A stretch of 64,000 nt of DNA from Cypionkella aquatica (GTDB lineage: Bacteria; Pseudomonadota; Alphaproteobacteria; Rhodobacterales; Rhodobacteraceae), in NCBI RefSeq assembly GCF_030161095.1, contig NZ_BSPP01000004.1, forward strand, positions 496,001 through 560,000, in the 5' to 3' direction. Made by a program: the position numbers and the translations under genes. Below, in pieces: positions 1 through 64,000 of this stretch (positions are counted from its first letter, which is position 1; the number at the start of each line of letters is the position of its first letter). Under the pieces are notes generated by a model. It made no database searches and was not told where the DNA came from. It saw nothing but the letters and a program-made list of their open reading frames with translations.

Positions 1-942
1 GGCCACGCGGCCTTTGAAGGCGGTATGGGCGGCGGCGGGCAGCGTGGCGGCTATGCGGGCGGCAATGGCGATTTCGCTTCAGCCTTCTCGGACGTTTTTG
101 AAGATCTGTTTGGCAATTTTGCCGGGGGCCGAGGTGGCGGCGGGCGTAGCCGTGCGCAACGCGGGTCTGACCTGCGCTACAATCTGCGCGTCAGCATGGA
201 AGAAGCCTTTTCGGGCGTTCAGAAAACCATCAACGTGCCCACCTCTGTCACCTGTGACATTTGCCACGGCACCGGGGCCGAAGGCGGCGCAGAACCTGTG
301 ACTTGCCCGACCTGTTCGGGCATGGGCAAAGTCCGCGCGCAGCAAGGCTTCTTTACGGTCGAACGGACCTGCCCAACCTGTAACGGCGCAGGGCAAATGG
401 TGAAAAACCCCTGCAAAGCCTGCGCAGGCCATGGTCGAGTCGAAAAAGACCGTTCGCTGTCAGTCAACATCCCGGCGGGCGTTGAAACCGGCACCCGTAT
501 CCGTTTGGCGGGCGAAGGCGAAGCTGGCATGCGCGGCGGGCCATCCGGTGATCTTTACATCTTTATTGAGATGAAAGAGCACGCGATCTTCCAGCGTGAC
601 AGCGTGCATCTGTTCTGCCGCGTGCCGATCACGCTGGCCACCGCGGCCTTGGGGGGTGAGATCGAAGTGCCCACCATTGACGGCGGCAAAAGCCGGGTGA
701 AAGTGCCTGCGGGCGCGCAAACCGGCAAGCAGATGCGTTTGCGGTCCAAGGGGATGCCAGCTTTGCGCGGCGGTGGCTCCGGCGATATGGTGATCGAACT
801 GGCGGTGGAAACGCCTGTCAATCTGACCGCGCGTCAGAAAGAAATCCTGCGAGAATTTGACACTTTGGCGACCGACAATAACCCGGAAGGGTCGTCGTTC
901 TTCTCGAAGGTCAAAGGCTTTTGGGATGGAATGAAAAGCTGA
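1..942 (+). CDS. dnaJ: Chaperone protein DnaJ, 3' part (cut by left edge)
   Basis: Hsp40 co-chaperone that delivers unfolded clients to DnaK and stimulates its ATPase. The frame is open from base 1, so the J domain lies off the window. Seen here are the end of the Gly/Phe-rich linker (about the first 50 residues), the four zinc-binding CxxCxGxG repeats ([32 protein letters not shown]) and the C-terminal substrate-binding barrels, ending in WDGMKS. The four zinc repeats separate DnaJ from CbpA. dnaK would be expected just upstream. A hairpin terminator follows directly, and the next gene converges. Confidence 0.97.
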
Positions 943-947
943 ATAAA

Positions 948-972
948 GGCGGGCAGCAATGCCCGCCTATTT
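948..972 (+). terminator. Terminator after dnaJ
   Basis: An 8-bp perfect stem (GGCGGGCA / TGCCCGCC) with a GCAA tetraloop starts 6 bases after the dnaJ stop and is followed by TATTTCTTT. It sits between the convergent dnaJ and nagA and probably ends dnaJ transcription. Confidence 0.75.
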
Positions 973-988
973 CTTTACATCAACGGGG

Positions 989-2143
989 CTAGACGTGCCG
1001 CGCGCCGTGATGCCAGACTGCGCCAAGCTGGCCGCTTGCATCCAGATGCACCAGATTAGCCAGCCGCCCTGCCCCCAGATGCCCATGCTGCGCCGATGCA
1101 CCAATCACCTGTGCGGGGATCGACGTCGCCATCGCCAAAGCCCGCGCGGGCGCAATACCGACGGTTTCGACCATCACCTGAACCGCCTGCGCAAGGCTTA
1201 GATCAGCTCCGGCCAAAGTGCCATCCTGCAACGTCAAACGCCCGCCATGCCGCCGCACCAGCCGACCATTCAGCGTGATCTCTTGCAGATCAGACCCGGC
1301 AAAGGCCATGCAATCCGAGACCAGAAACAACCCCGAAGCCTTGGCCGCCAGTGCGATTTGCAGCACCGCCGGGCTGACATGGATACCGTCTGCGATCAGG
1401 CCCGCCGCGTGGTTTTGCGACAAGACAGCGCCAACCAGACCGGGCTCGCGGTTGCCGATCTGGCTCATCGCGTTGAACAGATGCGTGGCGCAATGCGCGC
1501 CTGCGTCCATTGCGCCACGGGCGACGGTATAGCTGCAATCGCTGTGGCCCAAGCTGACCACGACCCCTGCCGCCGTCAAAGCAGCAATCTGTGCCGGGCT
1601 GGCATTTTCGGGCGCAAGCGTCAGCATCAGCGCGGGCAAAGCGGCGGCGGCAGCACACAGTTGCGCCACATCCTGCGCCGTCATTGGTCGGATCAAAGCC
1701 GGATCATGCGCGCCGTGGCGACGCGGATCCAGATGCGGGCCTTCTAGATGCAGGCCCAGAAAACCGGGGGTTTTCGCGCGGGTGGCGGCAATCCCGGCGG
1801 CGATGACTTGTGCCGTCGCCGCTGGCGTGTCGGTGATCAGCGTCGGCAGGATCCCCGCGCAACCCAGCGAGATATGCGCGGCACAGATGCGCTGCAGCGC
1901 TGCCAGATCGGTGCTGCCATCCACCATCAGCCCACCGCCGCCATTGACCTGCAAATCCAGAAAAGCCGGGGCAAGCGTCCCGCCAGACAGTGTCACGCGG
2001 TCGCCGATCAGATCGGGGCTGTCGGGCTGCACAGCGACGATTTCGCCCGCCTCTATCACCACAACATGGCCGCTCAGCAGGTTCTCCCCATCGAAAACCT
2101 GCGCACCTGAAAGCACTTGCCGGGGAAGCATCGCCGCGCTCAT
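989..2143 (-). CDS. nagA: N-acetylglucosamine-6-phosphate deacetylase
   Basis: Removes acetate from GlcNAc-6-P to give glucosamine-6-P in the cytoplasm. The 384-residue length fits the amidohydrolase family. Visible metal and active-site residues are the Glu in HLEGPH (E134), GH at 199-200, HLFNAM (H221) and the catalytic Asp in LVSDCMAF (D277). The ATG start overlaps the stop of the upstream SIS gene in an ATGA, so translation is probably coupled. It is the last gene of the leftward operon kinase-GntR-SIS-nagA and takes the MurQ product and imported GlcNAc-6-P towards glycolysis. Confidence 0.94.
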   Translation of the reverse strand: MSAAMLPRQVLSGAQVFDGENLLSGHVVVIEAGEIVAVQPDSPDLIGDRVTLSGGTLAPAFLDLQVNGGGGLMVDGSTDLAALQRICAAHISLGCAGILPTLITDTPAATAQVIAAGIAATRAKTPGFLGLHLEGPHLDPRRHGAHDPALIRPMTAQDVAQLCAAAAALPALMLTLAPENASPAQIAALTAAGVVVSLGHSDCSYTVARGAMDAGAHCATHLFNAMSQIGNREPGLVGAVLSQNHAAGLIADGIHVSPAVLQIALAAKASGLFLVSDCMAFAGSDLQEITLNGRLVRRHGGRLTLQDGTLAGADLSLAQAVQVMVETVGIAPARALAMATSIPAQVIGASAQHGHLGAGRLANLVHLDASGQLGAVWHHGARHV

Positions 2144-3165
2144 ACGGTTTCCGTGACTTTGCGCAGATGTGGCGGTGTGTCTGGGTCAAAGCCACGACGG
2201 CGGGCCAAAGCCTCGATAAAGCCATAAAAGCCGACGATCAGCGTGAGCGGCGCGACCAAGGGATGCAGGCCCGCGACCGAAGGCAGGGTGGTCGCGCCCG
2301 GCACCGCTGCGCCGGTTAAGAACACCTCGGCACCTTGACTGGCCAGCCGCTCGGTGGTGGCGATCAATTGCGACAGGGCGGCATCTTCGACGCCCAGTGC
2401 GAACACTGGGAAATGCGCCTGCACGATGGCTGATGGGCCATGCAACACCTCTGCTGCCGAATAGGATTCAGCATGCAGACCGCAGGTTTCCTTGAACTTC
2501 AGCGCGGCTTCATTGGCGATAGCAAAGGCCGGGCCACGCCCCAGCACATACAGCGATTGCGCGCGCGACAGCCGATCCGCCAGTGGCGACCAATCCAGCG
2601 ACAAGGCTTGGGCGAACGAATCGGGCAGATCGGTCACAGCCGCGCGTAAGGCGTTGTCCTGCCGCCATTCGGCCAACAACGAAAGCCCCGCCACGGCCGA
2701 GCTGACAAAAGTTTTCGTAGCGGCCACACTTTGCTCGACCCCGGCTTGCAACGGCAGGCAATGGTCGGAATTGGCGGCCATGGGCGAGTCGGCAAAATTG
2801 GTAATCGCCACCGTCATGGCGCCAGAAGCTCCGGCAGAGCGCATCATCTCGACAATATCCGGGCTGCGGCCCGATTGCGAAATACCCAGACAGGCGGCGC
2901 CATTCAGCCGCAGTTTCGCACCATAGATTGAGGCAATAGATGGCCCGACCGAGGCGACCGGCACCCCCGCCGCAAGCTCGATGCAATACTTCAGATAAGT
3001 CGCGGCATGGTCAGACGACCCCCGCGCCACCGTCACGATCAGGCCGGGATCGCGGGCGCGCAACGCCGCCGCTGCGGCCTGCACTGCAGGGCCAGATTGC
3101 GCCAGAAACCGCGCTGCGGCCTGCGGGATTTCGGCCACCTCTTGCGCCATAAAGCTGTCGGTCAC
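2140..3165 (-). CDS. SIS-domain glucosamine-6-phosphate deaminase (NagB-II type)
   Basis: Two SIS sugar-isomerase domains make up all 341 residues. The glutaminase domain of GlmS is absent, as in the NagB-II deaminases that convert glucosamine-6-P to fructose-6-P and ammonia. The first SIS loop reads SQSGRSPD (about residue 97), and a GlmS-like EVLHGP motif lies near residue 240. The start is GTG at 3165, overlapping the GntR stop as GTGA, with AAGGAA a few bases upstream. A downstream ATG at 3150 is less well placed. Its position between the regulator and nagA supports the deaminase role. Direct evidence against a different keto-hexose phosphate substrate is lacking. Confidence 0.85.
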   Translation of the reverse strand: MTDSFMAQEVAEIPQAAARFLAQSGPAVQAAAAALRARDPGLIVTVARGSSDHAATYLKYCIELAAGVPVASVGPSIASIYGAKLRLNGAACLGISQSGRSPDIVEMMRSAGASGAMTVAITNFADSPMAANSDHCLPLQAGVEQSVAATKTFVSSAVAGLSLLAEWRQDNALRAAVTDLPDSFAQALSLDWSPLADRLSRAQSLYVLGRGPAFAIANEAALKFKETCGLHAESYSAAEVLHGPSAIVQAHFPVFALGVEDAALSQLIATTERLASQGAEVFLTGAAVPGATTLPSVAGLHPLVAPLTLIVGFYGFIEALARRRGFDPDTPPHLRKVTETV

Positions 3166-3932
3166 GCTATATTCCTTTCGCCATCGGGTGCGAGTTTCAG
3201 TTCAACGGCAAAATCATAGGCATCGCTACGGTAAATCGAGCGGGTAAACTCGACCACACGCCCCGACGCCAGATATGAAATCCGCTCTATTTTCAGACAG
3301 GCTGCGCCTTGATTGACGCCCAGCAATTCGGCATCGCGCTGGCCAAGATTGGCCGCCGAAATCCGCTGCACCGCGCGCACCGGGCGCAAGCCGCGCTGAT
3401 CCAGCACCGCATAAAGCGAAGTGCTGACAGACTCTGGGTCGGGCAGCAGAGCCCTGGACAAAGCCGCTCGTTCGATCGCCAGCGGCTGGCCATCGGTGCA
3501 GCGCACCCGTTCTAACCGGGCGACGCGGTCATCGGTGCCAAGCCCCAGCGCCATCATTTCCTCGGGGGCGGGCAAGAATAAGGCGCGGCACAGCCAGATT
3601 GATTGTGCCTGTCTGCCGCGCCGCGCCATATCATCGGTGAAAGAGGTCAGCTGCGACAGCGCTTGTTCCAGCCGCACGACTGGCTGCGCTACAAAAGTGC
3701 CAGAACCGCGCCGCTGCACCAGCGCGCCCGAGGCCACCAGTGACTGAATAGCCTTGCGCACCGTTACCCGTGACAGCCCGGTCAGCAGCGCCAGATCGCG
3801 TTCTGCAGGCAGACTGTCACCGGGGCAAAGCTTGCCGCTGGTGATCGCGTCATCAATGCGGCGGTGCAGTTGCAGATACAATGGGCCGATGCCGGATTTG
3901 GTGAAATCATCTTGGATGAACAGCTGGTTCAT
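3162..3932 (-). CDS. GntR/HutC-family transcriptional regulator of amino-sugar genes
   Basis: A 256-residue regulator. An N-terminal winged helix-turn-helix (about 10-75) contains LPAERDLALLTGLSRVTVRK and the RGSGTFV wing, and a C-terminal UTRA ligand-binding domain follows. HutC-type GntR proteins in nag operons (NagR/DasR/NagQ) bind amino-sugar phosphates. I chose the ATG at 3932 because it overlaps the upstream kinase stop as ATGA; a start at 3962 would sit 30 bases inside the kinase gene. It probably controls its own operon and the divergent murQ-transporter operon through the repeats at 4806-4837 and 4914-4930 (inference). Confidence 0.9.
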   Translation of the reverse strand: MNQLFIQDDFTKSGIGPLYLQLHRRIDDAITSGKLCPGDSLPAERDLALLTGLSRVTVRKAIQSLVASGALVQRRGSGTFVAQPVVRLEQALSQLTSFTDDMARRGRQAQSIWLCRALFLPAPEEMMALGLGTDDRVARLERVRCTDGQPLAIERAALSRALLPDPESVSTSLYAVLDQRGLRPVRAVQRISAANLGQRDAELLGVNQGAACLKIERISYLASGRVVEFTRSIYRSDAYDFAVELKLAPDGERNIA

Positions 3933-4786
3933 GGCTCGACCCCGATCTGGCATGCCAGCCAAAGTGCGCCATCGACGCCGCTGCCCAAGGCCGGGGCGAT
4001 CTGCCAGCGGTCAGCAAAATGCGGCGCAATCTGCGTGCCGATACCGCCCAGAAACACCACCGGAACCGCCGGGTTCGGCTGCAAAAGGGCGATATACTGG
4101 GCGATGTCAGCCTCGGCCTGTGCCATCAGTGCCCCGGCGGCAGGATCATCCGAGCCCACAACACGGCGAGCGAAATTTGCGAAATCGACGGCACGCGCGC
4201 TGAAGCCAAAGCTGATGATGCCGTCATCGCCGCCAAGTTCGGCCCGCACCGATTTCAGCAGCGGTGTGATCTCGGCCAGCCCATCACCCGCACGCAGGCA
4301 GGCCGACAGCAATGCCCGCCCTAACCACGCGCCGCTGCCTTCGTCGCCCAAAACCCAGCCGCGCCCGCCGATGCGATGTGCAACGCCGCCCAACTGCCGC
4401 ACGAACACCGAACCCGTGCCAACAGCGGCGACAATGCCATCACCATCACGCAAAGCGCCTTTCAGCGCGATAAACGCATCGGTTTCGACCCGCAGTGCTG
4501 TGAACGGCAGGCCCGCGCGCAACCGCGCCACGCTGGGCGTAAAATTGGCTCCAGCCAACCCCATCACCACCCGCAACCGCGGCAATTCGGCGGCGGCCGA
4601 CGCACCGACAACCTGCTTCATCGCATCCGTTGCGACCGCCAAAAGATTGCGTATAGCTGCATCGGGGTCCGAGGCGATGTTGGCCGGACCAGCTTCGGCA
4701 CGGGCAATAATCCGGCCATCGCCGCCCGCAACAGCCGCGCGGCATCCCGTTCCGCCCCCGTCAATTCCCAGAAACAGCTGCATCAT
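3929..4786 (-). CDS. BadF/BadG-type sugar kinase, probable GlcNAc/MurNAc kinase
   Basis: An ASKHA-fold ATPase of 285 residues. The phosphate-1 loop is FLGIDGGGTGC (residues 5-15), a GTGSVF phosphate-2 loop lies mid-protein, and a GDEGSGAWLG motif is typical of N-acetylglucosamine kinases of this family. Clostridial MurK, a MurNAc/GlcNAc kinase, belongs to the same family. First gene of the leftward operon, divergent from murQ. Two adjacent ATGs (4786, 4783) are possible; the second has better spacing to AGAGGA. A kinase is needed to supply MurNAc-6-P to MurQ after ABC import, which does not phosphorylate. The exact sugar is inference. Confidence 0.85.
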   Translation of the reverse strand: MMQLFLGIDGGGTGCRAAVAGGDGRIIARAEAGPANIASDPDAAIRNLLAVATDAMKQVVGASAAAELPRLRVVMGLAGANFTPSVARLRAGLPFTALRVETDAFIALKGALRDGDGIVAAVGTGSVFVRQLGGVAHRIGGRGWVLGDEGSGAWLGRALLSACLRAGDGLAEITPLLKSVRAELGGDDGIISFGFSARAVDFANFARRVVGSDDPAAGALMAQAEADIAQYIALLQPNPAVPVVFLGGIGTQIAPHFADRWQIAPALGSGVDGALWLACQIGVEP

Positions 4787-4805
4787 GATTCCTCTTACCC
4801 ATAAG

Positions 4806-4837
4806 ATACCAAAATAATACCAAATAGAAAGTGGTAT
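4806..4837. promoter_or_regulatory. Putative GntR operator, left part
   Basis: ATACCAAA occurs twice with an 11-base period (4806-4813, 4817-4824), and ATACCA at 4817-4822 faces TGGTAT at 4832-4837. The 15 bases at 4809-4823 are the exact reverse complement of 4915-4929. Such TGGT/ACCA half-sites are typical of HutC-type GntR operators. It lies 20 bases upstream of the kinase start, where it could repress the leftward operon. Confidence 0.6.
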
Positions 4838-4913
4838 CTGAGCTTGCCATATAATTTGGCGATTTCCCGATGAAAATGCAGATAACTGCGGTTGATGCAG
4901 ATGATCCTTTACA

Positions 4914-4930
4914 ATTGGTATTATTTTGGC
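4914..4930. promoter_or_regulatory. Putative GntR operator, right part
   Basis: TTGGTATTATTTTGG (4915-4929) is the exact inverted copy of 4809-4823 and lies about 27 bases before the murQ start. The AT-rich composition contrasts with the coding flanks. Paired operators in one divergent region suggest co-regulation of both operons, perhaps with looping. Confidence 0.6.
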
Positions 4931-4955
4931 ATTATTTCTGAAAAGAGGGAATCAG

Positions 4956-5852
4956 ATGGCAGATCGCAAGACCGAGACGTTACACCCAAGTTCAGCCGGG
5001 CTGCATCTTGCCCCGGCGGCAGAGGTGTTGTCTCGGCTGCTGGATGCGCAATTGGCCGCGATTGCCACCATCCGCCCGATCCTGCCCGCCCTGATGACTG
5101 CTGCCGACGCGGCGGCGACGGCGCTGCAATCGGGTGGCAAGATGGGCTATGCCGGGGCCGGTTCTTCGGGGCTGATGGCGCTGGCGGATTGTCTGGAATT
5201 GTGGGGCACTTTTGGCATTGCAACAGATCGCACGCCGATGTTGTTTGCCGGCGGCAGTGCCGCACTGATCAAACTGACTGGCGCGGTTGAGGATGATCCG
5301 GCGCTGGCCGTCGCTGATCTGGCCGCGGCACAGATTGGCGCGGGGGATGTGGTGATCTGTGTCTCGGCCTCGGGGACCACGCCTTATACGATGGCGGTGG
5401 CGCAGGGGGCGAAAGCCAAAGGTGCGCAAGTGATCGGCTTGGCCAATGCGGCAGGGTCTGCGCTGTTGGATCTGGCCGATTTCCCGGTGCTGCTGGACAC
5501 TGGCCCCGAACTTGTTGCCGGATCAACCCGGATGGCGGCAGCCTCGGCGCAAAAGATTGCGATGAATATGCTGTCGGTGCTGGTCGGAATTCGGCTTGGC
5601 CATGTGCATGATGGGTATATGGTCAATCTGGTGGCTGACAATGCCAAGCTGGTGGGCCGTGCGGTGGGCATCGTCGCGGCTGTGTCGGGGCAGGATGGCC
5701 AAACGGCTACGGCGGCACTGCACGCAGCCAGTGGCGCGGTGAAGCCGGCCATATTGATCGCTTTGGGGGCCAGCCATGCCGAAGCGCAGACGAGGTTACA
5801 GGCCAGCGGCGGGCATTTGTCCGCAGCCTTGGCGGATGGAGTGGCAAGATAA
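4956..5852 (+). CDS. murQ: N-acetylmuramic acid 6-phosphate etherase
   Basis: Cleaves the lactyl ether of MurNAc-6-P to give GlcNAc-6-P and D-lactate, feeding NagA. The 298-residue length matches MurQ. SIS-domain signatures are visible: AGSSGLMALADCLE, VSASGTTPYT and GSTRMAAASAQK. The ATG at 4956 follows AGAGGGA; the frame extends 30 bases further but without a ribosome site. It heads the rightward operon with an ABC transporter, which indicates external or recycled MurNAc rather than a PTS route. Confidence 0.95.
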   Translation: MADRKTETLHPSSAGLHLAPAAEVLSRLLDAQLAAIATIRPILPALMTAADAAATALQSGGKMGYAGAGSSGLMALADCLELWGTFGIATDRTPMLFAGGSAALIKLTGAVEDDPALAVADLAAAQIGAGDVVICVSASGTTPYTMAVAQGAKAKGAQVIGLANAAGSALLDLADFPVLLDTGPELVAGSTRMAAASAQKIAMNMLSVLVGIRLGHVHDGYMVNLVADNAKLVGRAVGIVAAVSGQDGQTATAALHAASGAVKPAILIALGASHAEAQTRLQASGGHLSAALADGVAR

Positions 5853-5890
5853 CGACACCGGGCGCAGTGCCCGACAACAGGGAGACAAAA

Positions 5891-7192
5891 ATGACGGCCA
5901 ATAAAAAAACCACTGGCACGACCAAGACTAGCATGACGAACACCGGAAAAACGCTGCGGATCGCTTTTCTGACCAGCACGATGCTGGCAGGCATGGCGCA
6001 TGCTGAAGATGTGACGCTGAATATCGAATCCTGGCGCAATGACGATTTGACGATCTGGCAAGAACAGCTGATCCCAGCGTTTGAGGCAGGCCATCCCGGC
6101 ATCAAGATCAACTTCGCGCCCTCTGCCCCAGCAGAATACAACGCGGTGCTGAACTCGAAACTCGATGCAGGCTCTGCCGGTGATCTGATCACCTGCCGCC
6201 CGTTCGATGCCTCGCTTGATCTTTATAACAAGGGACAGATCACCGATCTGACCTCGCTTGCAGCGATGGCTAATTTCTCGTCGGTGGCAAAATCGGCATG
6301 GCAGACCGACGACGGTGCTGCGACCTTCTGCATGCCGATGGCCTCGGTGATCCACGGCTTTATCTACAACAAGGATGCATTTGACGCGCTTGGCATCGCG
6401 GTGCCGACGACTGAGGATGAATTCTTTGCGGCCCTCGACAAGATCAAGGCCGATGGCACCTATATCCCGATGGCGATGGGCACCAATGATCAATGGGAAG
6501 CCGCGACGATGGGCTATCAGAACATTGGCCCGAACTATTGGAAGGGTGAAGAAGGCCGCCTTGCTCTGATCAAAGGCGAGCAAAAACTGACCGACCCGGA
6601 TTGGGTGACCCCATATGCGACGTTGGCGCGCTGGAAGGATTATCTGGGCGACGGTTTTGAAGCGCAAACCTATCCTGACAGCCAGAACCTGTTCACCTTG
6701 GGTCGCGCTGCCATCTATCCGGCAGGGTCGTGGGAGATCGCAGGCTTCAACGCGCAGGCGGGCTTCAAGATGGGCGCATTCGCGCCGCCAGTCGTGAAGG
6801 CGGGGGATGAGTGCTATATCTCGGATCACACCGATATCGGCATGGGCATCAACGCGAAATCCGCGCATCCTGAAGAAGCCAAAGCGTTTCTAGAATGGGT
6901 CGGCTCGCCCGAGTTTGCGACGCTTTATGCCAACGCTTTGCCCGGGTTCTTCTCGTTGAACTCGACCCCGGTTGCGATGAAGGACCCGCTGGCGCAGGAG
7001 TTTGTCAGCTGGCGCGATAAGTGCAAATCGACGATCCGCTCGACCTATCAGATCTTGTCGCGCGGCACGCCGAACCTTGAGAATGAGACCTGGAACGCCT
7101 CGGCTGCGGCGATCAAAGGCACTGAGACGCCAGAAGCCATTGGCGCACGTTTGGAAGCAGGGCTTGCGTCCTGGTATAAACCCACCAAGTGA
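5891..7192 (+). CDS. Extracellular solute-binding protein of a sugar ABC transporter
   Basis: Periplasmic family-1 (MalE-like) sugar-binding protein of 433 residues. The N-terminus is unusually long and Thr/Lys-rich, followed by a hydrophobic signal core ending MAGMAHA-ED, with cleavage expected there. The start is set at 5891 after GGGAGA; an internal ATG at 5933 would leave a more ordinary signal peptide. It lies 38 bases after murQ and before two permeases. By context the ligand should be MurNAc, GlcNAc or a muropeptide sugar (inference). A strong hairpin follows, as is common where the binding protein is made in excess. Confidence 0.9.
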   Translation: MTANKKTTGTTKTSMTNTGKTLRIAFLTSTMLAGMAHAEDVTLNIESWRNDDLTIWQEQLIPAFEAGHPGIKINFAPSAPAEYNAVLNSKLDAGSAGDLITCRPFDASLDLYNKGQITDLTSLAAMANFSSVAKSAWQTDDGAATFCMPMASVIHGFIYNKDAFDALGIAVPTTEDEFFAALDKIKADGTYIPMAMGTNDQWEAATMGYQNIGPNYWKGEEGRLALIKGEQKLTDPDWVTPYATLARWKDYLGDGFEAQTYPDSQNLFTLGRAAIYPAGSWEIAGFNAQAGFKMGAFAPPVVKAGDECYISDHTDIGMGINAKSAHPEEAKAFLEWVGSPEFATLYANALPGFFSLNSTPVAMKDPLAQEFVSWRDKCKSTIRSTYQILSRGTPNLENETWNASAAAIKGTETPEAIGARLEAGLASWYKPTK

Positions 7193-7201
7193 TCACGTCT
7201 G

Positions 7202-7227
7202 GGCGGCCCCGATCTGGGGCCGCCTTT
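7202..7227 (+). terminator. Attenuator-like hairpin between binding protein and permeases
   Basis: A 9-bp perfect GC stem (GGCGGCCCC / GGGGCCGCC) with a five-base loop is followed by TTT. It sits 9 bases after the binding-protein stop. It probably terminates partly or protects upstream mRNA, so that binding protein exceeds permease. Confidence 0.7.
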
Positions 7228-7264
7228 CGTCCGCTTGTCCCCCCTAGATTTCTCGGAGGTTCGC

Positions 7265-8179
7265 ATGGCTGCCAAGTCATTCCGTTGGCATATCCCGGTG
7301 TTTCTGGCGCCTGCGGTGCTGGTTTATACTGCGATCATGATCATCCCGTTGTTCGGCACGCTGAACTTGTCGCTATATAATCTGGATGGGCAGAACCGGA
7401 TTTTTGTCGGGCTTGCGAATTTTAAAACCCTGTTTGGTGATCCGCGTTGGTCGGCGTCGTTCTGGAACGCGCTTGGCAACAATGCGTGGTTTTTCATTGT
7501 GCATATGCTGGTGCAAAACCCGATCGGGGTTCTGCTGGCCGCGATCTTGTCCAGCCCGCGGCTGCGCATGGCCGCATTCTACCGCACGGCAATTTTCGTG
7601 CCAGCCATCCTTAGCTTTGTGATCGTGGGCTTCGTGTGGAAGCTGATCCTGTCGCCGATCTGGGGGATTGCGCCGGGGATGTTGGATTGGGTCGGGTTAA
7701 AATCCTTGTATTTGCCGTGGCTCGGCAAGGAAGCCTACGCGCTGACCACGCTGGCGCTGGTGTCGGTCTGGCAATTTGTCGGAATTCCGATGATGCTGAT
7801 TTACGCAGCCCTGCTGAACATCCCGCAAGAGGTGCTTGAGGCCGCCGAGATGGACGGCATTACCGGATCAAGCCAGTTCTGGAAGATCAAACTGCCGCTG
7901 ATCCTGCCCTCTATCGGAATTATCTCGATCCTGACATTCGTGGGTAATTTCAATGCGTTCGACCTGATCTATGTATCCCAAGGCGCGCTGGCCGGGCCGG
8001 ATTTCGCCACCGATATTCTGGGCACTTTCCTGTACCGCACCTTCTTTGGCTTTCAGTTGCAACTGGGCGATCCGCATATGGGGGCAACGATTGCGACGGC
8101 GATGTTTGGCATCATTCTGATCGGCGTCTGCATTTATCTGTTTGCCATCCAGACGCGGCTGCGCCGCTATCAGTTTTAA
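7265..8179 (+). CDS. Sugar ABC transporter permease (MalF/UgpA type)
   Basis: Inner-membrane permease of 304 residues with about six hydrophobic segments. The cytoplasmic EAA loop is EAAEMDGITGSSQFWKIKLP near residue 195-215, the contact site for the ATPase. The ATG at 7265 follows CTCGGAGG. It pairs with the next gene as a heterodimer. Context gives an amino-sugar substrate; the sequence alone does not specify it. Confidence 0.92.
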   Translation: MAAKSFRWHIPVFLAPAVLVYTAIMIIPLFGTLNLSLYNLDGQNRIFVGLANFKTLFGDPRWSASFWNALGNNAWFFIVHMLVQNPIGVLLAAILSSPRLRMAAFYRTAIFVPAILSFVIVGFVWKLILSPIWGIAPGMLDWVGLKSLYLPWLGKEAYALTTLALVSVWQFVGIPMMLIYAALLNIPQEVLEAAEMDGITGSSQFWKIKLPLILPSIGIISILTFVGNFNAFDLIYVSQGALAGPDFATDILGTFLYRTFFGFQLQLGDPHMGATIATAMFGIILIGVCIYLFAIQTRLRRYQF

Positions 8180-8188
8180 GGGGCAGAT

Positions 8189-9025
8189 ATGGCCACCCGC
8201 ATCCCGCTTTCGCGCAGCATAGCCGCCCATACGGTACTGATCGCCTATACGCTGATCTCGCTGTTTCCGGTGTTTGTCATCGTGATCAACAGCTTCAAGT
8301 CGCGCAAAGCGATCTTTGCCGCCCCATTGGAGCCGCCAACACCCACGACGTTTGATCTGGTCGGCTACGCCACCGTGCTGAAACAGGGTGATTTCTTTCA
8401 ATACTTCATGAACTCGATGATCGTCACATGCTCTAGCCTGTTTTTCGTGCTGTTGTTCGGCGCGATGGCGGCGTTTGCACTGTCGGAATACCGCTTCAAG
8501 GCCAACACGCTGACCGGACTTTATCTGGCCTTGGGCATCATGATTCCCATCCGGCTTGGCACGGTTGCGATCTTGCAACTGATGGTGGCGGGCGGTCTGG
8601 TCAACACCCGCACGGCATTGGTGCTGGTCTATACTGCGCAGGGCTTGCCCTTAGCGGTGTTCATCCTGTCAGAGTTCATGAAGCAAGTTTCAGATGATCT
8701 TAAAAACGCAGGCCGCATCGACGGGCTGTCGGAGTACCGCATCTTTTTCACACTGGTGCTGCCCTTGATCCGGCCTGCGATGGCGACGGTGGCGGTATTC
8801 TCGCTTATCCCGATCTGGAATGACCTGTGGTTCCCGCTGATCCTTGCCCCGGCGGAAGAGGTGAAAACCATCACCCTTGGCTCTCAAATCTTCATTGGGC
8901 AATTCGTCACCAATTGGAATGCTGTGCTGGCGGCACTGAGCCTCGCCATCATTCCGGTGCTGGTGCTTTACCTTATTTTCTCACGGCAACTGATCCGTGG
9001 CATCACTGCAGGAGCCGTCAAATGA
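8189..9025 (+). CDS. Sugar ABC transporter permease (MalG/UgpE type)
   Basis: Second permease, 278 residues, with six predicted membrane segments and a variant EAA loop NAGRIDGLSEYRIFFTLVLP. It starts 9 bases after its partner, behind AGGGGCAG. Its stop overlaps the next start as ATGA, giving translational coupling to the oxidoreductase, which is therefore an integral part of this operon. Confidence 0.92.
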   Translation: MATRIPLSRSIAAHTVLIAYTLISLFPVFVIVINSFKSRKAIFAAPLEPPTPTTFDLVGYATVLKQGDFFQYFMNSMIVTCSSLFFVLLFGAMAAFALSEYRFKANTLTGLYLALGIMIPIRLGTVAILQLMVAGGLVNTRTALVLVYTAQGLPLAVFILSEFMKQVSDDLKNAGRIDGLSEYRIFFTLVLPLIRPAMATVAVFSLIPIWNDLWFPLILAPAEEVKTITLGSQIFIGQFVTNWNAVLAALSLAIIPVLVLYLIFSRQLIRGITAGAVK

Positions 9026-10044
9026 TCAAAGTTCTTGTCGCAGGTCTTGGCAATATGGGGCTTAGCCATGCTTTGGCCTATCACAACAATCCGGCGTTTC
9101 AGATCGTGGGTCTGGTCAATAGATCCACCCCGAAACTGCCCGCCGACCTGCAATCCTATCCGGTAAGCGCCGATTATGCCGAGGCTTTGGCCCGTCTGAA
9201 GCCGAATCTGGTCTGCGTCGCCACCTATTCTGACAGCCACGCAGATTACGCCTGCACCGCGATGGATGCGGGGGCGGATGTCTTTGTCGAAAAGCCGCTT
9301 GCCACCACGGTTGCCGATGCGCGGCGGGTGCAGGCCAAGGCGCTGGAAACTGGGCGCAAAGTGGTGGTCGGCTACATTCTGCGCCATCATCCCAGCTGGA
9401 TCCGCCTGATCGAGGAAGCCCGCGCTTTGGGCGGCCCCTATGTGTTCCGGCTGAACCTAAACCAACAATCCTCGGGGCCAACCTGGGATGTGCATAAGGC
9501 ACTGATGCAGACCACGCCGCCGATCGTCGATTGCGGCGTGCATTATGTTGACGTGATGTGCCAGATCACCGATGCAAAGCCGGTCGAAGTGCGCGGCATG
9601 GGTCTGCGGCTGTCCAATGAAATCGCCGCTGATATGTATAACTACGGCCATTTTCAGGTGATCTTTGCCGATGGCAGCCTCGGCTGGTACGAGGCAGGCT
9701 GGGGCCCGATGATGTCGGACACTGCGTTTTTCGTCAAAGATGTGGTCAGCCCGAATGGCGCAGTGTCGATCCGCATGCCGGACTCGGCGCGCTCGGATGA
9801 TATCGACACCCACACCAAAACCTCGCTGTTGCGGGTGCATAAAGTGGCCTCGGGCGATACCGATATTTCGATGGCGGATGAACCCGGCCATCAACAGCTG
9901 TGCGACCGCGAGCAAGCCTATGTTGCCCGCGCCATCACCGAAAACCTTGATCTGACCCGACATATGCAAGACGCGGTTCAATCGCTGGCCATCTGCCTTG
10001 CGGCGGATGAAAGCGTGCGGTCCGGCCAGCCTGTGAAACTTTAG
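9022..10044 (+). CDS. Gfo/Idh/MocA-family oxidoreductase
   Basis: NAD(P)-dependent sugar dehydrogenase family, 340 residues. The Rossmann fold starts VLVAGLGNMG (residues 4-13), and the family EKP motif appears as VEKPLATT near residue 92. The ATG at 9022 overlaps the permease stop; the reading frame extends further upstream, but that part is inside the permease. Its place between permease and ATPase shows that the imported sugar, or a side product, is oxidised or epimerised. An anhydro- or lactyl-sugar is possible, but the substrate cannot be read from sequence. Confidence 0.87.
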   Translation: MIKVLVAGLGNMGLSHALAYHNNPAFQIVGLVNRSTPKLPADLQSYPVSADYAEALARLKPNLVCVATYSDSHADYACTAMDAGADVFVEKPLATTVADARRVQAKALETGRKVVVGYILRHHPSWIRLIEEARALGGPYVFRLNLNQQSSGPTWDVHKALMQTTPPIVDCGVHYVDVMCQITDAKPVEVRGMGLRLSNEIAADMYNYGHFQVIFADGSLGWYEAGWGPMMSDTAFFVKDVVSPNGAVSIRMPDSARSDDIDTHTKTSLLRVHKVASGDTDISMADEPGHQQLCDREQAYVARAITENLDLTRHMQDAVQSLAICLAADESVRSGQPVKL

Positions 10045-10053
10045 GAGCCTGCG

Positions 10054-11052
10054 ATGGGTGCGCTGACATTAAGCAATGTAACGAAATCCTTCGGCACCAC
10101 CGATGTGATCAAAGGCGTCGATCTGCAGGTCGAAGATGGCGAGTTCTGCGTGTTTGTCGGTCCATCAGGCTGCGGCAAATCCACCTTGTTGCGAATGATT
10201 GCCGGGCTGGAAGATTGCACAGGCGGCGAAATCGCCATTGACGGCAAACGGGTGAACGAAGTCGCCCCCGCCAAGCGCGAACTGGCAATGGTGTTCCAAT
10301 CCTACGCGCTTTATCCGCATCTGACCGTGCGCGACAATATGGGGCTGGCCCTGAAACAGGCGGGTGTGTCCAAGCCCGACATCACCAAAGCCACGGATCG
10401 CGCCGCAGATATGCTGTCGCTTGGGCCGCTGCTGGATCGTCGCCCGGCAGAGCTGTCTGGCGGGCAGCGCCAGCGCGTCGCCATCGGTCGCGCCATCGTG
10501 CGCACGCCAAAACTGTTCCTGTTCGACGAGCCTTTGTCCAACCTTGACGCCGCCTTGCGAGTCGCCACGCGCATTGAGATCGCGCGCTTGCACCGCGACC
10601 TTGCCGCCACGATGATCTATGTGACCCATGATCAGATCGAGGCGATGACCCTTGCCGACCGGATCGTGGTTCTGCGCGCAGGCCGGGTGGAACAGGTCGG
10701 CGCCCCGATGGAGCTGTATAATGATCCGGCGAATACCTTTGTTGCGGGCTTTATCGGCTCGCCGCAGATGAACTTCCTGAAGGCGGGGGCCTTGGGGATG
10801 CGGTCTGACACAATGGGCGTGCGGCCTGAACATCTGGCCTTGTCCCGCGAGGCGGGGCAGATGCCCGGCACAGTGTCGCATGTCGAAAAGCTGGGTGGTG
10901 AGACTTTGGTTTACGTCAATGCCGAAGCGCAGGGCCTGCTGACCGTGCGGCTGTTTGGCGAACATAATTTCAATGTCGGTGAAGCCGTCCACATCACCCC
11001 AGACGCCAGCCGCGCCTTCCATTTCGACGCAAACGGGCAGCGGCTGCGCTAG
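10054..11052 (+). CDS. Sugar ABC transporter ATP-binding protein (UgpC/MalK type)
   Basis: Nucleotide-binding subunit, 332 residues. Walker A is GPSGCGKST (about 37-45), the signature is LSGGQRQR, and Walker B is [12 protein letters not shown], followed by the H-loop VTHDQIEAM and a TOBE domain at the C-terminus that carries the conserved VRPEHL segment. Last gene of the murQ-transporter operon. It completes a full importer with the preceding binding protein and permeases. Confidence 0.94.
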
Positions 11053-11058
11053 ATATAT

Positions 11059-11081
11059 GCGCCGCCACCGTCTGGCGGCGC
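11059..11081. terminator. Bidirectional hairpin between ABC ATPase and nrsF
   Basis: A 9-bp perfect stem (GCGCCGCCA / TGGCGGCGC) lies in the 28-bp convergent gap and just reaches the nrsF stop. There is no long T-run on either side, so termination would be inefficient or Rho-assisted. Confidence 0.5.
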
Positions 11082-11719
11082 TACCACTGCAACACGCGCC
11101 GCCCGACAATTGCGCCGACCACGGTGACGATCAGTATGGCAACGCCATACCACGTCACGAAAAACAGCGGGTTGTCGCGGGTGCAAAACAGCGAATAGCC
11201 CGCGGTGACGCCGCTGGCGGCAGTCAGCCCTACCAAAGCCCCCGACAGCTGCGGCGCGGTGCTGGCCCCTTGCCGCGCCAGCATCAACAACCCCACCAAC
11301 GGCACAATCGACAGCATCAGGATCGAGCCGAGACACTCCGTTAACGAAAACGTCCCAACCTCGGCAAAGCGGGCCTGCGGCGCGCGCGAAATGAACGCGC
11401 CCGCCCACAGCAGCAGTGCCACCGCCACCGGGGCCGCATAGCCATAGCCCGCACGGCCAATCCGCGCCTCGGGCCGGATCAGCCGCAACAACAGCACCAG
11501 CGAAAGCCCGCAGATGCCCAGCGGCAGCAGGGTTTTCAGTATAACCACCGGGTTCGACCAAGCCGACATCAAGCCGCGCCGCATGCCGAACTCAGCCAGA
11601 AAAAGCGCAACCGGCACCAGCATTGCCAGGGTCGCAATCGCCGCCAACCGTCTTTGCCGCAGCGGCGCACGCACCGGGCTGCCCGAAAGCTGGATGATCA
11701 GATCGTCGGTCTTGCTCAT
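11081..11719 (-). CDS. nrsF: NrsF-type (DUF1109) membrane anti-sigma factor
   Basis: Inner-membrane protein of 212 residues with six hydrophobic helices after a short polar N-terminus that would hold the sigma factor. DUF1109 proteins (NrsF in Caulobacter and Azospira, OsrA in Bradyrhizobium) release their ECF sigma when periplasm-facing cysteines are oxidised. Three cysteines are present: C70, C129 and C179. The C129/C179 pair has the 50-residue spacing of the Caulobacter sensing pair, as I recall it. It overlaps the sigma gene by 4 bases. Sensing of hypochlorite or ROS is inferred from the family and the methionine-repair neighbours. Confidence 0.88.
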   Translation of the reverse strand: MSKTDDLIIQLSGSPVRAPLRQRRLAAIATLAMLVPVALFLAEFGMRRGLMSAWSNPVVILKTLLPLGICGLSLVLLLRLIRPEARIGRAGYGYAAPVAVALLLWAGAFISRAPQARFAEVGTFSLTECLGSILMLSIVPLVGLLMLARQGASTAPQLSGALVGLTAASGVTAGYSLFCTRDNPLFFVTWYGVAILIVTVVGAIVGRRVLQW

Positions 11720-12267
11720 GGTTCGCCCCTGCGGCCCAACTGGGCCATCCGTTTCATCGACCGGTGCAACATCACCCGCAGATTTCCGGGGCTGATCTGC
11801 AACCGCGCACTGACATCGGCCTGCGCCTCGTCCCGAAGCACCAACGCGCGCACCACCTCGGCCGAGCGAGGGTCAAGCTGCCCCAACAGGTGATCCACCT
11901 CGGCCCGGTCATCACGCGCCGCCAGAGGATCGGCGGCCTGCTCGGCGGCCAACACATCAGCATAATCCTCGATCGGCAGATGCACCGCCACACCACGCTT
12001 GCGGTAAGCGTCGATGATTTTATAGCGGGTGATCGCATACAACCAAGGTCGCACCGGCTGGCCCGGATCCCAAGTCTGGCGTTTGCGGTGAATGGCAAGC
12101 AGAACGTCCTGCACAATATCCTCGTGTTGGTCAGGGGCAAGGCTGCGGCTGCGCGCGCGCACAATGCCCCGGATTATAGGGGTAACCGCCCGCAAAAACT
12201 GGGCGTAGGCTTGCCTGTCATCGACATTCGCCGCCAACAACAGCGTGGCCAAAGCATCTTCGGTCAC
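11716..12267 (-). CDS. sigF: ECF RNA polymerase sigma factor (SigF/EcfF group)
   Basis: A 183-residue ECF sigma. Region 2 includes DIVQDVLLAIHRKRQTWDPG and PWLYAITRYKIIDAYRKRG; region 4 has the helix-turn-helix around DVSARLQISPGNLRVMLHRS. I chose the GTG at 12267 because AAGGA lies eight bases upstream and the length is then normal; the open frame to 12498 runs through the promoter region. The gene is followed by its DUF1109 anti-sigma. It is preceded by its own GTAACA-N16-CGAA promoter, matching the SigF consensus I recall (GTAACC-N16-CGAA), so it is probably autoregulated. Confidence 0.88.
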   Translation of the reverse strand: MTEDALATLLLAANVDDRQAYAQFLRAVTPIIRGIVRARSRSLAPDQHEDIVQDVLLAIHRKRQTWDPGQPVRPWLYAITRYKIIDAYRKRGVAVHLPIEDYADVLAAEQAADPLAARDDRAEVDHLLGQLDPRSAEVVRALVLRDEAQADVSARLQISPGNLRVMLHRSMKRMAQLGRRGEP

Positions 12268-12285
12268 ATGCACGTCCTTTGTCCC

Positions 12286-12311
12286 TTCGCGGCTTTGGGG
12301 TGGATTGTTAC
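12286..12311 (-). promoter_or_regulatory. Probable SigF-dependent promoter of sigF-nrsF
   Basis: On the minus strand GTAACA (12311-12306), 16 bases, then CGAA (12289-12286). This lies 18 bases before the GTG start. It is the same motif with the same spacing as the promoter facing msrB. Confidence 0.7.
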
Positions 12312-12428
12312 AAGCGATAGGCGATTTTTGGCAATGACGCCATCGCTGCACATTTTCGCGATCCCCGATTTTGTGACGCTTGCCCGTATGTCGCCCCACA
12401 ATTTTCTGAACACCAAAGCGTGAGCCGC

Positions 12429-12454
12429 GTAACACACGGCCGCCCCCCTGCGAA
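12429..12454 (+). promoter_or_regulatory. Probable SigF-dependent promoter of msrB-ccdA operon
   Basis: GTAACA (12429-12434), a 16-base spacer, then CGAA (12451-12454), 38 bases before the msrB start. It is identical in both elements and spacing to the divergent sigF promoter, which strongly ties msrB and ccdA to this sigma factor. Confidence 0.7.
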
Positions 12455-12492
12455 TGGACACACCAAGAAGCCAACCAGCAAGGACACCGCCC

Positions 12493-12969
12493 ATGCAACT
12501 CTCACGCCGCTCTGTTCTGACCAGCCTTATCCTTGGGGCCGCCGCTGTGCCGTTCGGCCTGCCAGCCCACGCAAAAACCGGCTTTGCCGTCACGCATACA
12601 GATGCGGAATGGCGCGCCCTGCTGACCCCGGCGCAATACCAAGTGCTGCGGCAAGAAGGCACCGAGCGTGCCTTCAGCAGCCCATTGTTGAAGGAACACC
12701 GCAAGGGCACCTTCGCCTGCGCTGGCTGCGCCTTGCCGCTTTATGACTCAGCGACCAAATATGACAGCGGCACCGGCTGGCCCAGCTTCTGGCAGCCTCT
12801 GAAAAACGCAGTTGGCACCAAGACGGACGCCACGCTGTCCGACACCCGCACCGAGGTGCATTGCAGCCGCTGCGGTGGCCATCTTGGCCATGTTTTCAAC
12901 GATGGGCCCCAGCCAACCGGCCTGCGCTACTGCATGGACGGCGTCGCCATGACATTTCATCCAGCCTGA
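12493..12969 (+). CDS. msrB: Exported peptide-methionine (R)-S-oxide reductase
   Basis: Reduces R-methionine sulfoxide in proteins. It is 158 residues, with an N-terminal twin-arginine-like signal (LSRRSVLTSL, then a hydrophobic stretch to AHA), so it acts outside the cytoplasm. The MsrB domain has the zinc ligands CAGC and CSRC, the GWPSFW substrate loop and the catalytic Cys in LRYCMDG. No resolving Cys is seen in the substrate loop, so direct reduction by a thioredoxin-like partner is likely. The ATG at 12493 follows AAGGA. It is cotranscribed with the CcdA-thioredoxin gene 44 bases downstream. Confidence 0.93.
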   Translation: MQLSRRSVLTSLILGAAAVPFGLPAHAKTGFAVTHTDAEWRALLTPAQYQVLRQEGTERAFSSPLLKEHRKGTFACAGCALPLYDSATKYDSGTGWPSFWQPLKNAVGTKTDATLSDTRTEVHCSRCGGHLGHVFNDGPQPTGLRYCMDGVAMTFHPA

Positions 12970-13013
12970 TCTTGCGGGCCCTCCAAGCACTTCACCCCAA
13001 TAAGGACAGCAAC

Positions 13014-14297
13014 ATGTTACTGCTTTTGCTTAGCTTTCTCGGTGGCATGTTGACCATCGCAAGCCCCTGCATCCTGCCGGTTCTGCCCTTTGTCTTTGCC
13101 AAAGCCGGGCAAAGCTTTGCGAAAAGCACGCTGCCAATGCTGCTTGGCATGGCGATCAGCTTTGCCGCCATCGCCTCGCTTGCCGCCGTCAGTGGCGATT
13201 GGGCGGTCAAGACCAACCAGTATGGCCGGGCCGCCGCCTTGGTGGCGATGGCGGCATTTGGCGCGGCATTGCTGTTTCCGGCCCTGTCGCAGCGGTTGTC
13301 GCGCCCGGTCGTCGCGCTGGGGGCAAAGCTGACAGCAAGCGCCAACAGCAGCACGCAAAAAGGCGGCTCGGTGGTTGCGGGGTCGCTGGTGCTGGGGGTA
13401 GCGACGGGCCTGCTTTGGGCGCCTTGCGCTGGTCCGATGCTTGGCCTGATTTTGACCGGAGCCGCCTTGAATGGCGCAAACCTTGCCACCAGCCTGCTGC
13501 TGTTAAGCTATGCTTTGGGCGCTGCCACCTCACTTGCCCTGGCTTTGCTGGTGGGCGGGCGGGTACTGCGCGCGATGAAACAATCGCTTGGCACGGCGGA
13601 GTGGTTGCGCCGCGGGCTGGGGGCCGCCGTCATTCTGGCGGTCGCAGCCATCGGCCTTGGTGTCGATACCCGCTTTCTGGCGCGGGCATCATTTGCCAGC
13701 ACAGCCGGCCTAGAGCAAAGCCTGCTGGATCGCGTGATCAATCCTGCCGCGTTGACCGCTGAACCGATGTCGGCACCTGCCACGGATAGCCCATTACTGC
13801 AAAACGCGCCAAAGCTTCAAAACATCAACCTGACCCTGCCGGTAGAGCCGACAAAGCCCAATCTGAAAGGTGCCGTGCAGTGGCTGAACTCTGATCCGCT
13901 GACAATGGCCCAGCTGAAAGGCAAGGTGGTGCTGGTCGATTTCTGGACCTTTGGCTGCATCAATTGCCTGAACGCTTTGCCGCATGTCAAAGAATGGGCC
14001 GCGAAATATGCCGATCAGGGGCTGGTTGTCATCGGCGTCCACTCCCCCGAATTCGCCTACGAGAAAGACCCCGAAAACGTCCAGAAAGCCATAGTCGATC
14101 TTGGCATCAACTTTCCCGTGGCACTGGACAACAACTTTACCATTTGGCGTCAGTTCAACAACCGCTACTGGCCCGCGCTGTATTTCATTGATGCCGAGGG
14201 CCAGGTGCGCTTCCACCACTTTGGCGAAGGCGCTTATGACAAGTCCGAACAAGTGATCCAGCACCTGCTTGCCGAACGTGATGCGGCCGCGCCGTAA
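13014..14297 (+). CDS. CcdA (DsbD-like) electron transporter fused to periplasmic thioredoxin domain (DipZ-like)
   Basis: A 427-residue fusion. The N-terminal CcdA/DsbD membrane domain (about 1-230) carries the transport cysteines in ASPCILP (C19) and WAPCAGP (C138). A linker leads to a TlpA-like thioredoxin domain (about 285-425) with the active site FGCINC (C315, C318). It moves reducing power from cytoplasmic thioredoxin to the periplasm. Sitting between exported MsrB and MsrA, it is the obvious reductant for both. The ATG at 13014 follows TAAGGACAG; upstream codons of the frame lie inside msrB. Confidence 0.9.
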   Translation: MLLLLLSFLGGMLTIASPCILPVLPFVFAKAGQSFAKSTLPMLLGMAISFAAIASLAAVSGDWAVKTNQYGRAAALVAMAAFGAALLFPALSQRLSRPVVALGAKLTASANSSTQKGGSVVAGSLVLGVATGLLWAPCAGPMLGLILTGAALNGANLATSLLLLSYALGAATSLALALLVGGRVLRAMKQSLGTAEWLRRGLGAAVILAVAAIGLGVDTRFLARASFASTAGLEQSLLDRVINPAALTAEPMSAPATDSPLLQNAPKLQNINLTLPVEPTKPNLKGAVQWLNSDPLTMAQLKGKVVLVDFWTFGCINCLNALPHVKEWAAKYADQGLVVIGVHSPEFAYEKDPENVQKAIVDLGINFPVALDNNFTIWRQFNNRYWPALYFIDAEGQVRFHHFGEGAYDKSEQVIQHLLAERDAAAP

Positions 14298-14391
14298 CGC
14301 CAAAGCCTGATCCACGGCCCGCTGATTTGATCTGACCCATCCCGCGCTACCTGTAATTCATACCCATCCACGTTTCCTGAAAGGCAACGCC

Positions 14392-15123
14392 ATGCAACAG
14401 ACCTTCACTTCGCCGGAACCCACAGCGCCCCGCCGCAGATTGACCACAGCACTGGCCCTGATCGCCTTGCTTGGGGGTGGCGCGATACTGCTGCCCACCA
14501 CCGCCAGCTTTGCGGGTGAGGGCGTCCTGATCCCCGCCCCGGCGCTGGATCAACCCGCCAGCACTGGCACCCAGACCGCAATCTTTGCGGGTGGCTGCTT
14601 TTGGGGCGTGCAAGGCGTGTTCCAGCATGTCGATGGTGTGATCAGCGCCACCTCGGGCTATACGGGCGGCGCAGATGGAAGCCCCAATTATGAAAGTGTC
14701 AGCGCAGGCAGCACTGGCCATGCCGAGGCGGTGAAAATCGTCTATGACCCGTCGAAAGTCAGCTACGGCGATCTGCTGCACATCTTCTTTTCGGTCGTCG
14801 CCGATCCGACCACGCTGAACTATCAGGGGCCCGATCACGGCACGCAATACCGCACCGCGATTTTCCCAACCAATGCGGCGCAAGCCAAAATCACCAAAGC
14901 TTATATCGCCCAGCTGAACGCAGCCAAAGTGTTCCCCGCCGCTATCGTCACCACGATTGAACCGCAGGCGAAATTCTTCGTCGCCGAAGACTACCATCAG
15001 GATTTTCTGACCCAGAACCCGACCTATCCCTATATCGTCATCAATGATCTGCCAAAGGTCGCAGACCTGAAGGTGATGTTCCCGGATGATTACCGCAAAA
15101 AGCCCGTGCTGGTGATGAACTAG
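14392..15123 (+). CDS. msrA: Exported peptide-methionine (S)-S-oxide reductase
   Basis: Reduces S-methionine sulfoxide. It is 243 residues. The first 45 are Arg-rich and then hydrophobic, ending TASFAGEG, so it is a signal peptide or anchor and the enzyme is periplasmic. The catalytic motif GGCFWG holds C69, which is the only cysteine in the protein; the usual C-terminal resolving cysteines are missing. Such a one-Cys MsrA must be reduced directly, consistent with the neighbouring CcdA-thioredoxin. The 94-base gap from ccdA contains no clear SigF motif, so read-through or another promoter is possible. Confidence 0.93.
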   Translation: MQQTFTSPEPTAPRRRLTTALALIALLGGGAILLPTTASFAGEGVLIPAPALDQPASTGTQTAIFAGGCFWGVQGVFQHVDGVISATSGYTGGADGSPNYESVSAGSTGHAEAVKIVYDPSKVSYGDLLHIFFSVVADPTTLNYQGPDHGTQYRTAIFPTNAAQAKITKAYIAQLNAAKVFPAAIVTTIEPQAKFFVAEDYHQDFLTQNPTYPYIVINDLPKVADLKVMFPDDYRKKPVLVMN

Positions 15124-15221
15124 CGCCCAGCGCCCGCAACGCCTGAACCACGGTGCCGCCCTCCCTCTGGCGCCGTGGTGCAGACAAATCCCGAAATTCA
15201 GCGCAGATGGCCGGTATCCCG

Positions 15222-16199
15222 ATGGAAATGCACCAGATCAAATACTTTCTGGCCGTGACGCGGACGCTGAATTTCACCCGCGCCGCAGATCAATGTAATG
15301 TCACCCAGCCTTCGCTGACCCGCGCTATTCAAAAGCTTGAGGATGAATTTGGCGGCTTTCTGTTCAACCGGGAACGCGCGCTGACGCATCTGACCGAACT
15401 GGGCCGCATGGTGCTGCCGCACCTTGAACAAACCTACGAAGCCGCAGAGGCCGCGACCTCGCTCGCCAGCAGCATCGGTCGGGCCGAGGTGACGCCCTTG
15501 GTGATCGGCGTGGCCGACGGTCTGCACCTGCCGATGTTGGACGAGATTCTGGCCGCGTTGTCGCACAGCCTGCCAGCGTTGACACTGGATCTGCGCAACG
15601 GCAGTGCTGCGCACCTGCTCGATCTCGCGTTGAAAGGCAACACAGATCTGCTGATCACCGCCTTGCCCGATCAACCGCATGATCGGCTGGAAACTTGGCC
15701 GCTGTTCACCCAGCCCTACGGCGTCGCGATCCGCGCCGATCACAGGCATGCGCGCGCTCCCGCCATTTCCATCGCGGAACTGGCAGCCGAGCCTTGGATC
15801 GACAGCGAAGATGCAGGCACCGCACTTTTGCGCAATGCCGCCGCCAGCCTTGGCTTGGCACCACTGTTTCGCCACCGCGCCGCCTGCCGCAATCAGATCC
15901 TGCGACTGGTGGCTTTGGGTCTGGGCCATGCGATCGTGCCTTTGGGCACCACCGCCCCTGGCATCAAAACCCTTGCGATCAAAGACCATCCCCTGCACCA
16001 AAATGTGGTGATGGCTGCAGTGTCAGGCAGGCGTCGAGGCCGTGCCGCTGATGCCTTTCTGCGCGCCGCCCGCGCATGCAACTGGCAATCGGATCAGCCA
16101 TGCCCTGAAACCACGCAGTCTGAAACCGCGCTGCCCGATCAGCTGCGCCTTGTCAGGCCGTACAGCGCGCTTAGCACTGCCGCAGGTGCTGCGCGCTGA
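15222..16199 (+). CDS. LysR-family transcriptional regulator
   Basis: A 325-residue LTTR. The N-terminal helix-turn-helix includes MHQIKYFLAVTRTLNFTRAA and VTQPSLTRAIQKLE, followed by a periplasmic-binding-protein-like effector domain. The start is uncertain: ATGs at 15207, 15222 and 15228 have weak ribosome sites, and I chose 15222. It carries a roughly 35-residue tail beyond the usual family end and overlaps the 3' end of the convergent peroxiredoxin gene by 61 bases. LysR proteins near peroxide genes are often OxyR-like, but I do not see a clear OxyR Cys pair. The target is unknown. Confidence 0.85.
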   Translation: MEMHQIKYFLAVTRTLNFTRAADQCNVTQPSLTRAIQKLEDEFGGFLFNRERALTHLTELGRMVLPHLEQTYEAAEAATSLASSIGRAEVTPLVIGVADGLHLPMLDEILAALSHSLPALTLDLRNGSAAHLLDLALKGNTDLLITALPDQPHDRLETWPLFTQPYGVAIRADHRHARAPAISIAELAAEPWIDSEDAGTALLRNAAASLGLAPLFRHRAACRNQILRLVALGLGHAIVPLGTTAPGIKTLAIKDHPLHQNVVMAAVSGRRRGRAADAFLRAARACNWQSDQPCPETTQSETALPDQLRLVRPYSALSTAAGAAR

Positions 16200-16804
16200 C
16201 GAAAATCCGGCTCGACAAAGGCGAAATGCACCTGTCTGGCTCCGTCAAGCACAAAGGTCGCAGGTGTCGGCAACAGACCAGTCGCGCATCCATACGCCTG
16301 TGCCAAATCAAACCCATCGCGGCGATATTGCTGCAACACCGACAGCCCCACCGGAAATGCCAAACCATAGCGAAGTGCCACGCCCAGATCGGGGTCGCAC
16401 AGCACAGTCACCCCCTGCCCCGCAATCTGCGCCAATCCAGCCAATCGCCCGCCAGTCTCGGGCGTGACAATGATCAGTCGCCCGCCTGCCGCAATCAGCG
16501 CATCGCGGTTTTCTGACCACGCCCGCACCTCCTCTGCGCAAAACGGGCACCAACTGCCGCGGTTGAAGCTCAGCACCGCTGGCCCCTCGGCCAACAGATC
16601 AGTCAGACGCTGCAACCGCCCCTTTGGATCGGGCAGCGCAAAATCAGCGGCAACATCGCCCAGCGCAGGCGCACCCGCCATCGCATCCGACGCCCGCAAC
16701 CGCTCGATCAGTGCCTCATAGCCAGCGGCATCCGTGCCCAAACTTGCCCCCGGTTGATCCCGACAAGCCGCCAGCCGCACGATATGATCCGCAGAATTTT
16801 CCAT
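16139..16804 (-). CDS. Peroxiredoxin-like (AhpC/TSA/redoxin) protein
   Basis: A thioredoxin-fold protein of 221 residues. The active-site region is NRGSWCPFCAEEVRAW with C86 and C89; the sequence resembles the PRX-like2/redoxin group that reduces peroxides. No signal peptide, so it should be cytoplasmic. I chose the ATG at 16804 (MENSADH), because the longer open frame to 17542 runs antisense through the methionine-repeat gene and is an artefact of its repeat codons. It is convergent with, and overlaps, the LysR gene. Location inside the methionine-repair island suggests a peroxide or hypochlorite role. Confidence 0.82.
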   Translation of the reverse strand: MENSADHIVRLAACRDQPGASLGTDAAGYEALIERLRASDAMAGAPALGDVAADFALPDPKGRLQRLTDLLAEGPAVLSFNRGSWCPFCAEEVRAWSENRDALIAAGGRLIIVTPETGGRLAGLAQIAGQGVTVLCDPDLGVALRYGLAFPVGLSVLQQYRRDGFDLAQAYGCATGLLPTPATFVLDGARQVHFAFVEPDFRQRAAPAAVLSALYGLTRRS

Positions 16805-17045
16805 CCCGCGATCATTCCGCAAATCCGCCGTCCGCGAAAGACCGCAATCCGCATGTGTTTCATGCACGCAAAGCATGGCCCGTGCCAATTCATAGCCAGC
16901 AGGCATCGAAAACATAGGCAGGTGGCATTTTATATCCAGACGAACATCGGTCACCTTTAACGTAATCGGTCCACAACAGGATCGGTGCACCACTCCGGGC
17001 CTGCTGCCAATACCGGCGCTGCCCGCCCCAAATTGGAGATTTCTG
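16805..17045. other. Divergent intergenic region, peroxiredoxin / methionine-repeat gene
   Basis: A 241-base spacer that should contain promoters for both genes. GTAATC at 16962-16967 resembles the -35 of the SigF promoters, but the CGAA element is not present at the right spacing (GGTG at N16, CGGT at N15). TTGGAG precedes the methionine-repeat start. No coding frame here looks real. Confidence 0.5.
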
Positions 17046-17384
17046 ATGAACCGTTTTCTGATCGCCCTCGCCCTGTCCACCACCATCACCGCCCCAGCTT
17101 TTGCTGAAACGATGGCCAAAGACATCGCCTGCAGCGCTTTCTCCGCGATGGATTCCAACGGCATGATGATGGCGATGGACGAAGCCAAAATGGCCGGCGA
17201 CGCCATGGCAGGGGATGCGATGGCAGGCGATGCAATGGCTTCCGGTGACGCGATGGCCTCAGGCGATGCGATGGCGGGCGACGCTATGGCGATGTCGCCC
17301 GAAGATAAAATGGCCGCCTTGGTCAAAACCTGCAAAGAGCATCCCGACATGATGGTATCCGAAGCGATGCACCCCAAAATGTGA
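17046..17384 (+). CDS. Periplasmic methionine-rich repeat protein (MrpX-like)
   Basis: A 112-residue protein with a clear signal peptide (cleavage after AFA, residue 20). The mature 92 residues contain 19 methionines, about one in five. Residues about 49-83 are a run of MAGDA and MASGDA repeats. The flanks, DIACSAFSAMDSNG and ALVKTCKEHPDMM with one Cys each, resemble the two-Cys frame of HdeA-like acid chaperones. In Azospira, SigF/NrsF controls a methionine-rich peptide (MrpX) that scavenges hypochlorite and is repaired by YedY1; this gene lies directly before the equivalent oxidoreductase pair. Function is inferred from that parallel. Confidence 0.85.
   Translation: MNRFLIALALSTTITAPAFAETMAKDIACSAFSAMDSNGMMMAMDEAKMAGDAMAGDAMAGDAMASGDAMASGDAMAGDAMAMSPEDKMAALVKTCKEHPDMMVSEAMHPKM
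17200..17294 (+). repeat. In-frame tandem repeat of the methionine-rich protein
   Basis: About six imperfect 15- or 18-base units of the form GATGCGATGGCAGGC encode MAGDA/MASGDA. Units differ at third positions (gcg/gca/gct, ggc/ggg/ggt), so the array is old or under selection at the protein level rather than freshly expanded. Length variation between strains is likely. Confidence 0.8.
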
Positions 17385-17391
17385 TCTACTG

Positions 17392-17417
17392 CGGGCACCG
17401 AAACCCTTCGGTGCCCG
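17392..17417 (+). terminator. Hairpin between methionine-repeat gene and cytochrome gene
   Basis: An 11-bp perfect stem (CGGGCACCGAA / TTCGGTGCCCG) with an ACCC loop, 7 bases after the stop. No T-run follows, so it more probably stabilises the upstream mRNA or attenuates than fully terminates. It would allow far more repeat protein than reductase. Confidence 0.6.
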
Positions 17418-17448
17418 CCCCGCCCCTTTAACCAAGCAGGACCATCAG

Positions 17449-18291
17449 ATGCACAGCCCCGAACCGATGGCGATACAAGCCCCCAAAGGCGGCGATCTGG
17501 TGGATCGGCACCGTTTGTCGACGCGGCTTTGGCATTGGACAAATGTCATCACCATCGTGATCATGCTGATGAGCGGGTTGATGATCTTCAACGCCCATCC
17601 CCGGCTGTATTGGGGCAAATATGGGGCCAACCCGGATTACGCTTGGCTGCAAATCGGCGCGACCCAAGGCGAAACAGGCTTTCTGCGCGTAGGTTCCGTG
17701 ACGGTGGATACCACTGGCGTTCTGGGTCGTTGGACCGAAAGCAGCGGCCAGGTACGCAACCGCGCCTTTCCATCTTGGGCAACCCTGCCCGGCAGCTATA
17801 ACCTTGCGCTGGCGCGGCGCTGGCACCTGACCTTTGCTTGGGTGTTCGCACTTGGCATCACCGCCTATCTGATCCGCAGCCTGATCAACCGTCATTTGCA
17901 ACGCGACCTGTTGCCAACCGCCGAACAGGCCCGCCCCGCCCATATCTGGGCCGACATCAAACACCACGCCAAGCTGCAATTCCCAAAGGGTGAGGCCGCG
18001 CGTCATTACAACATCCTACAGAAATTCGCGTATCTCTCAGTGCTTCTGGTGCTGATCCCCGGCATTATCCTGACCGGCTTCACCATGTCGCCCAGCCTGA
18101 ACGCCACTTTCCCTTGGCTGCTTGATGTGTTCGGTGGCCGCCAATCCGCCCGCTCGCTGCATTTCATCTTCATGCTGGGCATCGTGGCCTTTGTTATCGT
18201 GCATCTGCTGATGGTTGTGCTGGCCGGACCGATCAATGAGATCCGCTCGATGATCACCGGGCGCTACCGTCTGCCCAAGGAGGATAAATGA
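17449..18291 (+). CDS. Cytochrome b561-type membrane subunit (YedZ1-like)
   Basis: A di-heme b-type cytochrome of 280 residues with about four membrane helices. Candidate heme histidines are in RLWHWTNV, RRWHLTFAW, ARSLHFIFML and VIVHLLMVV. A large periplasmic loop follows helix 1. It resembles Ni/Fe-hydrogenase b subunits and the YedZ1 partner of YedY1 rather than the MsrQ family proper. The stop overlaps the next start (ATGATG region, 4 bases), so the two subunits are coupled. Likely role: pass quinol electrons to the molybdoenzyme in the periplasm. Confidence 0.87.
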   Translation: MHSPEPMAIQAPKGGDLVDRHRLSTRLWHWTNVITIVIMLMSGLMIFNAHPRLYWGKYGANPDYAWLQIGATQGETGFLRVGSVTVDTTGVLGRWTESSGQVRNRAFPSWATLPGSYNLALARRWHLTFAWVFALGITAYLIRSLINRHLQRDLLPTAEQARPAHIWADIKHHAKLQFPKGEAARHYNILQKFAYLSVLLVLIPGIILTGFTMSPSLNATFPWLLDVFGGRQSARSLHFIFMLGIVAFVIVHLLMVVLAGPINEIRSMITGRYRLPKEDK

Positions 18292-19046
18292 TGGCCCCGC
18301 TGCTGACCCGCCGTTCCATACTGACCGGGCTTGGTTTCTCCACCATCATCGGCACCACTGGCGGCCTTGTGCTAAGCCCGAGCTTCCGCGATCTGGTGCT
18401 GGCATCGGGCGAGAAGCTCGCCTACCAAACCCACCGCCTGATCGGCCGCAACGCTCTTGCGCCCGAGTTTACCGAGGCCGATCTGTCGCCCGATTTTCGC
18501 ACCAATGGCAACACCATGCCCGCCTCGGCAGAGTATCAGCGCCACATGGAAACCAGCTTTGCCAACTGGCGCTTGCAGGTCGATGGGCTGGTTGCAGCAC
18601 CGCAGGCCTTCTCGCTTGCAGCGTTGAAAGCCATGCCCGCCCGCGCCCAGATCACCCGCCACGATTGCGTCGAAGGCTGGAGCGCGATTGGCAAATGGAC
18701 AGGTGTTCCGCTTGCAGCCCTGCTGACGCAAGTCAAGCTGCTGCCCACGGCACGCTATCTGGTGCTCCATTGCGCCGATGATTTCAGCGGCAATGCGTAT
18801 TACGAAAGCATTGATCTGGTGGACGCTTTCCACCCGCAGACCATGCTGGCCCATACGATGAATGATCAACCACTGTCGGTCGGCCACGGCGCGCCTTTGC
18901 GCCTGCGGGTGGAACGGCAGCTGGGCTACAAACAGGCTAAATACATTATGCGGATCGAAGCCACCGCCACCCTTGCCAATATCGGCCTTGGTAAAGGTGG
19001 CTATTGGGAAGATCAGATCGGCTATGATTGGTATGCTGGCATCTGA
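18288..19046 (+). CDS. Periplasmic molybdopterin-dependent oxidoreductase (YedY1/MsrP-like)
   Basis: Sulfite-oxidase-fold molybdoenzyme of 252 residues. A Tat signal is visible (LTRRSILTGLGF plus hydrophobic stretch). The Mo-ligand cysteine sits in TRHDCVEGWSAIGKW (C127). In Azospira, SigF/NrsF induces YedY1, which repairs oxidised MrpX using YedZ1; here all these partners are adjacent. The alternative is a general methionine-sulfoxide reductase like E. coli MsrP. Substrate is inference. The gene could start at the first or second Met. Confidence 0.87.
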   Translation: MMAPLLTRRSILTGLGFSTIIGTTGGLVLSPSFRDLVLASGEKLAYQTHRLIGRNALAPEFTEADLSPDFRTNGNTMPASAEYQRHMETSFANWRLQVDGLVAAPQAFSLAALKAMPARAQITRHDCVEGWSAIGKWTGVPLAALLTQVKLLPTARYLVLHCADDFSGNAYYESIDLVDAFHPQTMLAHTMNDQPLSVGHGAPLRLRVERQLGYKQAKYIMRIEATATLANIGLGKGGYWEDQIGYDWYAGI

Positions 19047-19171
19047 CGCCCGCCACCAACCGCCCGTCTAGCGGCCCACGCAGAGAAGATGTGCGGGGAA
19101 ACCCGATTGCAGCCCGGCACGCTTTACGCGCAGGGTGGCACTTGCTGCATCCTAAAGGCAAGGGGCCCGCC

Positions 19172-19885
19172 ATGATCACAATTCATCAAAAAGCCATCCG
19201 TGGTCACACCCGCTCTGGTTGGCTTGACAGCTTTCACACCTTTTCCTTCGGCAGCTTCAACGACCCCAACCGCATGGGCTTTGGCAATCTGCGGGTGCTG
19301 AACGACGATAGCGTGATCCCCGGCGCAGGTTTTGCACCGCATCGCCATCAGGATATGGATATTCTGACCTATGTGCTGAAAGGCCAGCTGCGCCATGAGG
19401 ATGATCAGGGCAATATCTCGCTGATCGCCGCCAGACAGGCGCAGCTGATGTCAGCCGGGCGCGGCGTGACACATTCCGAATTCAACGCATCAGAGCAGGA
19501 AACCGCGCATTTTGTGCAGATCTGGCTGCTGCCCGACACCCCCGGTGGCGAGCCAAGCTATGCACAAGTTTCGGTGCCAGAACAGGGAGATATCCTGCTT
19601 GCCGGTCCCGCAACCTCGGGCGCCCTGCTGCACCTGCGCTCATCGACCACGCTGCGGCTGGTGCATGCGTCCGAGCATGACCAGACCGCGCTGAACACCC
19701 CCGGCAGCCACCGCTTCGTGCATCTGCTTGACGGCATGGCCTTTGCCGAAACCGAGCGCCTTAGCGCAGGCGACGGGCTGGAAATTCCAGCCGATGAAGG
19801 CACGGTGCTGGATTGGGCCAGCGACGGCGCGGCACTGGTGTTTACCATGCCCTCGCTTTTGCCCTATCCCCCAAGCACCCCCTAG
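19172..19885 (+). CDS. Pirin family protein
   Basis: Bicupin of 237 residues. The N-terminal cupin has the metal site HRHQDMDILTYVLKG and GVTHSE with an HxH...H...E pattern. Pirins include quercetin 2,3-dioxygenases and redox-sensitive regulators. The ATG at 19172 begins the conserved MITIHQ segment; earlier codons of the frame are in the 125-base gap after the molybdoenzyme. Same direction as the methionine-repair genes, but with no shared promoter seen. Function in this organism is open. Confidence 0.88.
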   Translation: MITIHQKAIRGHTRSGWLDSFHTFSFGSFNDPNRMGFGNLRVLNDDSVIPGAGFAPHRHQDMDILTYVLKGQLRHEDDQGNISLIAARQAQLMSAGRGVTHSEFNASEQETAHFVQIWLLPDTPGGEPSYAQVSVPEQGDILLAGPATSGALLHLRSSTTLRLVHASEHDQTALNTPGSHRFVHLLDGMAFAETERLSAGDGLEIPADEGTVLDWASDGAALVFTMPSLLPYPPSTP

Positions 19886-19894
19886 CACCGTCAA

Positions 19895-20479
19895 ATGCCC
19901 GCCATTGCCTCCAGCTTTTTCGACCGCCCGGCCGCAGAAGTGGCCCCTGAACTGCTGGGCTATCAACTGGCCTTGGGCAGCACCGCAGGCTGCATCGTTG
20001 AAACCGAGGCCTACGCGCCCGATGATGCAGCCTCGCACAGCTTTTCCGGGCCAACGCGACGCAATCGCGCGATGTTTGGCCCGCCCGGTCATGCCTATGT
20101 CTACCGATCCTATGGGCTGCATTGGTGCGTCAATGTGGTCTGCGCGCCGGGCCACGCAGTGCTGATCCGCGCCCTGCAACCGCTGACCGGGCTAGAAATC
20201 ATGCGGCAACGGCGCGGCACCACGCTGGATCGCGCGCTCTGCTCTGGCCCCGGCAAGCTGACGCAAGCCTTGGCGATCACCGACCAGCACGACGGTCAGC
20301 GTTTTGTTGAAAGGGCGGGCTTTGCAGACGGCGCGGACTTTGACGACCTGCGCCTGATCGCCCCCATCTTGCCCACAACCAACCTCCAGCAAGGCCGTCG
20401 CATCGGCATCAGCCGCGCCATCGATCTGCCTTGGCGGTGGGGCATCGCGGGCAGCCCGTGGCTGAGCAAGAAATTCTAA
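19895..20479 (+). CDS. DNA-3-methyladenine (alkyladenine) glycosylase, AAG/MPG type
   Basis: Base-excision repair enzyme removing alkylated or deaminated purines. It is 194 residues. The AAG hallmark ETEAY (IVETEAYAPDD near residue 35) is followed by FSGPTRRNRAMFGPPGHAYVYRSYGLHWCVNVV, of which GPPGHAYVYRSYG is strongly conserved, and CSGPGKLTQALAI. It starts 9 bases after pirin, so it may share that transcript. Confidence 0.92.
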   Translation: MPAIASSFFDRPAAEVAPELLGYQLALGSTAGCIVETEAYAPDDAASHSFSGPTRRNRAMFGPPGHAYVYRSYGLHWCVNVVCAPGHAVLIRALQPLTGLEIMRQRRGTTLDRALCSGPGKLTQALAITDQHDGQRFVERAGFADGADFDDLRLIAPILPTTNLQQGRRIGISRAIDLPWRWGIAGSPWLSKKF

Positions 20480-20485
20480 GCGAAA

Positions 20486-20938
20486 TCACCGACGGAGTTG
20501 AATATCCTGCTTCAAGATCACCATTGTCGTGGTTTCCACCACCGACGGAATAGACTGCAGCACATCGCGGATAAAGGTACCAAGCGCATCAATATCGCGC
20601 ACCCAGATCCGCAGCATGTAATCAATATTCCCCGTTACCAGCAGACATTCGGTGATCTCAGGCCGCTTGGCGACCGCCGAAAGAAATTGCTCTGTGCCCT
20701 CGGTGCCATGCCGCGCCAGCCGCACCGACACCAGCACGCTGACATTCAGCCCCAGTGCCACCGGATCAATCTGCGCCGCATAACCGCTGATGATCCCGGC
20801 ATCCTCCAGCCGCTTCACCCGCCGCCCGCACGGCGTTGGCGACAGACCGACCTGATCGGCCAAATCCAGCATCGAAATCCGCCCATCGCGCCGCAGCACG
20901 TCCAGAATGCGATGGTCAATGGAATCAAGCATCAGCAT
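20486..20938 (-). CDS. Lrp/AsnC-family transcriptional regulator
   Basis: Feast/famine regulator of 150 residues. The AsnC-type helix-turn-helix includes RISMLDLADQVGLSPTPCGR and VKRLEDAGII, followed by a RAM effector domain (about 65-145). I chose the ATG at 20938 (AGGGAT upstream); the frame opens 60 bases earlier without a ribosome site. A GGTTT-TGCC-AAACC inverted repeat at 20953-20966, just upstream, may be an autoregulatory site. The target is unknown; an aminotransferase gene lies 1.2 kb away. Confidence 0.9.
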   Translation of the reverse strand: MLMLDSIDHRILDVLRRDGRISMLDLADQVGLSPTPCGRRVKRLEDAGIISGYAAQIDPVALGLNVSVLVSVRLARHGTEGTEQFLSAVAKRPEITECLLVTGNIDYMLRIWVRDIDALGTFIRDVLQSIPSVVETTTMVILKQDIQLRR

Positions 20939-21065
20939 AGCGAAAATCCCTACGGTTTTGCCAAACCTTAGAGAATACCTCCACAAAGCAAAGCGCAATC
21001 GACCGCCTTTGCAGCCTTATCGCGCAAACTCGCCGCTACCATAGCGCGATAACGGAGAACCCAAC

Positions 21066-21386
21066 ATGCCCGCCTATTTCATTTGCACCATGACCGTCCA
21101 CGATCCCGAAACCTACCGCAAATACACCGCCCTTACCCCCGCCACTCTGGCGCGCTACGGCGGAAAATTCCTCACCCGTGGCGATCCGGTCGAAACCGTC
21201 GAAGGCAGCCCGGAATTTACCGAGCGCATGGTAATCCTTGAATTTGCCGACAAGACCACAGCGCTGGCTTGGTACAATGACGCCGATTACCAAAGCGCGT
21301 CCGCTTTCCGCCGCCTCGCTTCCAAGGGGCGGATGTGCCTGCAAGCGGGCGATGGCAACACCGTCAATCCCGACCCAAAGGTGTAG
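21066..21386 (+). CDS. DUF1330 family protein
   Basis: Small ferredoxin-like dimeric alpha-beta barrel protein of 106 residues. It matches the DUF1330 pattern: VHDPETYRKYTALTPATLARYGGKFLTRG, a VILEFADK segment, and AWYNDADYQ near the end. No enzymatic role is established for the family. It sits one base before the SDR gene and is probably cotranscribed with it and the aminotransferase. Confidence 0.88.
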   Translation: MPAYFICTMTVHDPETYRKYTALTPATLARYGGKFLTRGDPVETVEGSPEFTERMVILEFADKTTALAWYNDADYQSASAFRRLASKGRMCLQAGDGNTVNPDPKV

Positions 21387-21387
21387 C

Positions 21388-22125
21388 ATGGATCTGCAAC
21401 TGAGCGGCAAAACGGCGGTGGTGTTCGGCGGCTCGCGCGGGTTAGGCCGCGCCATCGCAGCCGAGCTTGTGCAAGAGGGCGTCAAGGTGGTGATCATCGC
21501 CCGCGATGCCGACCGCGTGCAGCGCACCGCGACCGAGATCGGCTGCCTTGGCCTGCCCGGTGATCTGTCAGCCCCCGGCGCGGGCACTGCCCTGATGCAC
21601 CAAGCCGCAGGCCTTCTGGGCCGCATGCCCGATATCCTTGTCACCAACACCGGCGGCCCACCCACCGGCAGCTTTGCCGCGACCAATGCCACAGCTTGGC
21701 AAACCGGCTTTCAGGGCCTGTGGCTCAGCGCCGTAGATGCCATTCAAGCCGCCCTTCCCGCGATGCAAGCCAATCGCTGGGGCCGCATACTTGCCGTGAC
21801 CTCGGTGGCCGCAAAAGAACCGCAGCCGGGGCTGGTGATCTCGAACGCCCTGCGCGCCGGGCTTTTGGGCATGGTTAACACCCTGTCGCGTGAAGTTGCC
21901 GCCGATGGCATCACAGTCAACGCCTTGCTGCCCGGCTATACCAACACCGACCGCATGGCCGAACTCGGCGTTGATAACGCATCGATGGGGCCGAAAATCC
22001 CTGCTGGTCGCTTGGGAGAGCCTGCCGAATTTGCCGCCCTCGCCGCCTTTCTGGCCTCGGGCCGCGCGTCCTATATCACCGGCCAAGCCATCGCGGTGGA
22101 TGGCGGCTTCCTGCACTCGATCTGA
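21388..22125 (+). CDS. Short-chain dehydrogenase/reductase family protein, atypical active site
   Basis: Rossmann-fold SDR of 245 residues. The cofactor motif GGSRGLGRAIA is at about 12-22, NTGGPP replaces the usual NNAG, and the C-terminus ends in AIAVDGGFLHSI. The catalytic YxxxK is not recognisable: the expected position reads GLVISNALRAG. Such divergent SDRs form a known subfamily with uncharacterised chemistry. The ATG at 21388 is immediately after the DUF1330 stop. Confidence 0.88.
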   Translation: MDLQLSGKTAVVFGGSRGLGRAIAAELVQEGVKVVIIARDADRVQRTATEIGCLGLPGDLSAPGAGTALMHQAAGLLGRMPDILVTNTGGPPTGSFAATNATAWQTGFQGLWLSAVDAIQAALPAMQANRWGRILAVTSVAAKEPQPGLVISNALRAGLLGMVNTLSREVAADGITVNALLPGYTNTDRMAELGVDNASMGPKIPAGRLGEPAEFAALAAFLASGRASYITGQAIAVDGGFLHSI

Positions 22126-22134
22126 AAGAGCGTC

Positions 22135-23343
22135 ATGCCGCGCCCCGCCTTTGCCAACTGGCTGTCTGACACCAATGACGTGACGCAGATTTTCCTCGCA
22201 GCGGGGCAAATCCCCGGCCTGATCAACATGGCGGGCGGCTTGCCCGACCCTTCCACCTGGCCCATCGCCGATCTGTCTGCATTGGCCGCAAACGCCATCA
22301 GCAACCACCCCAAAGACGCCCTTGCCTATGCCCCGATCGAGGGCCTGCCCAGCTTGCGTGACACCATCGCCGCTCGGTTTTCCGCCCCCGGCCTGCACCT
22401 GCACCGCGACAACGTGATGATCACCTCGGGCGGCATGCAGGCACTGGATCTGCTGGGCAAAGTGCTGCTGGATGATGGCAGCCTGATTGCCGCCCAATCC
22501 CCGGCCTATTTGGGGGCACTGGATGCATGGCGCCCGCGCCGCCCGATCTACCGCCCGATGCACCTGCATGCCAATGATTTCGACCCTGAAGCCGCGTTTC
22601 AAGGCGCTCAATTCGCTTATACCGTGCCGAATTTCTCGAACCCCACCGGGCGGCTGGTGGGCTTGGATCAACGCCAAGCCCTGCTGTCTGCCGCGCAGAC
22701 CACCGGCACTTGGCTGATCGAGGATGACCCATACGGCACGCTTTACTACGACAGCGCCCCCTTGCCCCGGATGCTGTCTCTCTCCGCCAGCAATAGCCCC
22801 CATGAGGACACCCCCTATGACGGACCGGTGATTTACCTCGGCACCTTGTCTAAGGAACTTGCCCCCGGCCTGCGCGTGGGTTGGGTGATCGCAGCGCCGC
22901 AGATGATCCGCGCGCTTGTCACCGCCAAGCAAGGCTCGGATATGTCGACCTCGGGTCTGTCGCAGCGCATCACCCAAGATGCCTTTGCCGCTGGTCTGAC
23001 CGACCGCATCCTGCCCGAGATTCTGGCGCTCTATCGGGCCCGCCGCGACGCGCTTTGTGCCGCAATGACCACCCATCTCGCCGACTTGTTCACATGGGAA
23101 ATTCCCGCAGGCGGCATGTTCGTCTGGGCCACCGCGCGCGATCCTGCCCTGAACACCGACGCCCTGCTGCCCGAGGCATTGGCGCAGGGCGTCTGCATCA
23201 CGCCGTCCAGCGTATTCGACCCGCATGGCCTGAACCGCCGCGCGATCCGCATCAACTTTACCCTGAACGACCCCGAAAAGCTGACCGAAGGCGTGCGCCG
23301 CTTGGCCCGCGCTGCCAAATCCTGCCTTATCAAAGCCGCCTGA
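22135..23343 (+). CDS. PLP-dependent aminotransferase, class I/II
   Basis: Fold-type I aminotransferase of 402 residues, resembling 2-aminoadipate/LysN and MocR-type catalytic domains but lacking a DNA-binding region. Visible: NFSNPTGR (substrate region), ASP in EDDPYG, and the PLP lysine in GTLSKELAPGLRVGW. It is 9 bases after the SDR. The amino donor and acceptor cannot be read from sequence. The nearby Lrp regulator suggests amino-acid control. Confidence 0.9.
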   Translation: MPRPAFANWLSDTNDVTQIFLAAGQIPGLINMAGGLPDPSTWPIADLSALAANAISNHPKDALAYAPIEGLPSLRDTIAARFSAPGLHLHRDNVMITSGGMQALDLLGKVLLDDGSLIAAQSPAYLGALDAWRPRRPIYRPMHLHANDFDPEAAFQGAQFAYTVPNFSNPTGRLVGLDQRQALLSAAQTTGTWLIEDDPYGTLYYDSAPLPRMLSLSASNSPHEDTPYDGPVIYLGTLSKELAPGLRVGWVIAAPQMIRALVTAKQGSDMSTSGLSQRITQDAFAAGLTDRILPEILALYRARRDALCAAMTTHLADLFTWEIPAGGMFVWATARDPALNTDALLPEALAQGVCITPSSVFDPHGLNRRAIRINFTLNDPEKLTEGVRRLARAAKSCLIKAA

Positions 23344-23377
23344 AACCAAAAGAAACTCTGTCCAGAAAGGGAATATA

Positions 23378-24310
23378 ATGCGCCTAAAAACCCTCTTCGC
23401 CGCATCCGCTTTCAGCGCCACCTGCTTGGCCGGCATGGCCCAAGCCGAAGATCCCGGCCTGTGGAAAGTCTATAATGACACCTTCAAATCCGCCAAATAC
23501 GTCGATCTGACCCATACGATCACCCCTGATATCCCGGTCTGGGCAGGCTTTGGCGGCCCCACTTTTGCCCCCGCCACCGCTGGCGTCGCGATGGAAGGTT
23601 ATGTCGCTAAAGACGAAGCTTTCACCTTTGAAAAACATGGGTTTGAGGCCACGAACTACATCCTGCGTACCGATCAGCTTGGCACTCAGCTTGACCCCCC
23701 TGCGCATTGGGCCCCCGAATATCCCGCCATCGACGAATTGCCCGCCACCTACACCCTGCGCCCCTTGGTCGTGATCAATATTGAACCGCAGGTCGCCAAA
23801 GACTTTGGCTATGCGCTGCAAGTGGCCGACATTGAAGCGTTTGAAAAAGAATATGGGACTATCCCCGAAGGTTCTGTCGTCATGGTGCGATCAGGCTGGT
23901 CAAAGGCCTGGCCCGACAAGGAATTCGCCGCCCGCACACCCTTCCCCGGTGTTGGCCTTGACGCACTGAAATTCCTCCACGAACAGCGCAAAATCCTGTT
24001 CCACGGCCACGAGCCCTTGGACACCGACGCCACGCCCACGCTGGAAGGCGAATATTGGTTGATGCACAACGGCTATGCGCAGGCCGAGGGCGTCACCAAT
24101 CTGGATCAGGTGCCTCCGGTTGGCGCGCTGATTGCGATCGGCTATCCGAAATTCGGTGGCGGTCTGGGCGGCTATGCCCGCTACATCGCGATCTGCCCGC
24201 CGGATTGGCAATATGGCATCTCGGTCGGGCAAGTGGCCGAGGCACCGTTGCCGAAATCCGACAAACCACTGAAATTCGACGCCGCCCGCGGTATGCGCCT
24301 GCGCGAATAA
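23378..24310 (+). CDS. Secreted cyclase-family (arylformamidase-like) hydrolase
   Basis: A 310-residue putative cyclase with a signal peptide (cleavage after AQA, about residue 22), hence periplasmic. It has the family opening VDLTHTITPDIPVW. The metal-binding motif HxGTHxDxPxH appears as QLGTQLDPPAH, with two of its three histidines changed to Gln; the downstream HGHE-type segment (FHGHEPLDTD) is kept. It may use a different metal or be an altered subfamily. It lies 34 bases after the aminotransferase, with GAAAGGGA before the ATG. Confidence 0.85.
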   Translation: MRLKTLFAASAFSATCLAGMAQAEDPGLWKVYNDTFKSAKYVDLTHTITPDIPVWAGFGGPTFAPATAGVAMEGYVAKDEAFTFEKHGFEATNYILRTDQLGTQLDPPAHWAPEYPAIDELPATYTLRPLVVINIEPQVAKDFGYALQVADIEAFEKEYGTIPEGSVVMVRSGWSKAWPDKEFAARTPFPGVGLDALKFLHEQRKILFHGHEPLDTDATPTLEGEYWLMHNGYAQAEGVTNLDQVPPVGALIAIGYPKFGGGLGGYARYIAICPPDWQYGISVGQVAEAPLPKSDKPLKFDAARGMRLRE

Positions 24311-24473
24311 ATGCACTTGGGTCAGCCGTCCCCGGCGGCTGACCGCCACTCCTGCGACAAAACCGCCGATCACGCCACTGCCATCACCGTGACGGGAACC
24401 ATGCATCGCTAGCCCCGTTAGCTTCTGCAAGGGCGTAATGCCTTTGCAGAACTTGGTTAAAATAGGTGCTGAC

Positions 24474-24899
24474 ATGGCAAGACGCATATTGATTGTTGAA
24501 GACGAGATCATCGTTGCGATGGATCTTGAAGCAACACTCGGCGACTTCGGATTTGAAACGGTTGGCATCGCTGCCGACAAATCCACCGCGCTACGGCTTG
24601 GCGCCACCAACACCGATGTTGCCTTGGTCGATGTCAACCTGCGCGACGGCCCGACTGGCCCCGAAGTAGGCGAGCGTCTGGCCCGCGATTTCGGTGTAAC
24701 TGTCGTGTTCCTGACCGCCAATCCGCGCATGCTGGGCAATGGCGTGCCGGGGGCTTTTGGGGTGCTTCCGAAACCCTATGATCCGCACATGATCAAGCAG
24801 ACGCTGGAGTATCTGTTGGCTCTGGATCACGACGATGCCCGCGGCGCAATCCCCCCGGCCGCGCTGACTGTGTTCAACCCGCTACAAGCGCGACTATAG
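24474..24899 (+). CDS. Single-domain response regulator
   Basis: CheY-like receiver of 141 residues with no output domain. The acidic pair is VEDE (D10, E11), the phospho-acceptor Asp is in ALVDVNL (D53), the switch Thr is in FLTANP and the Lys in LPKPYD. The ATG at 24474 starts MARRILIVEDE. It is convergent with a PAS-HWE kinase gene, its likely partner. It lacks the sigma-like domain of PhyR, so it is not itself the general-stress anti-anti-sigma. Confidence 0.9.
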   Translation: MARRILIVEDEIIVAMDLEATLGDFGFETVGIAADKSTALRLGATNTDVALVDVNLRDGPTGPEVGERLARDFGVTVVFLTANPRMLGNGVPGAFGVLPKPYDPHMIKQTLEYLLALDHDDARGAIPPAALTVFNPLQARL

Positions 24900-24923
24900 C
24901 CTGAAGCCCACCATCCCACACAA

Positions 24924-24957
24924 CAAAACGCGCCCGATCACCGGGCGCGTTTTGTCA
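24924..24957. terminator. Bidirectional terminator
   Basis: A 13-bp perfect stem (CAAAACGCGCCCG / CGGGCGCGTTTTG) with a five-base loop. The A-run before and T-run inside the stem work in both directions. It separates the convergent response regulator and histidine kinase genes. Confidence 0.85.
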
Positions 24958-24996
24958 TTATGTGGCTCTAAACAGCCAATAGGCTCGGTTTTAATC

Positions 24997-26349
24997 TCAC
25001 CGCACCACTTCTGTCCGCGTCAGACTGCTCAGCGGGCAGGTCACCACCACCACAAGGCCCGAGGCATCCCAGCGCCGCTCTATCGTGCCATTCAGATGCG
25101 ATTGCGCGCTGGCCAGCACCAGCTTGGTTCCAAACCCCGTCACATCAGGCGCGCCCATCAACAGAGGCCCGCCCCGCTCGGTCCAAGTCAGCTGGCACGT
25201 CTGCGCGTCACAAACCACATCAATGTGCACCTCGCCAGTATTGCTGGAAAGCGCGCCATACTTTTTGGCGTTGGTCGCCAATTCATGCAAAATCAATGCC
25301 ATAGGCGTCGCTGCCCCATCATCAACCGCAGGATCCTCACCCGAGATTGTGATGCGGCCATCATCCATCGCCAGATAGGGCCGCAGGATCTCCCGCGCCA
25401 GACTGTGCAAAGTCACCCCCCGGCCATGCGGCCGCGATTGATCGCTATGCGGTCGCGCCAAATCATGCGCCCGCCCCAATGCCGCAATCCGAGCCTGCAA
25501 TTCTTGCGCAAACTTGGCCGATTCCGGCGCACGACGGCCCGACAGACCAATCAGGCTTTGGATGATTGCGAAGATATTTTTGATCCGATGGCTCAACTCT
25601 TGGCTCAGCAGCTCGACATAGGCCGCAGCCTTTTTCGTTTCGTTGATATCTGTGCATGTGCCGAACCAACGCAAGATCTGCCCGGCCTCGTCGCGCACCG
25701 GCAAAGCCCGCCCCAGCACCCAGTGATACTCGCCCGAGTGGTGGCGCAACCGGTATTCGATTTCATAGGGTGTGCCGCTGGTCACCGCCTGTTGCCAGAC
25801 CTGCAAAGCCCGCGGCTGATCGTCGGGGTGAAACACCGCATGCCAAGCCGCACCATCGGTGCTGCCCAGCGGAACCCCGGTAAAGTCGTACCAGCGCTTG
25901 CTGTAGTAATCCGGCGCGCCGTCAGGCCGCGCCGACCACACCATTTGCGGCATCGCATCGGCAATCGCAGCAAAGCTGGGTTGCGCCCGCCGATCCGGCG
26001 CAATCGCGCTGTGACCAACATCGATCAGAACCCCGGCCAAACCACCTTCCAGCCCGCGCATCAAAAACTGTCGCGATTGGCCATTGCCCAAGCTCAAAGT
26101 CAGCTTTGCCTCAAACGCCGCGACCCCGCGCAGCTTTTCGGCCAGCCCAGCGCGGCCACTGTCGCCCACACGCTGCAAAACTGTATCCAGCGATCTGGGC
26201 GTGTCAGTGCCTATCCCCAACAACTGCCAAAACCGGTCAGTTGAAAGAAAGACATTCTCGGTTGACCTGATTTCAAACGGATAGACCCCGGCCTGCGCAA
26301 GCAGCAAGCTTTCCAGCAAGGGCAGACCGTCGTGGCGTGATGAAGTCAT
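24997..26349 (-). CDS. PAS-domain HWE/HisKA_2 sensor histidine kinase
   Basis: Soluble kinase of 450 residues without membrane segments. An N-terminal sensor region (1-120) is followed by a PAS/PAC domain (about 125-245, with YSKRWYDFTGVPLG and PVRDEAGQILRWFGTCTDI). The phospho-acceptor His is in QELSHRIKNIFAII. The ATP-binding domain has HELATNAKKYGALS and TWTERGGP. This architecture is common in alphaproteobacterial general-stress and light sensing; I see no LOV cysteine motif. It faces a single-domain response regulator. Confidence 0.9.
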   Translation of the reverse strand: MTSSRHDGLPLLESLLLAQAGVYPFEIRSTENVFLSTDRFWQLLGIGTDTPRSLDTVLQRVGDSGRAGLAEKLRGVAAFEAKLTLSLGNGQSRQFLMRGLEGGLAGVLIDVGHSAIAPDRRAQPSFAAIADAMPQMVWSARPDGAPDYYSKRWYDFTGVPLGSTDGAAWHAVFHPDDQPRALQVWQQAVTSGTPYEIEYRLRHHSGEYHWVLGRALPVRDEAGQILRWFGTCTDINETKKAAAYVELLSQELSHRIKNIFAIIQSLIGLSGRRAPESAKFAQELQARIAALGRAHDLARPHSDQSRPHGRGVTLHSLAREILRPYLAMDDGRITISGEDPAVDDGAATPMALILHELATNAKKYGALSSNTGEVHIDVVCDAQTCQLTWTERGGPLLMGAPDVTGFGTKLVLASAQSHLNGTIERRWDASGLVVVVTCPLSSLTRTEVVR

Positions 26350-26477
26350 CTGTTGGCCTCGAAATCAATGAATCACCCGATACAACCGTCTTGCACCGCC
26401 TGCGGTTCCAGCTGGTCGCCTGTTTTGCGGTCGACGTTGCGTCAAATCCCACGCCTGAACACCGGTTTGGGCGGCTT

Positions 26478-27287
26478 CTAAGCCAAAGCCACGCGCTGCC
26501 AAAGCCCGTCCACCCCCTGAAAGGCCACGCGGGCCTGCGGGGCGAAAACCGTGCGGGCCTCATCTATGACCCAAGGCGTCACCGCGATCTGACCCACGCT
26601 TGCATCAATCACTGCAAAGCCATGATTTTTCTCGCCTATTCGACTGCAAAGCGCTGTTCCCGTCTGAATATGCAGCACAGGCCGCACACTGGTGGCGTCG
26701 ATGCCCAGACCAACCGTCCAATGGTGCAAATGCCCCGAGAGGATCACATTCAACCCAGCAGCTGCCAGCTTTTCGGTGGCGATCTGTGCGCCTGCGGTCT
26801 CGCCACGCTCAAATCCCGGCGGTTCCGCAAAGGGATGATGCGCAACAAGGATATTTAGCCCCCCATCCGGCCCAGCCCGCACCGCCTGACACACGCGCTC
26901 AATCTCTTCTTTGCGCGCAACACCGCCGCGCCATTGCTGCGGATCGGCGGTATTAACCCCGAACAACCGCACCGCGCCCAGTGCCACCTGTGGCGTCAAA
27001 TCCCGCCCTACCGCTCGGCGATAGCGCCCAAACGGTGACAAAAACCGTGCAAATGGATTGAACAGCGGCATGTCATGGTTGCCCGGAATGATCATCAGCG
27101 GCAGCCCCAAACCATTTAGAAACTGCATCGCCGCGCGAAACTGCCCAGCCCGCGCCCGATGGGTCAGATCGCCCGACACCACCACCAGATCGGGCTGATT
27201 GGCCAAAATCGCCGCGCGCAAAGGCTCCACCAATTCGACCCTATGCAGGCCAAAATGCAGATCCGTCAGATGTAACAGCCGTGTCAT
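26478..27287 (-). CDS. Metallophosphoesterase
   Basis: Calcineurin-like phosphoesterase of 269 residues. All metal-ligand blocks are present: LTDLHFG (D8, H10), VSGDLTH, PGNHDMP, AHHPF and SGHLHHW. It resembles the 3',5'-cAMP/UDP-diacylglucosamine esterase group. The ATG overlaps the stop of the upstream lipid kinase by 4 bases, so the two are one operon. A 128-base gap to the HWE kinase follows, with no feature I recognise. Confidence 0.9.
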   Translation of the reverse strand: MTRLLHLTDLHFGLHRVELVEPLRAAILANQPDLVVVSGDLTHRARAGQFRAAMQFLNGLGLPLMIIPGNHDMPLFNPFARFLSPFGRYRRAVGRDLTPQVALGAVRLFGVNTADPQQWRGGVARKEEIERVCQAVRAGPDGGLNILVAHHPFAEPPGFERGETAGAQIATEKLAAAGLNVILSGHLHHWTVGLGIDATSVRPVLHIQTGTALCSRIGEKNHGFAVIDASVGQIAVTPWVIDEARTVFAPQARVAFQGVDGLWQRVALA

Positions 27288-28255
27288 GCAGCCGTTGCCC
27301 CAGCAACTGGGACAACAGTATTTTCAGACACGGCGGCAGGCACGATCACCGTCAACGCCGCCCGCTGCACCCGCAGTCGGAATGGCCCGGTGGCCCGCTC
27401 TTTCTCACCATCAAACGCCAACAGGCGACGCGGCTGCCGGGTCTCGATCAGAATTTCATCCGCGATCAACAGTTCAAAATCCTGACCGCGCGCCACTTTG
27501 CCAAAGGCCAGCCGAAATGCCGCCGCAATCAGTGGCCGTGGCCGATGCCCCTTGGCCAGAAACAACGCCATTTGCCCGGACCGCACCGCTTCGGCGCCCT
27601 CAAGCCCCAGACTTTCCAGCTGATAAGCGCTGCGTGCCGCAAAGGCCAAAGGCGTGCGATATTGCCCGGTCTTGCCATCCAGCGTCAACTTCAACTGCAT
27701 CGGTGCGCGCATATCCCACAACGTCAGAAGCACCGACCAATAGGCCGCAATGCGGCTGCGGCCCCAGCGCTGATACACAGCTTCGCGCCGCTCAAGAATT
27801 TCAGGATAGACCCCGAAACTGGCATTGTTCAGAAAGGTCCGGCCATTCACATCGCCAACATCAATCCGCCGCAACTGGCCCGAGATCAGCGTCGCCAAAG
27901 CAGCGTCGAGCGTTTCGCCCACGCCCAACTCGCGCGCAAAATAATTGAAAGTGCCGCCCGGCAAAACCGCCATGATCACATCGCTGCCAACCAGCGCGCC
28001 TGCCACCGCCGATTGCGTGCCGTCGCCGCCCAAGGCCAGCACCACATCGGCACCCTCACGCGCCGCACGCTTGGCCGCCTGCGCAATCTCGCTGCCGTTC
28101 TGCACCCGATAGCTGACAAACTCGCGCACATGTGGCGAAAGCGCGGCGCGGATTTTATCCTCATTGGCATGCGCATCTTTCTTGCCAGCAGCGCCGTTCA
28201 GCACCAAAGCCAGCTTGCGCGTCGATAGATTAAGGTCACCCAAAGCTTCGGCCAT
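27284..28255 (-). CDS. Diacylglycerol/sphingosine kinase-like lipid kinase
   Basis: DAGK-catalytic-domain (YegS-type) protein of about 323 residues. The nucleotide motif is LALGGDGTQSAVAG, and the second block is LPGGTFNYFARELG. The ATG at 28255 has AGGAA five bases upstream; an ATG at 28270 is also in frame. It is the first gene of an operon with the phosphoesterase, perhaps for membrane lipid turnover. Upstream is a TTAA-N7-TTAA box. Confidence 0.88.
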   Translation of the reverse strand: MAEALGDLNLSTRKLALVLNGAAGKKDAHANEDKIRAALSPHVREFVSYRVQNGSEIAQAAKRAAREGADVVLALGGDGTQSAVAGALVGSDVIMAVLPGGTFNYFARELGVGETLDAALATLISGQLRRIDVGDVNGRTFLNNASFGVYPEILERREAVYQRWGRSRIAAYWSVLLTLWDMRAPMQLKLTLDGKTGQYRTPLAFAARSAYQLESLGLEGAEAVRSGQMALFLAKGHRPRPLIAAAFRLAFGKVARGQDFELLIADEILIETRQPRRLLAFDGEKERATGPFRLRVQRAALTVIVPAAVSENTVVPVAGATAA

Positions 28256-28435
28256 AGCATTTCCTGTCATGAAGCGCTTTAGGTGGCGCTTTTGCCGCCC
28301 AAGACAATGGCAGCGCTGCACCTTGGCTGCATTTTTCTGGCAATGCGCCCCGGTCTCCCGTCATCAGTGCTGCATATACGCCAAACATCGCGCGGCCTGA
28401 CTTGGCCGAAAATCCCCGAGGGCGTGGCCAAATCG

Positions 28436-28450
28436 TTAAGAATCCCTTAA
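28436..28450. promoter_or_regulatory. Possible CtrA box with CcrM site upstream of lipid kinase
   Basis: TTAAGAATCCCTTAA fits the CtrA consensus TTAA-N7-TTAA exactly and contains GAATC, a GANTC methylation site, inside the spacer. It lies 181 bases before the lipid-kinase start and after the tRNA terminator. Confidence 0.45.
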
Positions 28451-28480
28451 AGCGGCACCATCAACCCATTGATCCAAAAC

Positions 28481-28509
28481 AATAAAAAAAGGTCCCGAGT
28501 TGGGACCTT
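28481..28509 (-). terminator. Terminator downstream of tRNA-Thr
   Basis: An 8-bp stem (AAGGTCCC / GGGACCTT) with a five-base loop, followed on the minus strand by a run of seven T. It is a canonical intrinsic terminator, 43 bases past the tRNA end. Confidence 0.9.
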
Positions 28510-28551
28510 CTGCTTCAAGCACGCTTTGCCCAAAGAATTTGAAATCAGAAC

Positions 28552-28627
28552 TGGTGCCGCTGAAGAGACTCGAACTCCCGACCCCATCATTACGAATGAC
28601 GTGCTCTACCAGCTGAGCTACAGCGGC
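28552..28627 (-). tRNA. tRNA-Thr (anticodon CGT)
   Basis: A 76-nt cloverleaf on the minus strand. Acceptor GCCGCTG pairs with CAGCGGC, D stem GCTC/GAGC, anticodon stem CGTCA/TGATG around loop TTCGTAA (anticodon CGT, reading ACG), T arm GGGAG-TTCGAGT-CTCTT. CCA is encoded. It lies 59 bases downstream of hemY in the same orientation and is followed by a strong terminator. Confidence 0.96.
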
Positions 28628-28686
28628 ACTTTCTGGTGGCCCCTCCTAGGACGCGCCCCAGATGAAGTCAACCCCCGCCAAACCGC

Positions 28687-30147
28687 TCACTGGCCGCTGC
28701 GGGCGACAGCTGCAAGGTCGATGATTTCCGGCTCTGCGGCCACCTCTGGCTCGGGTTCTACAGCAGCAACCGGGGCCGACACCAACAGCGGCAACAGCTC
28801 GGCCCGCGTCACACTTGGCCCGGTGCCCTCAACTGGCTCGCGCCAGCTTAGCGTGTCAAAGCCGCCGCAATTCTCGCAGATCGGCTGCCACAGGCTGTGG
28901 ATCGCCTGACATCTATCGCAGCACCACTGAGGCCCGCGCGGCGCAGTCAGCGCTTTGGAAAGCCAGCCGCGCACGACCGCATCATCGCTGCCCTCGCCGC
29001 GCTCGATCGCGGCCATGATCGCCAGCGCGCGCTGCGTCGGATGCCGGGTGATCAGATCCCCCAATGCGCGGCGGGCGTCCGGATACTCCTCGGCTGCGAT
29101 GTTCAATTCGGCCAGCAGCAGCCGGGTTTCGTCGCTGTCCGGCTGCGAGGCCGTCAGCAACTTGAAGCGTTTCAGGCGCTGGTGCGGCACCTCATCTGGT
29201 TCGATCTCGGCAAAGGCTGCCGCGATTTCGGGATGCGGAACCACTTCCCACGCCTTCTTGAGCACGCGGGTTGCGGATTTCTTGTCACCAGCCTCGATCA
29301 ACGCCCGTCCTGCCATCACAGCCGCCGGGATCAGGTCGGGCGATTTGCGGTTGGCCTCGATCGCGGCCTCACGCGCCTCAACTGTCGCGGTTTCATCCAT
29401 CACTCCGCGCGCCTCCTGCAGGGCCAGCACAGCATCGCGGCGGCGATAGACATCTTTCGGCAAGGCCCCGGCTTTGAGCTTGGCCCCCAAAGTCACCCGC
29501 GCGCCTTTCCAATCGGCACTTTCGGATTGCAGCTTCAGCAGAATATCCTGAGTTTCCGCATGTTTCGGTTTCAATGCAAAAGCCTTTTCGGCCAAAGCCA
29601 GCGCGGTTTCGGTATCCCCCTCGGCAAGCTTTTGCTTCATCAGCCCCCTGATCCCGACAAAACGCGAAGAATCGCTGGCCAGCAGTGTCTTGTAGGCCTC
29701 GGTCGCGCGTTTGGTGTCGCCGGCCGCTTCTGCGGCTTGGGCGACCAGCAGGGTGGTCAGCTCTGGCCGCTCTAGATACTTCGCCGCCCGCTGCGCTCGC
29801 ATCAAAGCCAAGCGTCCCTCGCCCGACGCCAACGCCATCAGCCCATCATTCAGCGCCTGATAGCCTTTGCGCTCGCGGTTGCGGTCGAAATAGCGCGAGA
29901 TTGCAGTTTCATCCCCGTTCAGAAAGCGCAGGGTGGCAACGATGAAACCAACCAGCTTCATCAGCGTCCAAAGCGCTACCACCATCAGCAGCAGCAGGAT
30001 AGCGGTTTGCAACGGGCCAAGCGTAAACTCCCATCCGCCCATCGAAACCCGCACGCCTTCCTCGCTGTGCAGCAGCATGTCCGCACCATATGTCAGGCCC
30101 GCAATCGCGGTGATGAACAGCAGGACCTTGAGCAAAGACCAGATCAT
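28687..30147 (-). CDS. hemY: HemY-type membrane TPR protein
   Basis: Tetrapyrrole-operon protein of 486 residues. Two N-terminal membrane helices (about 5-25 and 42-65) are followed by the HemY_N domain and tetratricopeptide repeats. Beyond the usual end there is a C-terminal CCDRC...CENC segment (around residue 425-450), a likely zinc ribbon. It is not the Bacillus protoporphyrinogen oxidase also called HemY. Role in heme synthesis or assembly is known only by association. Last gene of hemD-mic60-hemY. Confidence 0.88.
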   Translation of the reverse strand: MIWSLLKVLLFITAIAGLTYGADMLLHSEEGVRVSMGGWEFTLGPLQTAILLLLMVVALWTLMKLVGFIVATLRFLNGDETAISRYFDRNRERKGYQALNDGLMALASGEGRLALMRAQRAAKYLERPELTTLLVAQAAEAAGDTKRATEAYKTLLASDSSRFVGIRGLMKQKLAEGDTETALALAEKAFALKPKHAETQDILLKLQSESADWKGARVTLGAKLKAGALPKDVYRRRDAVLALQEARGVMDETATVEAREAAIEANRKSPDLIPAAVMAGRALIEAGDKKSATRVLKKAWEVVPHPEIAAAFAEIEPDEVPHQRLKRFKLLTASQPDSDETRLLLAELNIAAEEYPDARRALGDLITRHPTQRALAIMAAIERGEGSDDAVVRGWLSKALTAPRGPQWCCDRCQAIHSLWQPICENCGGFDTLSWREPVEGTGPSVTRAELLPLLVSAPVAAVEPEPEVAAEPEIIDLAAVARSGQ

Positions 30148-30156
30148 CGCGCGCTC

Positions 30157-31194
30157 CTATTGCATCGCTGCGGCAAGGCCCGCAACTGCCGCCACCGCCG
30201 CCTGCCGCTTTTGCGCCATGGCCTGCCACTCTGCCAGTGCTGTCTGCGCCTCGGGGGGCAGAGCGGCAATTTCGGTCAGCGCAGCCGCAATGTCTCCGGC
30301 GGCAAGCGCGGCTTCGGCCCGCGACAACACCGCATCAGGATCGCTGCCTTCGCGCGGGGTCAGCGATCTTGCCCCGGTCTGCGTGCGCAGGAAATTTGCG
30401 GCGCGATCCGACCAGCTTTCGCCCATGTTCGCCCGCAATGCGGCCTCTAACGCCGCGCGCGCGGCGGCGGGGAACGCATCTTGCAGCGCCGCCACGGTCG
30501 GCACCCCAGTTTCGGCGTTTTCTGTCAGCACAGCGGGCACCTCGCCCAAGGCTGGCAGAGCCGAGCCATAGGCAGAACCGCTGTCCAAGGCTGCCTGCAC
30601 CCGACCCAAAGCTGCATGCGCCTCGGCGGCTTTGGCTGTTGCTTCGGCATCAGCCTTGATCTGTGCTGCGGTGTCTTCGGCCTGTTTCAGAACCGCATCT
30701 GCGGCGGCTTTTTGCGCAGCCAAGGCGGCGGCAGAGGGCGCGCTGCCGCTGGCTGGCATTGCCTCTATCGCAGCCAGCCGCTGATCAAGCGCGCTGATCT
30801 GTTGTTGCAGCGGCGCAAGATCGGATGCGGGTGCTGCTTCGAGCGCGGCGATGCGCGAGTCTAACCCTGCATCCGGGCCGTCGGTTGGTTTGGCGGCAAG
30901 CGCTGCAAGCTGCGCCTTAAGGCTTTCGGTCTCGGCCTGCTGCGCGGTCAGCGCGGTCTGCAGGGCGGAGGTATCCTGCAATGGCCAACCGCCGGGCACA
31001 TATTGCGCTGCGCCAAAGCCAGCCGCAGCCGCGATCACCCCGCCCAAAATCGGGCCAAACCAGCCAGCCTTTCGCGGGGTGGATTGCGAGGGTGCCTCTT
31101 GCGGTGCATCTGCAAGCGACGACGCATGGGTTACACCGGGTTGCGCCGCGATCACCGGGGCTGCTTCAAGCTCGGGTTGGTCTGTGTCTGCCAT
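30157..31194 (-). CDS. Mitofilin/Mic60-like inner-membrane protein (COG4223)
   Basis: A 345-residue protein. An acidic and Ala/Pro-rich N-terminus precedes one membrane helix (about 43-66), followed by a long Ala/Gln-rich coiled coil (about 75-215) and a C-terminal mitofilin-like helical domain. Alphaproteobacterial Mic60 homologues occupy exactly this place between hemD and hemY and shape intracytoplasmic or inner-membrane folds with contacts to the outer membrane. It is 9 bases before hemY. The assignment rests on architecture and synteny; sequence conservation in this family is low. Confidence 0.8.
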   Translation of the reverse strand: MADTDQPELEAAPVIAAQPGVTHASSLADAPQEAPSQSTPRKAGWFGPILGGVIAAAAGFGAAQYVPGGWPLQDTSALQTALTAQQAETESLKAQLAALAAKPTDGPDAGLDSRIAALEAAPASDLAPLQQQISALDQRLAAIEAMPASGSAPSAAALAAQKAAADAVLKQAEDTAAQIKADAEATAKAAEAHAALGRVQAALDSGSAYGSALPALGEVPAVLTENAETGVPTVAALQDAFPAAARAALEAALRANMGESWSDRAANFLRTQTGARSLTPREGSDPDAVLSRAEAALAAGDIAAALTEIAALPPEAQTALAEWQAMAQKRQAAVAAVAGLAAAMQ

Positions 31195-31281
31195 TGCCGT
31201 CCTCGCTGTCAGTCTTGGGGCCGCACCGCATTGGCCGCCATTCCTATGAAGTTAGGCCGAGGCTTGCCATGGTTCAAGAAG

Positions 31282-31989
31282 TCATCCTGCCCGAAGCAGA
31301 GCGTCAATCGCCGCACGCATCGCGGCGCTATCCGGCCGCAGGGCAATTTCAGTGCGAACGGTTGGAAAATCAAAGCCATCTGCCACCGCAGCACTCAGCG
31401 CTGCCAGCCAAATTGGTGCGACTGCCGCTATGCGCCGCAGCTCTGCCGCCAGTATCCGGGCTGAGCGTGGCGAAAACACTGGCAGGATCACCGGGGCCGC
31501 GCCCTGCAATATCGTGATGGCTTCATCGTTCAGCTGCAAAGCGATCTGACGATAGATTACCAAGGAAACCGTAGGGATTCCCGCCAAGACCAGCCTGTTT
31601 TGCAGATCGCCCGCGCTGTCTTGACCGCGCAGCAGCAACACCTGCCCCGCAGGTTGCGCGCGCAGGATATGCGCCAGAAGATCATCCGCATCCCCGGCAG
31701 CCGAGCTGGCCTCGAACCCCAGTTTCTGTGCGGCATCGGCTGTCCGATTGCCGACGCAAAACGCGCGCTTTGGCAGGGGGGCGCCAGTGGCGGAAATCCG
31801 CCCGGCGGCCTCTGCTCCGGTTTCAGAGGTCAGCACGATGGCGCTGAAATCTTCGCGCGGCAGGTGTGGCGTCGAAAACTCTGGCCGCATCAACGGCGAA
31901 ATCACCGCACCGCCGATCTGTGCTGCAAACCGCTGGCTTTGCTGCGCGGGTCGGGTCAACAGGATGGTGGGGTGGGATTGTCTGGCCAT
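31282..31989 (-). CDS. hemD: Uroporphyrinogen-III synthase
   Basis: Closes hydroxymethylbilane to uroporphyrinogen III. It is 235 residues, and the sequence is poorly conserved, as usual for HemD. It has the family opening [14 protein letters not shown] and a middle [11 protein letters not shown] block. The ATG at 31989 (MARQSHPT) fits the family start; the frame extends to 32118 inside tsaD. Divergent from tsaD with 45 bases between, and first in the hemD-mic60-hemY unit. Confidence 0.88.
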
Positions 31990-32034
31990 GCCCTTGGTGT
32001 TACCTGCGATAGGGCAAGCAATCAACGGCGGACC

Positions 32035-33132
32035 ATGAGCGGCAGTCTTACCTTTCTGGGCATCGAATCCAGCTGCGACGACACTGCCGCCGCTGTGATC
32101 CGGCATGTGCCGGGGCAAGTGCCGCAGATATTAGCCTCGGTGGTTGAGGGTCAGACGGCTTTGCATGCGGCGTTCGGTGGCGTGGTGCCCGAGATCGCCG
32201 CGCGCGCCCATGCAGAGCGGCTGGATCATTGCGTCGAACAGGCGTTGGTGGAAAGCGGTGTCGGGCTGGCTGATCTGGATGGCATCGCGGTGACATCGGG
32301 GCCGGGGCTGATTGGTGGCGTGTTGTCAGGGGTGATGCTGGCCAAGGGCCTGGCGCTGGCGACCGGGCTGCCGATTGTCGGGGTGAACCACCTTGCGGGC
32401 CATGCCTTGACGCCGCGATTGACCGATCAGTTGGCGTTTCCCTATCTGATGCTGCTGGTGTCGGGCGGGCATTGCCAATTTCTGATCGTGCATGGGCCCG
32501 CGCAGTTTCAACGGCTTGGTGGCACGATCGACGATGCCCCGGGGGAGGCGTTTGACAAGACCGCCAAGCTGCTGGGTCTGCCGCAACCCGGTGGACCAGC
32601 GGTGCAGGCCGAGGCAGCTTTGGGGGATGCCAAGCGCTTTGCCTTTCCGCGGCCCCTGCTGGATCGGCCCGGCTGCGATATGTCATTCTCGGGCCTGAAA
32701 ACCGCTTTGCTGCGTGCCCGCGATGCCCTGATCGCGGAAAAGGGCGGGTTGACGGTGCAGGATCGCCGCGACCTCTGCGCCTGCTTTCAACTGGCGGTGG
32801 CCGAGGTACTGGCCGAGAAAACCCGCCGCGCTTTGGCGGTTTATGCGGATCTGTCGCCGAGCGAACCTGCGCTGGCGGTGGCGGGCGGCGTTGCGGCGAA
32901 TACCGCCATCCGGGACAGGCTGGAGCAGCTTTGCGCGCTATCTGACACGCGGTTTCTGGCCCCGCCTTTGCGGCTGTGTACAGATAACGCCGCGATGATC
33001 GCTTGGGCCGGGATCGAGCGCTATCTGGCGGGCGGCTTCGATGACACGGATCTGGTTGCCCGGCCGCGCTGGCCACTGGACCCCACGGCAGCACCGCTGA
33101 TCGGTTCCGGGAAAAAGGGGGCCAAGGCGTGA
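32035..33132 (+). CDS. tsaD: tRNA N6-adenosine threonylcarbamoyltransferase
   Basis: Forms t6A37 in ANN-decoding tRNAs with TsaB, TsaC and TsaE. It is 365 residues with an ASKHA fold. It starts [15 protein letters not shown], the iron site HAERL..H precedes VNHLAGHA, and [18 protein letters not shown] and [12 protein letters not shown] follow. I chose the ATG at 32035 from the family N-terminus; the open frame to 31600 is antisense to hemD. Its partner tsaE lies at 44112. Confidence 0.96.
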
Positions 33133-33277
33133 TTGACGTTGTGACGCCAGCATCACGGTCTAAGGCGCGGAAACCGCCAAGGCTGTTGCCTACTTCCCTG
33201 AAGCCTTACAGATTGACACGCCAGCCACCGGCACGATTTCCGCCCTGCTGTGCCACCCCTTGAAACAGGAGTAACCC

Positions 33278-33547
33278 ATGCGCGTTGCGCTTATCTGCAA
33301 AGACAAACCCGGCCATCTGCAAACCCGGCTGGACAACCGCTCGGCGCATCTGGCGCATATCGAGACTTCCGGCGTGGTGGAAATGGCTGGGCCTTTCCTA
33401 AGCGATGGCGCGATGACCGGCAGCCTTGTGGTGCTGAATGTTGACACGTTGGAACAGGCGCAGGCTTGGGCGGCGGCGGATCCCTATGCGCTGGCCGGTT
33501 TGTTTGAAAGTGTTATGATCAGCGAGTGGAAAAAGGTCATCGGCTGA
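33278..33547 (+). CDS. YciI-like family protein
   Basis: Small ferredoxin-like protein of 89 residues. The YciI features are RSAHLAHIE (the conserved His), the GPFLSDG turn, and ADPYALAGLFESVMISEW at the C-terminus. The family contains dehydrochlorinase- and dimer-forming proteins of unclear role. ACAGGAG precedes the ATG. Its stop overlaps the next start (TGATG), so it is coupled to the EVE gene. Confidence 0.9.
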   Translation: MRVALICKDKPGHLQTRLDNRSAHLAHIETSGVVEMAGPFLSDGAMTGSLVVLNVDTLEQAQAWAAADPYALAGLFESVMISEWKKVIG

Positions 33548-33963
33548 TGGGCTATTGGCTGTTCAAATCTGAACCCGACACCTGGGGCTGGCACAATCAG
33601 GTGGCGCGCGGGGATGTGGGTGAGGAATGGCATGGCGTGCGCAATTATCAGGCGCGCAACAACATGCGGGCGATGAAGATTGGCGATCGCGGGTTCTTCT
33701 ATCACTCCAACATCGGCAAAGAGATTGTCGGGATCGTTGAAGTTTGTCGAGAATCGCAACCTGACAGCACCACCGATGACCCGCGTTGGGATTGTGTCTG
33801 CCTGCGGGCGGTGCAACCTTTGTTACGGCCCGTAACGCTGGAGACTTGCAAGGTGCAGCCGGGGTTGGAGAAGATGGTGTTGATCAACAACTCCCGCTTG
33901 TCGGTTCAGCCGGTTTCGGCTGACGAATGGGACATCATCTGTGATCTGGGCGGTTTGGGCTGA
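33547..33963 (+). CDS. EVE domain-containing protein
   Basis: A 138-residue PUA-related EVE domain, beginning MGYWLFKSEPDTWGW and containing VRNYQARNNMRAMKIGDRGFFYHS, of which GDRGFFYHS is the typical strand. EVE domains bind modified bases (for example in thymocyte Thy28); the bacterial single-domain form is of unproven function. It overlaps the YciI stop by one base. Confidence 0.92.
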   Translation: MGYWLFKSEPDTWGWHNQVARGDVGEEWHGVRNYQARNNMRAMKIGDRGFFYHSNIGKEIVGIVEVCRESQPDSTTDDPRWDCVCLRAVQPLLRPVTLETCKVQPGLEKMVLINNSRLSVQPVSADEWDIICDLGGLG

Positions 33964-34139
33964 TTGGAAAAGGGGGGCCCAATACCCCTAAAGGACCCCC
34001 CATCCACCCCACGTGCTCCCTCAGCACCACACGTGTTCTGTAAAAGGTCCCGGGCTACTGCCCTATGTCTTTATAGTTACGCAAAGGCGCCGAGTCGCGC
34101 AAACCGCAAGTGCTTGGGAATTGTTTCAAATCTGACGGG
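33964..34139. other. Convergent intergenic region, nothing recognised
   Basis: A 176-base gap between the EVE gene and the convergent MFS gene. GC-rich runs near 33970-34010 could fold, but I see no perfect stem with a T-run and no credible coding frame. Confidence 0.4.
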
Positions 34140-35336
34140 TCAGTGCTTTACGTCTGGCAAGAAGAATGCGGCAAGGCCCAGCAACGGCAGATACGCACAG
34201 ATCTTGTAGACCGCGACGATGCCCCAGGCATCTGCCAGCACGCCAAGCCCCGCAGCGCCGATTGCGGCAATGCCGAAGGCCAGACCAAACAGCAGGCCCG
34301 CCACCATCCCGGTGCTTTGCGGCATCAAATCCTGCGCATAGACCACCATCGCCGGAAAGGCCGAAGCCAGCATCAGCCCCGCCAAAGCGGCAACCAGAAC
34401 GGTTGGCACCAAGGGCAGCCATGGCATCGCCAAGGTCAGCGGCAGGATGCCAAGAATCGACCACAGGATCACCTTGCGCCGCCCGATCCGATCGCCAATC
34501 GGGCCGCCGATGATGGTGCCCGCCGCAACGGCAGCCAGAAAGATAAACAGGCAGACCTGCGATTGCCCGACGCTTAGGCCAAAACGCTCGATCAGGTAGA
34601 AGGTGTAGTAGTTCGACAATGACACCGAATAGAGGAATTTCGAGGTCATCAGCACAATCAGAATGAACATGCCCAGCCGCACCGTGGCTTTGGGCACTGC
34701 CACCGCAGAACGCGCCCGACTGCGCCGTGCAATTGCGCGGCCAGCGCCAACGGCCGTATACCACCGGCCGACCAGATACAGCAGCACCATGCCCAGCATG
34801 GCGACGCCCGCGAACCATTCGATGGAAACCTGCCCGCGCTGCATCACCACAAAAGCCGCAGCCAATGGCCCCATCGCCGAGCCCGCATTACCCCCGACCT
34901 GAAACAAAGATTGCGCAAACCCGGGACGCATCCCGGCAGCAAGCCGTGCAATCCGCGATGCTTCGGGGTGGAAAATGGATGAGCCCAGACCGATCATCGC
35001 GACCGATGCCAACACCGCCTCGAAGCTTTGCGCATGGGCCAGCAGCACCAACCCGATCCCGGTGGAGGCCATGCCCGCCGCCAAAGCATAGGGCAGGGGG
35101 CGTTTGTCAGTATAAAGCCCGATCAGCGGTTGCAGGATCGACGCGGTGCCCTGAAACACCAAGGTGATCAAGCCGATCTGGGCGAAGGACAGCGCGAGGT
35201 TATCTTTCAGCAGCGGATAGGCTGCCGGGATCAGCGACTGCATCAGATCATTCAGCAGGTGCCCCAAGGCGACGGCAAGAATGATCGGCACGACGGTTGC
35301 ATCGGCGGGTTGCGACGGATGAGCTTCGGCAGACAT
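34140..35336 (-). CDS. MFS transporter
   Basis: Major facilitator with 398 residues and about 12 hydrophobic helices. The loop 2-3 motif appears as LYTDKRPLPYALAAG, and loop 8-9 has GDRIGRRK. It resembles fosmidomycin-resistance (Fsr)-type efflux carriers (LNDLMQSLIPAAYPLLKDN at the N-terminus). Substrate is not readable. It is downstream of the DUF2853 gene on the same strand, with a hairpin between. Confidence 0.88.
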   Translation of the reverse strand: MSAEAHPSQPADATVVPIILAVALGHLLNDLMQSLIPAAYPLLKDNLALSFAQIGLITLVFQGTASILQPLIGLYTDKRPLPYALAAGMASTGIGLVLLAHAQSFEAVLASVAMIGLGSSIFHPEASRIARLAAGMRPGFAQSLFQVGGNAGSAMGPLAAAFVVMQRGQVSIEWFAGVAMLGMVLLYLVGRWYTAVGAGRAIARRSRARSAVAVPKATVRLGMFILIVLMTSKFLYSVSLSNYYTFYLIERFGLSVGQSQVCLFIFLAAVAAGTIIGGPIGDRIGRRKVILWSILGILPLTLAMPWLPLVPTVLVAALAGLMLASAFPAMVVYAQDLMPQSTGMVAGLLFGLAFGIAAIGAAGLGVLADAWGIVAVYKICAYLPLLGLAAFFLPDVKH

Positions 35337-35349
35337 GACAAACCTTTCG

Positions 35350-35381
35350 CAGAAAGCCCCGCACCATCGCGCGGCTTTCTG
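35350..35381 (-). terminator. Hairpin between DUF2853 gene and MFS gene
   Basis: A 9-bp perfect inverted repeat (CAGAAAGCC / GGCTTTCTG) around a 14-base loop lies in the 104-base gap. No T-run, so termination is uncertain; the MFS gene may have its own promoter. Confidence 0.35.
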
Positions 35382-35440
35382 GAAATGGCAATGTCTGGGG
35401 CGGAGCTTATCGCGGCCCGACGATCACTTCGTGGGGTGGA

Positions 35441-35785
35441 TTATTTCGCGTAAACGGCTTCTTTGCCGAAATGCTTTGCCAGCATGTAATAGATCACGGC
35501 GCGATACTTGTTGCGCTCTCCGCGGCCATAGGTGTCGATCACGGCGTTGATCGCCTCCATCAAGGCGGGGCTGTCGGCGAGACCCAGCTTTTTGATCAGG
35601 AAGTTGTTCTTGACGGTTTCCAGTTCGGAGGTGTCAGAGCCTGCGACGGTCTCGCTGTCTGCGCTGTAAATCGCCGGGCCGCAACCAATGGTCACTTTGG
35701 TCAGCAAATCCATATCCGGGTTGATCTTGCACTTGGTTTTGAGATCTTCGGCATATTTGGCGATCAGATCGTCACGCTTGCTCAT
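35441..35785 (-). CDS. DUF2853 family protein
   Basis: A 114-residue all-alpha protein, common as a single copy in alphaproteobacteria, matching the DUF2853 pattern: MSKRDDLIAKYAEDLK, TIGCGPAIYSADSETVA and YRAVIYYMLAKHFGKE. Function unknown. It has its own long upstream region of about 300 bases containing a 20-bp palindrome. Confidence 0.88.
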   Translation of the reverse strand: MSKRDDLIAKYAEDLKTKCKINPDMDLLTKVTIGCGPAIYSADSETVAGSDTSELETVKNNFLIKKLGLADSPALMEAINAVIDTYGRGERNKYRAVIYYMLAKHFGKEAVYAK

Positions 35786-36094
35786 TAGAGTATTCCCTCG
35801 GTTGTCGGATCAATTAAAATTTCCCCGCTGAACGCGGTGTGGCGGAACATTAGGCGATGGGGGAAAACGCTCAAAGGGAAATATCGCCTCGGGTTCCCCC
35901 CTGCGCGGAAGCCCTCTGACCCAGATTTGCGACGCAAAAGGCCCGAGGTTTCCCCCGGGCCAATGGCGATTGCGGTTGTTTGGCTTTGCATAAACAGCCG
36001 ACTTTGGGTCGGACTTTTTGTCCCAGCTGGGACAAATGTATGCATTTTGCGATTTCTGAAAACTTAGCCACTAAATGTGGATAAGTCGTCGAAA
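35786..36094. other. Intergenic region between DUF2853 gene and ahcY
   Basis: 309 bases downstream of ahcY and upstream of the DUF2853 gene, both leftward. It contains a hairpin (GGCCCG / CGGGCC, 35940-35961) that is followed by TTTTG on the minus strand and may terminate ahcY, and the perfect palindrome at 36017-36036. Both open frames crossing it are low quality. Confidence 0.55.
36017..36036. repeat. 20-bp perfect palindrome
   Basis: TTTGTCCCAGCTGGGACAAA is fully self-complementary without a loop, which favours a dimeric protein site over an RNA hairpin. It is 58 bases past the ahcY stop and about 230 bases before the DUF2853 start. No known motif matches with confidence; PpsR sites have TGT-N12-ACA, here the spacer is 10. 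Confidence 0.8.
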
Positions 36095-37483
36095 TCAGTA
36101 GCGGTAATGTTCAGCTTTGAACGGGCCTTCGACTTTGACGCCGATGTAGTCGGCTTGGTCTTTGCGCAGTTCGGTCAGCTTGACGCCGATTTTCTTCAGA
36201 TGCAGGCGGGCGACTTTCTCATCCAGCTCTTTCGGCAGGATGTAGACGCCGGGGGCATAGTTTTCGCCCTTGGTCCACAACTCAATCTGCGCCAAAACCT
36301 GGTTGGTGAAGGAAGCCGACATCACGAAAGACGGGTGGCCGGTGGCGTTGCCAAGGTTCAGCAAGCGGCCTTCCGACAGAAGGATGATGCGATTGCCCGA
36401 GGGCATCTCGATCATATCCACCTGTTCCTTGATGTTGGTCCATTTGTGGTTTTTCAGCGCGGCGACCTGAATTTCGTTGTCGAAATGGCCGATGTTGCCG
36501 ACGATCGCCATATCCTTCATCTCGCGCAGATGCTCGATGCGAATGACATCACGGTTGCCGGTGGTGGTGATGAAGATGTCGGCGTTGGCGACTTCGTCTT
36601 CCAGCAGGGTGACTTCATAGCCATCCATCGCGGCTTGCAGGGCGCAGATCGGATCAACTTCGGTGACTTTCACGCGGGCACCAGCGCCACGCAAGGACGC
36701 GGCCGAGCCTTTGCCGACATCGCCATAGCCGCAAACCACAGCGACTTTGCCCGCCATCATGGTGTCGGTGGCGCGGCGGATGCCGTCGACCAGCGATTCC
36801 TTGCAGCCGTATTTGTTGTCGAACTTCGACTTGGTGACGCTGTCATTGACGTTGATCGCGGGGAAGGGCAGTTGGCCGTTCTTGTGCAGATCATAGAGGC
36901 GGTGGACGCCCGTGGTGGTTTCTTCGGACACGCCCTTGATCGCCGCTTTGGTCTTGGTGAAGAAACCGGGAGTTTCCTTCATCCGCTTGGCGATCTGCAG
37001 CTTGATGACTTCTTCTTCCTCGGATTGCGGAACCGGGATGATGTCTTCGCCAGCCTCGGCACGGGCACCGAGAAGGACGTAAAGCGTGGCGTCGCCGCCA
37101 TCGTCGAGGATCATGTTCGCGCCTTCGGGGAACATGAAGGAACGGTCAAGGTAATCCCAATGCTCGGTCAGGGTCTGGCCCTTGATGGCGAAAACCGGGA
37201 TGCCAGCCTCGGCAATCGCTGCCGCTGCATGATCTTGGGTCGAGAAGATGTTGCACGACGCCCAGCGCACATCAGCGCCCAAAGCGGTCAGCGTTTCGAT
37301 CAGGGCAGCGGTTTGGATGGTCATGTGCAAGCTGCCGACAATCCGCGCGCCTTTCAGCGGCTTGGTGGTGCCGAATTCCTCGCGGCAGGCCATCAGGCCC
37401 GGCATTTCGGTTTCGGCAATCACCAACTCTTTGCGGCCATACGCAGCCAGCGCAATATCCTTAACGATGTAATCCTTCGCCAT
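36095..37483 (-). CDS. ahcY: S-adenosyl-L-homocysteine hydrolase
   Basis: Cleaves SAH to adenosine and homocysteine, keeping methylation running. It is 462 residues, with the insertion typical of alphaproteobacterial enzymes. Visible: NAD-binding [10 protein letters not shown], substrate residues [12 protein letters not shown] and the C-terminal KAEHYRY. The ATG at 37483 follows AAGGAG at good spacing; a GTG at 37492 is weaker. In Rhodobacter capsulatus ahcY sits in the hvrA-hvrB-orf5-ahcY block and is activated by HvrB; the same set of genes is present here. Confidence 0.96.
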
Positions 37484-37585
37484 CTGGCGCACTCCTTGAT
37501 CCTATGGTTGCGGGGCAGATAGCATTTACTGGGCCTCTCGACAACCAAGCGCGAGACTGGCAGGAAAAACCGGCAAGGAGGCCGC

Positions 37586-38179
37586 ATGAAACAACCGCGC
37601 GCGTGGCAACGGATGCTTTCGGGGCGCAGGCTTGACCTGCTGGACCCGACGCCGATGGATATTGAGATCGAAGATATCGCACATGGGCTGGCGTTTGTGG
37701 CGCGCTGGAACGGGCAGACGCGCGGGGATTTCGCCTATTCGGTGGCGGAACATTCGCTGCTGGTTGAGGAAATTTACGCGCGGCAGAATGTGGCCAATCC
37801 GCGCTGGCAGTTGGCGGCTTTGCTGCATGATGCGCCGGAATATGTGATTGGCGATATGATCAGCCCGGTGAAATCTGCGGTGGGGCCGAGTTATACGGAA
37901 TTGGATGTAAGGCTGACGGCAGCGGTGCATCTGCGCTTTGGGCTGCCTGCGGTTCTGCCTGTGGTGGTGAAAAAGGCGATCAAGGCGGCGGATAAAATCT
38001 CGGCCTGGTTAGAGGCGGTGCAGATCGCGGGGTTTTCGGAACCCGAGGCGGACAAGCTGTTCGGTCGGCCTGATACGGCTTTGTTGCGTGGGCTGGAGAT
38101 TAAATTAAGACCGCCCGCACAGGTGCGGGCGGATTATGTCGCGCGGCATTTGGAATTGCTGGCGGCGCTCAAGATCTAA
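37586..38179 (+). CDS. HD-domain phosphohydrolase (YfbR-like)
   Basis: A 197-residue HD-superfamily protein. Metal-binding residues are visible in VAEHSLLVEE (His), ALLHDAPEYVIGD (HD) and the later AADKISAW (Asp). E. coli YfbR is a 5'-deoxynucleotidase with the same layout. AAGGAGG precedes the ATG. Divergent from ahcY by about 100 bases; it probably corresponds to orf5 of the R. capsulatus hvrB region (inference from position). Confidence 0.85.
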   Translation: MKQPRAWQRMLSGRRLDLLDPTPMDIEIEDIAHGLAFVARWNGQTRGDFAYSVAEHSLLVEEIYARQNVANPRWQLAALLHDAPEYVIGDMISPVKSAVGPSYTELDVRLTAAVHLRFGLPAVLPVVVKKAIKAADKISAWLEAVQIAGFSEPEADKLFGRPDTALLRGLEIKLRPPAQVRADYVARHLELLAALKI

Positions 38180-38304
38180 AGCCGTTCGCTGGTTTGCTTG
38201 GTCCAACGGGTTTCCGTCGGGCGGGTCGGAAAGCGGTCGCGCGGGGTCGGGGTTGGGCTGGCGCGCAGCGCGATCAGCAGGGCATCTGCGAGAATGTTTA
38301 ACAT
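38176..38304 (-). CDS. Possible 42-residue peptide
   Basis: A short frame: a hydrophobic N-terminal helix (MLNILADALLIALRA) followed by a Pro/Thr/Arg-rich basic tail. AGGAG lies six bases before the ATG, a better ribosome site than many longer genes nearby have. It ends 4 bases inside the 3' end of the HD gene (tail to tail) and is divergent from hvrB. It resembles small amphipathic membrane peptides, but I recognise no family. It could also be chance. Confidence 0.45.
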   Translation of the reverse strand: MLNILADALLIALRASPTPTPRDRFPTRPTETRWTKQTSERL

Positions 38305-38401
38305 GACTTGCTCCTATTTGCTTGTCGTCATAGGGTTTTTATAGCGCATTTCGGCCCTGCTTCCGAGTCAGCGAAAATTTCAAACTGTTAGGCTGCCTAT
38401 C

Positions 38402-39277
38402 ATGTCGGTCGATTGGAGAAACCTGCCCTCGCTGACCGCCTTGCGGGCGTTTGAGGCTGCGGCACGGCTGCAAAGCTTTTCGCGTGCGGCGCGCGATCTG
38501 AATGTGACCCATGCCGCCGTTGCCCAACAGGTGCGCAGTCTGGAAGCCGATCTGGGGCGTGAATTGCTGTATCGGCAGGGGCGGGGGCTGGCCCTGACAC
38601 CCGAAGGCGCAAAGCTGGCGCAGGCGCTGACCGATGGCTTTCATAGCATCGAGGTGGCGGTGAATGATCTGCGCGGCGCTGATCCGAACGCCCCATTGCG
38701 GGTGACGCTGACCCCGGCTTTCGCGGCGCAATGGCTGATCCCGCGGCTGGGGGCGTTCTGGAAGGCGCATCCCGAGGTTGGCCTGTCCTTGCACCCCGAA
38801 CATCGCGTGATGGATTTGCGCCGTGACGGCATTGATCTGGCGATCCGGTTTGGCGATGGCAAATGGCCGGGGGTCGAGGCCGAATTTCTGACCTCGGCAC
38901 ATTATATTATTGTGGCGGCTCCGTCGCTATTGCAGGGGCGCTTGAGGCTGACGACGGCGGAAATGTCAGCAATGCCTTGGGTGATAGAGCCCGATTGGCC
39001 AGAGGCTTTGGTGTGGCTGCGCAGTTTCGGGCTGCAACCAGATGCGATGAACATCACCTATATTCCGACAGAAGAGCTGGCGCTTTCGGCGGCGCGGCAA
39101 GGCTACGGTCTGCACGTCGAAGCTGCCGCGCTGATGGAAAAAGATCTTGCAAACGGCGATCTGATCGCAGTGGGCGAGATTAAGGACGAAACCTTGGCCT
39201 ATTATCTGGTCACAAAACCGGGGCCAAAGCGGGCAGAGTTGAAAACATTCATGAAATGGCTAAAGGCCGCCATCTAA
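38402..39277 (+). CDS. hvrB: LysR-family regulator, HvrB-like
   Basis: A GcvA-type LTTR of 291 residues. The helix-turn-helix is in LRAFEAAARLQSFSRAARDL and VTHAAVAQQVRSLE. In Rhodobacter capsulatus, HvrB lies between hvrA and ahcY and activates ahcY and orf5 in response to low light. Here the gene stands between an H-NS/HvrA-like gene and the HD gene plus ahcY, so the orthology rests on synteny. It is convergent with hvrA, and a GGCCGCC / GGCGGCC hairpin at 39265-39284 covers its stop. Confidence 0.82.
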   Translation: MSVDWRNLPSLTALRAFEAAARLQSFSRAARDLNVTHAAVAQQVRSLEADLGRELLYRQGRGLALTPEGAKLAQALTDGFHSIEVAVNDLRGADPNAPLRVTLTPAFAAQWLIPRLGAFWKAHPEVGLSLHPEHRVMDLRRDGIDLAIRFGDGKWPGVEAEFLTSAHYIIVAAPSLLQGRLRLTTAEMSAMPWVIEPDWPEALVWLRSFGLQPDAMNITYIPTEELALSAARQGYGLHVEAAALMEKDLANGDLIAVGEIKDETLAYYLVTKPGPKRAELKTFMKWLKAAI

Positions 39278-39292
39278 GGCGGCCCTCAAGGT

Positions 39293-39607
39293 TCAGATTG
39301 CCATATCATCCGGCTGCTTGCCTGCGGCCAAAGCCGCTGCAAACCAGCGCGGTTTGCGGCCACGGCCCGACCAAGTGTCAGACGAATCCGCCGGATTTGC
39401 ATATTTAGCCACAGCCGGAGCGCGTTTGCGTGCGACAGTCACACCGGTCAGTTCAGCCAGAGAGAAACCTTTGGCGCGCGCAAATTCTTCAATCTCTGCA
39501 AGGGCTTCTTTCTTTTTGCGATCCTCAAAAGAGCTAATGGCTTTTGCCACTTGCGATTGCAGATCTTTCAACTCTTTAAGCGACAACCCGTTGATATCAA
39601 TGGTCAC
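39293..39607 (-). CDS. hvrA: H-NS-family nucleoid protein, HvrA-like
   Basis: A 104-residue H-NS family protein. An N-terminal coiled-coil oligomerisation region (about 8-50) is followed by the DNA-binding core YANPADSSDTWSGRGRKP and RWF. HvrA of Rhodobacter capsulatus and Spb of R. sphaeroides are light- or redox-linked members encoded next to regA/prrA, as here, 67 bases downstream in the same direction. It probably shapes AT-rich promoters. Confidence 0.92.
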   Translation of the reverse strand: MTIDINGLSLKELKDLQSQVAKAISSFEDRKKKEALAEIEEFARAKGFSLAELTGVTVARKRAPAVAKYANPADSSDTWSGRGRKPRWFAAALAAGKQPDDMAI

Positions 39608-39674
39608 GAAAGCATCCTTTCAGGATTTGGATGCAGCCTTTTAGGCCGAAAGGATTTTAACATCAAGCACGGGC

Positions 39675-40229
39675 TTATTTTGGGCTGCGCTTGGCGAGAA
39701 TACGCTGCAAAGTCCGCCGATGCATCGAAAGCCTGCGCGCGGTTTCCGAAACATTGCGGTCGCACATCTCGTAAACCCGTTGAATATGTTCCCACCGCAC
39801 CCGGTCGGCGGACATGGGATTTTCAGGCGGTTCTGGCATCGCCGCACCTTTGGCGAGCAAAGCCTGCGTCACATCATTGGCATCAGCGGGTTTGGACAGA
39901 TAATCCGTCGCACCGATTTTAACTGCGGCCACCGCGGTTGCAATCGCACCATAGCCGGTCAGCACGACGATGCGGCTATCTGGGCGACGCTCGCGCAGAA
40001 CCTCGACCACATCAAGGCCATTGCCGTCTTCAAGCCGCAGATCAATCACCGCATAAGCCGGCGGGCGGGCCAGCACAATCGCCCGACCTGCGGCAACGCT
40101 GCCTGCGGTTTCGGGGATAAAACCGCGTTTCTCCATCGCTTTCGCCAGACGCTTTACAAAAACCTCGTCATCATCGACCAAAAGCAAGCTGCGATCCGCC
40201 CCGAGTTCTGCGTTAAGATCATCTGTCAT
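39675..40229 (-). CDS. regA: Redox response regulator RegA/PrrA
   Basis: Global regulator of respiration, photosynthesis, and carbon and nitrogen fixation in this group. It is 184 residues. The receiver has VDDDE (19-22) and phospho-Asp D63 in VIDLRLEDGN. A Pro-rich hinge (PEPPENP) is followed by the Fis-type helix-turn-helix RRLSMHRRTLQRILAKR. The whole protein is typical of the highly conserved RegA/PrrA/ActR family. Cotranscribed from senC through hvrA is likely. Confidence 0.96.
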   Translation of the reverse strand: MTDDLNAELGADRSLLLVDDDEVFVKRLAKAMEKRGFIPETAGSVAAGRAIVLARPPAYAVIDLRLEDGNGLDVVEVLRERRPDSRIVVLTGYGAIATAVAAVKIGATDYLSKPADANDVTQALLAKGAAMPEPPENPMSADRVRWEHIQRVYEMCDRNVSETARRLSMHRRTLQRILAKRSPK

Positions 40230-40289
40230 GAAATCCCCCGTTCCCTGAAAATCAACCTAGGTCGCAAGCTGCCTTGCGTCAAACAGCGC

Positions 40290-40910
40290 CTAGCTGTTGT
40301 CAATAAAACAGGCAGTGCGATCGGCCATTTGGGCGGCAGTATCATCCCGGTTGAAGAAATCGGCAAAGCCTAGGCCGGGCAGCATCAGATAGGTGAAGGT
40401 CGAATGATCCATCAAGTAATACTGATCGCCAGTTTCTTGTTTCTTGTAAAAGGTTTTATAGGCGCGCGATGCCGCCTGAATCTTTTCGGGCGTTCCCGTC
40501 AGGCCAACCATATCGGGGTGCAGGTTCTGGGTGAAATCCTTGAGCACTTCGGGGGTGTCGCGCTCGGGGTCGATGGTGATGAAAACCGGGGTCACATCCA
40601 TACCTTTGGCTTTCAAAAGGTCCACGGCTTCGGCATTGCGCGCACCATCCAACGGGCAGACATCCGGGCAAAAGCTGTAACCGAAGTAGACCAGCGACGG
40701 CTTAGCCAGCACTTGTTTATCGGTGACAGTCTGACCTGCCTCATTGACCAAAGTGAACGGCCCGCCAATATCGCCCGCGCCCCCCGCGAGCGCCGAACCG
40801 CGGCATTGCGCGAACGGATCGGCGGCGCGCTGTTGCCACGCCACAAAAGCCGTGCCACCCAAAAGCCCTGCAATCGCAACAACGGCCAAGCCTGCATAGA
40901 TTTTCAACAT
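40290..40910 (-). CDS. senC: SCO1/SenC/PrrC copper chaperone
   Basis: Membrane-anchored thioredoxin-fold protein of 206 residues. An N-terminal helix (about 5-25) is followed by the copper site FCPDVCP and the distal His in MDHSTFTYLM. It delivers copper to cytochrome oxidase and influences RegB signalling. It lies between regA and divergent regB, the standard order of this locus. Confidence 0.95.
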   Translation of the reverse strand: MLKIYAGLAVVAIAGLLGGTAFVAWQQRAADPFAQCRGSALAGGAGDIGGPFTLVNEAGQTVTDKQVLAKPSLVYFGYSFCPDVCPLDGARNAEAVDLLKAKGMDVTPVFITIDPERDTPEVLKDFTQNLHPDMVGLTGTPEKIQAASRAYKTFYKKQETGDQYYLMDHSTFTYLMLPGLGFADFFNRDDTAAQMADRTACFIDNS

Positions 40911-41004
40911 GGTGCCCCCAATTCATTGCGCATTGATCCGCGCCGTCTGGCCCCTTATCAATCGCAAAGCCGTCCTGAACGCCAGCCCTTGCCAAGGCCA
41001 AACC

Positions 41005-42390
41005 ATGTCAAACCAGCGTGACATAACCGCCCAATCTGCCAGTTTCAGGCCCGAGCGCGCTGATTGGCTGCGGTTGCGCACCCTTATCTTTCAGCGCTGG
41101 ATGGCAAGCTTTGGTCAGCTGGCGGCGCTGATGTTCGCGACGCGGTATTATGGCATGCAGCTGCCGCTGGGTCTGTGCTTTCTGGCCGTTGGGCTGGCGG
41201 TGATCGCCAATTTGCTGTCGATTTTCCTGTTTCCGCAGAACAAGCGGCTGACGGAAACCGAAGCGATGATGACCTTGCTGTTCGATCTGGCGCAGCTGTG
41301 TTTTCTGTTGTTTCTGACGGGTGGGTTGACCAATCCGTTCGCGCTGTTGGTGCTTGCGCCCGTGACGGTATCGGCCAGCGCCTTGACCTTGCGCAGCACC
41401 TTGATCATCGGCGCAGCGGCGGCGGTTTTCGTGACGCTGATTGGGCTGTTCAATGTGCCATTGTTGCTGGAAAATGGCATCGCCTTTCACACGCCGGGGC
41501 TGTTTACCTTTGGATTTTGGCTGTCCTTGCTGATCGGGATTGCATTTCTGGGGCTATATTCCCGCCGCGTTGCCACTGAGATGCGCACGATGTCAGATGC
41601 GTTGTTTGCCACTCAGATGGCGCTGGCGCGGGAGCAAAAGCTGACCGATCTGGGCGGCGTGGTGGCCGCCGCGGCACATGAGCTAGGCACGCCGCTTGCC
41701 ACCATCAAACTGGTCAGCACCGAGATGATGGACGAGCTTTCAGATCACCCCGATCTGGCCGAAGATGCCCGGCTGATCCGTGAACAGGCGGATCGGTGCC
41801 GCGATATTTTGCGCTCGATGGGCAAGGCGGGCAAAGATGATCTGCTGTTGCGGCAAGCGCCTTTGGCGACGGTGCTGCAAGAGGCTGCTGAACCGCATAC
41901 CGGGCGCGGCATCGAGGTGATTTTCACCATGGCGGGGCAGGGTCGCGAGCCGCAGGTGCAGCGGCGCCCCGAATTGATCCACGGATTGCGCAATCTGGTG
42001 CAAAACGCGGTGGATTTTGCGCAAAGCAAGGTCTGGGTTGATGCGCAATACACGCCGGACCGAATCCTGCTGCGGATCATTGATGATGGCGCGGGCTTTC
42101 CGACGCAAGTTTTGGGGCGGATCGGAGACCCATTCGTGCGCTCGCGCCGTGACGAGCAGGATTTGACGCGCAGGCCCGGCTACGAGGGCATGGGATTGGG
42201 GCTGTTCATCGCCAAAACTCTGCTTGAGCGAACCGGTGCGGAATTATCCTTTGCCAATGCCGCCGATCCTTTTTTAACCGCCGAAGAGCGTCCGGCGCGA
42301 TCTGGCGCGATTGTCGAAGTGACCTGGCCTGCCGCAGCTATCCTGGCAGAGGCCGGGGCTTTGGGTGAAAATCAGCCAATTGCCGAATAG
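41005..42390 (+). CDS. regB: Redox sensor histidine kinase RegB/PrrB
   Basis: Six-helix membrane kinase of 461 residues. The quinone-sensing loop motif GGLTNPF is at 106-112. The phospho-acceptor is H225 in AAAAHELGTPLATIKL, and the redox-active Cys is C265 in QADRCRDIL; both numbers match the R. capsulatus protein as I know it. ATP-binding motifs NLVQNAVDFA, DDGAGF and GMGLGLFIA are intact. I chose the ATG at 41005 (MSNQRD); the frame extends to 40909 without support. Divergent from senC. Confidence 0.96.
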   Translation: MSNQRDITAQSASFRPERADWLRLRTLIFQRWMASFGQLAALMFATRYYGMQLPLGLCFLAVGLAVIANLLSIFLFPQNKRLTETEAMMTLLFDLAQLCFLLFLTGGLTNPFALLVLAPVTVSASALTLRSTLIIGAAAAVFVTLIGLFNVPLLLENGIAFHTPGLFTFGFWLSLLIGIAFLGLYSRRVATEMRTMSDALFATQMALAREQKLTDLGGVVAAAAHELGTPLATIKLVSTEMMDELSDHPDLAEDARLIREQADRCRDILRSMGKAGKDDLLLRQAPLATVLQEAAEPHTGRGIEVIFTMAGQGREPQVQRRPELIHGLRNLVQNAVDFAQSKVWVDAQYTPDRILLRIIDDGAGFPTQVLGRIGDPFVRSRRDEQDLTRRPGYEGMGLGLFIAKTLLERTGAELSFANAADPFLTAEERPARSGAIVEVTWPAAAILAEAGALGENQPIAE

Positions 42391-42421
42391 TATAATAAAA
42401 GCGATCTGCTTTGCCGGGTCT

Positions 42422-42436
42422 TTAACGCATCGTTAA
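42422..42436. promoter_or_regulatory. CtrA box upstream of DivL-like gene
   Basis: TTAACGCATCGTTAA is an exact TTAA-N7-TTAA, 61 bases before the DivL-like start. A GAATC (GANTC, CcrM site) follows at 42468-42472. This arrangement suggests cell-cycle control of the gene. Confidence 0.6.
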
Positions 42437-42496
42437 CGATCTATTCCCTAGGTTGATTGGGCGTATGGGAATCGCCCATTCAGACGGGGCTGTGCA

Positions 42497-44065
42497 ATGA
42501 TTTTACCGCTTGTTCTTGCAATAGTTGCAGCCGCGCTTTCTGCTGCCGCAGTTGGTATTCTGACGCTTTGGTTGTATCCCGGTCGTGAATTGGCGCCTGC
42601 GGCCAGCGTCTTTGCGGATACAAACCGCGAAACTGCGTTCTTGTTTGACGGTGAGGTGTTGGTTGACAGCACCGCCACAGCGCGCGCGCTTTTGGCCGCC
42701 AGCCCCTTGAAAGGTGCGGCTTGGGGCAGCTTGATGGGATTTCTGAGCGGCCGTTTTGACAATCTTGAAGCGCAGTTGCAGCGCGTTATCGCTGATGGCA
42801 CCATCGAGATACCGTCTATTGGAAAATCTAAACCTCTGATATTAAAGGCAGAGCATGAGGGCGGGTTGACGCGCCTTACGCTAAAGGATGCCAGCAACGA
42901 CACTGCGACATCAGGTGGCAGTTTGCTCGCGCAGCGCGCTATGCTGGATGAGCTGGCGCTGCTGCGCGACACCGTTGCGACCGCGCCGATGCTGCTGTGG
43001 CGTGAAAATGCGGCGGGCGAGGTGGTTTGGGCGAATGGCCCCTATATGGTGCAAGCCTTCGCCATCATGGATGAGAGCAAAGAGCTGAGCTGGCCACTGC
43101 CACGCCTGTTTAACCGGACTGCCGCGAAATCGGGCAAGGATCAACGCCAAAGCCTGACGCCACCGGGCAAGGCGCGGCTGTGGTTTGATGTGTCCAGCTG
43201 CCCCGAGCAGGACGGCGATTTGATGTTCGCGATTCCGGCGGATGTGGCTGTGAAGGCCGAAAACGCATTGCGGGACTTTATGCAGACGCTGACAAAGACG
43301 TTTGCGCAACTGCCGATCGGGCTGGCAATCTTTGACAACCAGCGCAAATTGCAACTTTTCAACCCGGCTCTGATGGATCTGACGCAGCTACAGGCAGACT
43401 TTCTGTCATTGCGACCGTCGCTTTCCGCCGTGCTGGATGCCATGCGTGATCACAAGATGCTGCCCGAGCCGAAGGATTATCACGACTGGCGCAGACAGAT
43501 TGTCGAGATCGAGAAAGGCGCTGCCGCCGGGCTTTATGAAGAAACATGGAGCCTGCCAGATGGCCAGACCTACCGGGTCACCGGGCGGCCGCATCCGAAC
43601 GGGGCTTTGGCGCTGCTGGTCGAGGATATTTCCGGCGAAATGCTCCGCACCCGCCGCTATCGCGCAGATCTGGAGCTTGGCCAATCGGTGATTGATCATA
43701 TGGAGGAGGCGATTGCAGTGTTTTCGCAATCGGGTCAGCTGGTGATGTCAAATAATGGCTATGTCGGGCTATGGGGGGATGATCCGGCTGGGGATCTGGG
43801 CGAGCCAACTGTGAAAACACTGTCAGCGCACTGGCGGACGCAATCCGCCCCAAATTCGCTTTGGGCAGAGGTTGAAGACTATGTCGCCACCGTCGGGGAT
43901 CGCGAAAGCTGGCGTGGTGAGGCCCGATTGTTGGACGGAAGGCTTATCAGTTGTCGGTTTTCGCCCTTGGCGGCGGGATCGACACTGGCGCTGTTTCGCC
44001 TGATGCCACCCGCTGAAGCAGGCCAGGCCAGACTTGCAGAAGGTGCCGGATTGCGGCGGGCCTGA
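42497..44065 (+). CDS. PAS-domain membrane protein, DivL-like, no kinase domain
   Basis: A 522-residue protein. One N-terminal membrane helix (about 4-25) is followed by successive PAS-like modules (about 150-250, 270-390, 405-510; second with GLAIFDNQRKLQLFNPALMDL, third with AIAVFSQSGQLVMSNN). No histidine-kinase or ATPase motif is present. In Rhodobacter the PAS protein DivL, which tunes CtrA and gene-transfer-agent production, is encoded next to tsaE, as here. The name is therefore a synteny-based inference. A CtrA box lies in its promoter. Confidence 0.78.
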   Translation: MILPLVLAIVAAALSAAAVGILTLWLYPGRELAPAASVFADTNRETAFLFDGEVLVDSTATARALLAASPLKGAAWGSLMGFLSGRFDNLEAQLQRVIADGTIEIPSIGKSKPLILKAEHEGGLTRLTLKDASNDTATSGGSLLAQRAMLDELALLRDTVATAPMLLWRENAAGEVVWANGPYMVQAFAIMDESKELSWPLPRLFNRTAAKSGKDQRQSLTPPGKARLWFDVSSCPEQDGDLMFAIPADVAVKAENALRDFMQTLTKTFAQLPIGLAIFDNQRKLQLFNPALMDLTQLQADFLSLRPSLSAVLDAMRDHKMLPEPKDYHDWRRQIVEIEKGAAAGLYEETWSLPDGQTYRVTGRPHPNGALALLVEDISGEMLRTRRYRADLELGQSVIDHMEEAIAVFSQSGQLVMSNNGYVGLWGDDPAGDLGEPTVKTLSAHWRTQSAPNSLWAEVEDYVATVGDRESWRGEARLLDGRLISCRFSPLAAGSTLALFRLMPPAEAGQARLAEGAGLRRA

Positions 44066-44111
44066 ACTTCGCGGCTTGCGGCGGTGACGTGCGCGGCGAT
44101 AGACTTGGCCT

Positions 44112-44585
44112 ATGGAAACGTCCGATCTTGCCACTGTCTATCTGGCCTCAGAAGAGGATACCGCCGATCTTGGTCGCTGGCTGGCGCTTAGGCTGCGCGC
44201 CGGTGATTGTTTGCTTTTGCAGGGGCCAATTGGGGCCGGGAAAAGCCATCTGGCGCGGACATTTATTCAGGCACGCTTGGGGCGGATGGAAGATGTGCCT
44301 TCGCCGACCTTTACGCTGGTTCAAACCTATCAAGCAGATGTCGAGATTTGGCACGCCGATCTGTATCGGCTCTCGCATCCGGACGAGGTGGCCGAATTGG
44401 GGCTGCATGACGCGTTTTCGCAAGCGATTTGCCTGATCGAATGGTCTGAAAGGCTGGGCGACCTTGCACCGCGCGATGCATTGCGGTTGCAGATTTTACC
44501 GCAGGGCGACGGCCGCACGGTCAGTCTGACCTCCCCACGACACCCTGACTTGGTCGGTGAATTTGCCGCGCGATGGGCAAAATGA
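44112..44585 (+). CDS. tsaE: tRNA threonylcarbamoyladenosine biosynthesis ATPase
   Basis: ATPase of the t6A machinery, 157 residues. The P-loop is GPIGAGKSHLAR, followed by the family block PSPTFTLVQTY, WHADLYRL and LIEWSERLG. Its stop overlaps the amgK start as ATGA. Partner TsaD is encoded at 32035. Confidence 0.95.
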   Translation: METSDLATVYLASEEDTADLGRWLALRLRAGDCLLLQGPIGAGKSHLARTFIQARLGRMEDVPSPTFTLVQTYQADVEIWHADLYRLSHPDEVAELGLHDAFSQAICLIEWSERLGDLAPRDALRLQILPQGDGRTVSLTSPRHPDLVGEFAARWAK

Positions 44586-45592
44586 GTGATAGGCGGGCCC
44601 AGTCGCAGATTTTCCTTGTTAAAGCGGGCTGGGGTGATGCTGCGCGTGAGTTTTTGGCCGGTGATGCATCAGAACGCAGTTATGATCGCTTGCGCCAAGG
44701 CAATGAATCTGCGGTCTTGATGGATGCGCCGCCCGGGGGCAGTGATGATCCTGCGACGTTTCTGGCAATTGCAGCGCATCTTCGGTCGCTTGGCCTGTCG
44801 GCTCCGCGCTGCTATGCGCAGGATCTTGTGCACGGGTTCCTGCTGCTGGAAGATCTTGGCGACGCAGTCTATGCGCGCAAGATCGAAGCTTATCCAAGCC
44901 TTGAAATCAGTCTCTATACGGCCGCAACAGGCGTATTAGCTGCGATCCAAAGCCAGCCTCCCGCAGCTAACCTGCCTGATCTGACCGCCGCCGAATGGGC
45001 CGGTGCGGCTGGGTTTGCGCTGGATTGGTATCGCTTTTCCATCACCGGCGATCGTATTGATTCCGCTGACTTCTGCACCACCCTGACAGATGCCCTGACG
45101 CGATATGCCGACGGCCCTCGGGTTATGATTCTGCGTGACTATCACGCCGAGAATCTGCTGTGGTTGCCAGATCGCCAAGGTCTTGCCAGCGTTGGTCTGC
45201 TGGATTTCCAACTCGCGCAACTTGGCCAGCCCGGCTATGATCTGGTGTCACTTTTACAGGACGCCCGCCGAAATGTTTCACGTGAAACAGAGGCGCTGAT
45301 GATCCAGACTTTCTGCGAGCAGGCTGGCACGACGGAGGCCAACTTCCGCCCTGCATATGCCGCCTTGGGTGCCCAGCGCGCGCTGCGGATTCTTGGTATT
45401 TTTGCCAAGCTGTGCCTGCAAGGTGGCAAGCCAAACTACATTCCGCTGATCCCACGGGTCTGGCAGCATCTGCAGCACAATTTTGCCATACCAGAACTTG
45501 AACCACTGGCTAAAATCTGCGGCCAGCTTTTGCCCGCACCAACCCCCGAAGCCCTTGCCCGAATAGGTTCCCAATGCGGCCACTTCCGCTGA
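44582..45592 (+). CDS. amgK: N-acetylmuramate/N-acetylglucosamine anomeric kinase
   Basis: Phosphorylates recycled MurNAc at C1 for direct return to UDP-MurNAc, bypassing MurA. It is 336 residues of the aminoglycoside-phosphotransferase fold. The catalytic loop is LRDYHAENLLW, and the metal Asp is in LLDFQLAQ. The ATG at 44582 overlaps the tsaE stop. A perfect parS-like palindrome is embedded in the coding sequence (residues NVSRET). It overlaps murU by 19 bases, so the two work as a pair. Confidence 0.93.
   Translation: MSDRRAQSQIFLVKAGWGDAAREFLAGDASERSYDRLRQGNESAVLMDAPPGGSDDPATFLAIAAHLRSLGLSAPRCYAQDLVHGFLLLEDLGDAVYARKIEAYPSLEISLYTAATGVLAAIQSQPPAANLPDLTAAEWAGAAGFALDWYRFSITGDRIDSADFCTTLTDALTRYADGPRVMILRDYHAENLLWLPDRQGLASVGLLDFQLAQLGQPGYDLVSLLQDARRNVSRETEALMIQTFCEQAGTTEANFRPAYAALGAQRALRILGIFAKLCLQGGKPNYIPLIPRVWQHLQHNFAIPELEPLAKICGQLLPAPTPEALARIGSQCGHFR
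45274..45289. promoter_or_regulatory. parS centromere site inside amgK
   Basis: TGTTTCACGTGAAACA is the exact 16-bp consensus palindrome bound by ParB. It sits in the amgK coding sequence in a frame reading NVSRET. An identical copy is at 62845. Confidence 0.9.
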
Positions 45593-46254
45593 TGCTTTTT
45601 GCTGCGGGCTTTGGCACCCGAATGGGCGCATTGACTGCGCATTGCCCAAAACCCCTGATCAAAGTGGCCGGCAAACCGCTGATCGACCATGCTTTGGCCA
45701 TTGCAGATCAGGCCGAAGTAACGAAAATCGTGGTCAACCTTCATTACCTTGGCGATCAGATCGCCGCCCATCTTGGGCACCGCGACGTTACATTCTCGTG
45801 GGAATCCGAAATCCTTGAAACGGGCGGCGGCCTGAAAGCAGCGCTGCCGCATCTTGGCAACGGCCCGGTCATGACCCTGAACACCGATGCCGTTTGGAGT
45901 GGCCAAAACCCGTTGACCCAACTGCTAACCGCCTGGGACCCGGAAAAAATGGACGCTCTGCTGCTGTTGCTGCCGACAGACAAAGCCCTTGGCCACAGCG
46001 GCAAGGGCGATTTTCTGCTTGACGATCAATCCCGCATCACGCGCGCGCATGGCACCAATGCGCCTATATACCTCGGCGCGCAAATTCTGAAAACACGGGG
46101 ACTCGCAGCGATACCAGAGACCGTTTTTAGCCTGAACAGGCTTTGGGATCTCGCCATCGCCGACGGTCGCGCCTATGGTTTGATCCATCAGGGCGGCTGG
46201 TGCGACGTCGGGAGTCCTGCTGGCATCGCATTGGCCGAAACTCTCTATGTTTAA
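45574..46254 (+). CDS. murU: N-acetylmuramate alpha-1-phosphate uridylyltransferase
   Basis: Converts MurNAc-1-P and UTP to UDP-MurNAc. It is 226 residues, shorter than GlmU or GalU and typical of MurU. It opens with the nucleotide-binding signature MLFAAGFGTRMGALTAHCPK and has KPLIDHAL and a later LNTDAVW metal Asp. Overlaps amgK at its start and addB at its end. With AmgK it forms the recycling shortcut found in many Gram-negatives lacking the E. coli route. Confidence 0.93.
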   Translation: MRPLPLMLFAAGFGTRMGALTAHCPKPLIKVAGKPLIDHALAIADQAEVTKIVVNLHYLGDQIAAHLGHRDVTFSWESEILETGGGLKAALPHLGNGPVMTLNTDAVWSGQNPLTQLLTAWDPEKMDALLLLLPTDKALGHSGKGDFLLDDQSRITRAHGTNAPIYLGAQILKTRGLAAIPETVFSLNRLWDLAIADGRAYGLIHQGGWCDVGSPAGIALAETLYV

Positions 46255-49222
46255 CCCCAACCAATCCCGTATATTTGCTCTGCCTCCGGGCACAGATTTC
46301 CCCGCCGAACTGGTCAGCGGCCTTATCGCGCGTATGGCCGCACAACCACCGCAAGCTATGGCTGGCGTGACGGTTTACCTGAACACCGCACGCATGCGCC
46401 GCCGCGTCATTCAACTGTTTGCTGCCCAAGGCGCGCGCTTTCTGCCGCGCCTGCTGTTGGTCACCGATCTTGCGACCGACCCGCGTCTTGCCCTGCCCGC
46501 ACTGGTTCCGCCACTGCGTCGGCGGCTTCAGATGGCAGAACTTATCGCCAAGCTGCTTGACGCGCAGCCTGATCTGGCTCCCCGCGCAGCCCTTTATGAC
46601 CTCTCTGACAGCCTCGCCACCTTGCTGGACGAGATGCAGGGCGAGGGCGTCTCAGCCGAGGCCATCTCGGCGCTGGATGTGTCAAATCACTCCAAACATT
46701 GGGAAAGAACGCAAACCTTTCTGCGGATCGTCACCCCGCTGTTCGCCGACGCCAGCGATGCTGAATCCCGCCAACGCCTCGCGGTGCAACAGCTGGCCCA
46801 GCGCTGGCACTCCCAGCCGCCCACAGGGCCGGTGTTGATCGCGGGCTCAACGGGTTCCCGCGGCACCACTGCCCTGTTCATGCAGGCGGTAGCGCAGTTG
46901 CCACAGGGCGCAATCGTGCTGCCGGGCTATGATTTTGAGACGCCGCCAGCCGTTTGGCAGGCGATGGATGACGCGCTGACGGCCGAAGATCACCCGCAGT
47001 ATCGCTTCCGCCATTTGATGGATCTGCTGGGTATCGCGCCCGATGCCATTCAACCGTGGCGCACCACTGCGCCCCCAGACAAAAGACGCAACCTGCTGAT
47101 TTCACTGTCGCTTCGTCCGGCCCCTGTCACTGATCAATGGCTGGTCGAAGGACCAAACCTGCCCGACCTGTGCAGCGCCACCCAAGACCTCAGCCTGATA
47201 GAGGCCGCCTCGCCGCGTGCGGAGGCGCTCGCAATCGCGCTTATCCTGCGTGACGCCGCCGCCTCTGGCACCACCGCCGCCCTGATCACGCCCGACCGTA
47301 ACCTCAGCCGCCAAGTCACCGCAGCGCTTGATCGCTGGGCGATATTACCTGACGATTCCGCAGGCCGCCCCCTCGCCATGTCCGCCCCCGGTCGCTTTCT
47401 GCGCCATACATCTGCACTTTTGGGCCAACGCCTGACAGCGGACAGCCTATTAACCGTGCTAAAACATCCGCTTACGGCCTCTGGTGCCATGCGCAGCGCT
47501 CATACAAGGCTTACGCGAGATCTCGAGCTGAAGCTCCGCAAATCCGGCCCCGCATTTCCAACTGATGCTGACCTGCTGGAGTGGGCAGCCGCCCGAAAAG
47601 ACGATGCCCTGCCTTGGGCGCGATTCATCGCCGATACTCTGCAAGGTCTCGACGAAATCCCGCGCCGCCCGCTCGCCGATCACGTCGCCCAGCACCGCAC
47701 CCTGTCGGAATCCTTGGCGCGCGGCTTGGATCCGATCGGCAGCGGCGAACTCTGGGTCAAAGCCGCTGGGATCGAGGCGCTTGCCCTGATGGAAACCCTC
47801 GCCACCGAGGCCCCGTATGGTGGCACTTTCTCCGCCGCCGAATACTGCGATCTTTTTGAGGCTTTGGTGAACAAAGGCGAAGTGCGCGAACCCGTTCAGG
47901 CGCATCCCAACATTATGATCTGGGGCACGCTAGAGGCCCGCGTTCAAGGTGCCGATTTGGTAATTCTGGGGGGTTTGAACGACGGCATCTGGCCAAAACT
48001 GCCCGAGCCTGACCCTTGGCTCAACCGTTCGATGCGCAAGAAAGCGGCTCTGTTATTGCCCGAACGTCAGATTGGTCTGTCAGCCCACGATTATCAACAA
48101 GCCATCGCCGCCCCTCGCGTGATCCTGTCGCGCGCCGTCCGCAATGCCGAGGCTGAAACCGTCCCCAGCCGCTGGCTGAACCGGTTGATGAACCTGATGG
48201 ACGGGCTGCCGCAGAAAAATGGCGGTGTCGCCTTGGCCGAGATGCGCGCCCGTGGGGCCAAATGGCTGGCGCTTGCCCGCGCCGTTGAGCAACCGACGGC
48301 GGCGCAAAAGGTGGATCCGCGCCTGCGCCCCGCCAAACGCCCCGCCCCGCAGCCGCCCGTCAGCGCGCGTCCGCCAAAATTGTCACTCACCAATATTGAA
48401 CGGCTGATCCGCGACCCATACGCCATCTACGCGCGCTATATCTTGCGGCTGAATCCACTTGATCCACTTCATCAATCCCCTGACGCCCGCGATCGCGGCA
48501 TCATTGTACATGATGTGCTAGAGCGCTTTGTGAAAACGCGCCCCTTAAACGAAACCCGCGCTGCAGCCCGCGCCCGCTTGCTCGGCCTCGCCCGCATCGT
48601 TCTGGCCGAAGAATCGCCCTTCCCCGCTGCCCGCGCGCTTTGGCTTGCCAAACTTGATCGCGCCGCCGACCATTTCCTCACACAAGACAGCAAACACGGC
48701 GGCACCTCGCTCGCACTGGAAACCAAAGGCGCGCTAAAACTCGAAAATCTTGCGTTCACTCTGTTCGGCACGCCGGACCGCATTGACAGGCTGCCCGACG
48801 GCACCCTGCATCTGATTGATTACAAGACCGGATCGGCCCCCAAAGCCCCCCAGCAAAAGCAATATGCCAAGCAACTGCTTCTTGCTGCCGTCATGGCCAA
48901 CCGTGGCGGTTTTGCCGATCTGGGCCCCTCTGATGTCGCGAAGATCAGCTATATCGGCCTCGGCGCCAGCGAAGACGTGGTGGAAACCGAAATCACCGAC
49001 GCCATCCTGACCGAACATTGGGAGAAACTGCTGAACCTGATCGCCCGCTACCTGCGCCGCAACACCGGCTACACCGCCCGCCGCGCTTTGTTTGAAACCC
49101 GCTATCCCGGCGATTACGACCACCTGTCGCGCTTTGGCGAATGGGAAATGTCTGACCGCGCGGTGCCCGAGCACGTTGGGCCAGATGCGGCAGGCCCCGA
49201 ACCGGTCGGAGACGCCGAATGA
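46247..49222 (+). CDS. addB: Double-strand break repair protein AddB
   Basis: Subunit of the AddAB helicase-nuclease (RecBCD equivalent) that resects broken ends and recognises Chi-like sites. It is 991 residues, usual for alphaproteobacteria. The N-terminal half is an inactivated helicase-like region. The C-terminus is a RecB-type PD-(D/E)xK nuclease with DRIDRLPDGTLHLIDYKTG near residue 845-863. The start overlaps murU by 8 bases, and the stop overlaps addA as ATGA. Confidence 0.95.
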   Translation: MFNPNQSRIFALPPGTDFPAELVSGLIARMAAQPPQAMAGVTVYLNTARMRRRVIQLFAAQGARFLPRLLLVTDLATDPRLALPALVPPLRRRLQMAELIAKLLDAQPDLAPRAALYDLSDSLATLLDEMQGEGVSAEAISALDVSNHSKHWERTQTFLRIVTPLFADASDAESRQRLAVQQLAQRWHSQPPTGPVLIAGSTGSRGTTALFMQAVAQLPQGAIVLPGYDFETPPAVWQAMDDALTAEDHPQYRFRHLMDLLGIAPDAIQPWRTTAPPDKRRNLLISLSLRPAPVTDQWLVEGPNLPDLCSATQDLSLIEAASPRAEALAIALILRDAAASGTTAALITPDRNLSRQVTAALDRWAILPDDSAGRPLAMSAPGRFLRHTSALLGQRLTADSLLTVLKHPLTASGAMRSAHTRLTRDLELKLRKSGPAFPTDADLLEWAAARKDDALPWARFIADTLQGLDEIPRRPLADHVAQHRTLSESLARGLDPIGSGELWVKAAGIEALALMETLATEAPYGGTFSAAEYCDLFEALVNKGEVREPVQAHPNIMIWGTLEARVQGADLVILGGLNDGIWPKLPEPDPWLNRSMRKKAALLLPERQIGLSAHDYQQAIAAPRVILSRAVRNAEAETVPSRWLNRLMNLMDGLPQKNGGVALAEMRARGAKWLALARAVEQPTAAQKVDPRLRPAKRPAPQPPVSARPPKLSLTNIERLIRDPYAIYARYILRLNPLDPLHQSPDARDRGIIVHDVLERFVKTRPLNETRAAARARLLGLARIVLAEESPFPAARALWLAKLDRAADHFLTQDSKHGGTSLALETKGALKLENLAFTLFGTPDRIDRLPDGTLHLIDYKTGSAPKAPQQKQYAKQLLLAAVMANRGGFADLGPSDVAKISYIGLGASEDVVETEITDAILTEHWEKLLNLIARYLRRNTGYTARRALFETRYPGDYDHLSRFGEWEMSDRAVPEHVGPDAAGPEPVGDAE

Positions 49223-52200
49223 CCCGCAACGACGCCTCTGAACGCCAAATCCAAGCCTCCAACCCCGCAGACACCGTCTGGCTGTCGGCCAACGCCGGCT
49301 CTGGCAAGACCCGCGTGTTGACCGACCGCGTCGCCCGCCTGCTGCTGCGCGGTGTTGAACCGCAGCACATTCTCTGCCTGACCTACACCAAAGCCGCCGC
49401 AACCGAGATGCAAAACCGCCTGTTCCGTCGCTTGGGCGAATGGGCAATGAAGCCCGACGCAGATCTGCACCGCGCTTTGGCCGATCTGGGCGACGAGACC
49501 CGCCATGCCGCTGGCGCGCTGGCAAAAGCCCGCCAGTTGTTCGCCCGCGCCATTGAAACGCCCGGCGGCTTGCGCATCCAGACCATCCACAGCTTTTGCG
49601 CCACCCTGCTGCGCCGCTTCCCTCTCGAAGCCGGAGTGTCCCCGCAGTTTACCGAACTTGACGACCGCGCCGCCCGGCTTTTGCGCGAGAATATCATCGA
49701 AGAAATGGCCGAATTCCGCGCGCCCGAAGTGATGGCCGAAGTGGCCCGCGCCTACACCGGCGAGGATTTCACCGCGCTTATGGAGCAGGTTTCGGCCAAA
49801 CGCGCAGGCTTCAGCAAGCTGCTGACCGGGGCGCAAACCCGCGCCCTTTTCAACGTGCCCAGTACCGAAACCAGCGAAACTTTGCTGGCCGATGTGCTGT
49901 TGGGCTACGAATCCGACCTGATCGCCAACATTCTGCCCGCTCTGCAAAACGGCGGCGCCAACGACAATAAGACCGCAGCGAAACTGTCCGCCCTTGATCT
50001 CGGCAATCCCAATCTCGCCACTCTGTCCGCGCTGGAAGACACCCTGCTGTTCGGTGACAAAACCAAAACCCCTTATGGCGCCAAGATCGGCACCCTGCCC
50101 ACAAAGCCGACGCAAAAGCTGATCGGCAACCACTTGCCCCAGCTTGACGCTCTGATGCTGCGGGTCGAAGCCGCCCGGCCGCGCCGGATCGCCCTGCAAG
50201 CCGCTCAGAAAACCGCCATCCTGCACCGCTTCGCCGCCAGCTTCCTGCCGCTCTACGAGGCCGCGAAAGCCGCGCGCGGCTTTTTGGATTTTGACGATCT
50301 GATCACCCGCGCCAAGGGGCTGCTGACCGATCCTTCGGTTGCCGCATGGGTGCTGTTCCGGCTTGATGGCGGCATCGACCACATTCTGGTCGACGAGGCA
50401 CAGGACACCAGCCCCGACCAATGGCGCGTGATTGAGCTGCTGGCCGCAGAGTTTACCGCAGGCCAAGGCACCCGCGACGAAACCCGGACTCTCTTCGTGG
50501 TCGGCGATAAAAAGCAGTCAATCTATTCGTTCCAAGGCGCTGATGTCGCGGCTTTCGATGAAAAACAGGCAGAGTTTCAGGCCAAATTCCGTGCCGCGCA
50601 AAAGAATTTCGTCCGGCTTGATCTGGAATACTCCTTCCGTTCCTCTACCGCTGTTCTGCGGGTGGTGGATGAAACATTTGCCGACCGCTTTCCGAAAGCC
50701 ATGGGCGACAGCGTCCATCACCTTGCCTTCAAATCAGATCTGGCGGGGCGGGTGGATCTGTGGCCACTGCTGGAAAAATCCGAAGACCCGAAAGATGAAA
50801 ACTGGGAAGACCCGGTTGATCTGATATCAGAAACCCACCACTCAGCCCGGCTGGCCGAGAAAATCGCCCAGCATATCAAAGGTTTGATTGACGCGGGCAC
50901 GCAAATTCCGACCGATGCCGGCCCCCGGCCCTTGCATGCGGGCGATGTGCTGATCTTGGTGCAGCGCCGCTCGGCCTTGTTTTCCGAAATCATTCGCGCC
51001 TGCAAAAAGGCCGATCTACCGATCGCGGGCGCAGATCGCTTAAAGCTTGGCGCGGAGTTGGCGGTCAAAGACCTTGCTGCATTGCTGTCCTTCCTTGCCA
51101 CTCAGGATGACGATTTGTCGTTGGCCGCCCTGTTGCGCTCGCCGCTGTGTGGATGGACCGAGGCCGAGCTCTATGCCCTGGCACACCCCCGCAAGGGCTA
51201 TTTGTGGGAGGCTTTGCGCGACAGCATCAGCCATCCCGAAACCCTTGAAATGCTGCACGATCTGCGCGATCAGGCCGACTTTCTGCGCCCCTATGATTTG
51301 ATTGAACGCGCGCTGACCCGTCACGACGGTCGCCGCCGCCTGCTGACCCGGCTTGGTCCCGAGGCTGAAGACGGCATTGACGAATTCCTGTCGCAAGCCT
51401 TGGCGTTCGAGCGCACCGAAATTCCCAGCCTGACCGGCTTTCTCATCTGGCTCGAAACCGATGAAATTGAAGTCAAACGCCAGATGGACAGCGAAGGCCA
51501 CCGCATCCGCGTGATGACAGTCCACGGCGCGAAGGGGCTAGAAGCGCCGCTGGTGATCCTGCCAGACACCTGCGACCGTAGCCCGCAAGACCGCGATGAG
51601 ATTTACACGCTGGAGAACGGCCTGCCAGTGTGGAAAACGCCCAGCAATGAAAGCCCATCGCCCATCGCCACCGCTCGGACTTTGCGCAAAGATAAAGCCG
51701 AGGAAGAAAGCCTCCGCCTGCTTTACGTCGCCCTCACCCGTGCCCGCACTTGGTTGATCGTCTGCGGCGCGGGTGAAGCAAAGAAAGAAACCGCGTGGTA
51801 TCGCTTGGTGCAGCAAGGCATCATGGCAGCGGGAACCGAGGCTATCGCTGATGGCGCGCTGCGCCACAGCTTCGGCATTTGGCCTGATCCTACGCCAAAA
51901 CAGGCTCTAACATCGCCAGAACTGCCGTTTTTGCCGCTGTGGGCAACACAAGCCGCTGCAAGCCCCGAGCGCCCTGCGCAACCGCTTTCGCCTTCTGATC
52001 TTGGCGGCGCAAAACTGCTGCCGGGGGAAACCGATGGCTCCGGCGAGGACGCCGCCAAAGCACGCGGCACTGCCCTGCATCTGCTGCTGGAACATTTGCC
52101 CCACACACCCTTGGCCGATTGGCCCAGCCTTTCCGCCAGCCTAATCCCTGATCTAACCCTGCGCGCAACCCTTCTGGCCGAAGCCGAGGCCGTCCTGACA

Positions 52201-52536
52201 GCCCTGCCCCATATCTTCGCCCCCGAAGCCCTGTCAGAGGTCGCCTTCACCGCCAGCCTGAACGGCCACCCCATGCTGGGCACCATCGACCGCCTGCTGA
52301 TCCACCCCGATCACATCCTTGCCGTCGATTTCAAATCCAACCACCGCACGCCTGCAATGCCCGAGCAAACCCCCGAAGGCATCCTGCGCCAGATGGCCGC
52401 CTATGCCGAGGCCTTGGCGCAAATCTACCCCAACCACCGCATCGACACCGCGATCCTGTGGACCCGCACCGCCACCCTGATGCCACTGCCCCCCGATATT
52501 GTGAGGGCAGCTATGCAGCGCGCCACTATCCCTTGA
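49219..52536 (+). CDS. addA: Double-strand break repair helicase AddA
   Basis: UvrD-family helicase-nuclease of 1105 residues. Walker A is ANAGSGKTRVLTDR (about 23-36). Motif II is LVDEAQDTSPDQ, motif III VGDKKQSIYSFQGAD, motif V VMTVHGAKGLEAP, and motif VI LLYVALTRAR. The C-terminal nuclease carries LAVDFKSN. Coupled to addB and followed by trxA, the usual alphaproteobacterial order. Confidence 0.96.
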   Translation: MTRNDASERQIQASNPADTVWLSANAGSGKTRVLTDRVARLLLRGVEPQHILCLTYTKAAATEMQNRLFRRLGEWAMKPDADLHRALADLGDETRHAAGALAKARQLFARAIETPGGLRIQTIHSFCATLLRRFPLEAGVSPQFTELDDRAARLLRENIIEEMAEFRAPEVMAEVARAYTGEDFTALMEQVSAKRAGFSKLLTGAQTRALFNVPSTETSETLLADVLLGYESDLIANILPALQNGGANDNKTAAKLSALDLGNPNLATLSALEDTLLFGDKTKTPYGAKIGTLPTKPTQKLIGNHLPQLDALMLRVEAARPRRIALQAAQKTAILHRFAASFLPLYEAAKAARGFLDFDDLITRAKGLLTDPSVAAWVLFRLDGGIDHILVDEAQDTSPDQWRVIELLAAEFTAGQGTRDETRTLFVVGDKKQSIYSFQGADVAAFDEKQAEFQAKFRAAQKNFVRLDLEYSFRSSTAVLRVVDETFADRFPKAMGDSVHHLAFKSDLAGRVDLWPLLEKSEDPKDENWEDPVDLISETHHSARLAEKIAQHIKGLIDAGTQIPTDAGPRPLHAGDVLILVQRRSALFSEIIRACKKADLPIAGADRLKLGAELAVKDLAALLSFLATQDDDLSLAALLRSPLCGWTEAELYALAHPRKGYLWEALRDSISHPETLEMLHDLRDQADFLRPYDLIERALTRHDGRRRLLTRLGPEAEDGIDEFLSQALAFERTEIPSLTGFLIWLETDEIEVKRQMDSEGHRIRVMTVHGAKGLEAPLVILPDTCDRSPQDRDEIYTLENGLPVWKTPSNESPSPIATARTLRKDKAEEESLRLLYVALTRARTWLIVCGAGEAKKETAWYRLVQQGIMAAGTEAIADGALRHSFGIWPDPTPKQALTSPELPFLPLWATQAAASPERPAQPLSPSDLGGAKLLPGETDGSGEDAAKARGTALHLLLEHLPHTPLADWPSLSASLIPDLTLRATLLAEAEAVLTALPHIFAPEALSEVAFTASLNGHPMLGTIDRLLIHPDHILAVDFKSNHRTPAMPEQTPEGILRQMAAYAEALAQIYPNHRIDTAILWTRTATLMPLPPDIVRAAMQRATIP

Positions 52537-52596
52537 CGCGCAGCCCCGCCGTCCCTAGGTTCAATGCCTGACATTTCCCCTCCAGGAGTTCCCATC

Positions 52597-52923
52597 ATGG
52601 GTGCCAATACCGTCGCTGTAACCGACGCCACGTTCGACGCCGAAGTCCGCAAATCCGACATTCCGGTTGTGGTGGACTTTTGGGCTGAATGGTGCGGCCC
52701 CTGCCGTCAAATCGGCCCAGCTTTGGAAGAGCTGGCCGCCGAATATGCCGGCAAGGTCAAAATCGTGAAGATCAATGTCGACGAGAACCCCGACAGCCCT
52801 GCCGCCCTTGGCGTGCGCGGCATCCCGTCGCTGTTCTTGTTCAAAGGCGGCGAAGTCGTCTCGAACAAGGTGGGTGCTGCCCCCAAAGCAGCGCTTGCCA
52901 ATTGGATCGCCACCGCGATCTGA
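52597..52923 (+). CDS. trxA: Thioredoxin
   Basis: General cytoplasmic disulfide reductase of 108 residues with the active site [13 protein letters not shown] and the cis-Pro RGIPSLF. The ATG at 52597 follows CCAGGAG; an earlier ATG at 52564 would add 11 residues without a ribosome site. It could supply electrons to the CcdA-thioredoxin fusion at 13014 across the membrane. Confidence 0.96.
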
Positions 52924-52941
52924 AAGCTGGAAATTCCGATC

Positions 52942-52968
52942 AAAGGCTCCCTTCGGGGGGCCTTTTTT
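52942..52968 (+). terminator. Terminator after trxA
   Basis: Stem AAAGGCTCCC / GGGGGCCTTT with a TTCG-type loop followed by TTTTTT. It is a typical intrinsic terminator, 18 bases after the trxA stop, next to the convergent hypothetical gene. Confidence 0.85.
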
Positions 52969-53825
52969 CATAGTGGCCAGCCATGTGCCCGCAGCCTTTC
53001 CGCAAGCCGCAACGCCACGTCATCCCCAACCGCGCACAAAGCCTGTTTCTTGAAAAACCAGAACAAATAGTCAGCGAAGGGCTGCGGCTGCGCCACCGCC
53101 TCTAATGCCGCCGCCACGCCCAAGCGGCCTACCGATGCCGCAATATGGTGAAAATCTATCCGGCCAAACAGCACCGCAGGCTTGTTCGCAAAGAATCCGG
53201 TCAACGCCAGAGACGAGTTTTCGGTGACCACATAATCGCAGCCCGCCAGCCAAGGCAGCGAGCCTTCCGCCAATTCAAACCGTGCGATTCCGTGCAGCGC
53301 CTGCAACTCTGACGCCGTATAAACCTCCTGCGGATGCAGCGTCGCCACGATCCGCCGCACAGGGTCCGCCGCCAGCGTCGCCTTGATCATATCGATCGGC
53401 GAGGCCGCTTGGAAATGCCGCCGCTGCAGCAATTTGCCCTGAAGCGGCATGAAAATGTAGCCGTTATTGGCGATACCCAGCCCGCGAAACAGGCGTTCGC
53501 GCCAATAGCGTTGAAACCATGCAGCGCCCGGTTTGCCCGGAAAGGTCAACCCCGCGACATCCCAATCCCAGCGATCATTCGTCGCCTCGATCCGATAATA
53601 TTTATCCAGATAACAGCGTCTTAAGCTGAAGCAAAACGGCCCCTCGACAGCGCGGTTATAGACCAGATGAAAGCCGTCGCCCGCGATGCCGTCGTTCTGG
53701 CCAAGGTAGCGCACCTTCCAGCCCGCCGCCTGAACCACCGCAACGATTGCGCCGAAAATCCCAGTCCCAGCCTCGGCCCGGCTGCGCTTGTCGTCATCAA
53801 GATAAAAGGTCAGCTTCTGCGTCAT
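52968..53825 (-). CDS. Hypothetical protein, capsule/polysaccharide-synthesis-like
   Basis: A 285-residue soluble protein with no family I can name firmly. The C-terminal half has the pattern of GT-B-type surface carbohydrate proteins: RRIVATLHPQEVY, then a VVTENSSLALTGFFANKPAVLFG segment (a conserved Ser/Leu loop followed by KPAVLFG), as in capsule export and CDP-glycerophosphotransferase relatives. It is flanked by trxA and hslV, both on the opposite strand, and has no carbohydrate neighbours. A glycosyl-transfer role is a guess from this resemblance. Confidence 0.7.
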   Translation of the reverse strand: MTQKLTFYLDDDKRSRAEAGTGIFGAIVAVVQAAGWKVRYLGQNDGIAGDGFHLVYNRAVEGPFCFSLRRCYLDKYYRIEATNDRWDWDVAGLTFPGKPGAAWFQRYWRERLFRGLGIANNGYIFMPLQGKLLQRRHFQAASPIDMIKATLAADPVRRIVATLHPQEVYTASELQALHGIARFELAEGSLPWLAGCDYVVTENSSLALTGFFANKPAVLFGRIDFHHIAASVGRLGVAAALEAVAQPQPFADYLFWFFKKQALCAVGDDVALRLAERLRAHGWPL

Positions 53826-53869
53826 GCCGTCAAATTAGGCCGTTTCCGCCAGCACCGCCAGCCTGCCGC

Positions 53870-53898
53870 TTGCACCCGCAGCCCCGGCCTTCCATATA
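53870..53898 (+). promoter_or_regulatory. Possible heat-shock (sigma-32) promoter of hslVU
   Basis: CTTGCA (53870-53875) and CCATAT (53893-53898) resemble the sigma-32 elements CTTGAA and CCCCATNT, 25 bases before the start. Spacing between the CTTG and CCATAT elements is 19 bases, slightly long. Heat-shock control of hslVU is usual. Confidence 0.35.
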
Positions 53899-53922
53899 AA
53901 GCCCAAGCAGATGGAGTTGAGA

Positions 53923-54480
53923 ATGGCCGAAGACAAATTCCCCGGTTGGCATGGCACCACCATTCTGGCCGTCCGGCGCGGCGGCGAGGTTGTGGTGGCG
54001 GGTGATGGTCAGGTTTCGCTGGGCAATACCGTGATCAAAGGCTCTGCCCGCAAGGTGCGGCGCTTGTCACCCGGCGGCCATGATGTGGTCGCAGGCTTTG
54101 CCGGATCGACTGCCGACGCCTTTACCCTGTTGGAACGGCTGGAGAAAAAGCTTGAATCCGCACCCGGACAGTTAGCGCGCGCCTGTGTTGATCTGGCGAA
54201 AGATTGGCGGATGGACAAATATCTGCGCAATCTGGAAGCCATGCTGATCGTCACCGATGGCCGTGATTTGTATGTGATCACAGGGGCGGGCGATGTGCTG
54301 GAGCCCGAACATGACGTGGCTGCGATCGGTTCAGGCGGCAATTTTGCTCTGGCTGCCGCGCGTGGTCTGATGACCACCGACTTGCCCGCCGAGGATGTCG
54401 CCCGCCGCGCCATGGCGATTGCCGCCGAAATTTGCGTGTTCACCAATGGCAACCTCACCGTGGAACGGATTTCCAAATGA
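53923..54480 (+). CDS. hslV: ATP-dependent protease peptidase subunit HslV
   Basis: Proteasome-like threonine protease of 185 residues that forms double hexamers capped by HslU. The mature N-terminal nucleophile is the first Thr of [10 protein letters not shown] after a short propeptide; AGDGQVSLG and [11 protein letters not shown] are conserved. The ATG at 53923 ([11 protein letters not shown]) is preceded by GGAG. Its stop overlaps hslU as ATGA. Confidence 0.96.
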
Positions 54481-55772
54481 CCAACCTGACCCCGCGCGAG
54501 ATCGTCTCGGAACTTGATCGCCACATCATCGGCCAGCGCGACGCCAAGCGCGCCGTGGCTGTGGCTTTGCGCAACCGGTGGCGCTGCCGCAATTTGCCGG
54601 ATGATATCCGCGATGAGGTCTATCCGAAGAATATCCTGATGATCGGGCCAACCGGAGTGGGGAAAACCGAGATCGCGCGGCGCTTGGCGCGGCTGGCGAA
54701 AGCGCCGTTCCTGAAGGTTGAAGCCACCAAGTTTACCGAGGTCGGCTATGTTGGCCGCGATGTCGAAAGCATCATCCGCGATCTGGTCGATGCCGCGATG
54801 ATTGACACCCGCGCGCGGATGCGCGAGGACGTGGCGGCCAAGGCCAAACAGGCGGCTGAGGAACGGGTGATTGAGGCGCTAGCCGGTAAAGACGCGCGCG
54901 AGCAAACGCGTGAGATGTTTCGCGGCAAGCTGCGGCGGGGTGAGCTGGATCAGACGGTGATCGAGTTAGAGATCGCCGACGCGGCACCGGCGCTTCCGAT
55001 GATGGGCGGGCAAGGCATGGAAATGCAGATGCAGGGCTTGCAGGATCTGTTCAAATCTTTCGGTGGACGGACCAGCCGCAAGAAGGTCACTGTGGCCGAC
55101 AGTTATGATCTGCTGATCGGGCAAGAAGCCGACAAGTTGCTGGATGATGAGACGGTGAAGGCGCAGGCTTTGGTCGCCGTGCAAGAGAATGGCATCGTTT
55201 TCCTTGATGAGATCGACAAGATCTGCGCGCGGGCGGATGCGCGGGGGGCGGATGTTTCGCGGGAAGGGGTGCAGCGGGATTTGCTGCCGCTGATTGAAGG
55301 CACGACGGTTTCGACCAAGTATGGCCCGGTGAAAACCGATCATATCCTGTTCATCGCCTCGGGCGCGTTTCATGTCGCCAAGCCTTCGGATTTGTTACCG
55401 GAACTCCAGGGGCGCTTGCCGATCCGGGTGGAGCTGGCACCGCTGACCGAGGGTGATTTTGTCCGCATCCTGACCGAGACTGACAACGCGCTGACCCGGC
55501 AATATGCGGCGCTGATGGGCACCGAGGATGTGGCGGTTTCGTTCACCCCGGACGGGATCGCGGCGCTGGCGCGGATTGCGGCAGAGGTGAATAAGTCGAT
55601 CGAGAACATCGGGGCGCGGCGACTTTACACGGTGATGGAGCGGGTTTTTGAAGAGCTGTCTTTCACCGCGCCGGACCGTTCGGGTGAGGAAGTTGTGGTT
55701 GATGCTGGGTTTGTTGAGAAGAATTTGGGGGCTTTGGCGCGCTCGGCTGATATTTCTCGTTACGTTCTGTAA
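54477..55772 (+). CDS. hslU: ATP-dependent protease ATPase subunit HslU
   Basis: AAA+ unfoldase of 431 residues. It begins with the [17 protein letters not shown] block, then Walker [10 protein letters not shown], the GYVGRDVES pore loop, the I domain (about 110-240), Walker [11 protein letters not shown] and the C-terminal ISRYVL tail that docks in HslV. The start at 54477 overlaps hslV. A hairpin terminator follows at 55827. Confidence 0.97.
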
Positions 55773-55789
55773 CATTCGGTTTGGGGGGG

Positions 55790-55805
55790 TGTCCACGCGT
55801 GGACA
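55790..55805. repeat. 16-bp perfect palindrome
   Basis: TGTCCACGCGTGGACA, loopless and self-complementary, 18 bases after the hslU stop. It shares the TGTCC...GGACA frame with the palindrome at 36017-36036, although the centres differ. Confidence 0.75.
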
Positions 55806-55826
55806 AGGCTGCCGCTTATGTGATTT

Positions 55827-55858
55827 CAAAGGGTTAAGGGGGTATCCTTAACCCTTTG
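55827..55858 (+). terminator. Terminator after hslU
   Basis: A 13-bp perfect stem (CAAAGGGTTAAGG / CCTTAACCCTTTG) with a six-base loop, followed by only TT. Strong stem, weak T-run. Confidence 0.65.
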
Positions 55859-56049
55859 TTCATAGTTGACCGCGTTTCTTGAGCGAAACTCAAACACTAA
55901 CAAATCCTGACCCATACTGCCTAAGCCATTGAAAAACAAAGATACTGCTTTTGCACCACGCGCGAGCAGCCGATCTGACGCTTACTGCCCGGAAGCAAGG
56001 CTTGACCCGCCGCTGGAAACCCCAGATTTTGACCGAAAAAAGGCACGCG

Positions 56050-57150
56050 ATGAACCGATACCTGCTGACCCTGACCTTGTTGCTGGCCTGCTCTCCACGC
56101 GGCCATGTCACGCTTGATCCGCAGGCGGCCTCGGTGGGGCGGGTTGAAAAGATCTTTATCGGCACCACCCGCAAACAAGAGCAGGACGGATCGTTCGGAA
56201 CCTATCGTTCAGAACAAATCAAATTCGCGCGCTATGACGTGTCGGTGCCACCAGATCGCAAACTGGGCGAGATCAACTGGCCACCCCGCCACGGCAAGGC
56301 CAACCCGGCGAAGCATTTCCTGACCACGGATGAGATTGTCTATTCAGGCGACGTGCCGTTTCGCAAAGACCTGAAGGCGCAGCTGGCGGCAAACGGCGGC
56401 GAAGCGGTGATTTTTGTGCATGGCTATAACAACAACTTCTCGGAAGGTGTCTATCGGGTGGCGCAGTTCGCGCATGATCTGAAGTTGCCGGGGGCGGTGG
56501 TGCATTATGCTTGGCCATCCGCTGCAGAGCCGTTGGGCTATGCCTATGACCGCGATTCAGCGATGTTTGCGCGGGATGGGCTGGAAAGCCTGATGCACGA
56601 GGTGGCGGCGGCTGGGGCGAAGCGGATCTTGATCGTGGCCCATTCGATGGGCGCGGGTCTGACGATGGAGGCGATGCGGCAGACAGCGATCCGGGGCGAT
56701 AAAAAGACGCTGGGGCTGATTGGTGGGGTGATCTTTATCTCGCCGGATATTGATGTCGATGTGTTCAAAAGAAGCGCACATTCGATGGGGGCGTTGCCGC
56801 AGCCGTTCGTGATTTTTGGCTCGGGCCGCGATAGATATTTGCGGCTGTCGGCGCTGTTGACCGGGCAGGATGAGCGATTGGGCTCGCTGAGCGATGTGTC
56901 ACGGGTGGCGGATCTGAAGGTGACGTTCATGGACATTTCGGCGTTCTCGAAGGGGGCCGGGCATTTCGTGGTTGGCGATTCGGCGGCTTTGATTGCGATT
57001 TTGGACCGGTTGGGCGACGTCTCGAATGCGTTTGAGGCGGATCGGAAGGCGCGGGTCGGGCTGTTGCCGGGGGTGGTTTTGTCGGTGCAAAACGCGACGC
57101 AGATCGTGCTGCGTCCCGTCGCGACGGTGGCTTCGGATTTGTCGCGGTAA
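56050..57150 (+). CDS. Lipoprotein alpha/beta-hydrolase (DUF900)
   Basis: A 366-residue hydrolase. The N-terminus has a lipobox, LLLACS, so it is probably an outer- or inner-membrane lipoprotein cleaved before Cys near residue 14. Fold motifs: VIFVHGYNNNF (oxyanion region), nucleophile Ser in VAHSMGAG, and a late His in GAGHF. DUF900 proteins are putative esterases of unknown substrate. The ATG at 56050 starts MNRYLLTLTLLLACS. Confidence 0.85.
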   Translation: MNRYLLTLTLLLACSPRGHVTLDPQAASVGRVEKIFIGTTRKQEQDGSFGTYRSEQIKFARYDVSVPPDRKLGEINWPPRHGKANPAKHFLTTDEIVYSGDVPFRKDLKAQLAANGGEAVIFVHGYNNNFSEGVYRVAQFAHDLKLPGAVVHYAWPSAAEPLGYAYDRDSAMFARDGLESLMHEVAAAGAKRILIVAHSMGAGLTMEAMRQTAIRGDKKTLGLIGGVIFISPDIDVDVFKRSAHSMGALPQPFVIFGSGRDRYLRLSALLTGQDERLGSLSDVSRVADLKVTFMDISAFSKGAGHFVVGDSAALIAILDRLGDVSNAFEADRKARVGLLPGVVLSVQNATQIVLRPVATVASDLSR

Positions 57151-57178
57151 GGCCACGAATACCCACGAATACCACGGC

Positions 57179-57245
57179 GCCCCGGACTTGATCCGGGGCC
57201 TCTGGCTTTGGCTGACAGCATGAGGCCCCGGATCAAGTCCGGGGC
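57179..57245. repeat. Large intergenic inverted repeat
   Basis: Two 23-base arms (57179-57201, 57223-57245) are perfect reverse complements separated by 21 bases. Each arm is itself an imperfect dyad around CCCCGGA...TCCGGGG. Just upstream the 10-base unit CACGAATACC is repeated in tandem (57164-57173 region). Such CCGGACTTGATCCGG elements are dispersed in alphaproteobacterial genomes. Here it separates two convergent genes and may act as a terminator. Confidence 0.85.
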
Positions 57246-57260
57246 GGCTTGGTGGTGGAG

Positions 57261-57860
57261 TTAACGGCGGCGCAGGTAGATGTAATAGGCGCCTGAGCCG
57301 CCGTGTTTTAGGTGGGCTTCCGAGATTTGCAGCACCGCAGCGCCAAGTGGCGGCAACCGCAGCCATTGTGGAACCTGATGGCGCAAAGCCCCCATGCGGG
57401 TGGGGATCGGGCCTATGTCATGGCCGCGCTTGCCTTTGCCGGTGATCACCAGAACCAACCTCATTCCGGCGGATTGCGCGTTGAGGATAAAGCGGATCAG
57501 TTCGGGATGGGCCTCTGACAGGGTCAGGCCGTGCAGGTCAATCCGGGCTTCGGGTGAAAGTTTGCCACGGGTCATTTTACCGTGAGTTTTGGCATCCATC
57601 TGCAAGGGCGCGGCGGCGAGGGATTCCGCGAGGCTGGGCAGGATGTCGTGGCCGGGCTTGGTGCGGGACTTTTCGCCCAAGCGGAACAGCGGCAGGCGTG
57701 GGCTGGAGGGCGCTGCGGTTTGGGTCGGCGCGATCTGGGCGGGCATCGGGTCGGCTGGTTTCAGGAAAACGTGGCTGACCTTGTGCATCGGCTTGGCAGT
57801 GCGGGCAACAGCTTGCCAGATTTCGTGTTCTTCGGGATGGAGGGTGCGACGCCGGGCCAT
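57261..57860 (-). CDS. Smr domain protein
   Basis: A 199-residue protein with a C-terminal Smr (small MutS-related) domain, about 100-199. The signatures are RIDLHGLTLSEA (the DxH motif) and VITGKGKRG. The N-terminal half is basic and low in complexity. Smr domains are nucleases acting on DNA or stalled-ribosome mRNA. It lies 3 bases after mltA and belongs to the tim44-mltA-smr unit. Confidence 0.9.
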   Translation of the reverse strand: MARRRTLHPEEHEIWQAVARTAKPMHKVSHVFLKPADPMPAQIAPTQTAAPSSPRLPLFRLGEKSRTKPGHDILPSLAESLAAAPLQMDAKTHGKMTRGKLSPEARIDLHGLTLSEAHPELIRFILNAQSAGMRLVLVITGKGKRGHDIGPIPTRMGALRHQVPQWLRLPPLGAAVLQISEAHLKHGGSGAYYIYLRRR

Positions 57861-57863
57861 AGT

Positions 57864-58886
57864 TTAGCCTTCCGGCAGCATGGCATAAGCGCGGTCGATC
57901 GGCAGCAGCAGGATCATCCGGCCCGAGTCCTTGATCGTGCCAGCGGCATCGCCAGCCGCATCCCCGGTGCCAAAGAAGATGTCAGCACGCTGCGGACCTT
58001 TGATGGCGCCGCCGGTGTCTTGTGCCACCATCAGGCTGCGGATCGGGTTGTCACCGGATTTTTCGATCCAGACCGGGACGCCGAGCGGGGTGAAGGCGGG
58101 GTCTATGGCAACAGAGCGCAGGGTGGTGATGCTGCGGCCCATGGCGCCTATCGGGCCTTTATCGGCGGGCAGGTCAGAGATTTTGCGGAAGAAGATGTAG
58201 GACGGGTTGACCGAAAGAAGCGCGTTTCCGGCGCTGGGATTAGAGCGGACGTATTGTTTGATGTCTTGCGCCGAAACCTGATCCGGCGTGCGCATGCCGC
58301 GGGCGATCATTTCTTTGCCAACCGAGCGGTAGGCGTGACCATTACGCCCAGCGTAGCCGACGCGAATGACATGGCCGTTGGTCATCTTGATCCGGCCAGA
58401 GCCTTGAATTTGCAGGAAGAACACTTCGACGGGATCTTCAAGCCATGCGATTTCCAAGCCGCGGCCCCGCAAGGCACCAGCCTCGATGGTGGCGCGGTCG
58501 TGAAAGACCTGCCCATCGCGGAGTTCGGGCGGGCGGGCATAGATCGGATAGGCGAAGCGGGGCGTGCGGGTGTAGGAGCCGTTCAGCTCGGGTTCAAAAT
58601 AGCCGGTGAACAGCGCGGGTTGAGTGCCGATCTGGACGGGCTTGAACAGAAGCTCGAAGAAGGCTTTGGCCGAAGCATCGGAGGTGTTGGCGTCGGCGGC
58701 AAGTCGGCAGATCGGCTGCCAATCGGGCGTGTCGAGTTTATCGCAGGTTTCCAGAAAGCTGGTGAGGGCGGCGCGGTGATTGTCATTAGCCCAGCCATCC
58801 AGCGCTTCAAAATCCAGCATCTGCGCCGGGGCGGGCGTGGCTGTCATCTGAAGCGCCAAAAGGCAGGCAAGGACGGGGCGCAGCAC
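57864..58886 (-). CDS. mltA: Membrane-bound lytic murein transglycosylase A
   Basis: Cleaves peptidoglycan to 1,6-anhydro-muropeptides. It is 340 residues, with a signal peptide ending near PAPAQ (residue 21). The MltA domain (LFTGYFEPELNGS) is followed by the 3D domain with VAQDTGGAIKGPQRADIFFG, the catalytic Asp region. No lipobox Cys is seen in the expected place, so it may be soluble periplasmic. Its products feed the MurNAc recycling genes elsewhere in this window. Confidence 0.93.
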   Translation of the reverse strand: MLRPVLACLLALQMTATPAPAQMLDFEALDGWANDNHRAALTSFLETCDKLDTPDWQPICRLAADANTSDASAKAFFELLFKPVQIGTQPALFTGYFEPELNGSYTRTPRFAYPIYARPPELRDGQVFHDRATIEAGALRGRGLEIAWLEDPVEVFFLQIQGSGRIKMTNGHVIRVGYAGRNGHAYRSVGKEMIARGMRTPDQVSAQDIKQYVRSNPSAGNALLSVNPSYIFFRKISDLPADKGPIGAMGRSITTLRSVAIDPAFTPLGVPVWIEKSGDNPIRSLMVAQDTGGAIKGPQRADIFFGTGDAAGDAAGTIKDSGRMILLLPIDRAYAMLPEG

Positions 58887-58889
58887 GCT

Positions 58890-59549
58890 TTAGTCACTGG
58901 TGCCGACGAGTTGCCAGTTGGGATCCTGCACACCCATGCGGCGGGCGAAAGTCCAGGAATCGCGCTGGCGTTTGACCTCGGTTGCCGAGCCTTCGATGAT
59001 CTCTCCGGCTTTGTTGCGGATCAGCGAGGTCAGCTCTCCGGTATAGCGCAGGGTGATTTCGGCGGTCCGGGTGGTGGGGTCGTATTCGGCATCCGACAGG
59101 GTCATTTCGCGCAGGCCAAGGAAGTTGGCTTCGACCGTCTGGCCGTCTTTTTCGCGGGCATTGATGGCTTGGGTGAAAGAGGCCTCGACCTCATCTGCGA
59201 GAAAGGCGCGGACCGGGTCAATGTCACCGCGTTCAAACGCCATCAGGATCATCTCATAAGCGCCGCGCGCGCCGTGCAGGAATTCGCCGACGGAAAAACC
59301 GGGCTCGGCCTGTTTCATCGCGGCGAGTGCTGCGGCGGTGGGGCTGCCAGCAGCGGCGTGGTCGGTGATGTCAAGATCGGTGCCATCGGGGGCGGGGGGC
59401 GGCACGAGTTTGGGTTGCGGGCGGGCGGTGTCGGGCTGGATCGCAGGCTTTTCAAAGCCTTCGCGGCTGCCAAGCACATTGCGCAGTTTCAGGATCAGGA
59501 ACACGGCGATTCCGGCCAGAACGAGCAGTTGGATCAGGGAGGAATTCAT
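58890..59549 (-). CDS. Tim44-domain protein
   Basis: A 219-residue protein. One N-terminal membrane helix (about 4-22) is followed by a Pro-rich linker and the Tim44-like domain (about 80-215, GEFLHGARGAYEMILMAFERGD). Mitochondrial Tim44 derives from this family; the bacterial form (TimA) is membrane-associated. The ATG at 59549 (MNSSLIQLLVL) gives a proper anchor; the longer frame to 59699 is not supported. Divergent from fxsA, 3 bases before mltA. Confidence 0.9.
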   Translation of the reverse strand: MNSSLIQLLVLAGIAVFLILKLRNVLGSREGFEKPAIQPDTARPQPKLVPPPAPDGTDLDITDHAAAGSPTAAALAAMKQAEPGFSVGEFLHGARGAYEMILMAFERGDIDPVRAFLADEVEASFTQAINAREKDGQTVEANFLGLREMTLSDAEYDPTTRTAEITLRYTGELTSLIRNKAGEIIEGSATEVKRQRDSWTFARRMGVQDPNWQLVGTSD

Positions 59550-59665
59550 CAGTCGCCTCAAATCGGGCCCGGGGGGTTGGTGATCCGGGCGTTGGCACCT
59601 TATGTAGGGGCTGGGGGCGGCCAAGTCTATGGTTTGGGCGCGCGAATGCACGGAGGGTGCTTGAG

Positions 59666-60142
59666 ATGTGGGTTTTTGCGCTGATTTTGGCGTGGCCAAT
59701 GCTGGAAATCGGGCTGTTTGTGGTCGTGGGCGGCTGGATTGGGCTGTGGGCGACGCTGGCTTGGGTGATCTTGAGTGCTGTTTTGGGGATCGGGTTGATC
59801 CGCTGGCAGGGCATGGGGGCGTTGCGGGAAGTGCGCGGCGGCGGTGGGCTGGCGGCTTTGCAGCCGATGGCCCATTCTGGGCTGATCATGCTAAGCGGGA
59901 TGTTGCTGATCTTGCCCGGGTTTTTCACTGATTTTCTGGGGCTGGTGTTGCTGATCCCCCCTGTGCGGATGCTGTTGATTGCGGCGCTGGCTTCGCGGAT
60001 GCAGGTACATGGCTTTGCGCGGCGGCGGGGGCCGACGGGCGGCGGTGAGGCGGATTGGGTGGATGCGGAATACGAGGAAGTGGTGCCAGAGCGCGACAAG
60101 ATTGGTGGCGTGACGCGGCCTTCAAAGTGGCGTGAGGATTGA
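59666..60142 (+). CDS. fxsA: FxsA family membrane protein
   Basis: Inner-membrane protein of 158 residues with about four helices. The N-terminal MWVFALILAWPMLEIGLFV is characteristic. E. coli FxsA modulates phage F exclusion; its normal role is unknown. The ATG at 59666 has GGAGGG eight bases upstream; a GTG at 59657 is within the ribosome site and unlikely. Followed by secB in the same direction. Confidence 0.92.
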   Translation: MWVFALILAWPMLEIGLFVVVGGWIGLWATLAWVILSAVLGIGLIRWQGMGALREVRGGGGLAALQPMAHSGLIMLSGMLLILPGFFTDFLGLVLLIPPVRMLLIAALASRMQVHGFARRRGPTGGGEADWVDAEYEEVVPERDKIGGVTRPSKWRED

Positions 60143-60196
60143 GGCCGCGCGCATGACCTGCTAGGGGTAGCCCAGATTTTTCAGGGAGTGGGGCTT

Positions 60197-60676
60197 ATGG
60201 CCGAGGAAAATGGCGGCGCGCCGCAGATCAAGATGTCGGTTCTGGCGCAGTTTGTGCGGGACATGTCGTTTGAAAACATGGTTGCGCAAAAGGGGCTGAC
60301 GGCTTCGGACGTGCAGCCCGACATTCAGGTGCAGGTCAGTCTTGATGCGCGCAAGCGCGCGCAGGACTTTCAGTTTGATATCGTGACGAAGTTCAAGGTG
60401 ACCTCGAAAAACAAGGTGAACGGCGAGATGCTGTTCCTGCTGGAGGTCGATTACGGCGGAATTTTCCATGTTGAGGGTGTGCCGGAAGAGCAGCTGCATC
60501 CGTTCCTGATGATCGAATGTCCGCGACTGCTGTTCCCGTTCGTGCGGCGGATTATCTCGGACGTGACACGCGACGGCGGCTTCCCACCGTTGAACATTGA
60601 TACGGTGGATTTCCTGGCTTTGTATCGGCAAGAGATTGCTCGGCGGGCACAGGCTGCGCCAGCTGTCGCAAACTGA
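60197..60676 (+). CDS. secB: Protein-export chaperone SecB
   Basis: Tetrameric chaperone of 159 residues that keeps preproteins unfolded and hands them to SecA. Conserved: KMSVLAQFVRDMSFENM, the FLLEVDYGGIF strand, and CPRLLFPFVRRIISDVTRDGGFPP with the family PRLLFPFVR core. The ATG at 60197 is nine bases after AGGGA. A GTG at 60188 is possible. Confidence 0.96.
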   Translation: MAEENGGAPQIKMSVLAQFVRDMSFENMVAQKGLTASDVQPDIQVQVSLDARKRAQDFQFDIVTKFKVTSKNKVNGEMLFLLEVDYGGIFHVEGVPEEQLHPFLMIECPRLLFPFVRRIISDVTRDGGFPPLNIDTVDFLALYRQEIARRAQAAPAVAN

Positions 60677-60693
60677 TTTCTTACGATTTTTGG

Positions 60694-60724
60694 AAAGGGC
60701 CGACCTTGCGGGGTCGGCCTTTTG
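60694..60724 (+). terminator. Terminator after secB
   Basis: A stem with core GCCGACC / GGTCGGC, extended by AAAGG and CCTTTT, ending in TTTT. It lies between the convergent secB and epimerase genes and could serve both strands. Confidence 0.8.
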
Positions 60725-60728
60725 CATT

Positions 60729-61742
60729 TCAGACTTGGTAGTAGTCGCGATACCAAGCGACGAAGGCGGTCATGCCATCGCGGACATTGGTTTGGGGTTG
60801 GTAGTTTGTAAGTGATTTCAACAGGTTGGCATCTGCCCATGTGGCCACCACATCGCCGGTTTGCATCGGCATGTAGTTGCGGATGGCTTTGAGACCGGTG
60901 GCATCCTCGATCGCTTCGATGAAATCCAGCAGTTTGACTTTATCGGAATTGCCGATGTTGACGACTCGGTAGGGGGCTGCGGGGGACAGGCTGTCGCCCG
61001 GCGCAATGTCTGCAGGCGAAGCGGGGCGTTGTGGAATGGCGTCGATCAACAGGCGGATGCCGCGCACGAGGTCTTCAACATAGGTGAAGTCGCGCCACAT
61101 ATCGCCGTTGTTGTAAATGTCGATCGGGGTGCCTTCGAGGATGCCTTTGGTGAATTTATAGGGCGCCATGTCGGGGCGGCCCCATGGGCCGTAGACGGTG
61201 AAAAAGCGGAACATGGTGACGGGCAAGCCGTAGATATGGGCGTAGGAATGGGCCATCGCCTCATTCGCTTTTTTGGTGGCGGCGTAGAAGGTCAGCTGGG
61301 TTTCGGTTTTATGAGTTTCCAGAAACGGCATTTCGGTATTGGCGCCGTAGACCGAAGAGGTGGAGGCCATCAGCAGGTGTTCGACGTTCAGTTCGCGGGC
61401 GAGATCAAGCACATTGAAGCCGCCGACAAGGTTAGAGTCGAGGTAGGCGCGTGGGTTTTCAAGCGAATAGCGCACGCCGGCCTGGCCCGCGAGATGGATG
61501 ATCACCTGAGGATTGGCGGCGCGCATGGTGGCTTCGAGCAGCGCTTGGTCTTCGAGCATGCCTTCGGTCATGCTGAAGTTCGGGTTCTGCAGCAGCATCG
61601 ACAGGCGACGCTGCTTGAGGGTCACGTCGTAGTAATCGGTCATGCCATCGTAGCCCGCAACACGAAAGCCTTCCGCGAGCAAGAGTTTGCAGAGATGGTA
61701 GCCGATGAAGCCAGCGGCTCCGGTGACAAAGATGGTTTTCAT
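60729..61742 (-). CDS. NAD-dependent epimerase, UDP-glucuronate 4-epimerase-like
   Basis: Extended SDR of 337 residues. Cofactor motif VTGAAGFIGYHLCK (6-19), catalytic Tyr/Lys in FYAATKKANE, and LDSNLVGGFNVLDLARE. Close in layout to UDP-glucuronate 4-epimerases (YDGMTDYYDVTLKQRR near residue 34-49), supplying galacturonate for cell-surface glycans. It stands between secB and dnaQ as a monocistronic insertion. Confidence 0.9.
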   Translation of the reverse strand: MKTIFVTGAAGFIGYHLCKLLLAEGFRVAGYDGMTDYYDVTLKQRRLSMLLQNPNFSMTEGMLEDQALLEATMRAANPQVIIHLAGQAGVRYSLENPRAYLDSNLVGGFNVLDLARELNVEHLLMASTSSVYGANTEMPFLETHKTETQLTFYAATKKANEAMAHSYAHIYGLPVTMFRFFTVYGPWGRPDMAPYKFTKGILEGTPIDIYNNGDMWRDFTYVEDLVRGIRLLIDAIPQRPASPADIAPGDSLSPAAPYRVVNIGNSDKVKLLDFIEAIEDATGLKAIRNYMPMQTGDVVATWADANLLKSLTNYQPQTNVRDGMTAFVAWYRDYYQV

Positions 61743-61766
61743 GGAAGCCTTTGGGTTTGGGCGGTG

Positions 61767-62465
61767 TTAGAGACGTTTTTTCCAGATTGCGGCATCACCC
61801 ATTTTCGCCAGAAAGGCGGTGTGGGCGGCGGATTCGGCCTCGGTCAGGCGCGTTGGCAGGGGGGTTGGACGGGGGCGGGGACGCCAATCGGAGGGCGTTT
61901 GAACTTGCGCCGCAGCCGGGGTCTGGGTGGCAGGATTGAGCCCGAAATCCGGTTGCCGTCCGCCAACAAGTTCGAGATAGACCTCGGCCAGAATTTCGGA
62001 ATCGAGCAGAGCGCCGTGCTTTTCGCGGGCAGAGTTGTCAACGCCAAAGCGACGGCAAAGCGCGTCAAGGGTGGCCGGGGAGCCGGGAAATTTGCGGCGG
62101 GCCATCGTGAGCGTGTCGGTGGCGCGGGACATCGGCAGGGTTGGGCGGTTGACCGCCGTAAGCTCGGCGTTGAGAAACTTCATATCGAAGCTGGCGTTGT
62201 GGATGATCAGCTGTGCGTCACCGATGAAATCGAGAAAATCTTGCGCGATGGCTTTGAAGACCGGCTTGTCGCGCAGAAAATCGTCGCCGAGGCCGTGGAC
62301 CGCGAAGGCCTCTTTCGGCATCAGGCGTTCGGGATTGATGTATTGGTGGTAGGTGTTGCCGGTGGGCAGGTGGTTGAACAGCTCTACCGCGCCGATTTCG
62401 ACGATCCTATCGCCTTCTGAGGGTTCAAAGCCTGTGGTTTCGGTGTCGAGGACGATCTCACGCAT
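61767..62465 (-). CDS. dnaQ: DNA polymerase III epsilon subunit (proofreading exonuclease)
   Basis: 3'-5' exonuclease of 232 residues. DEDDh motifs: REIVLDTETTGFEP (Asp/Glu), HNASFDMKFLN, and HGALLDSEILAEVYLEL. The C-terminal tail is Pro/Arg-rich and should bind the alpha subunit. I chose the ATG at 62465, with a small overlap with coaE; the upstream Met at 62486 would lie well within coaE. Part of maf-aroE-coaE-dnaQ. Confidence 0.95.
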   Translation of the reverse strand: MREIVLDTETTGFEPSEGDRIVEIGAVELFNHLPTGNTYHQYINPERLMPKEAFAVHGLGDDFLRDKPVFKAIAQDFLDFIGDAQLIIHNASFDMKFLNAELTAVNRPTLPMSRATDTLTMARRKFPGSPATLDALCRRFGVDNSAREKHGALLDSEILAEVYLELVGGRQPDFGLNPATQTPAAAQVQTPSDWRPRPRPTPLPTRLTEAESAAHTAFLAKMGDAAIWKKRL

Positions 62466-63045
62466 GGCGGGCTCGGATATGGGCAATCAGGACTTTGACA
62501 TAGGCTTGGGTGGCGGAAAGGTCCAGTGTTTCAACGATATGGGTGGCGAGGGCGCGCTTTTCGGCATCGGGCATTTGGCGGGCAAGCATGGTTTGGAAAT
62601 GCTGCTCTGTCATGCCGGGGCGTTGCAGGACGCGGGTGCGTTGCAGATCGGCGGGCGCGGTGACGAGGAGGGTCGCGTGAAATTCGTGTTGACTGGACTT
62701 TTCAAACAGCAGCGGAATATCGAGGATTGCGATATCGGCTGTGGTTTGGGCGATAAACTTTGCGCGGTCGGCCGCGACCAAGGGGTGCACGATGGCTTCA
62801 AGTTTTGTCAGCATGTTAGGATCCGCCGCAATCGCGACCTTCAATGTTTCACGTGAAACATTCCCATTTGTCGTGGCTGCGGGGCAAAGCGCGCTGATCT
62901 GGGCAACGGCTGCGCCACCCGGTTGATAAAGGCGGTGGACGGCGCTATCGGCATCCCACACCGGCAGGCCCGCGTCTGTGAACATCGCTGCCGTGGTGGA
63001 TTTCCCCATGCCAATCGAGCCGGTGAGTCCGAGGCGGAATGTCAT
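62458..63045 (-). CDS. coaE: Dephospho-CoA kinase
   Basis: Last step of coenzyme A synthesis. It is 195 residues with the P-loop GLTGSIGMGKSTT (7-19), DADSAVH and the LID-type TEQHFQTMLARQM segment. It contains a perfect parS palindrome read as NVSRET. Its start overlaps the aroE stop by 4 bases, and its stop overlaps the dnaQ start. Confidence 0.95.
   Translation of the reverse strand: MTFRLGLTGSIGMGKSTTAAMFTDAGLPVWDADSAVHRLYQPGGAAVAQISALCPAATTNGNVSRETLKVAIAADPNMLTKLEAIVHPLVAADRAKFIAQTTADIAILDIPLLFEKSSQHEFHATLLVTAPADLQRTRVLQRPGMTEQHFQTMLARQMPDAEKRALATHIVETLDLSATQAYVKVLIAHIRARHA
62845..62860. promoter_or_regulatory. parS centromere site inside coaE
   Basis: TGTTTCACGTGAAACA, the exact ParB consensus, identical to the copy at 45274 and about 17.6 kb from it. 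It is embedded in coaE at a segment not needed for the P-loop or LID. Confidence 0.9.
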
Positions 63046-63881
63046 GCCGAAAGAACAGATTGGCGGGTGGCATCGTCAACCTCTGGTCGCTGGCCAAACC
63101 AGCGTTCAAAGCCCGGAGCGGCCTGATGCAGCAACATCCCCAAGCCATCGACAATCGTGCAGCCTTTCGACTGTGCTTCAAGAAGGAATTGTGTTTTCAA
63201 GGGGTTATAGACGAGGTCAGTGACAAGCGCATTTCTGTCAAGACCATCAAGCGGCACGCGGAAATCAGATTTTCCGGACATACCAAGTGAGGTGGTGTTG
63301 ATAACGGTCGTCGCACCTTCCAACATATTAGGGGCCTGGATCCAATCGTAAACGCTGAGTTTGGCGCCCAAATCCGCCCGCAGCGCCTGCGCCCGAGGCT
63401 GGGTGCGGTTTGCAATACGGATTTCGGGCACGCCAACTTCGATCAGCGCGGCGACAACCGCCCGCGCCGCACCGCCAGCACCAAAAATCGCAGCAGGGCC
63501 TGCGGTTGGATCCCAATGCGGGGCATTCTGGCGCAGATTGGCGATGAAGCCCGCGCCATCAGTGTTGTCGGCATGAATCCGACCATCTTTGCGGAAAATC
63601 AACGTATTTGCCGCGCCAATCAACGCAGCGCGATCCGTCACCACATCGGCAATTTGCAAGACGGCCTCTTTGTGCGGGATCGTCACATTTACCCCGACAA
63701 AGCCAAGTTTCGGCAGCAACTCAAGCACTTGCCGCAAGTCTTGCGGGGCCACATCCATGGGTATGTAATGGCCTTGGATACCATAGCGCTTTAACCAGAA
63801 ACCATGCAGGGCGGGCGACCTGCTGTGCGCGATCGGATGGCCAATGACACCAGCAAGCGGGATGCGGGGGAGGTCGGTCAT
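63042..63881 (-). CDS. aroE: Shikimate dehydrogenase
   Basis: NADPH-dependent reduction of dehydroshikimate. It is 279 residues: substrate site [13 protein letters not shown] (14-26), catalytic Lys in [16 protein letters not shown], the NADP loop GAGGAARAV, and the C-terminal [14 protein letters not shown]. The ATG overlaps the maf stop as ATGA, and its stop overlaps coaE. Confidence 0.96.
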
Positions 63882-64000
63882 GTTGTGATGTAGCCTCTGG
63901 TTCCGAGATAGTCGATCAAGGGAAGAAGTGGCAGGCCCAGAATGGTGAAATAGTCGCCAGTGATAGCTGAGATCAGTTGGATGCCTTCCTCTTCTAACTT
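63878..64000 (-). CDS. maf: Maf family nucleotide pyrophosphatase, C-terminal part (cut by right edge)
   Basis: The last 40 residues of a protein entering from the right. The end carries the Maf hallmark [18 protein letters not shown]. Maf proteins hydrolyse non-canonical or regular nucleoside triphosphates. The stop overlaps aroE as ATGA, the usual arrangement. The N-terminus and start are outside the window. Confidence 0.92.

Follow-up and report, generated by a model that had tools for sequence, protein, structure and literature searches.

A candidate periplasmic methionine-repair island beside an ECF16-like/NrsF pair in Cypionkella aquatica

At positions 11081-19046 of the window (the whole 64,000-nucleotide stretch of Cypionkella aquatica DNA that was analysed) an ECF sigma factor gene and its anti-sigma gene adjoin genes for exported methionine sulfoxide reductases, a methionine-rich protein and a molybdenum enzyme. 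Are all these genes governed by a single ECF/NrsF switch, as the first-pass annotation had proposed, and is their combination new? The results described below point, with moderate confidence, to two adjacent modules: module A, under the ECF16-like sigma factor, and module B, under its own regulator.

Gene content and recurrence of the island

The genes of the island are as follows. Leaders were judged by eye: Tat-like for MsrB and the Mo protein, of another type for MsrA and the Met-repeat protein.

11081..11719, minus strand: nrsF, anti-sigma gene (PF06532, 140 bits against a cut-off of 26.8)
11716..12267, minus strand: ECF sigma factor gene, ECF16-like (Sigma70_r2 and r4; GTG start at 12267 or 12273)
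12493..12969, plus strand: msrB, exported (Pfam/NCBIfam match; one catalytic cysteine plus four cysteines as two CxxC pairs)
13014..14297, plus strand: DipZ-type CcdA-thioredoxin fusion (domain matches, alignment)
14392..15123, plus strand: msrA, exported (its sole cysteine is the catalytic one)
15222..16199, plus strand: lysR-type regulator gene (Pfam/NCBIfam match), between msrA and the peroxiredoxin gene
16139..16804, minus strand: AhpC/TSA-like peroxiredoxin gene (prx) with a WCPFC motif, convergent with lysR; no leader seen
17046..17384, plus strand: Met-repeat protein, exported, 18% Met, with two cysteines and possibly HdeA-like ends
17449..18291, plus strand: cytochrome b561-type membrane protein, YedZ1-like (PF01292, 83 bits)
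18288..19046, plus strand: molybdopterin oxidoreductase, YedY1-like, exported (Pfam/NCBIfam match)

Protein families and catalytic residues bear out the proposed thiol branch, Mo/cytochrome branch and Met-rich protein adjoining an ECF/NrsF pair, and support the view of the region as a predicted periplasmic methionine-repair island. Every gene named in the first-pass annotation (NrsF, ECF sigma, MsrB, CcdA-thioredoxin, MsrA, peroxiredoxin, Met-repeat protein and the cytochrome b/YedY1-like pair) was found. The LysR gene had been omitted from that list, and the peroxiredoxin is encoded on the minus strand and has no leader.

In the thiol branch, a CcdA membrane domain with two cysteines is fused to a CxxC thioredoxin domain, the arrangement of DipZ. 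The membrane cysteine pair (20 and 139; numbering begins one codon early) and the CINC site are kept in all three copies, and across the genes the catalytic cysteines are kept in all copies compared (three or four per gene). A C-terminal domain after the thioredoxin domain is absent from the window protein and present in four others aligned. The order msrB-dipZ-msrA, all adjacent, occurs in 34 of the 80 dipZ loci kept, the Cypionkella locus L152 included. Because MsrA has a single cysteine, and the cysteines of MsrB are confined to the CxxC pairs and the catalytic one, reduction of the two enzymes by DipZ is taken here as an assumption.

The cytochrome b and Mo genes overlap by 4 nt and follow a Met-rich gene, the same order as in the SigF/NrsF-MrpX-YedY1 system. 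The Mo protein is probably a methionine sulfoxide reductase, judging by its family. It was rejected as a canonical MsrP (NCBIfam NF003767, 89.7 against a cut-off of 207 bits); a canonical MsrP encoded elsewhere in the same genome scores 451 bits. Its partner is a b561-type cytochrome, and MsrQ belongs to another family. YedY1 (E<=1e-50) was found in 17 of 385 genomes of the class and in 14 of 394 of the family. With the filter applied here, five of these 14 (G000, G247, G077, G154 and G513) have a Met-rich gene with HdeA-like ends before cytB-yedY1; lysR and prx accompany it at three of the five loci and ECF/NrsF at two. With phmmer, ECF/NrsF was found in none of the 18 class stretches and 10 further family stretches fetched, which is a lower bound, as phmmer missed two NrsF proteins (L222, L224) found by Pfam and some stretches end at contig ends.

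The ten-gene block is one unit. Its order is kept in three of 15 Cypionkella genomes (the window, G247 and G297), and since it recurs in this way it is more than a chance assembly. C. psychrotolerans is among the carriers of the island. DNA similarity to the window covers 11077-19042 in G247 and 11111-19042 in G297, includes no window flank and ends within ~35 bp of the outer genes; it seems that the island can transfer as a whole. The two modules are also separable. In G077, which belongs to another genus, ECF-NrsF//msrB-msrA (L035) lies ~44 kb from lysR, prx//sink-cytB-yedY1 (L239), lysR and prx staying with the Mo half. Module B without ECF/NrsF nearby was also seen in the stretch fetched from G154.

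Putative promoter sites and proposed control of two modules

The regulatory elements considered are the following.

12286..12311, minus strand: putative ECF16-type promoter site of ecf-nrsF, GTAAC-N17-CGAA (motif match)
12429..12454, plus strand: putative ECF16-type promoter site of msrB, GTAAC-N17-CGAA (motif match; kept in three Cypionkella genomes)
15147..15179, plus strand: GC-rich hairpin 3' of msrA without a T run (predicted fold; counterparts in G247 and G297)
16851..16877, no strand: half-sites GCAT-N7-ATGC-N7-GCAT, LysR-site-like and putative, between prx and the Met-repeat gene
16967..16985, no strand: inverted repeat CGGTCC-N5/6-GGAYCGG upstream of the Met-repeat gene, conserved in four genomes

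An NrsF domain above the Pfam cut-off adjoins the ECF sigma factor, the two genes overlapping by 4 nt; under the narrower NCBIfam equivalog AntiSigF_NrsF the anti-sigma falls below the cut-off (72.8 vs 300 bits). The sigma factor is called ECF16-like by its NrsF partner and promoter type, not by an ECF classifier. Cys129 and Cys179 of NrsF are kept in all four compared copies, and the cysteines of OsrA are given at the same positions (PMC3420878). A predicted autoregulatory promoter of the GTAAC-N16/17-CGAA type before ecf-nrsF is conserved, and ECF16-type sites pointing both ways, to ecf-nrsF and to msrB, are present in the window, G247, G297 and G077.

Such sites were also looked for in the 80 loci, between -300 and +150 relative to the first open frame in the dipZ or msrB-dipZ cassette. 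Seven loci (L152 included) have one, against ~0.27 expected at even base use. On the opposite strand the same test gave four matches, three of which are by position divergent ecf promoters (L152, L222 and L224) and one of which (L199) is unexplained. In Dyella (L222) and Rhodanobacter (L224), ECF and NrsF (75 and 65 bits by Pfam) are divergent from dipZ and msrB. Genome-wide, the motif is not enriched (G000, G247 and G297 have 12, 15 and 22 matches, and 88, 77 and 125 matches to the reversed pattern), and an extended ECF regulon by motif search was rejected for want of any excess over the reversed pattern. A GTAAC-N16-CGAA site is present upstream of the genome's canonical msrP, at a distance of ~270 bp; it may be due to chance, because no site is listed on the G247 contig (C8) that carries its msrP-like match.

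The proposed single switch is thus supported for ecf-nrsF and msrB, which are preceded by ECF16-type sites in four genomes, and not for the Met-repeat/Mo operon, upstream of which no site better than shuffled sequence was found in any of the four (the best in the window has 3 mismatches of 9), and the halves are ~44 kb apart in G077. We therefore favour two modules. In module A, the genes for the ECF16-like sigma factor and NrsF are transcribed away from msrB-dipZ-msrA. The NrsF cysteines would be the target of envelope oxidants or metals, and the freed sigma factor would switch on its own gene and msrB-dipZ-msrA. Electrons would pass from cytoplasmic thioredoxin to the DipZ membrane cysteines, the outer thioredoxin domain and finally exported MsrA and MsrB. 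The inducer may be an oxidant or a metal: none of H2O2, Cd and Cr induced the S. meliloti ECF16 sigma factor RpoE7 (PMC6180224), and in Caulobacter it is chromium and cadmium, rather than oxidants, to which SigF/NrsF reacts (PMC3511200).

Module B would consist of lysR, the cytoplasmic peroxiredoxin and the operon that encodes the Met-repeat protein, the cytochrome b and the YedY1-like Mo enzyme. Hypochlorite-like oxidants would be soaked up by the Met-repeat protein, which quinol electrons would re-reduce via the cytochrome. Control of this module probably falls to a separate regulator, LysR being the likeliest candidate, and the ECF sigma factor would act on it indirectly at most. The CATGC-N7-GCATG dyad among the candidate LysR half-sites is identical in three genomes and occurs once in the window vs 0.37 expected; the third half-site is lost in G077. 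The best promoter-like match for prx is upstream of these half-sites, a layout that is odd for an activator and counts against the two-module reading. OxyR-like thiol sensing by LysR seems unlikely, as Cys24, in the HTH, is the only cysteine kept in four copies.

A cascade in which the ECF16 sigma factor drives lysR, and LysR drives prx and the sink/Mo operon, is possible but doubtful. It would fit the position of lysR, 98 bp beyond msrA and co-directional, and in G077, which has lysR at a different place, the polA-lysR gap (polA by PF00476) contains an exact ECF16-type site aimed at lysR. That site is a single case with a chance estimate of ~0.2% for that gap, uncorrected for the number of gaps; the LysR targets are predicted, and in three genomes a hairpin separates msrA from lysR. 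The hairpin z-scores are -1.1 in the window (25 of 200 shuffles fold equally well), -2.8 in G247 and -2.5 in G297.

We consider it unlikely that the whole island forms one ECF16/NrsF regulon, with the Mo/sink operon reached by a degenerate ECF16 promoter or by read-through. All genes stand in a single block in three genomes, and an ECF16 sigma factor governs the sink/Mo operon in Azospira and Brucella; in R. etli (pC order NrsF-ECF//Met-rich protein-cytB-yedY1) exact ECF16-type sites precede it. In G247 and G297 a 2-mismatch site is found at ~-60 of the Met-repeat gene, but shuffles equal it, as with every sink-operon site in the four genomes. Read-through is disfavoured by the antisense gene prx, which intervenes between lysR and the sink gene, and by the hairpins 3' of msrA (weak in the window); in G077 and in the fetched G154 stretch, module B has no ECF/NrsF beside it.

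Met-rich periplasmic proteins frequently bind copper, and a PF05114 gene (PF05114 being the DUF692 family of Caulobacter targets) lies within ~5 kb of nrsF in 25 of the 37 NrsF genomes of the family, but in neither Cypionkella genome of that search. A metal-stress island with a Cu(I)-binding Met-repeat protein, in line with the metal response of Caulobacter (PMC3511200), is quite improbable: the cargo here is methionine sulfoxide reductases, and the nearest studied sink/Mo operons are linked to HOCl.

The Met-repeat protein and its possible relation to HdeA

The Met-repeat protein is probably a sacrificial sink. It has no Pfam or NCBIfam match, and PF06411 (HdeA) does not match it at E<=10, even with the repeat omitted, nor the G154 sink. 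Other sinks match PF06411 below the cut-off: G247 (E 0.27), G077 (0.46) and G513 (0.0005; 20.8 vs 22 bits). When segments were aligned with HdeA of the same genome, the second-Cys segment gave p 0.0002 in the window, 0/5000 in G247 and G513, 0.0002 in G154 and 0.002 in G101; the first-Cys segment gave 0.09 in the window, 0.06 in G101, 0.013 in G247 and 0/5000 in G154 and G513. With hhalign, sink against HdeA profile, probabilities were only 1.6 and 3.2%, so that the link rests on the segment alignments and bridging sequences. When the sink was used as query in a profile search of the PDB, all matches appeared to be due to chance. The Met-rich protein of R. etli, the sole rhizobial one tested, showed no HdeA relation. 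The island suggests that in Rhodobacteraceae a sacrificial protein may have arisen from an HdeA-type scaffold.

Very tentatively, the Rhodobacteraceae sink could be a reused HdeA-type chaperone scaffold whose middle is a Met repeat closed by two cysteines. Its sulfoxides would be repaired by the Mo enzyme and MsrA/MsrB, and the DipZ thioredoxin domain would reduce its disulfide. The electron source would be chosen by a two-tier circuit in which ECF16 governs the thiol branch and LysR the sink and Mo enzyme. That two electron routes would lead to one sink is plausible. The compact unit would allow thioredoxin-fed and quinol-fed periplasmic methionine repair to be compared directly, and it cautions that genes adjoining an ECF16/NrsF pair are not necessarily all in its regulon.

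Comparison with known systems

The claim that the combination is undescribed is weak, as exported MsrA/MsrB were already reported in perchlorate islands in 2015: where the text deals with sigF/nrsF, yedYZ and mrpX, it credits the P. militaris MP and D. hydrogenophilus LT-1 islands with exported MsrA and MsrB too (PMC4623255). We read this passage to mean that those two islands hold all of these genes. As far as the literature was searched, what is new is DipZ as the donor, the linkage of LysR with the peroxiredoxin and the evidence for an HdeA-type two-cysteine sink with a Met-repeat middle.

The hypochlorite system SigF/NrsF-MrpX-YedY1 of Azospira suillum and the perchlorate islands share with the window the ECF/NrsF pair, a Met-rich periplasmic protein and a YedYZ-type pair. 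In contrast, the excerpts of these accounts mention no DipZ or peroxiredoxin and a lysR-type regulator only for Magnetospirillum islands, and SigF there activates mrpX and yedY1, whereas the window shows no promoter of that kind before its sink operon (PMC5748585, PMC4623255). The HOCl-induced bcrS-abcS/bcrXQP system of Brucella likewise has an ECF16 sigma/anti-sigma pair, a Met-rich peptide, a putative methionine sulfoxide reductase system and the same -35/-10 type, whereas its operons, as described in the excerpt, are without thiol Msr genes and the sink operon has a direct ECF promoter (PMC8315932). In Bradyrhizobium, the ECF16/DUF1109 pair EcfF/OsrA, with conserved Cys129/179, governs three genes for Msr proteins along with one labelled 'cytochrome c biogenesis'; these are in several dispersed transcription units, Table 3 of that paper names no Mo enzyme or Met-rich protein, and in the excerpts the Msr proteins are not said to be exported (PMC3420878).

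Pneumococcal CcdA-Etrx-MsrAB2 resembles the thiol branch in that thioredoxin-fold surface proteins partner an extracellular Msr and CcdA is involved, although they are separate lipoproteins of a Gram-positive organism (PMC3914529). E. coli MsrPQ likewise pairs a Mo methionine sulfoxide reductase with a quinol-linked membrane partner (PMC8315932), whereas the window enzyme is far under the MsrP model and its partner is a b561-type cytochrome. Finally, the first-Cys and second-Cys segments of the sink may resemble HdeA of the same genome, but unlike HdeA/HdeB its middle is a Met repeat and the window protein has no Pfam HdeA match. The components of the island are individually familiar; their wiring and the scaffold of the Met-repeat protein look unusual.

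Gene content and conservation of the island

The island (11081-19046) is a real methionine-repair island assembled from two known modules. Pfam and NCBIfam scans bore out the gene families named in the first-pass annotation, which had omitted a LysR-type regulator and the minus-strand placement of the peroxiredoxin:

15222-16199, + strand: LysR-type regulator (lysR), between msrA and the peroxiredoxin gene
16139-16804, - strand: peroxiredoxin (prx), convergent with lysR, no leader seen by eye

The order is nrsF and ecf (both -), msrB, the dipZ-like gene (CcdA-thioredoxin fusion), msrA and lysR (+), prx (-), then the Met-repeat gene (probable sink), cytochrome b561 (cytB) and the YedY1-like gene (+). 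When three or four copies were compared per gene, Cys 129 and 179 of NrsF were intact, and both CxxC pairs and the catalytic Cys of MsrB, the catalytic Cys alone of MsrA, the membrane Cys pair and CINC of DipZ, and the HDCVEGW Cys of the Mo enzyme were retained. A Pirin-like gene (19172-19885; named by eye, no NCBIfam match) directly follows the island, outside the block common to the other two genomes.

Among 15 genus genomes, several incomplete, three carry a YedY1 orthologue of at least 90% identity (the window's, G247 and G297), and all three hold the ten genes in identical order. DNA similarity to the window extends from 11077 to 19042 in G247 and from 11111 to 19042 in G297, and at either edge it stops no more than about 35 bp from the outer end of nrsF or of the YedY1-like gene. 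Beyond these limits neither genome matches the window at the DNA level; G247 and G297 share the nrsF-side flank and differ on the opposite side. So the island, judged from these alignments, appears to have moved, or to have stayed amid changing surroundings, as a single piece.

Separability of the two halves

The NrsF cut-off was exceeded in 41 of 295 family genomes. Thirty-eight stretches, some ending at contig ends, were fetched from 36 of the 41 (the window's own excluded, genomes with only fragmentary hits left out). In this search for co-occurrence in other Rhodobacteraceae, G247 alone carried the complete island. In this family the gene usually found next to nrsF belongs to PF05114: by our own count, 25 of 37 genomes carry one no farther than about 5 kb away. 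In two other Rhodobacteraceae (L033, L067) a CcdA-like gene with a weak DipZ match (62-64 bits) lies near ECF/NrsF.

G077, from another genus, has two separate clusters some 44 kb apart: ECF-NrsF next to msrB-msrA, and lysR and prx next to sink-cytB-yedY1. In G154 and G513 the fetched stretch holds sink-cytB-yedY1 and none of lysR, prx and ECF.

In the best 80 of at least 551 confirmed dipZ loci, msrB-dipZ-msrA was contiguous in 34, that of Cypionkella (L152) included; YedY1 or cytochrome b lay within the stretch in L152 only, and an ECF gene was near dipZ in three, namely L152, Dyella L222 and Rhodanobacter L224, Pfam also identifying NrsF in L222 and L224. In L222 (Dyella sp. OK004, ~7670-12378) the ECF and NrsF genes diverge from dipZ-msrB, ECF16-type sites (GTAAC-N16/17-CGAA) point in both directions, and a Met-rich repeat protein lies past the anti-sigma gene; this is a thiol branch with a possible sink, the Mo branch being absent from the stretch. 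The linker between the DipZ membrane and thioredoxin domains had at least five Met in 25 of the 70 proteins parsed from these best 80 of at least 551 loci, 10 being left out (e.g. L156, L157, L159, L165, L173), some with MMMSG-like runs. Such a linker is possibly a built-in methionine sink; the L152 linker has no such stretch. L154 (Phyllobacterium sp. YR531) has a second short dipZ open frame (438 codons), which lacks the length taken up by the C-terminal domain at other loci. A literature search on DipZ with methionine sulfoxide reductase gave nothing related (the sole match was unrelated by title and abstract), and one on Cypionkella with methionine sulfoxide found none.

The probable sink and HdeA

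The Met-repeat protein counts 20 Met among its 112 residues; by eye it carries a leader, and two cysteines bracket the repeat; relatives lie upstream of cytB-yedY1 in G247, G297, G077, G154 and G513. Its ends seem to resemble HdeA of the same genome. In the window genome (HdeA at C4:318764, 41 bits to PF06411), shuffling gave p = 0.0002 for the second-Cys segment and 0.09 for the first; for the first-Cys segment elsewhere, p was 0.013 in G247, and 0 of 5000 shuffles reached the score in G154 and G513. The G513 sink scored 20.8 bits against PF06411, slightly below the cut-off of 22, and a protein of G101 is matched by the sink model (E 2.4e-4) as well as by PF06411 (E 8.3e-4, 20.1 bits). Against the resemblance, the window and G154 sinks had no PF06411 match, the first-Cys segment of the G101 protein is only weakly like HdeA (p 0.06), and profile-profile comparison of sink and HdeA was weak. 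The R. etli Met-rich protein showed no HdeA likeness (p 0.12), and our search on HdeA together with methionine-rich found no paper.

Control and known systems

Two exact ECF16-type sites are present:

12286-12311, - strand: ECF16-type site, toward ecf-nrsF
12429-12454, + strand: ECF16-type site, toward msrB

Exact sites toward both also occur in G247, G297 and G077. In the best 80 of at least 551 dipZ loci, such a site heads dipZ or an msrB-dipZ cassette in seven (0.27 expected at even base use); the opposite strand had four matches, three of them placed so as to face an ecf gene transcribed divergently. Genome-wide, the motif was not enriched. In the window genome one lies ~270 bp upstream of the canonical msrP gene (C4:704880-704904; L151 4881), which may be chance. 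Hairpins lie 3' of msrA in three genomes, the window's own weakly supported.

The single ECF/NrsF switch earlier proposed for the whole island is unsupported for the Mo half: upstream of the Met-repeat gene, in four genomes, the best ECF16 match had 2 or 3 mismatches, no better than shuffles. The same region has conserved half-sites and an inverted repeat. A cascade, in which the ECF16 sigma would switch on lysR, is possible: the polA-lysR gap of G077 holds an exact site directed at lysR.

Bradyrhizobium has Msr genes under ECF16 control (PMC3420878). In Caulobacter, a YedY gene is under the control of SigF, which responds to metals, not oxidants (PMC3511200); S. meliloti RpoE7 showed no response to H2O2, Cd or Cr (PMC6180224). 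Two perchlorate islands additionally hold exported MsrA and MsrB, so that, as we read PMC4623255, the thiol and Mo branches have already been published together, and the suggestion that the combined unit is undescribed is weak. Here no supported site precedes the Mo half, whereas sink/Mo operons are under ECF16 control in both Brucella (PMC8315932) and Azospira (via PMC5748585, PMC4623255).
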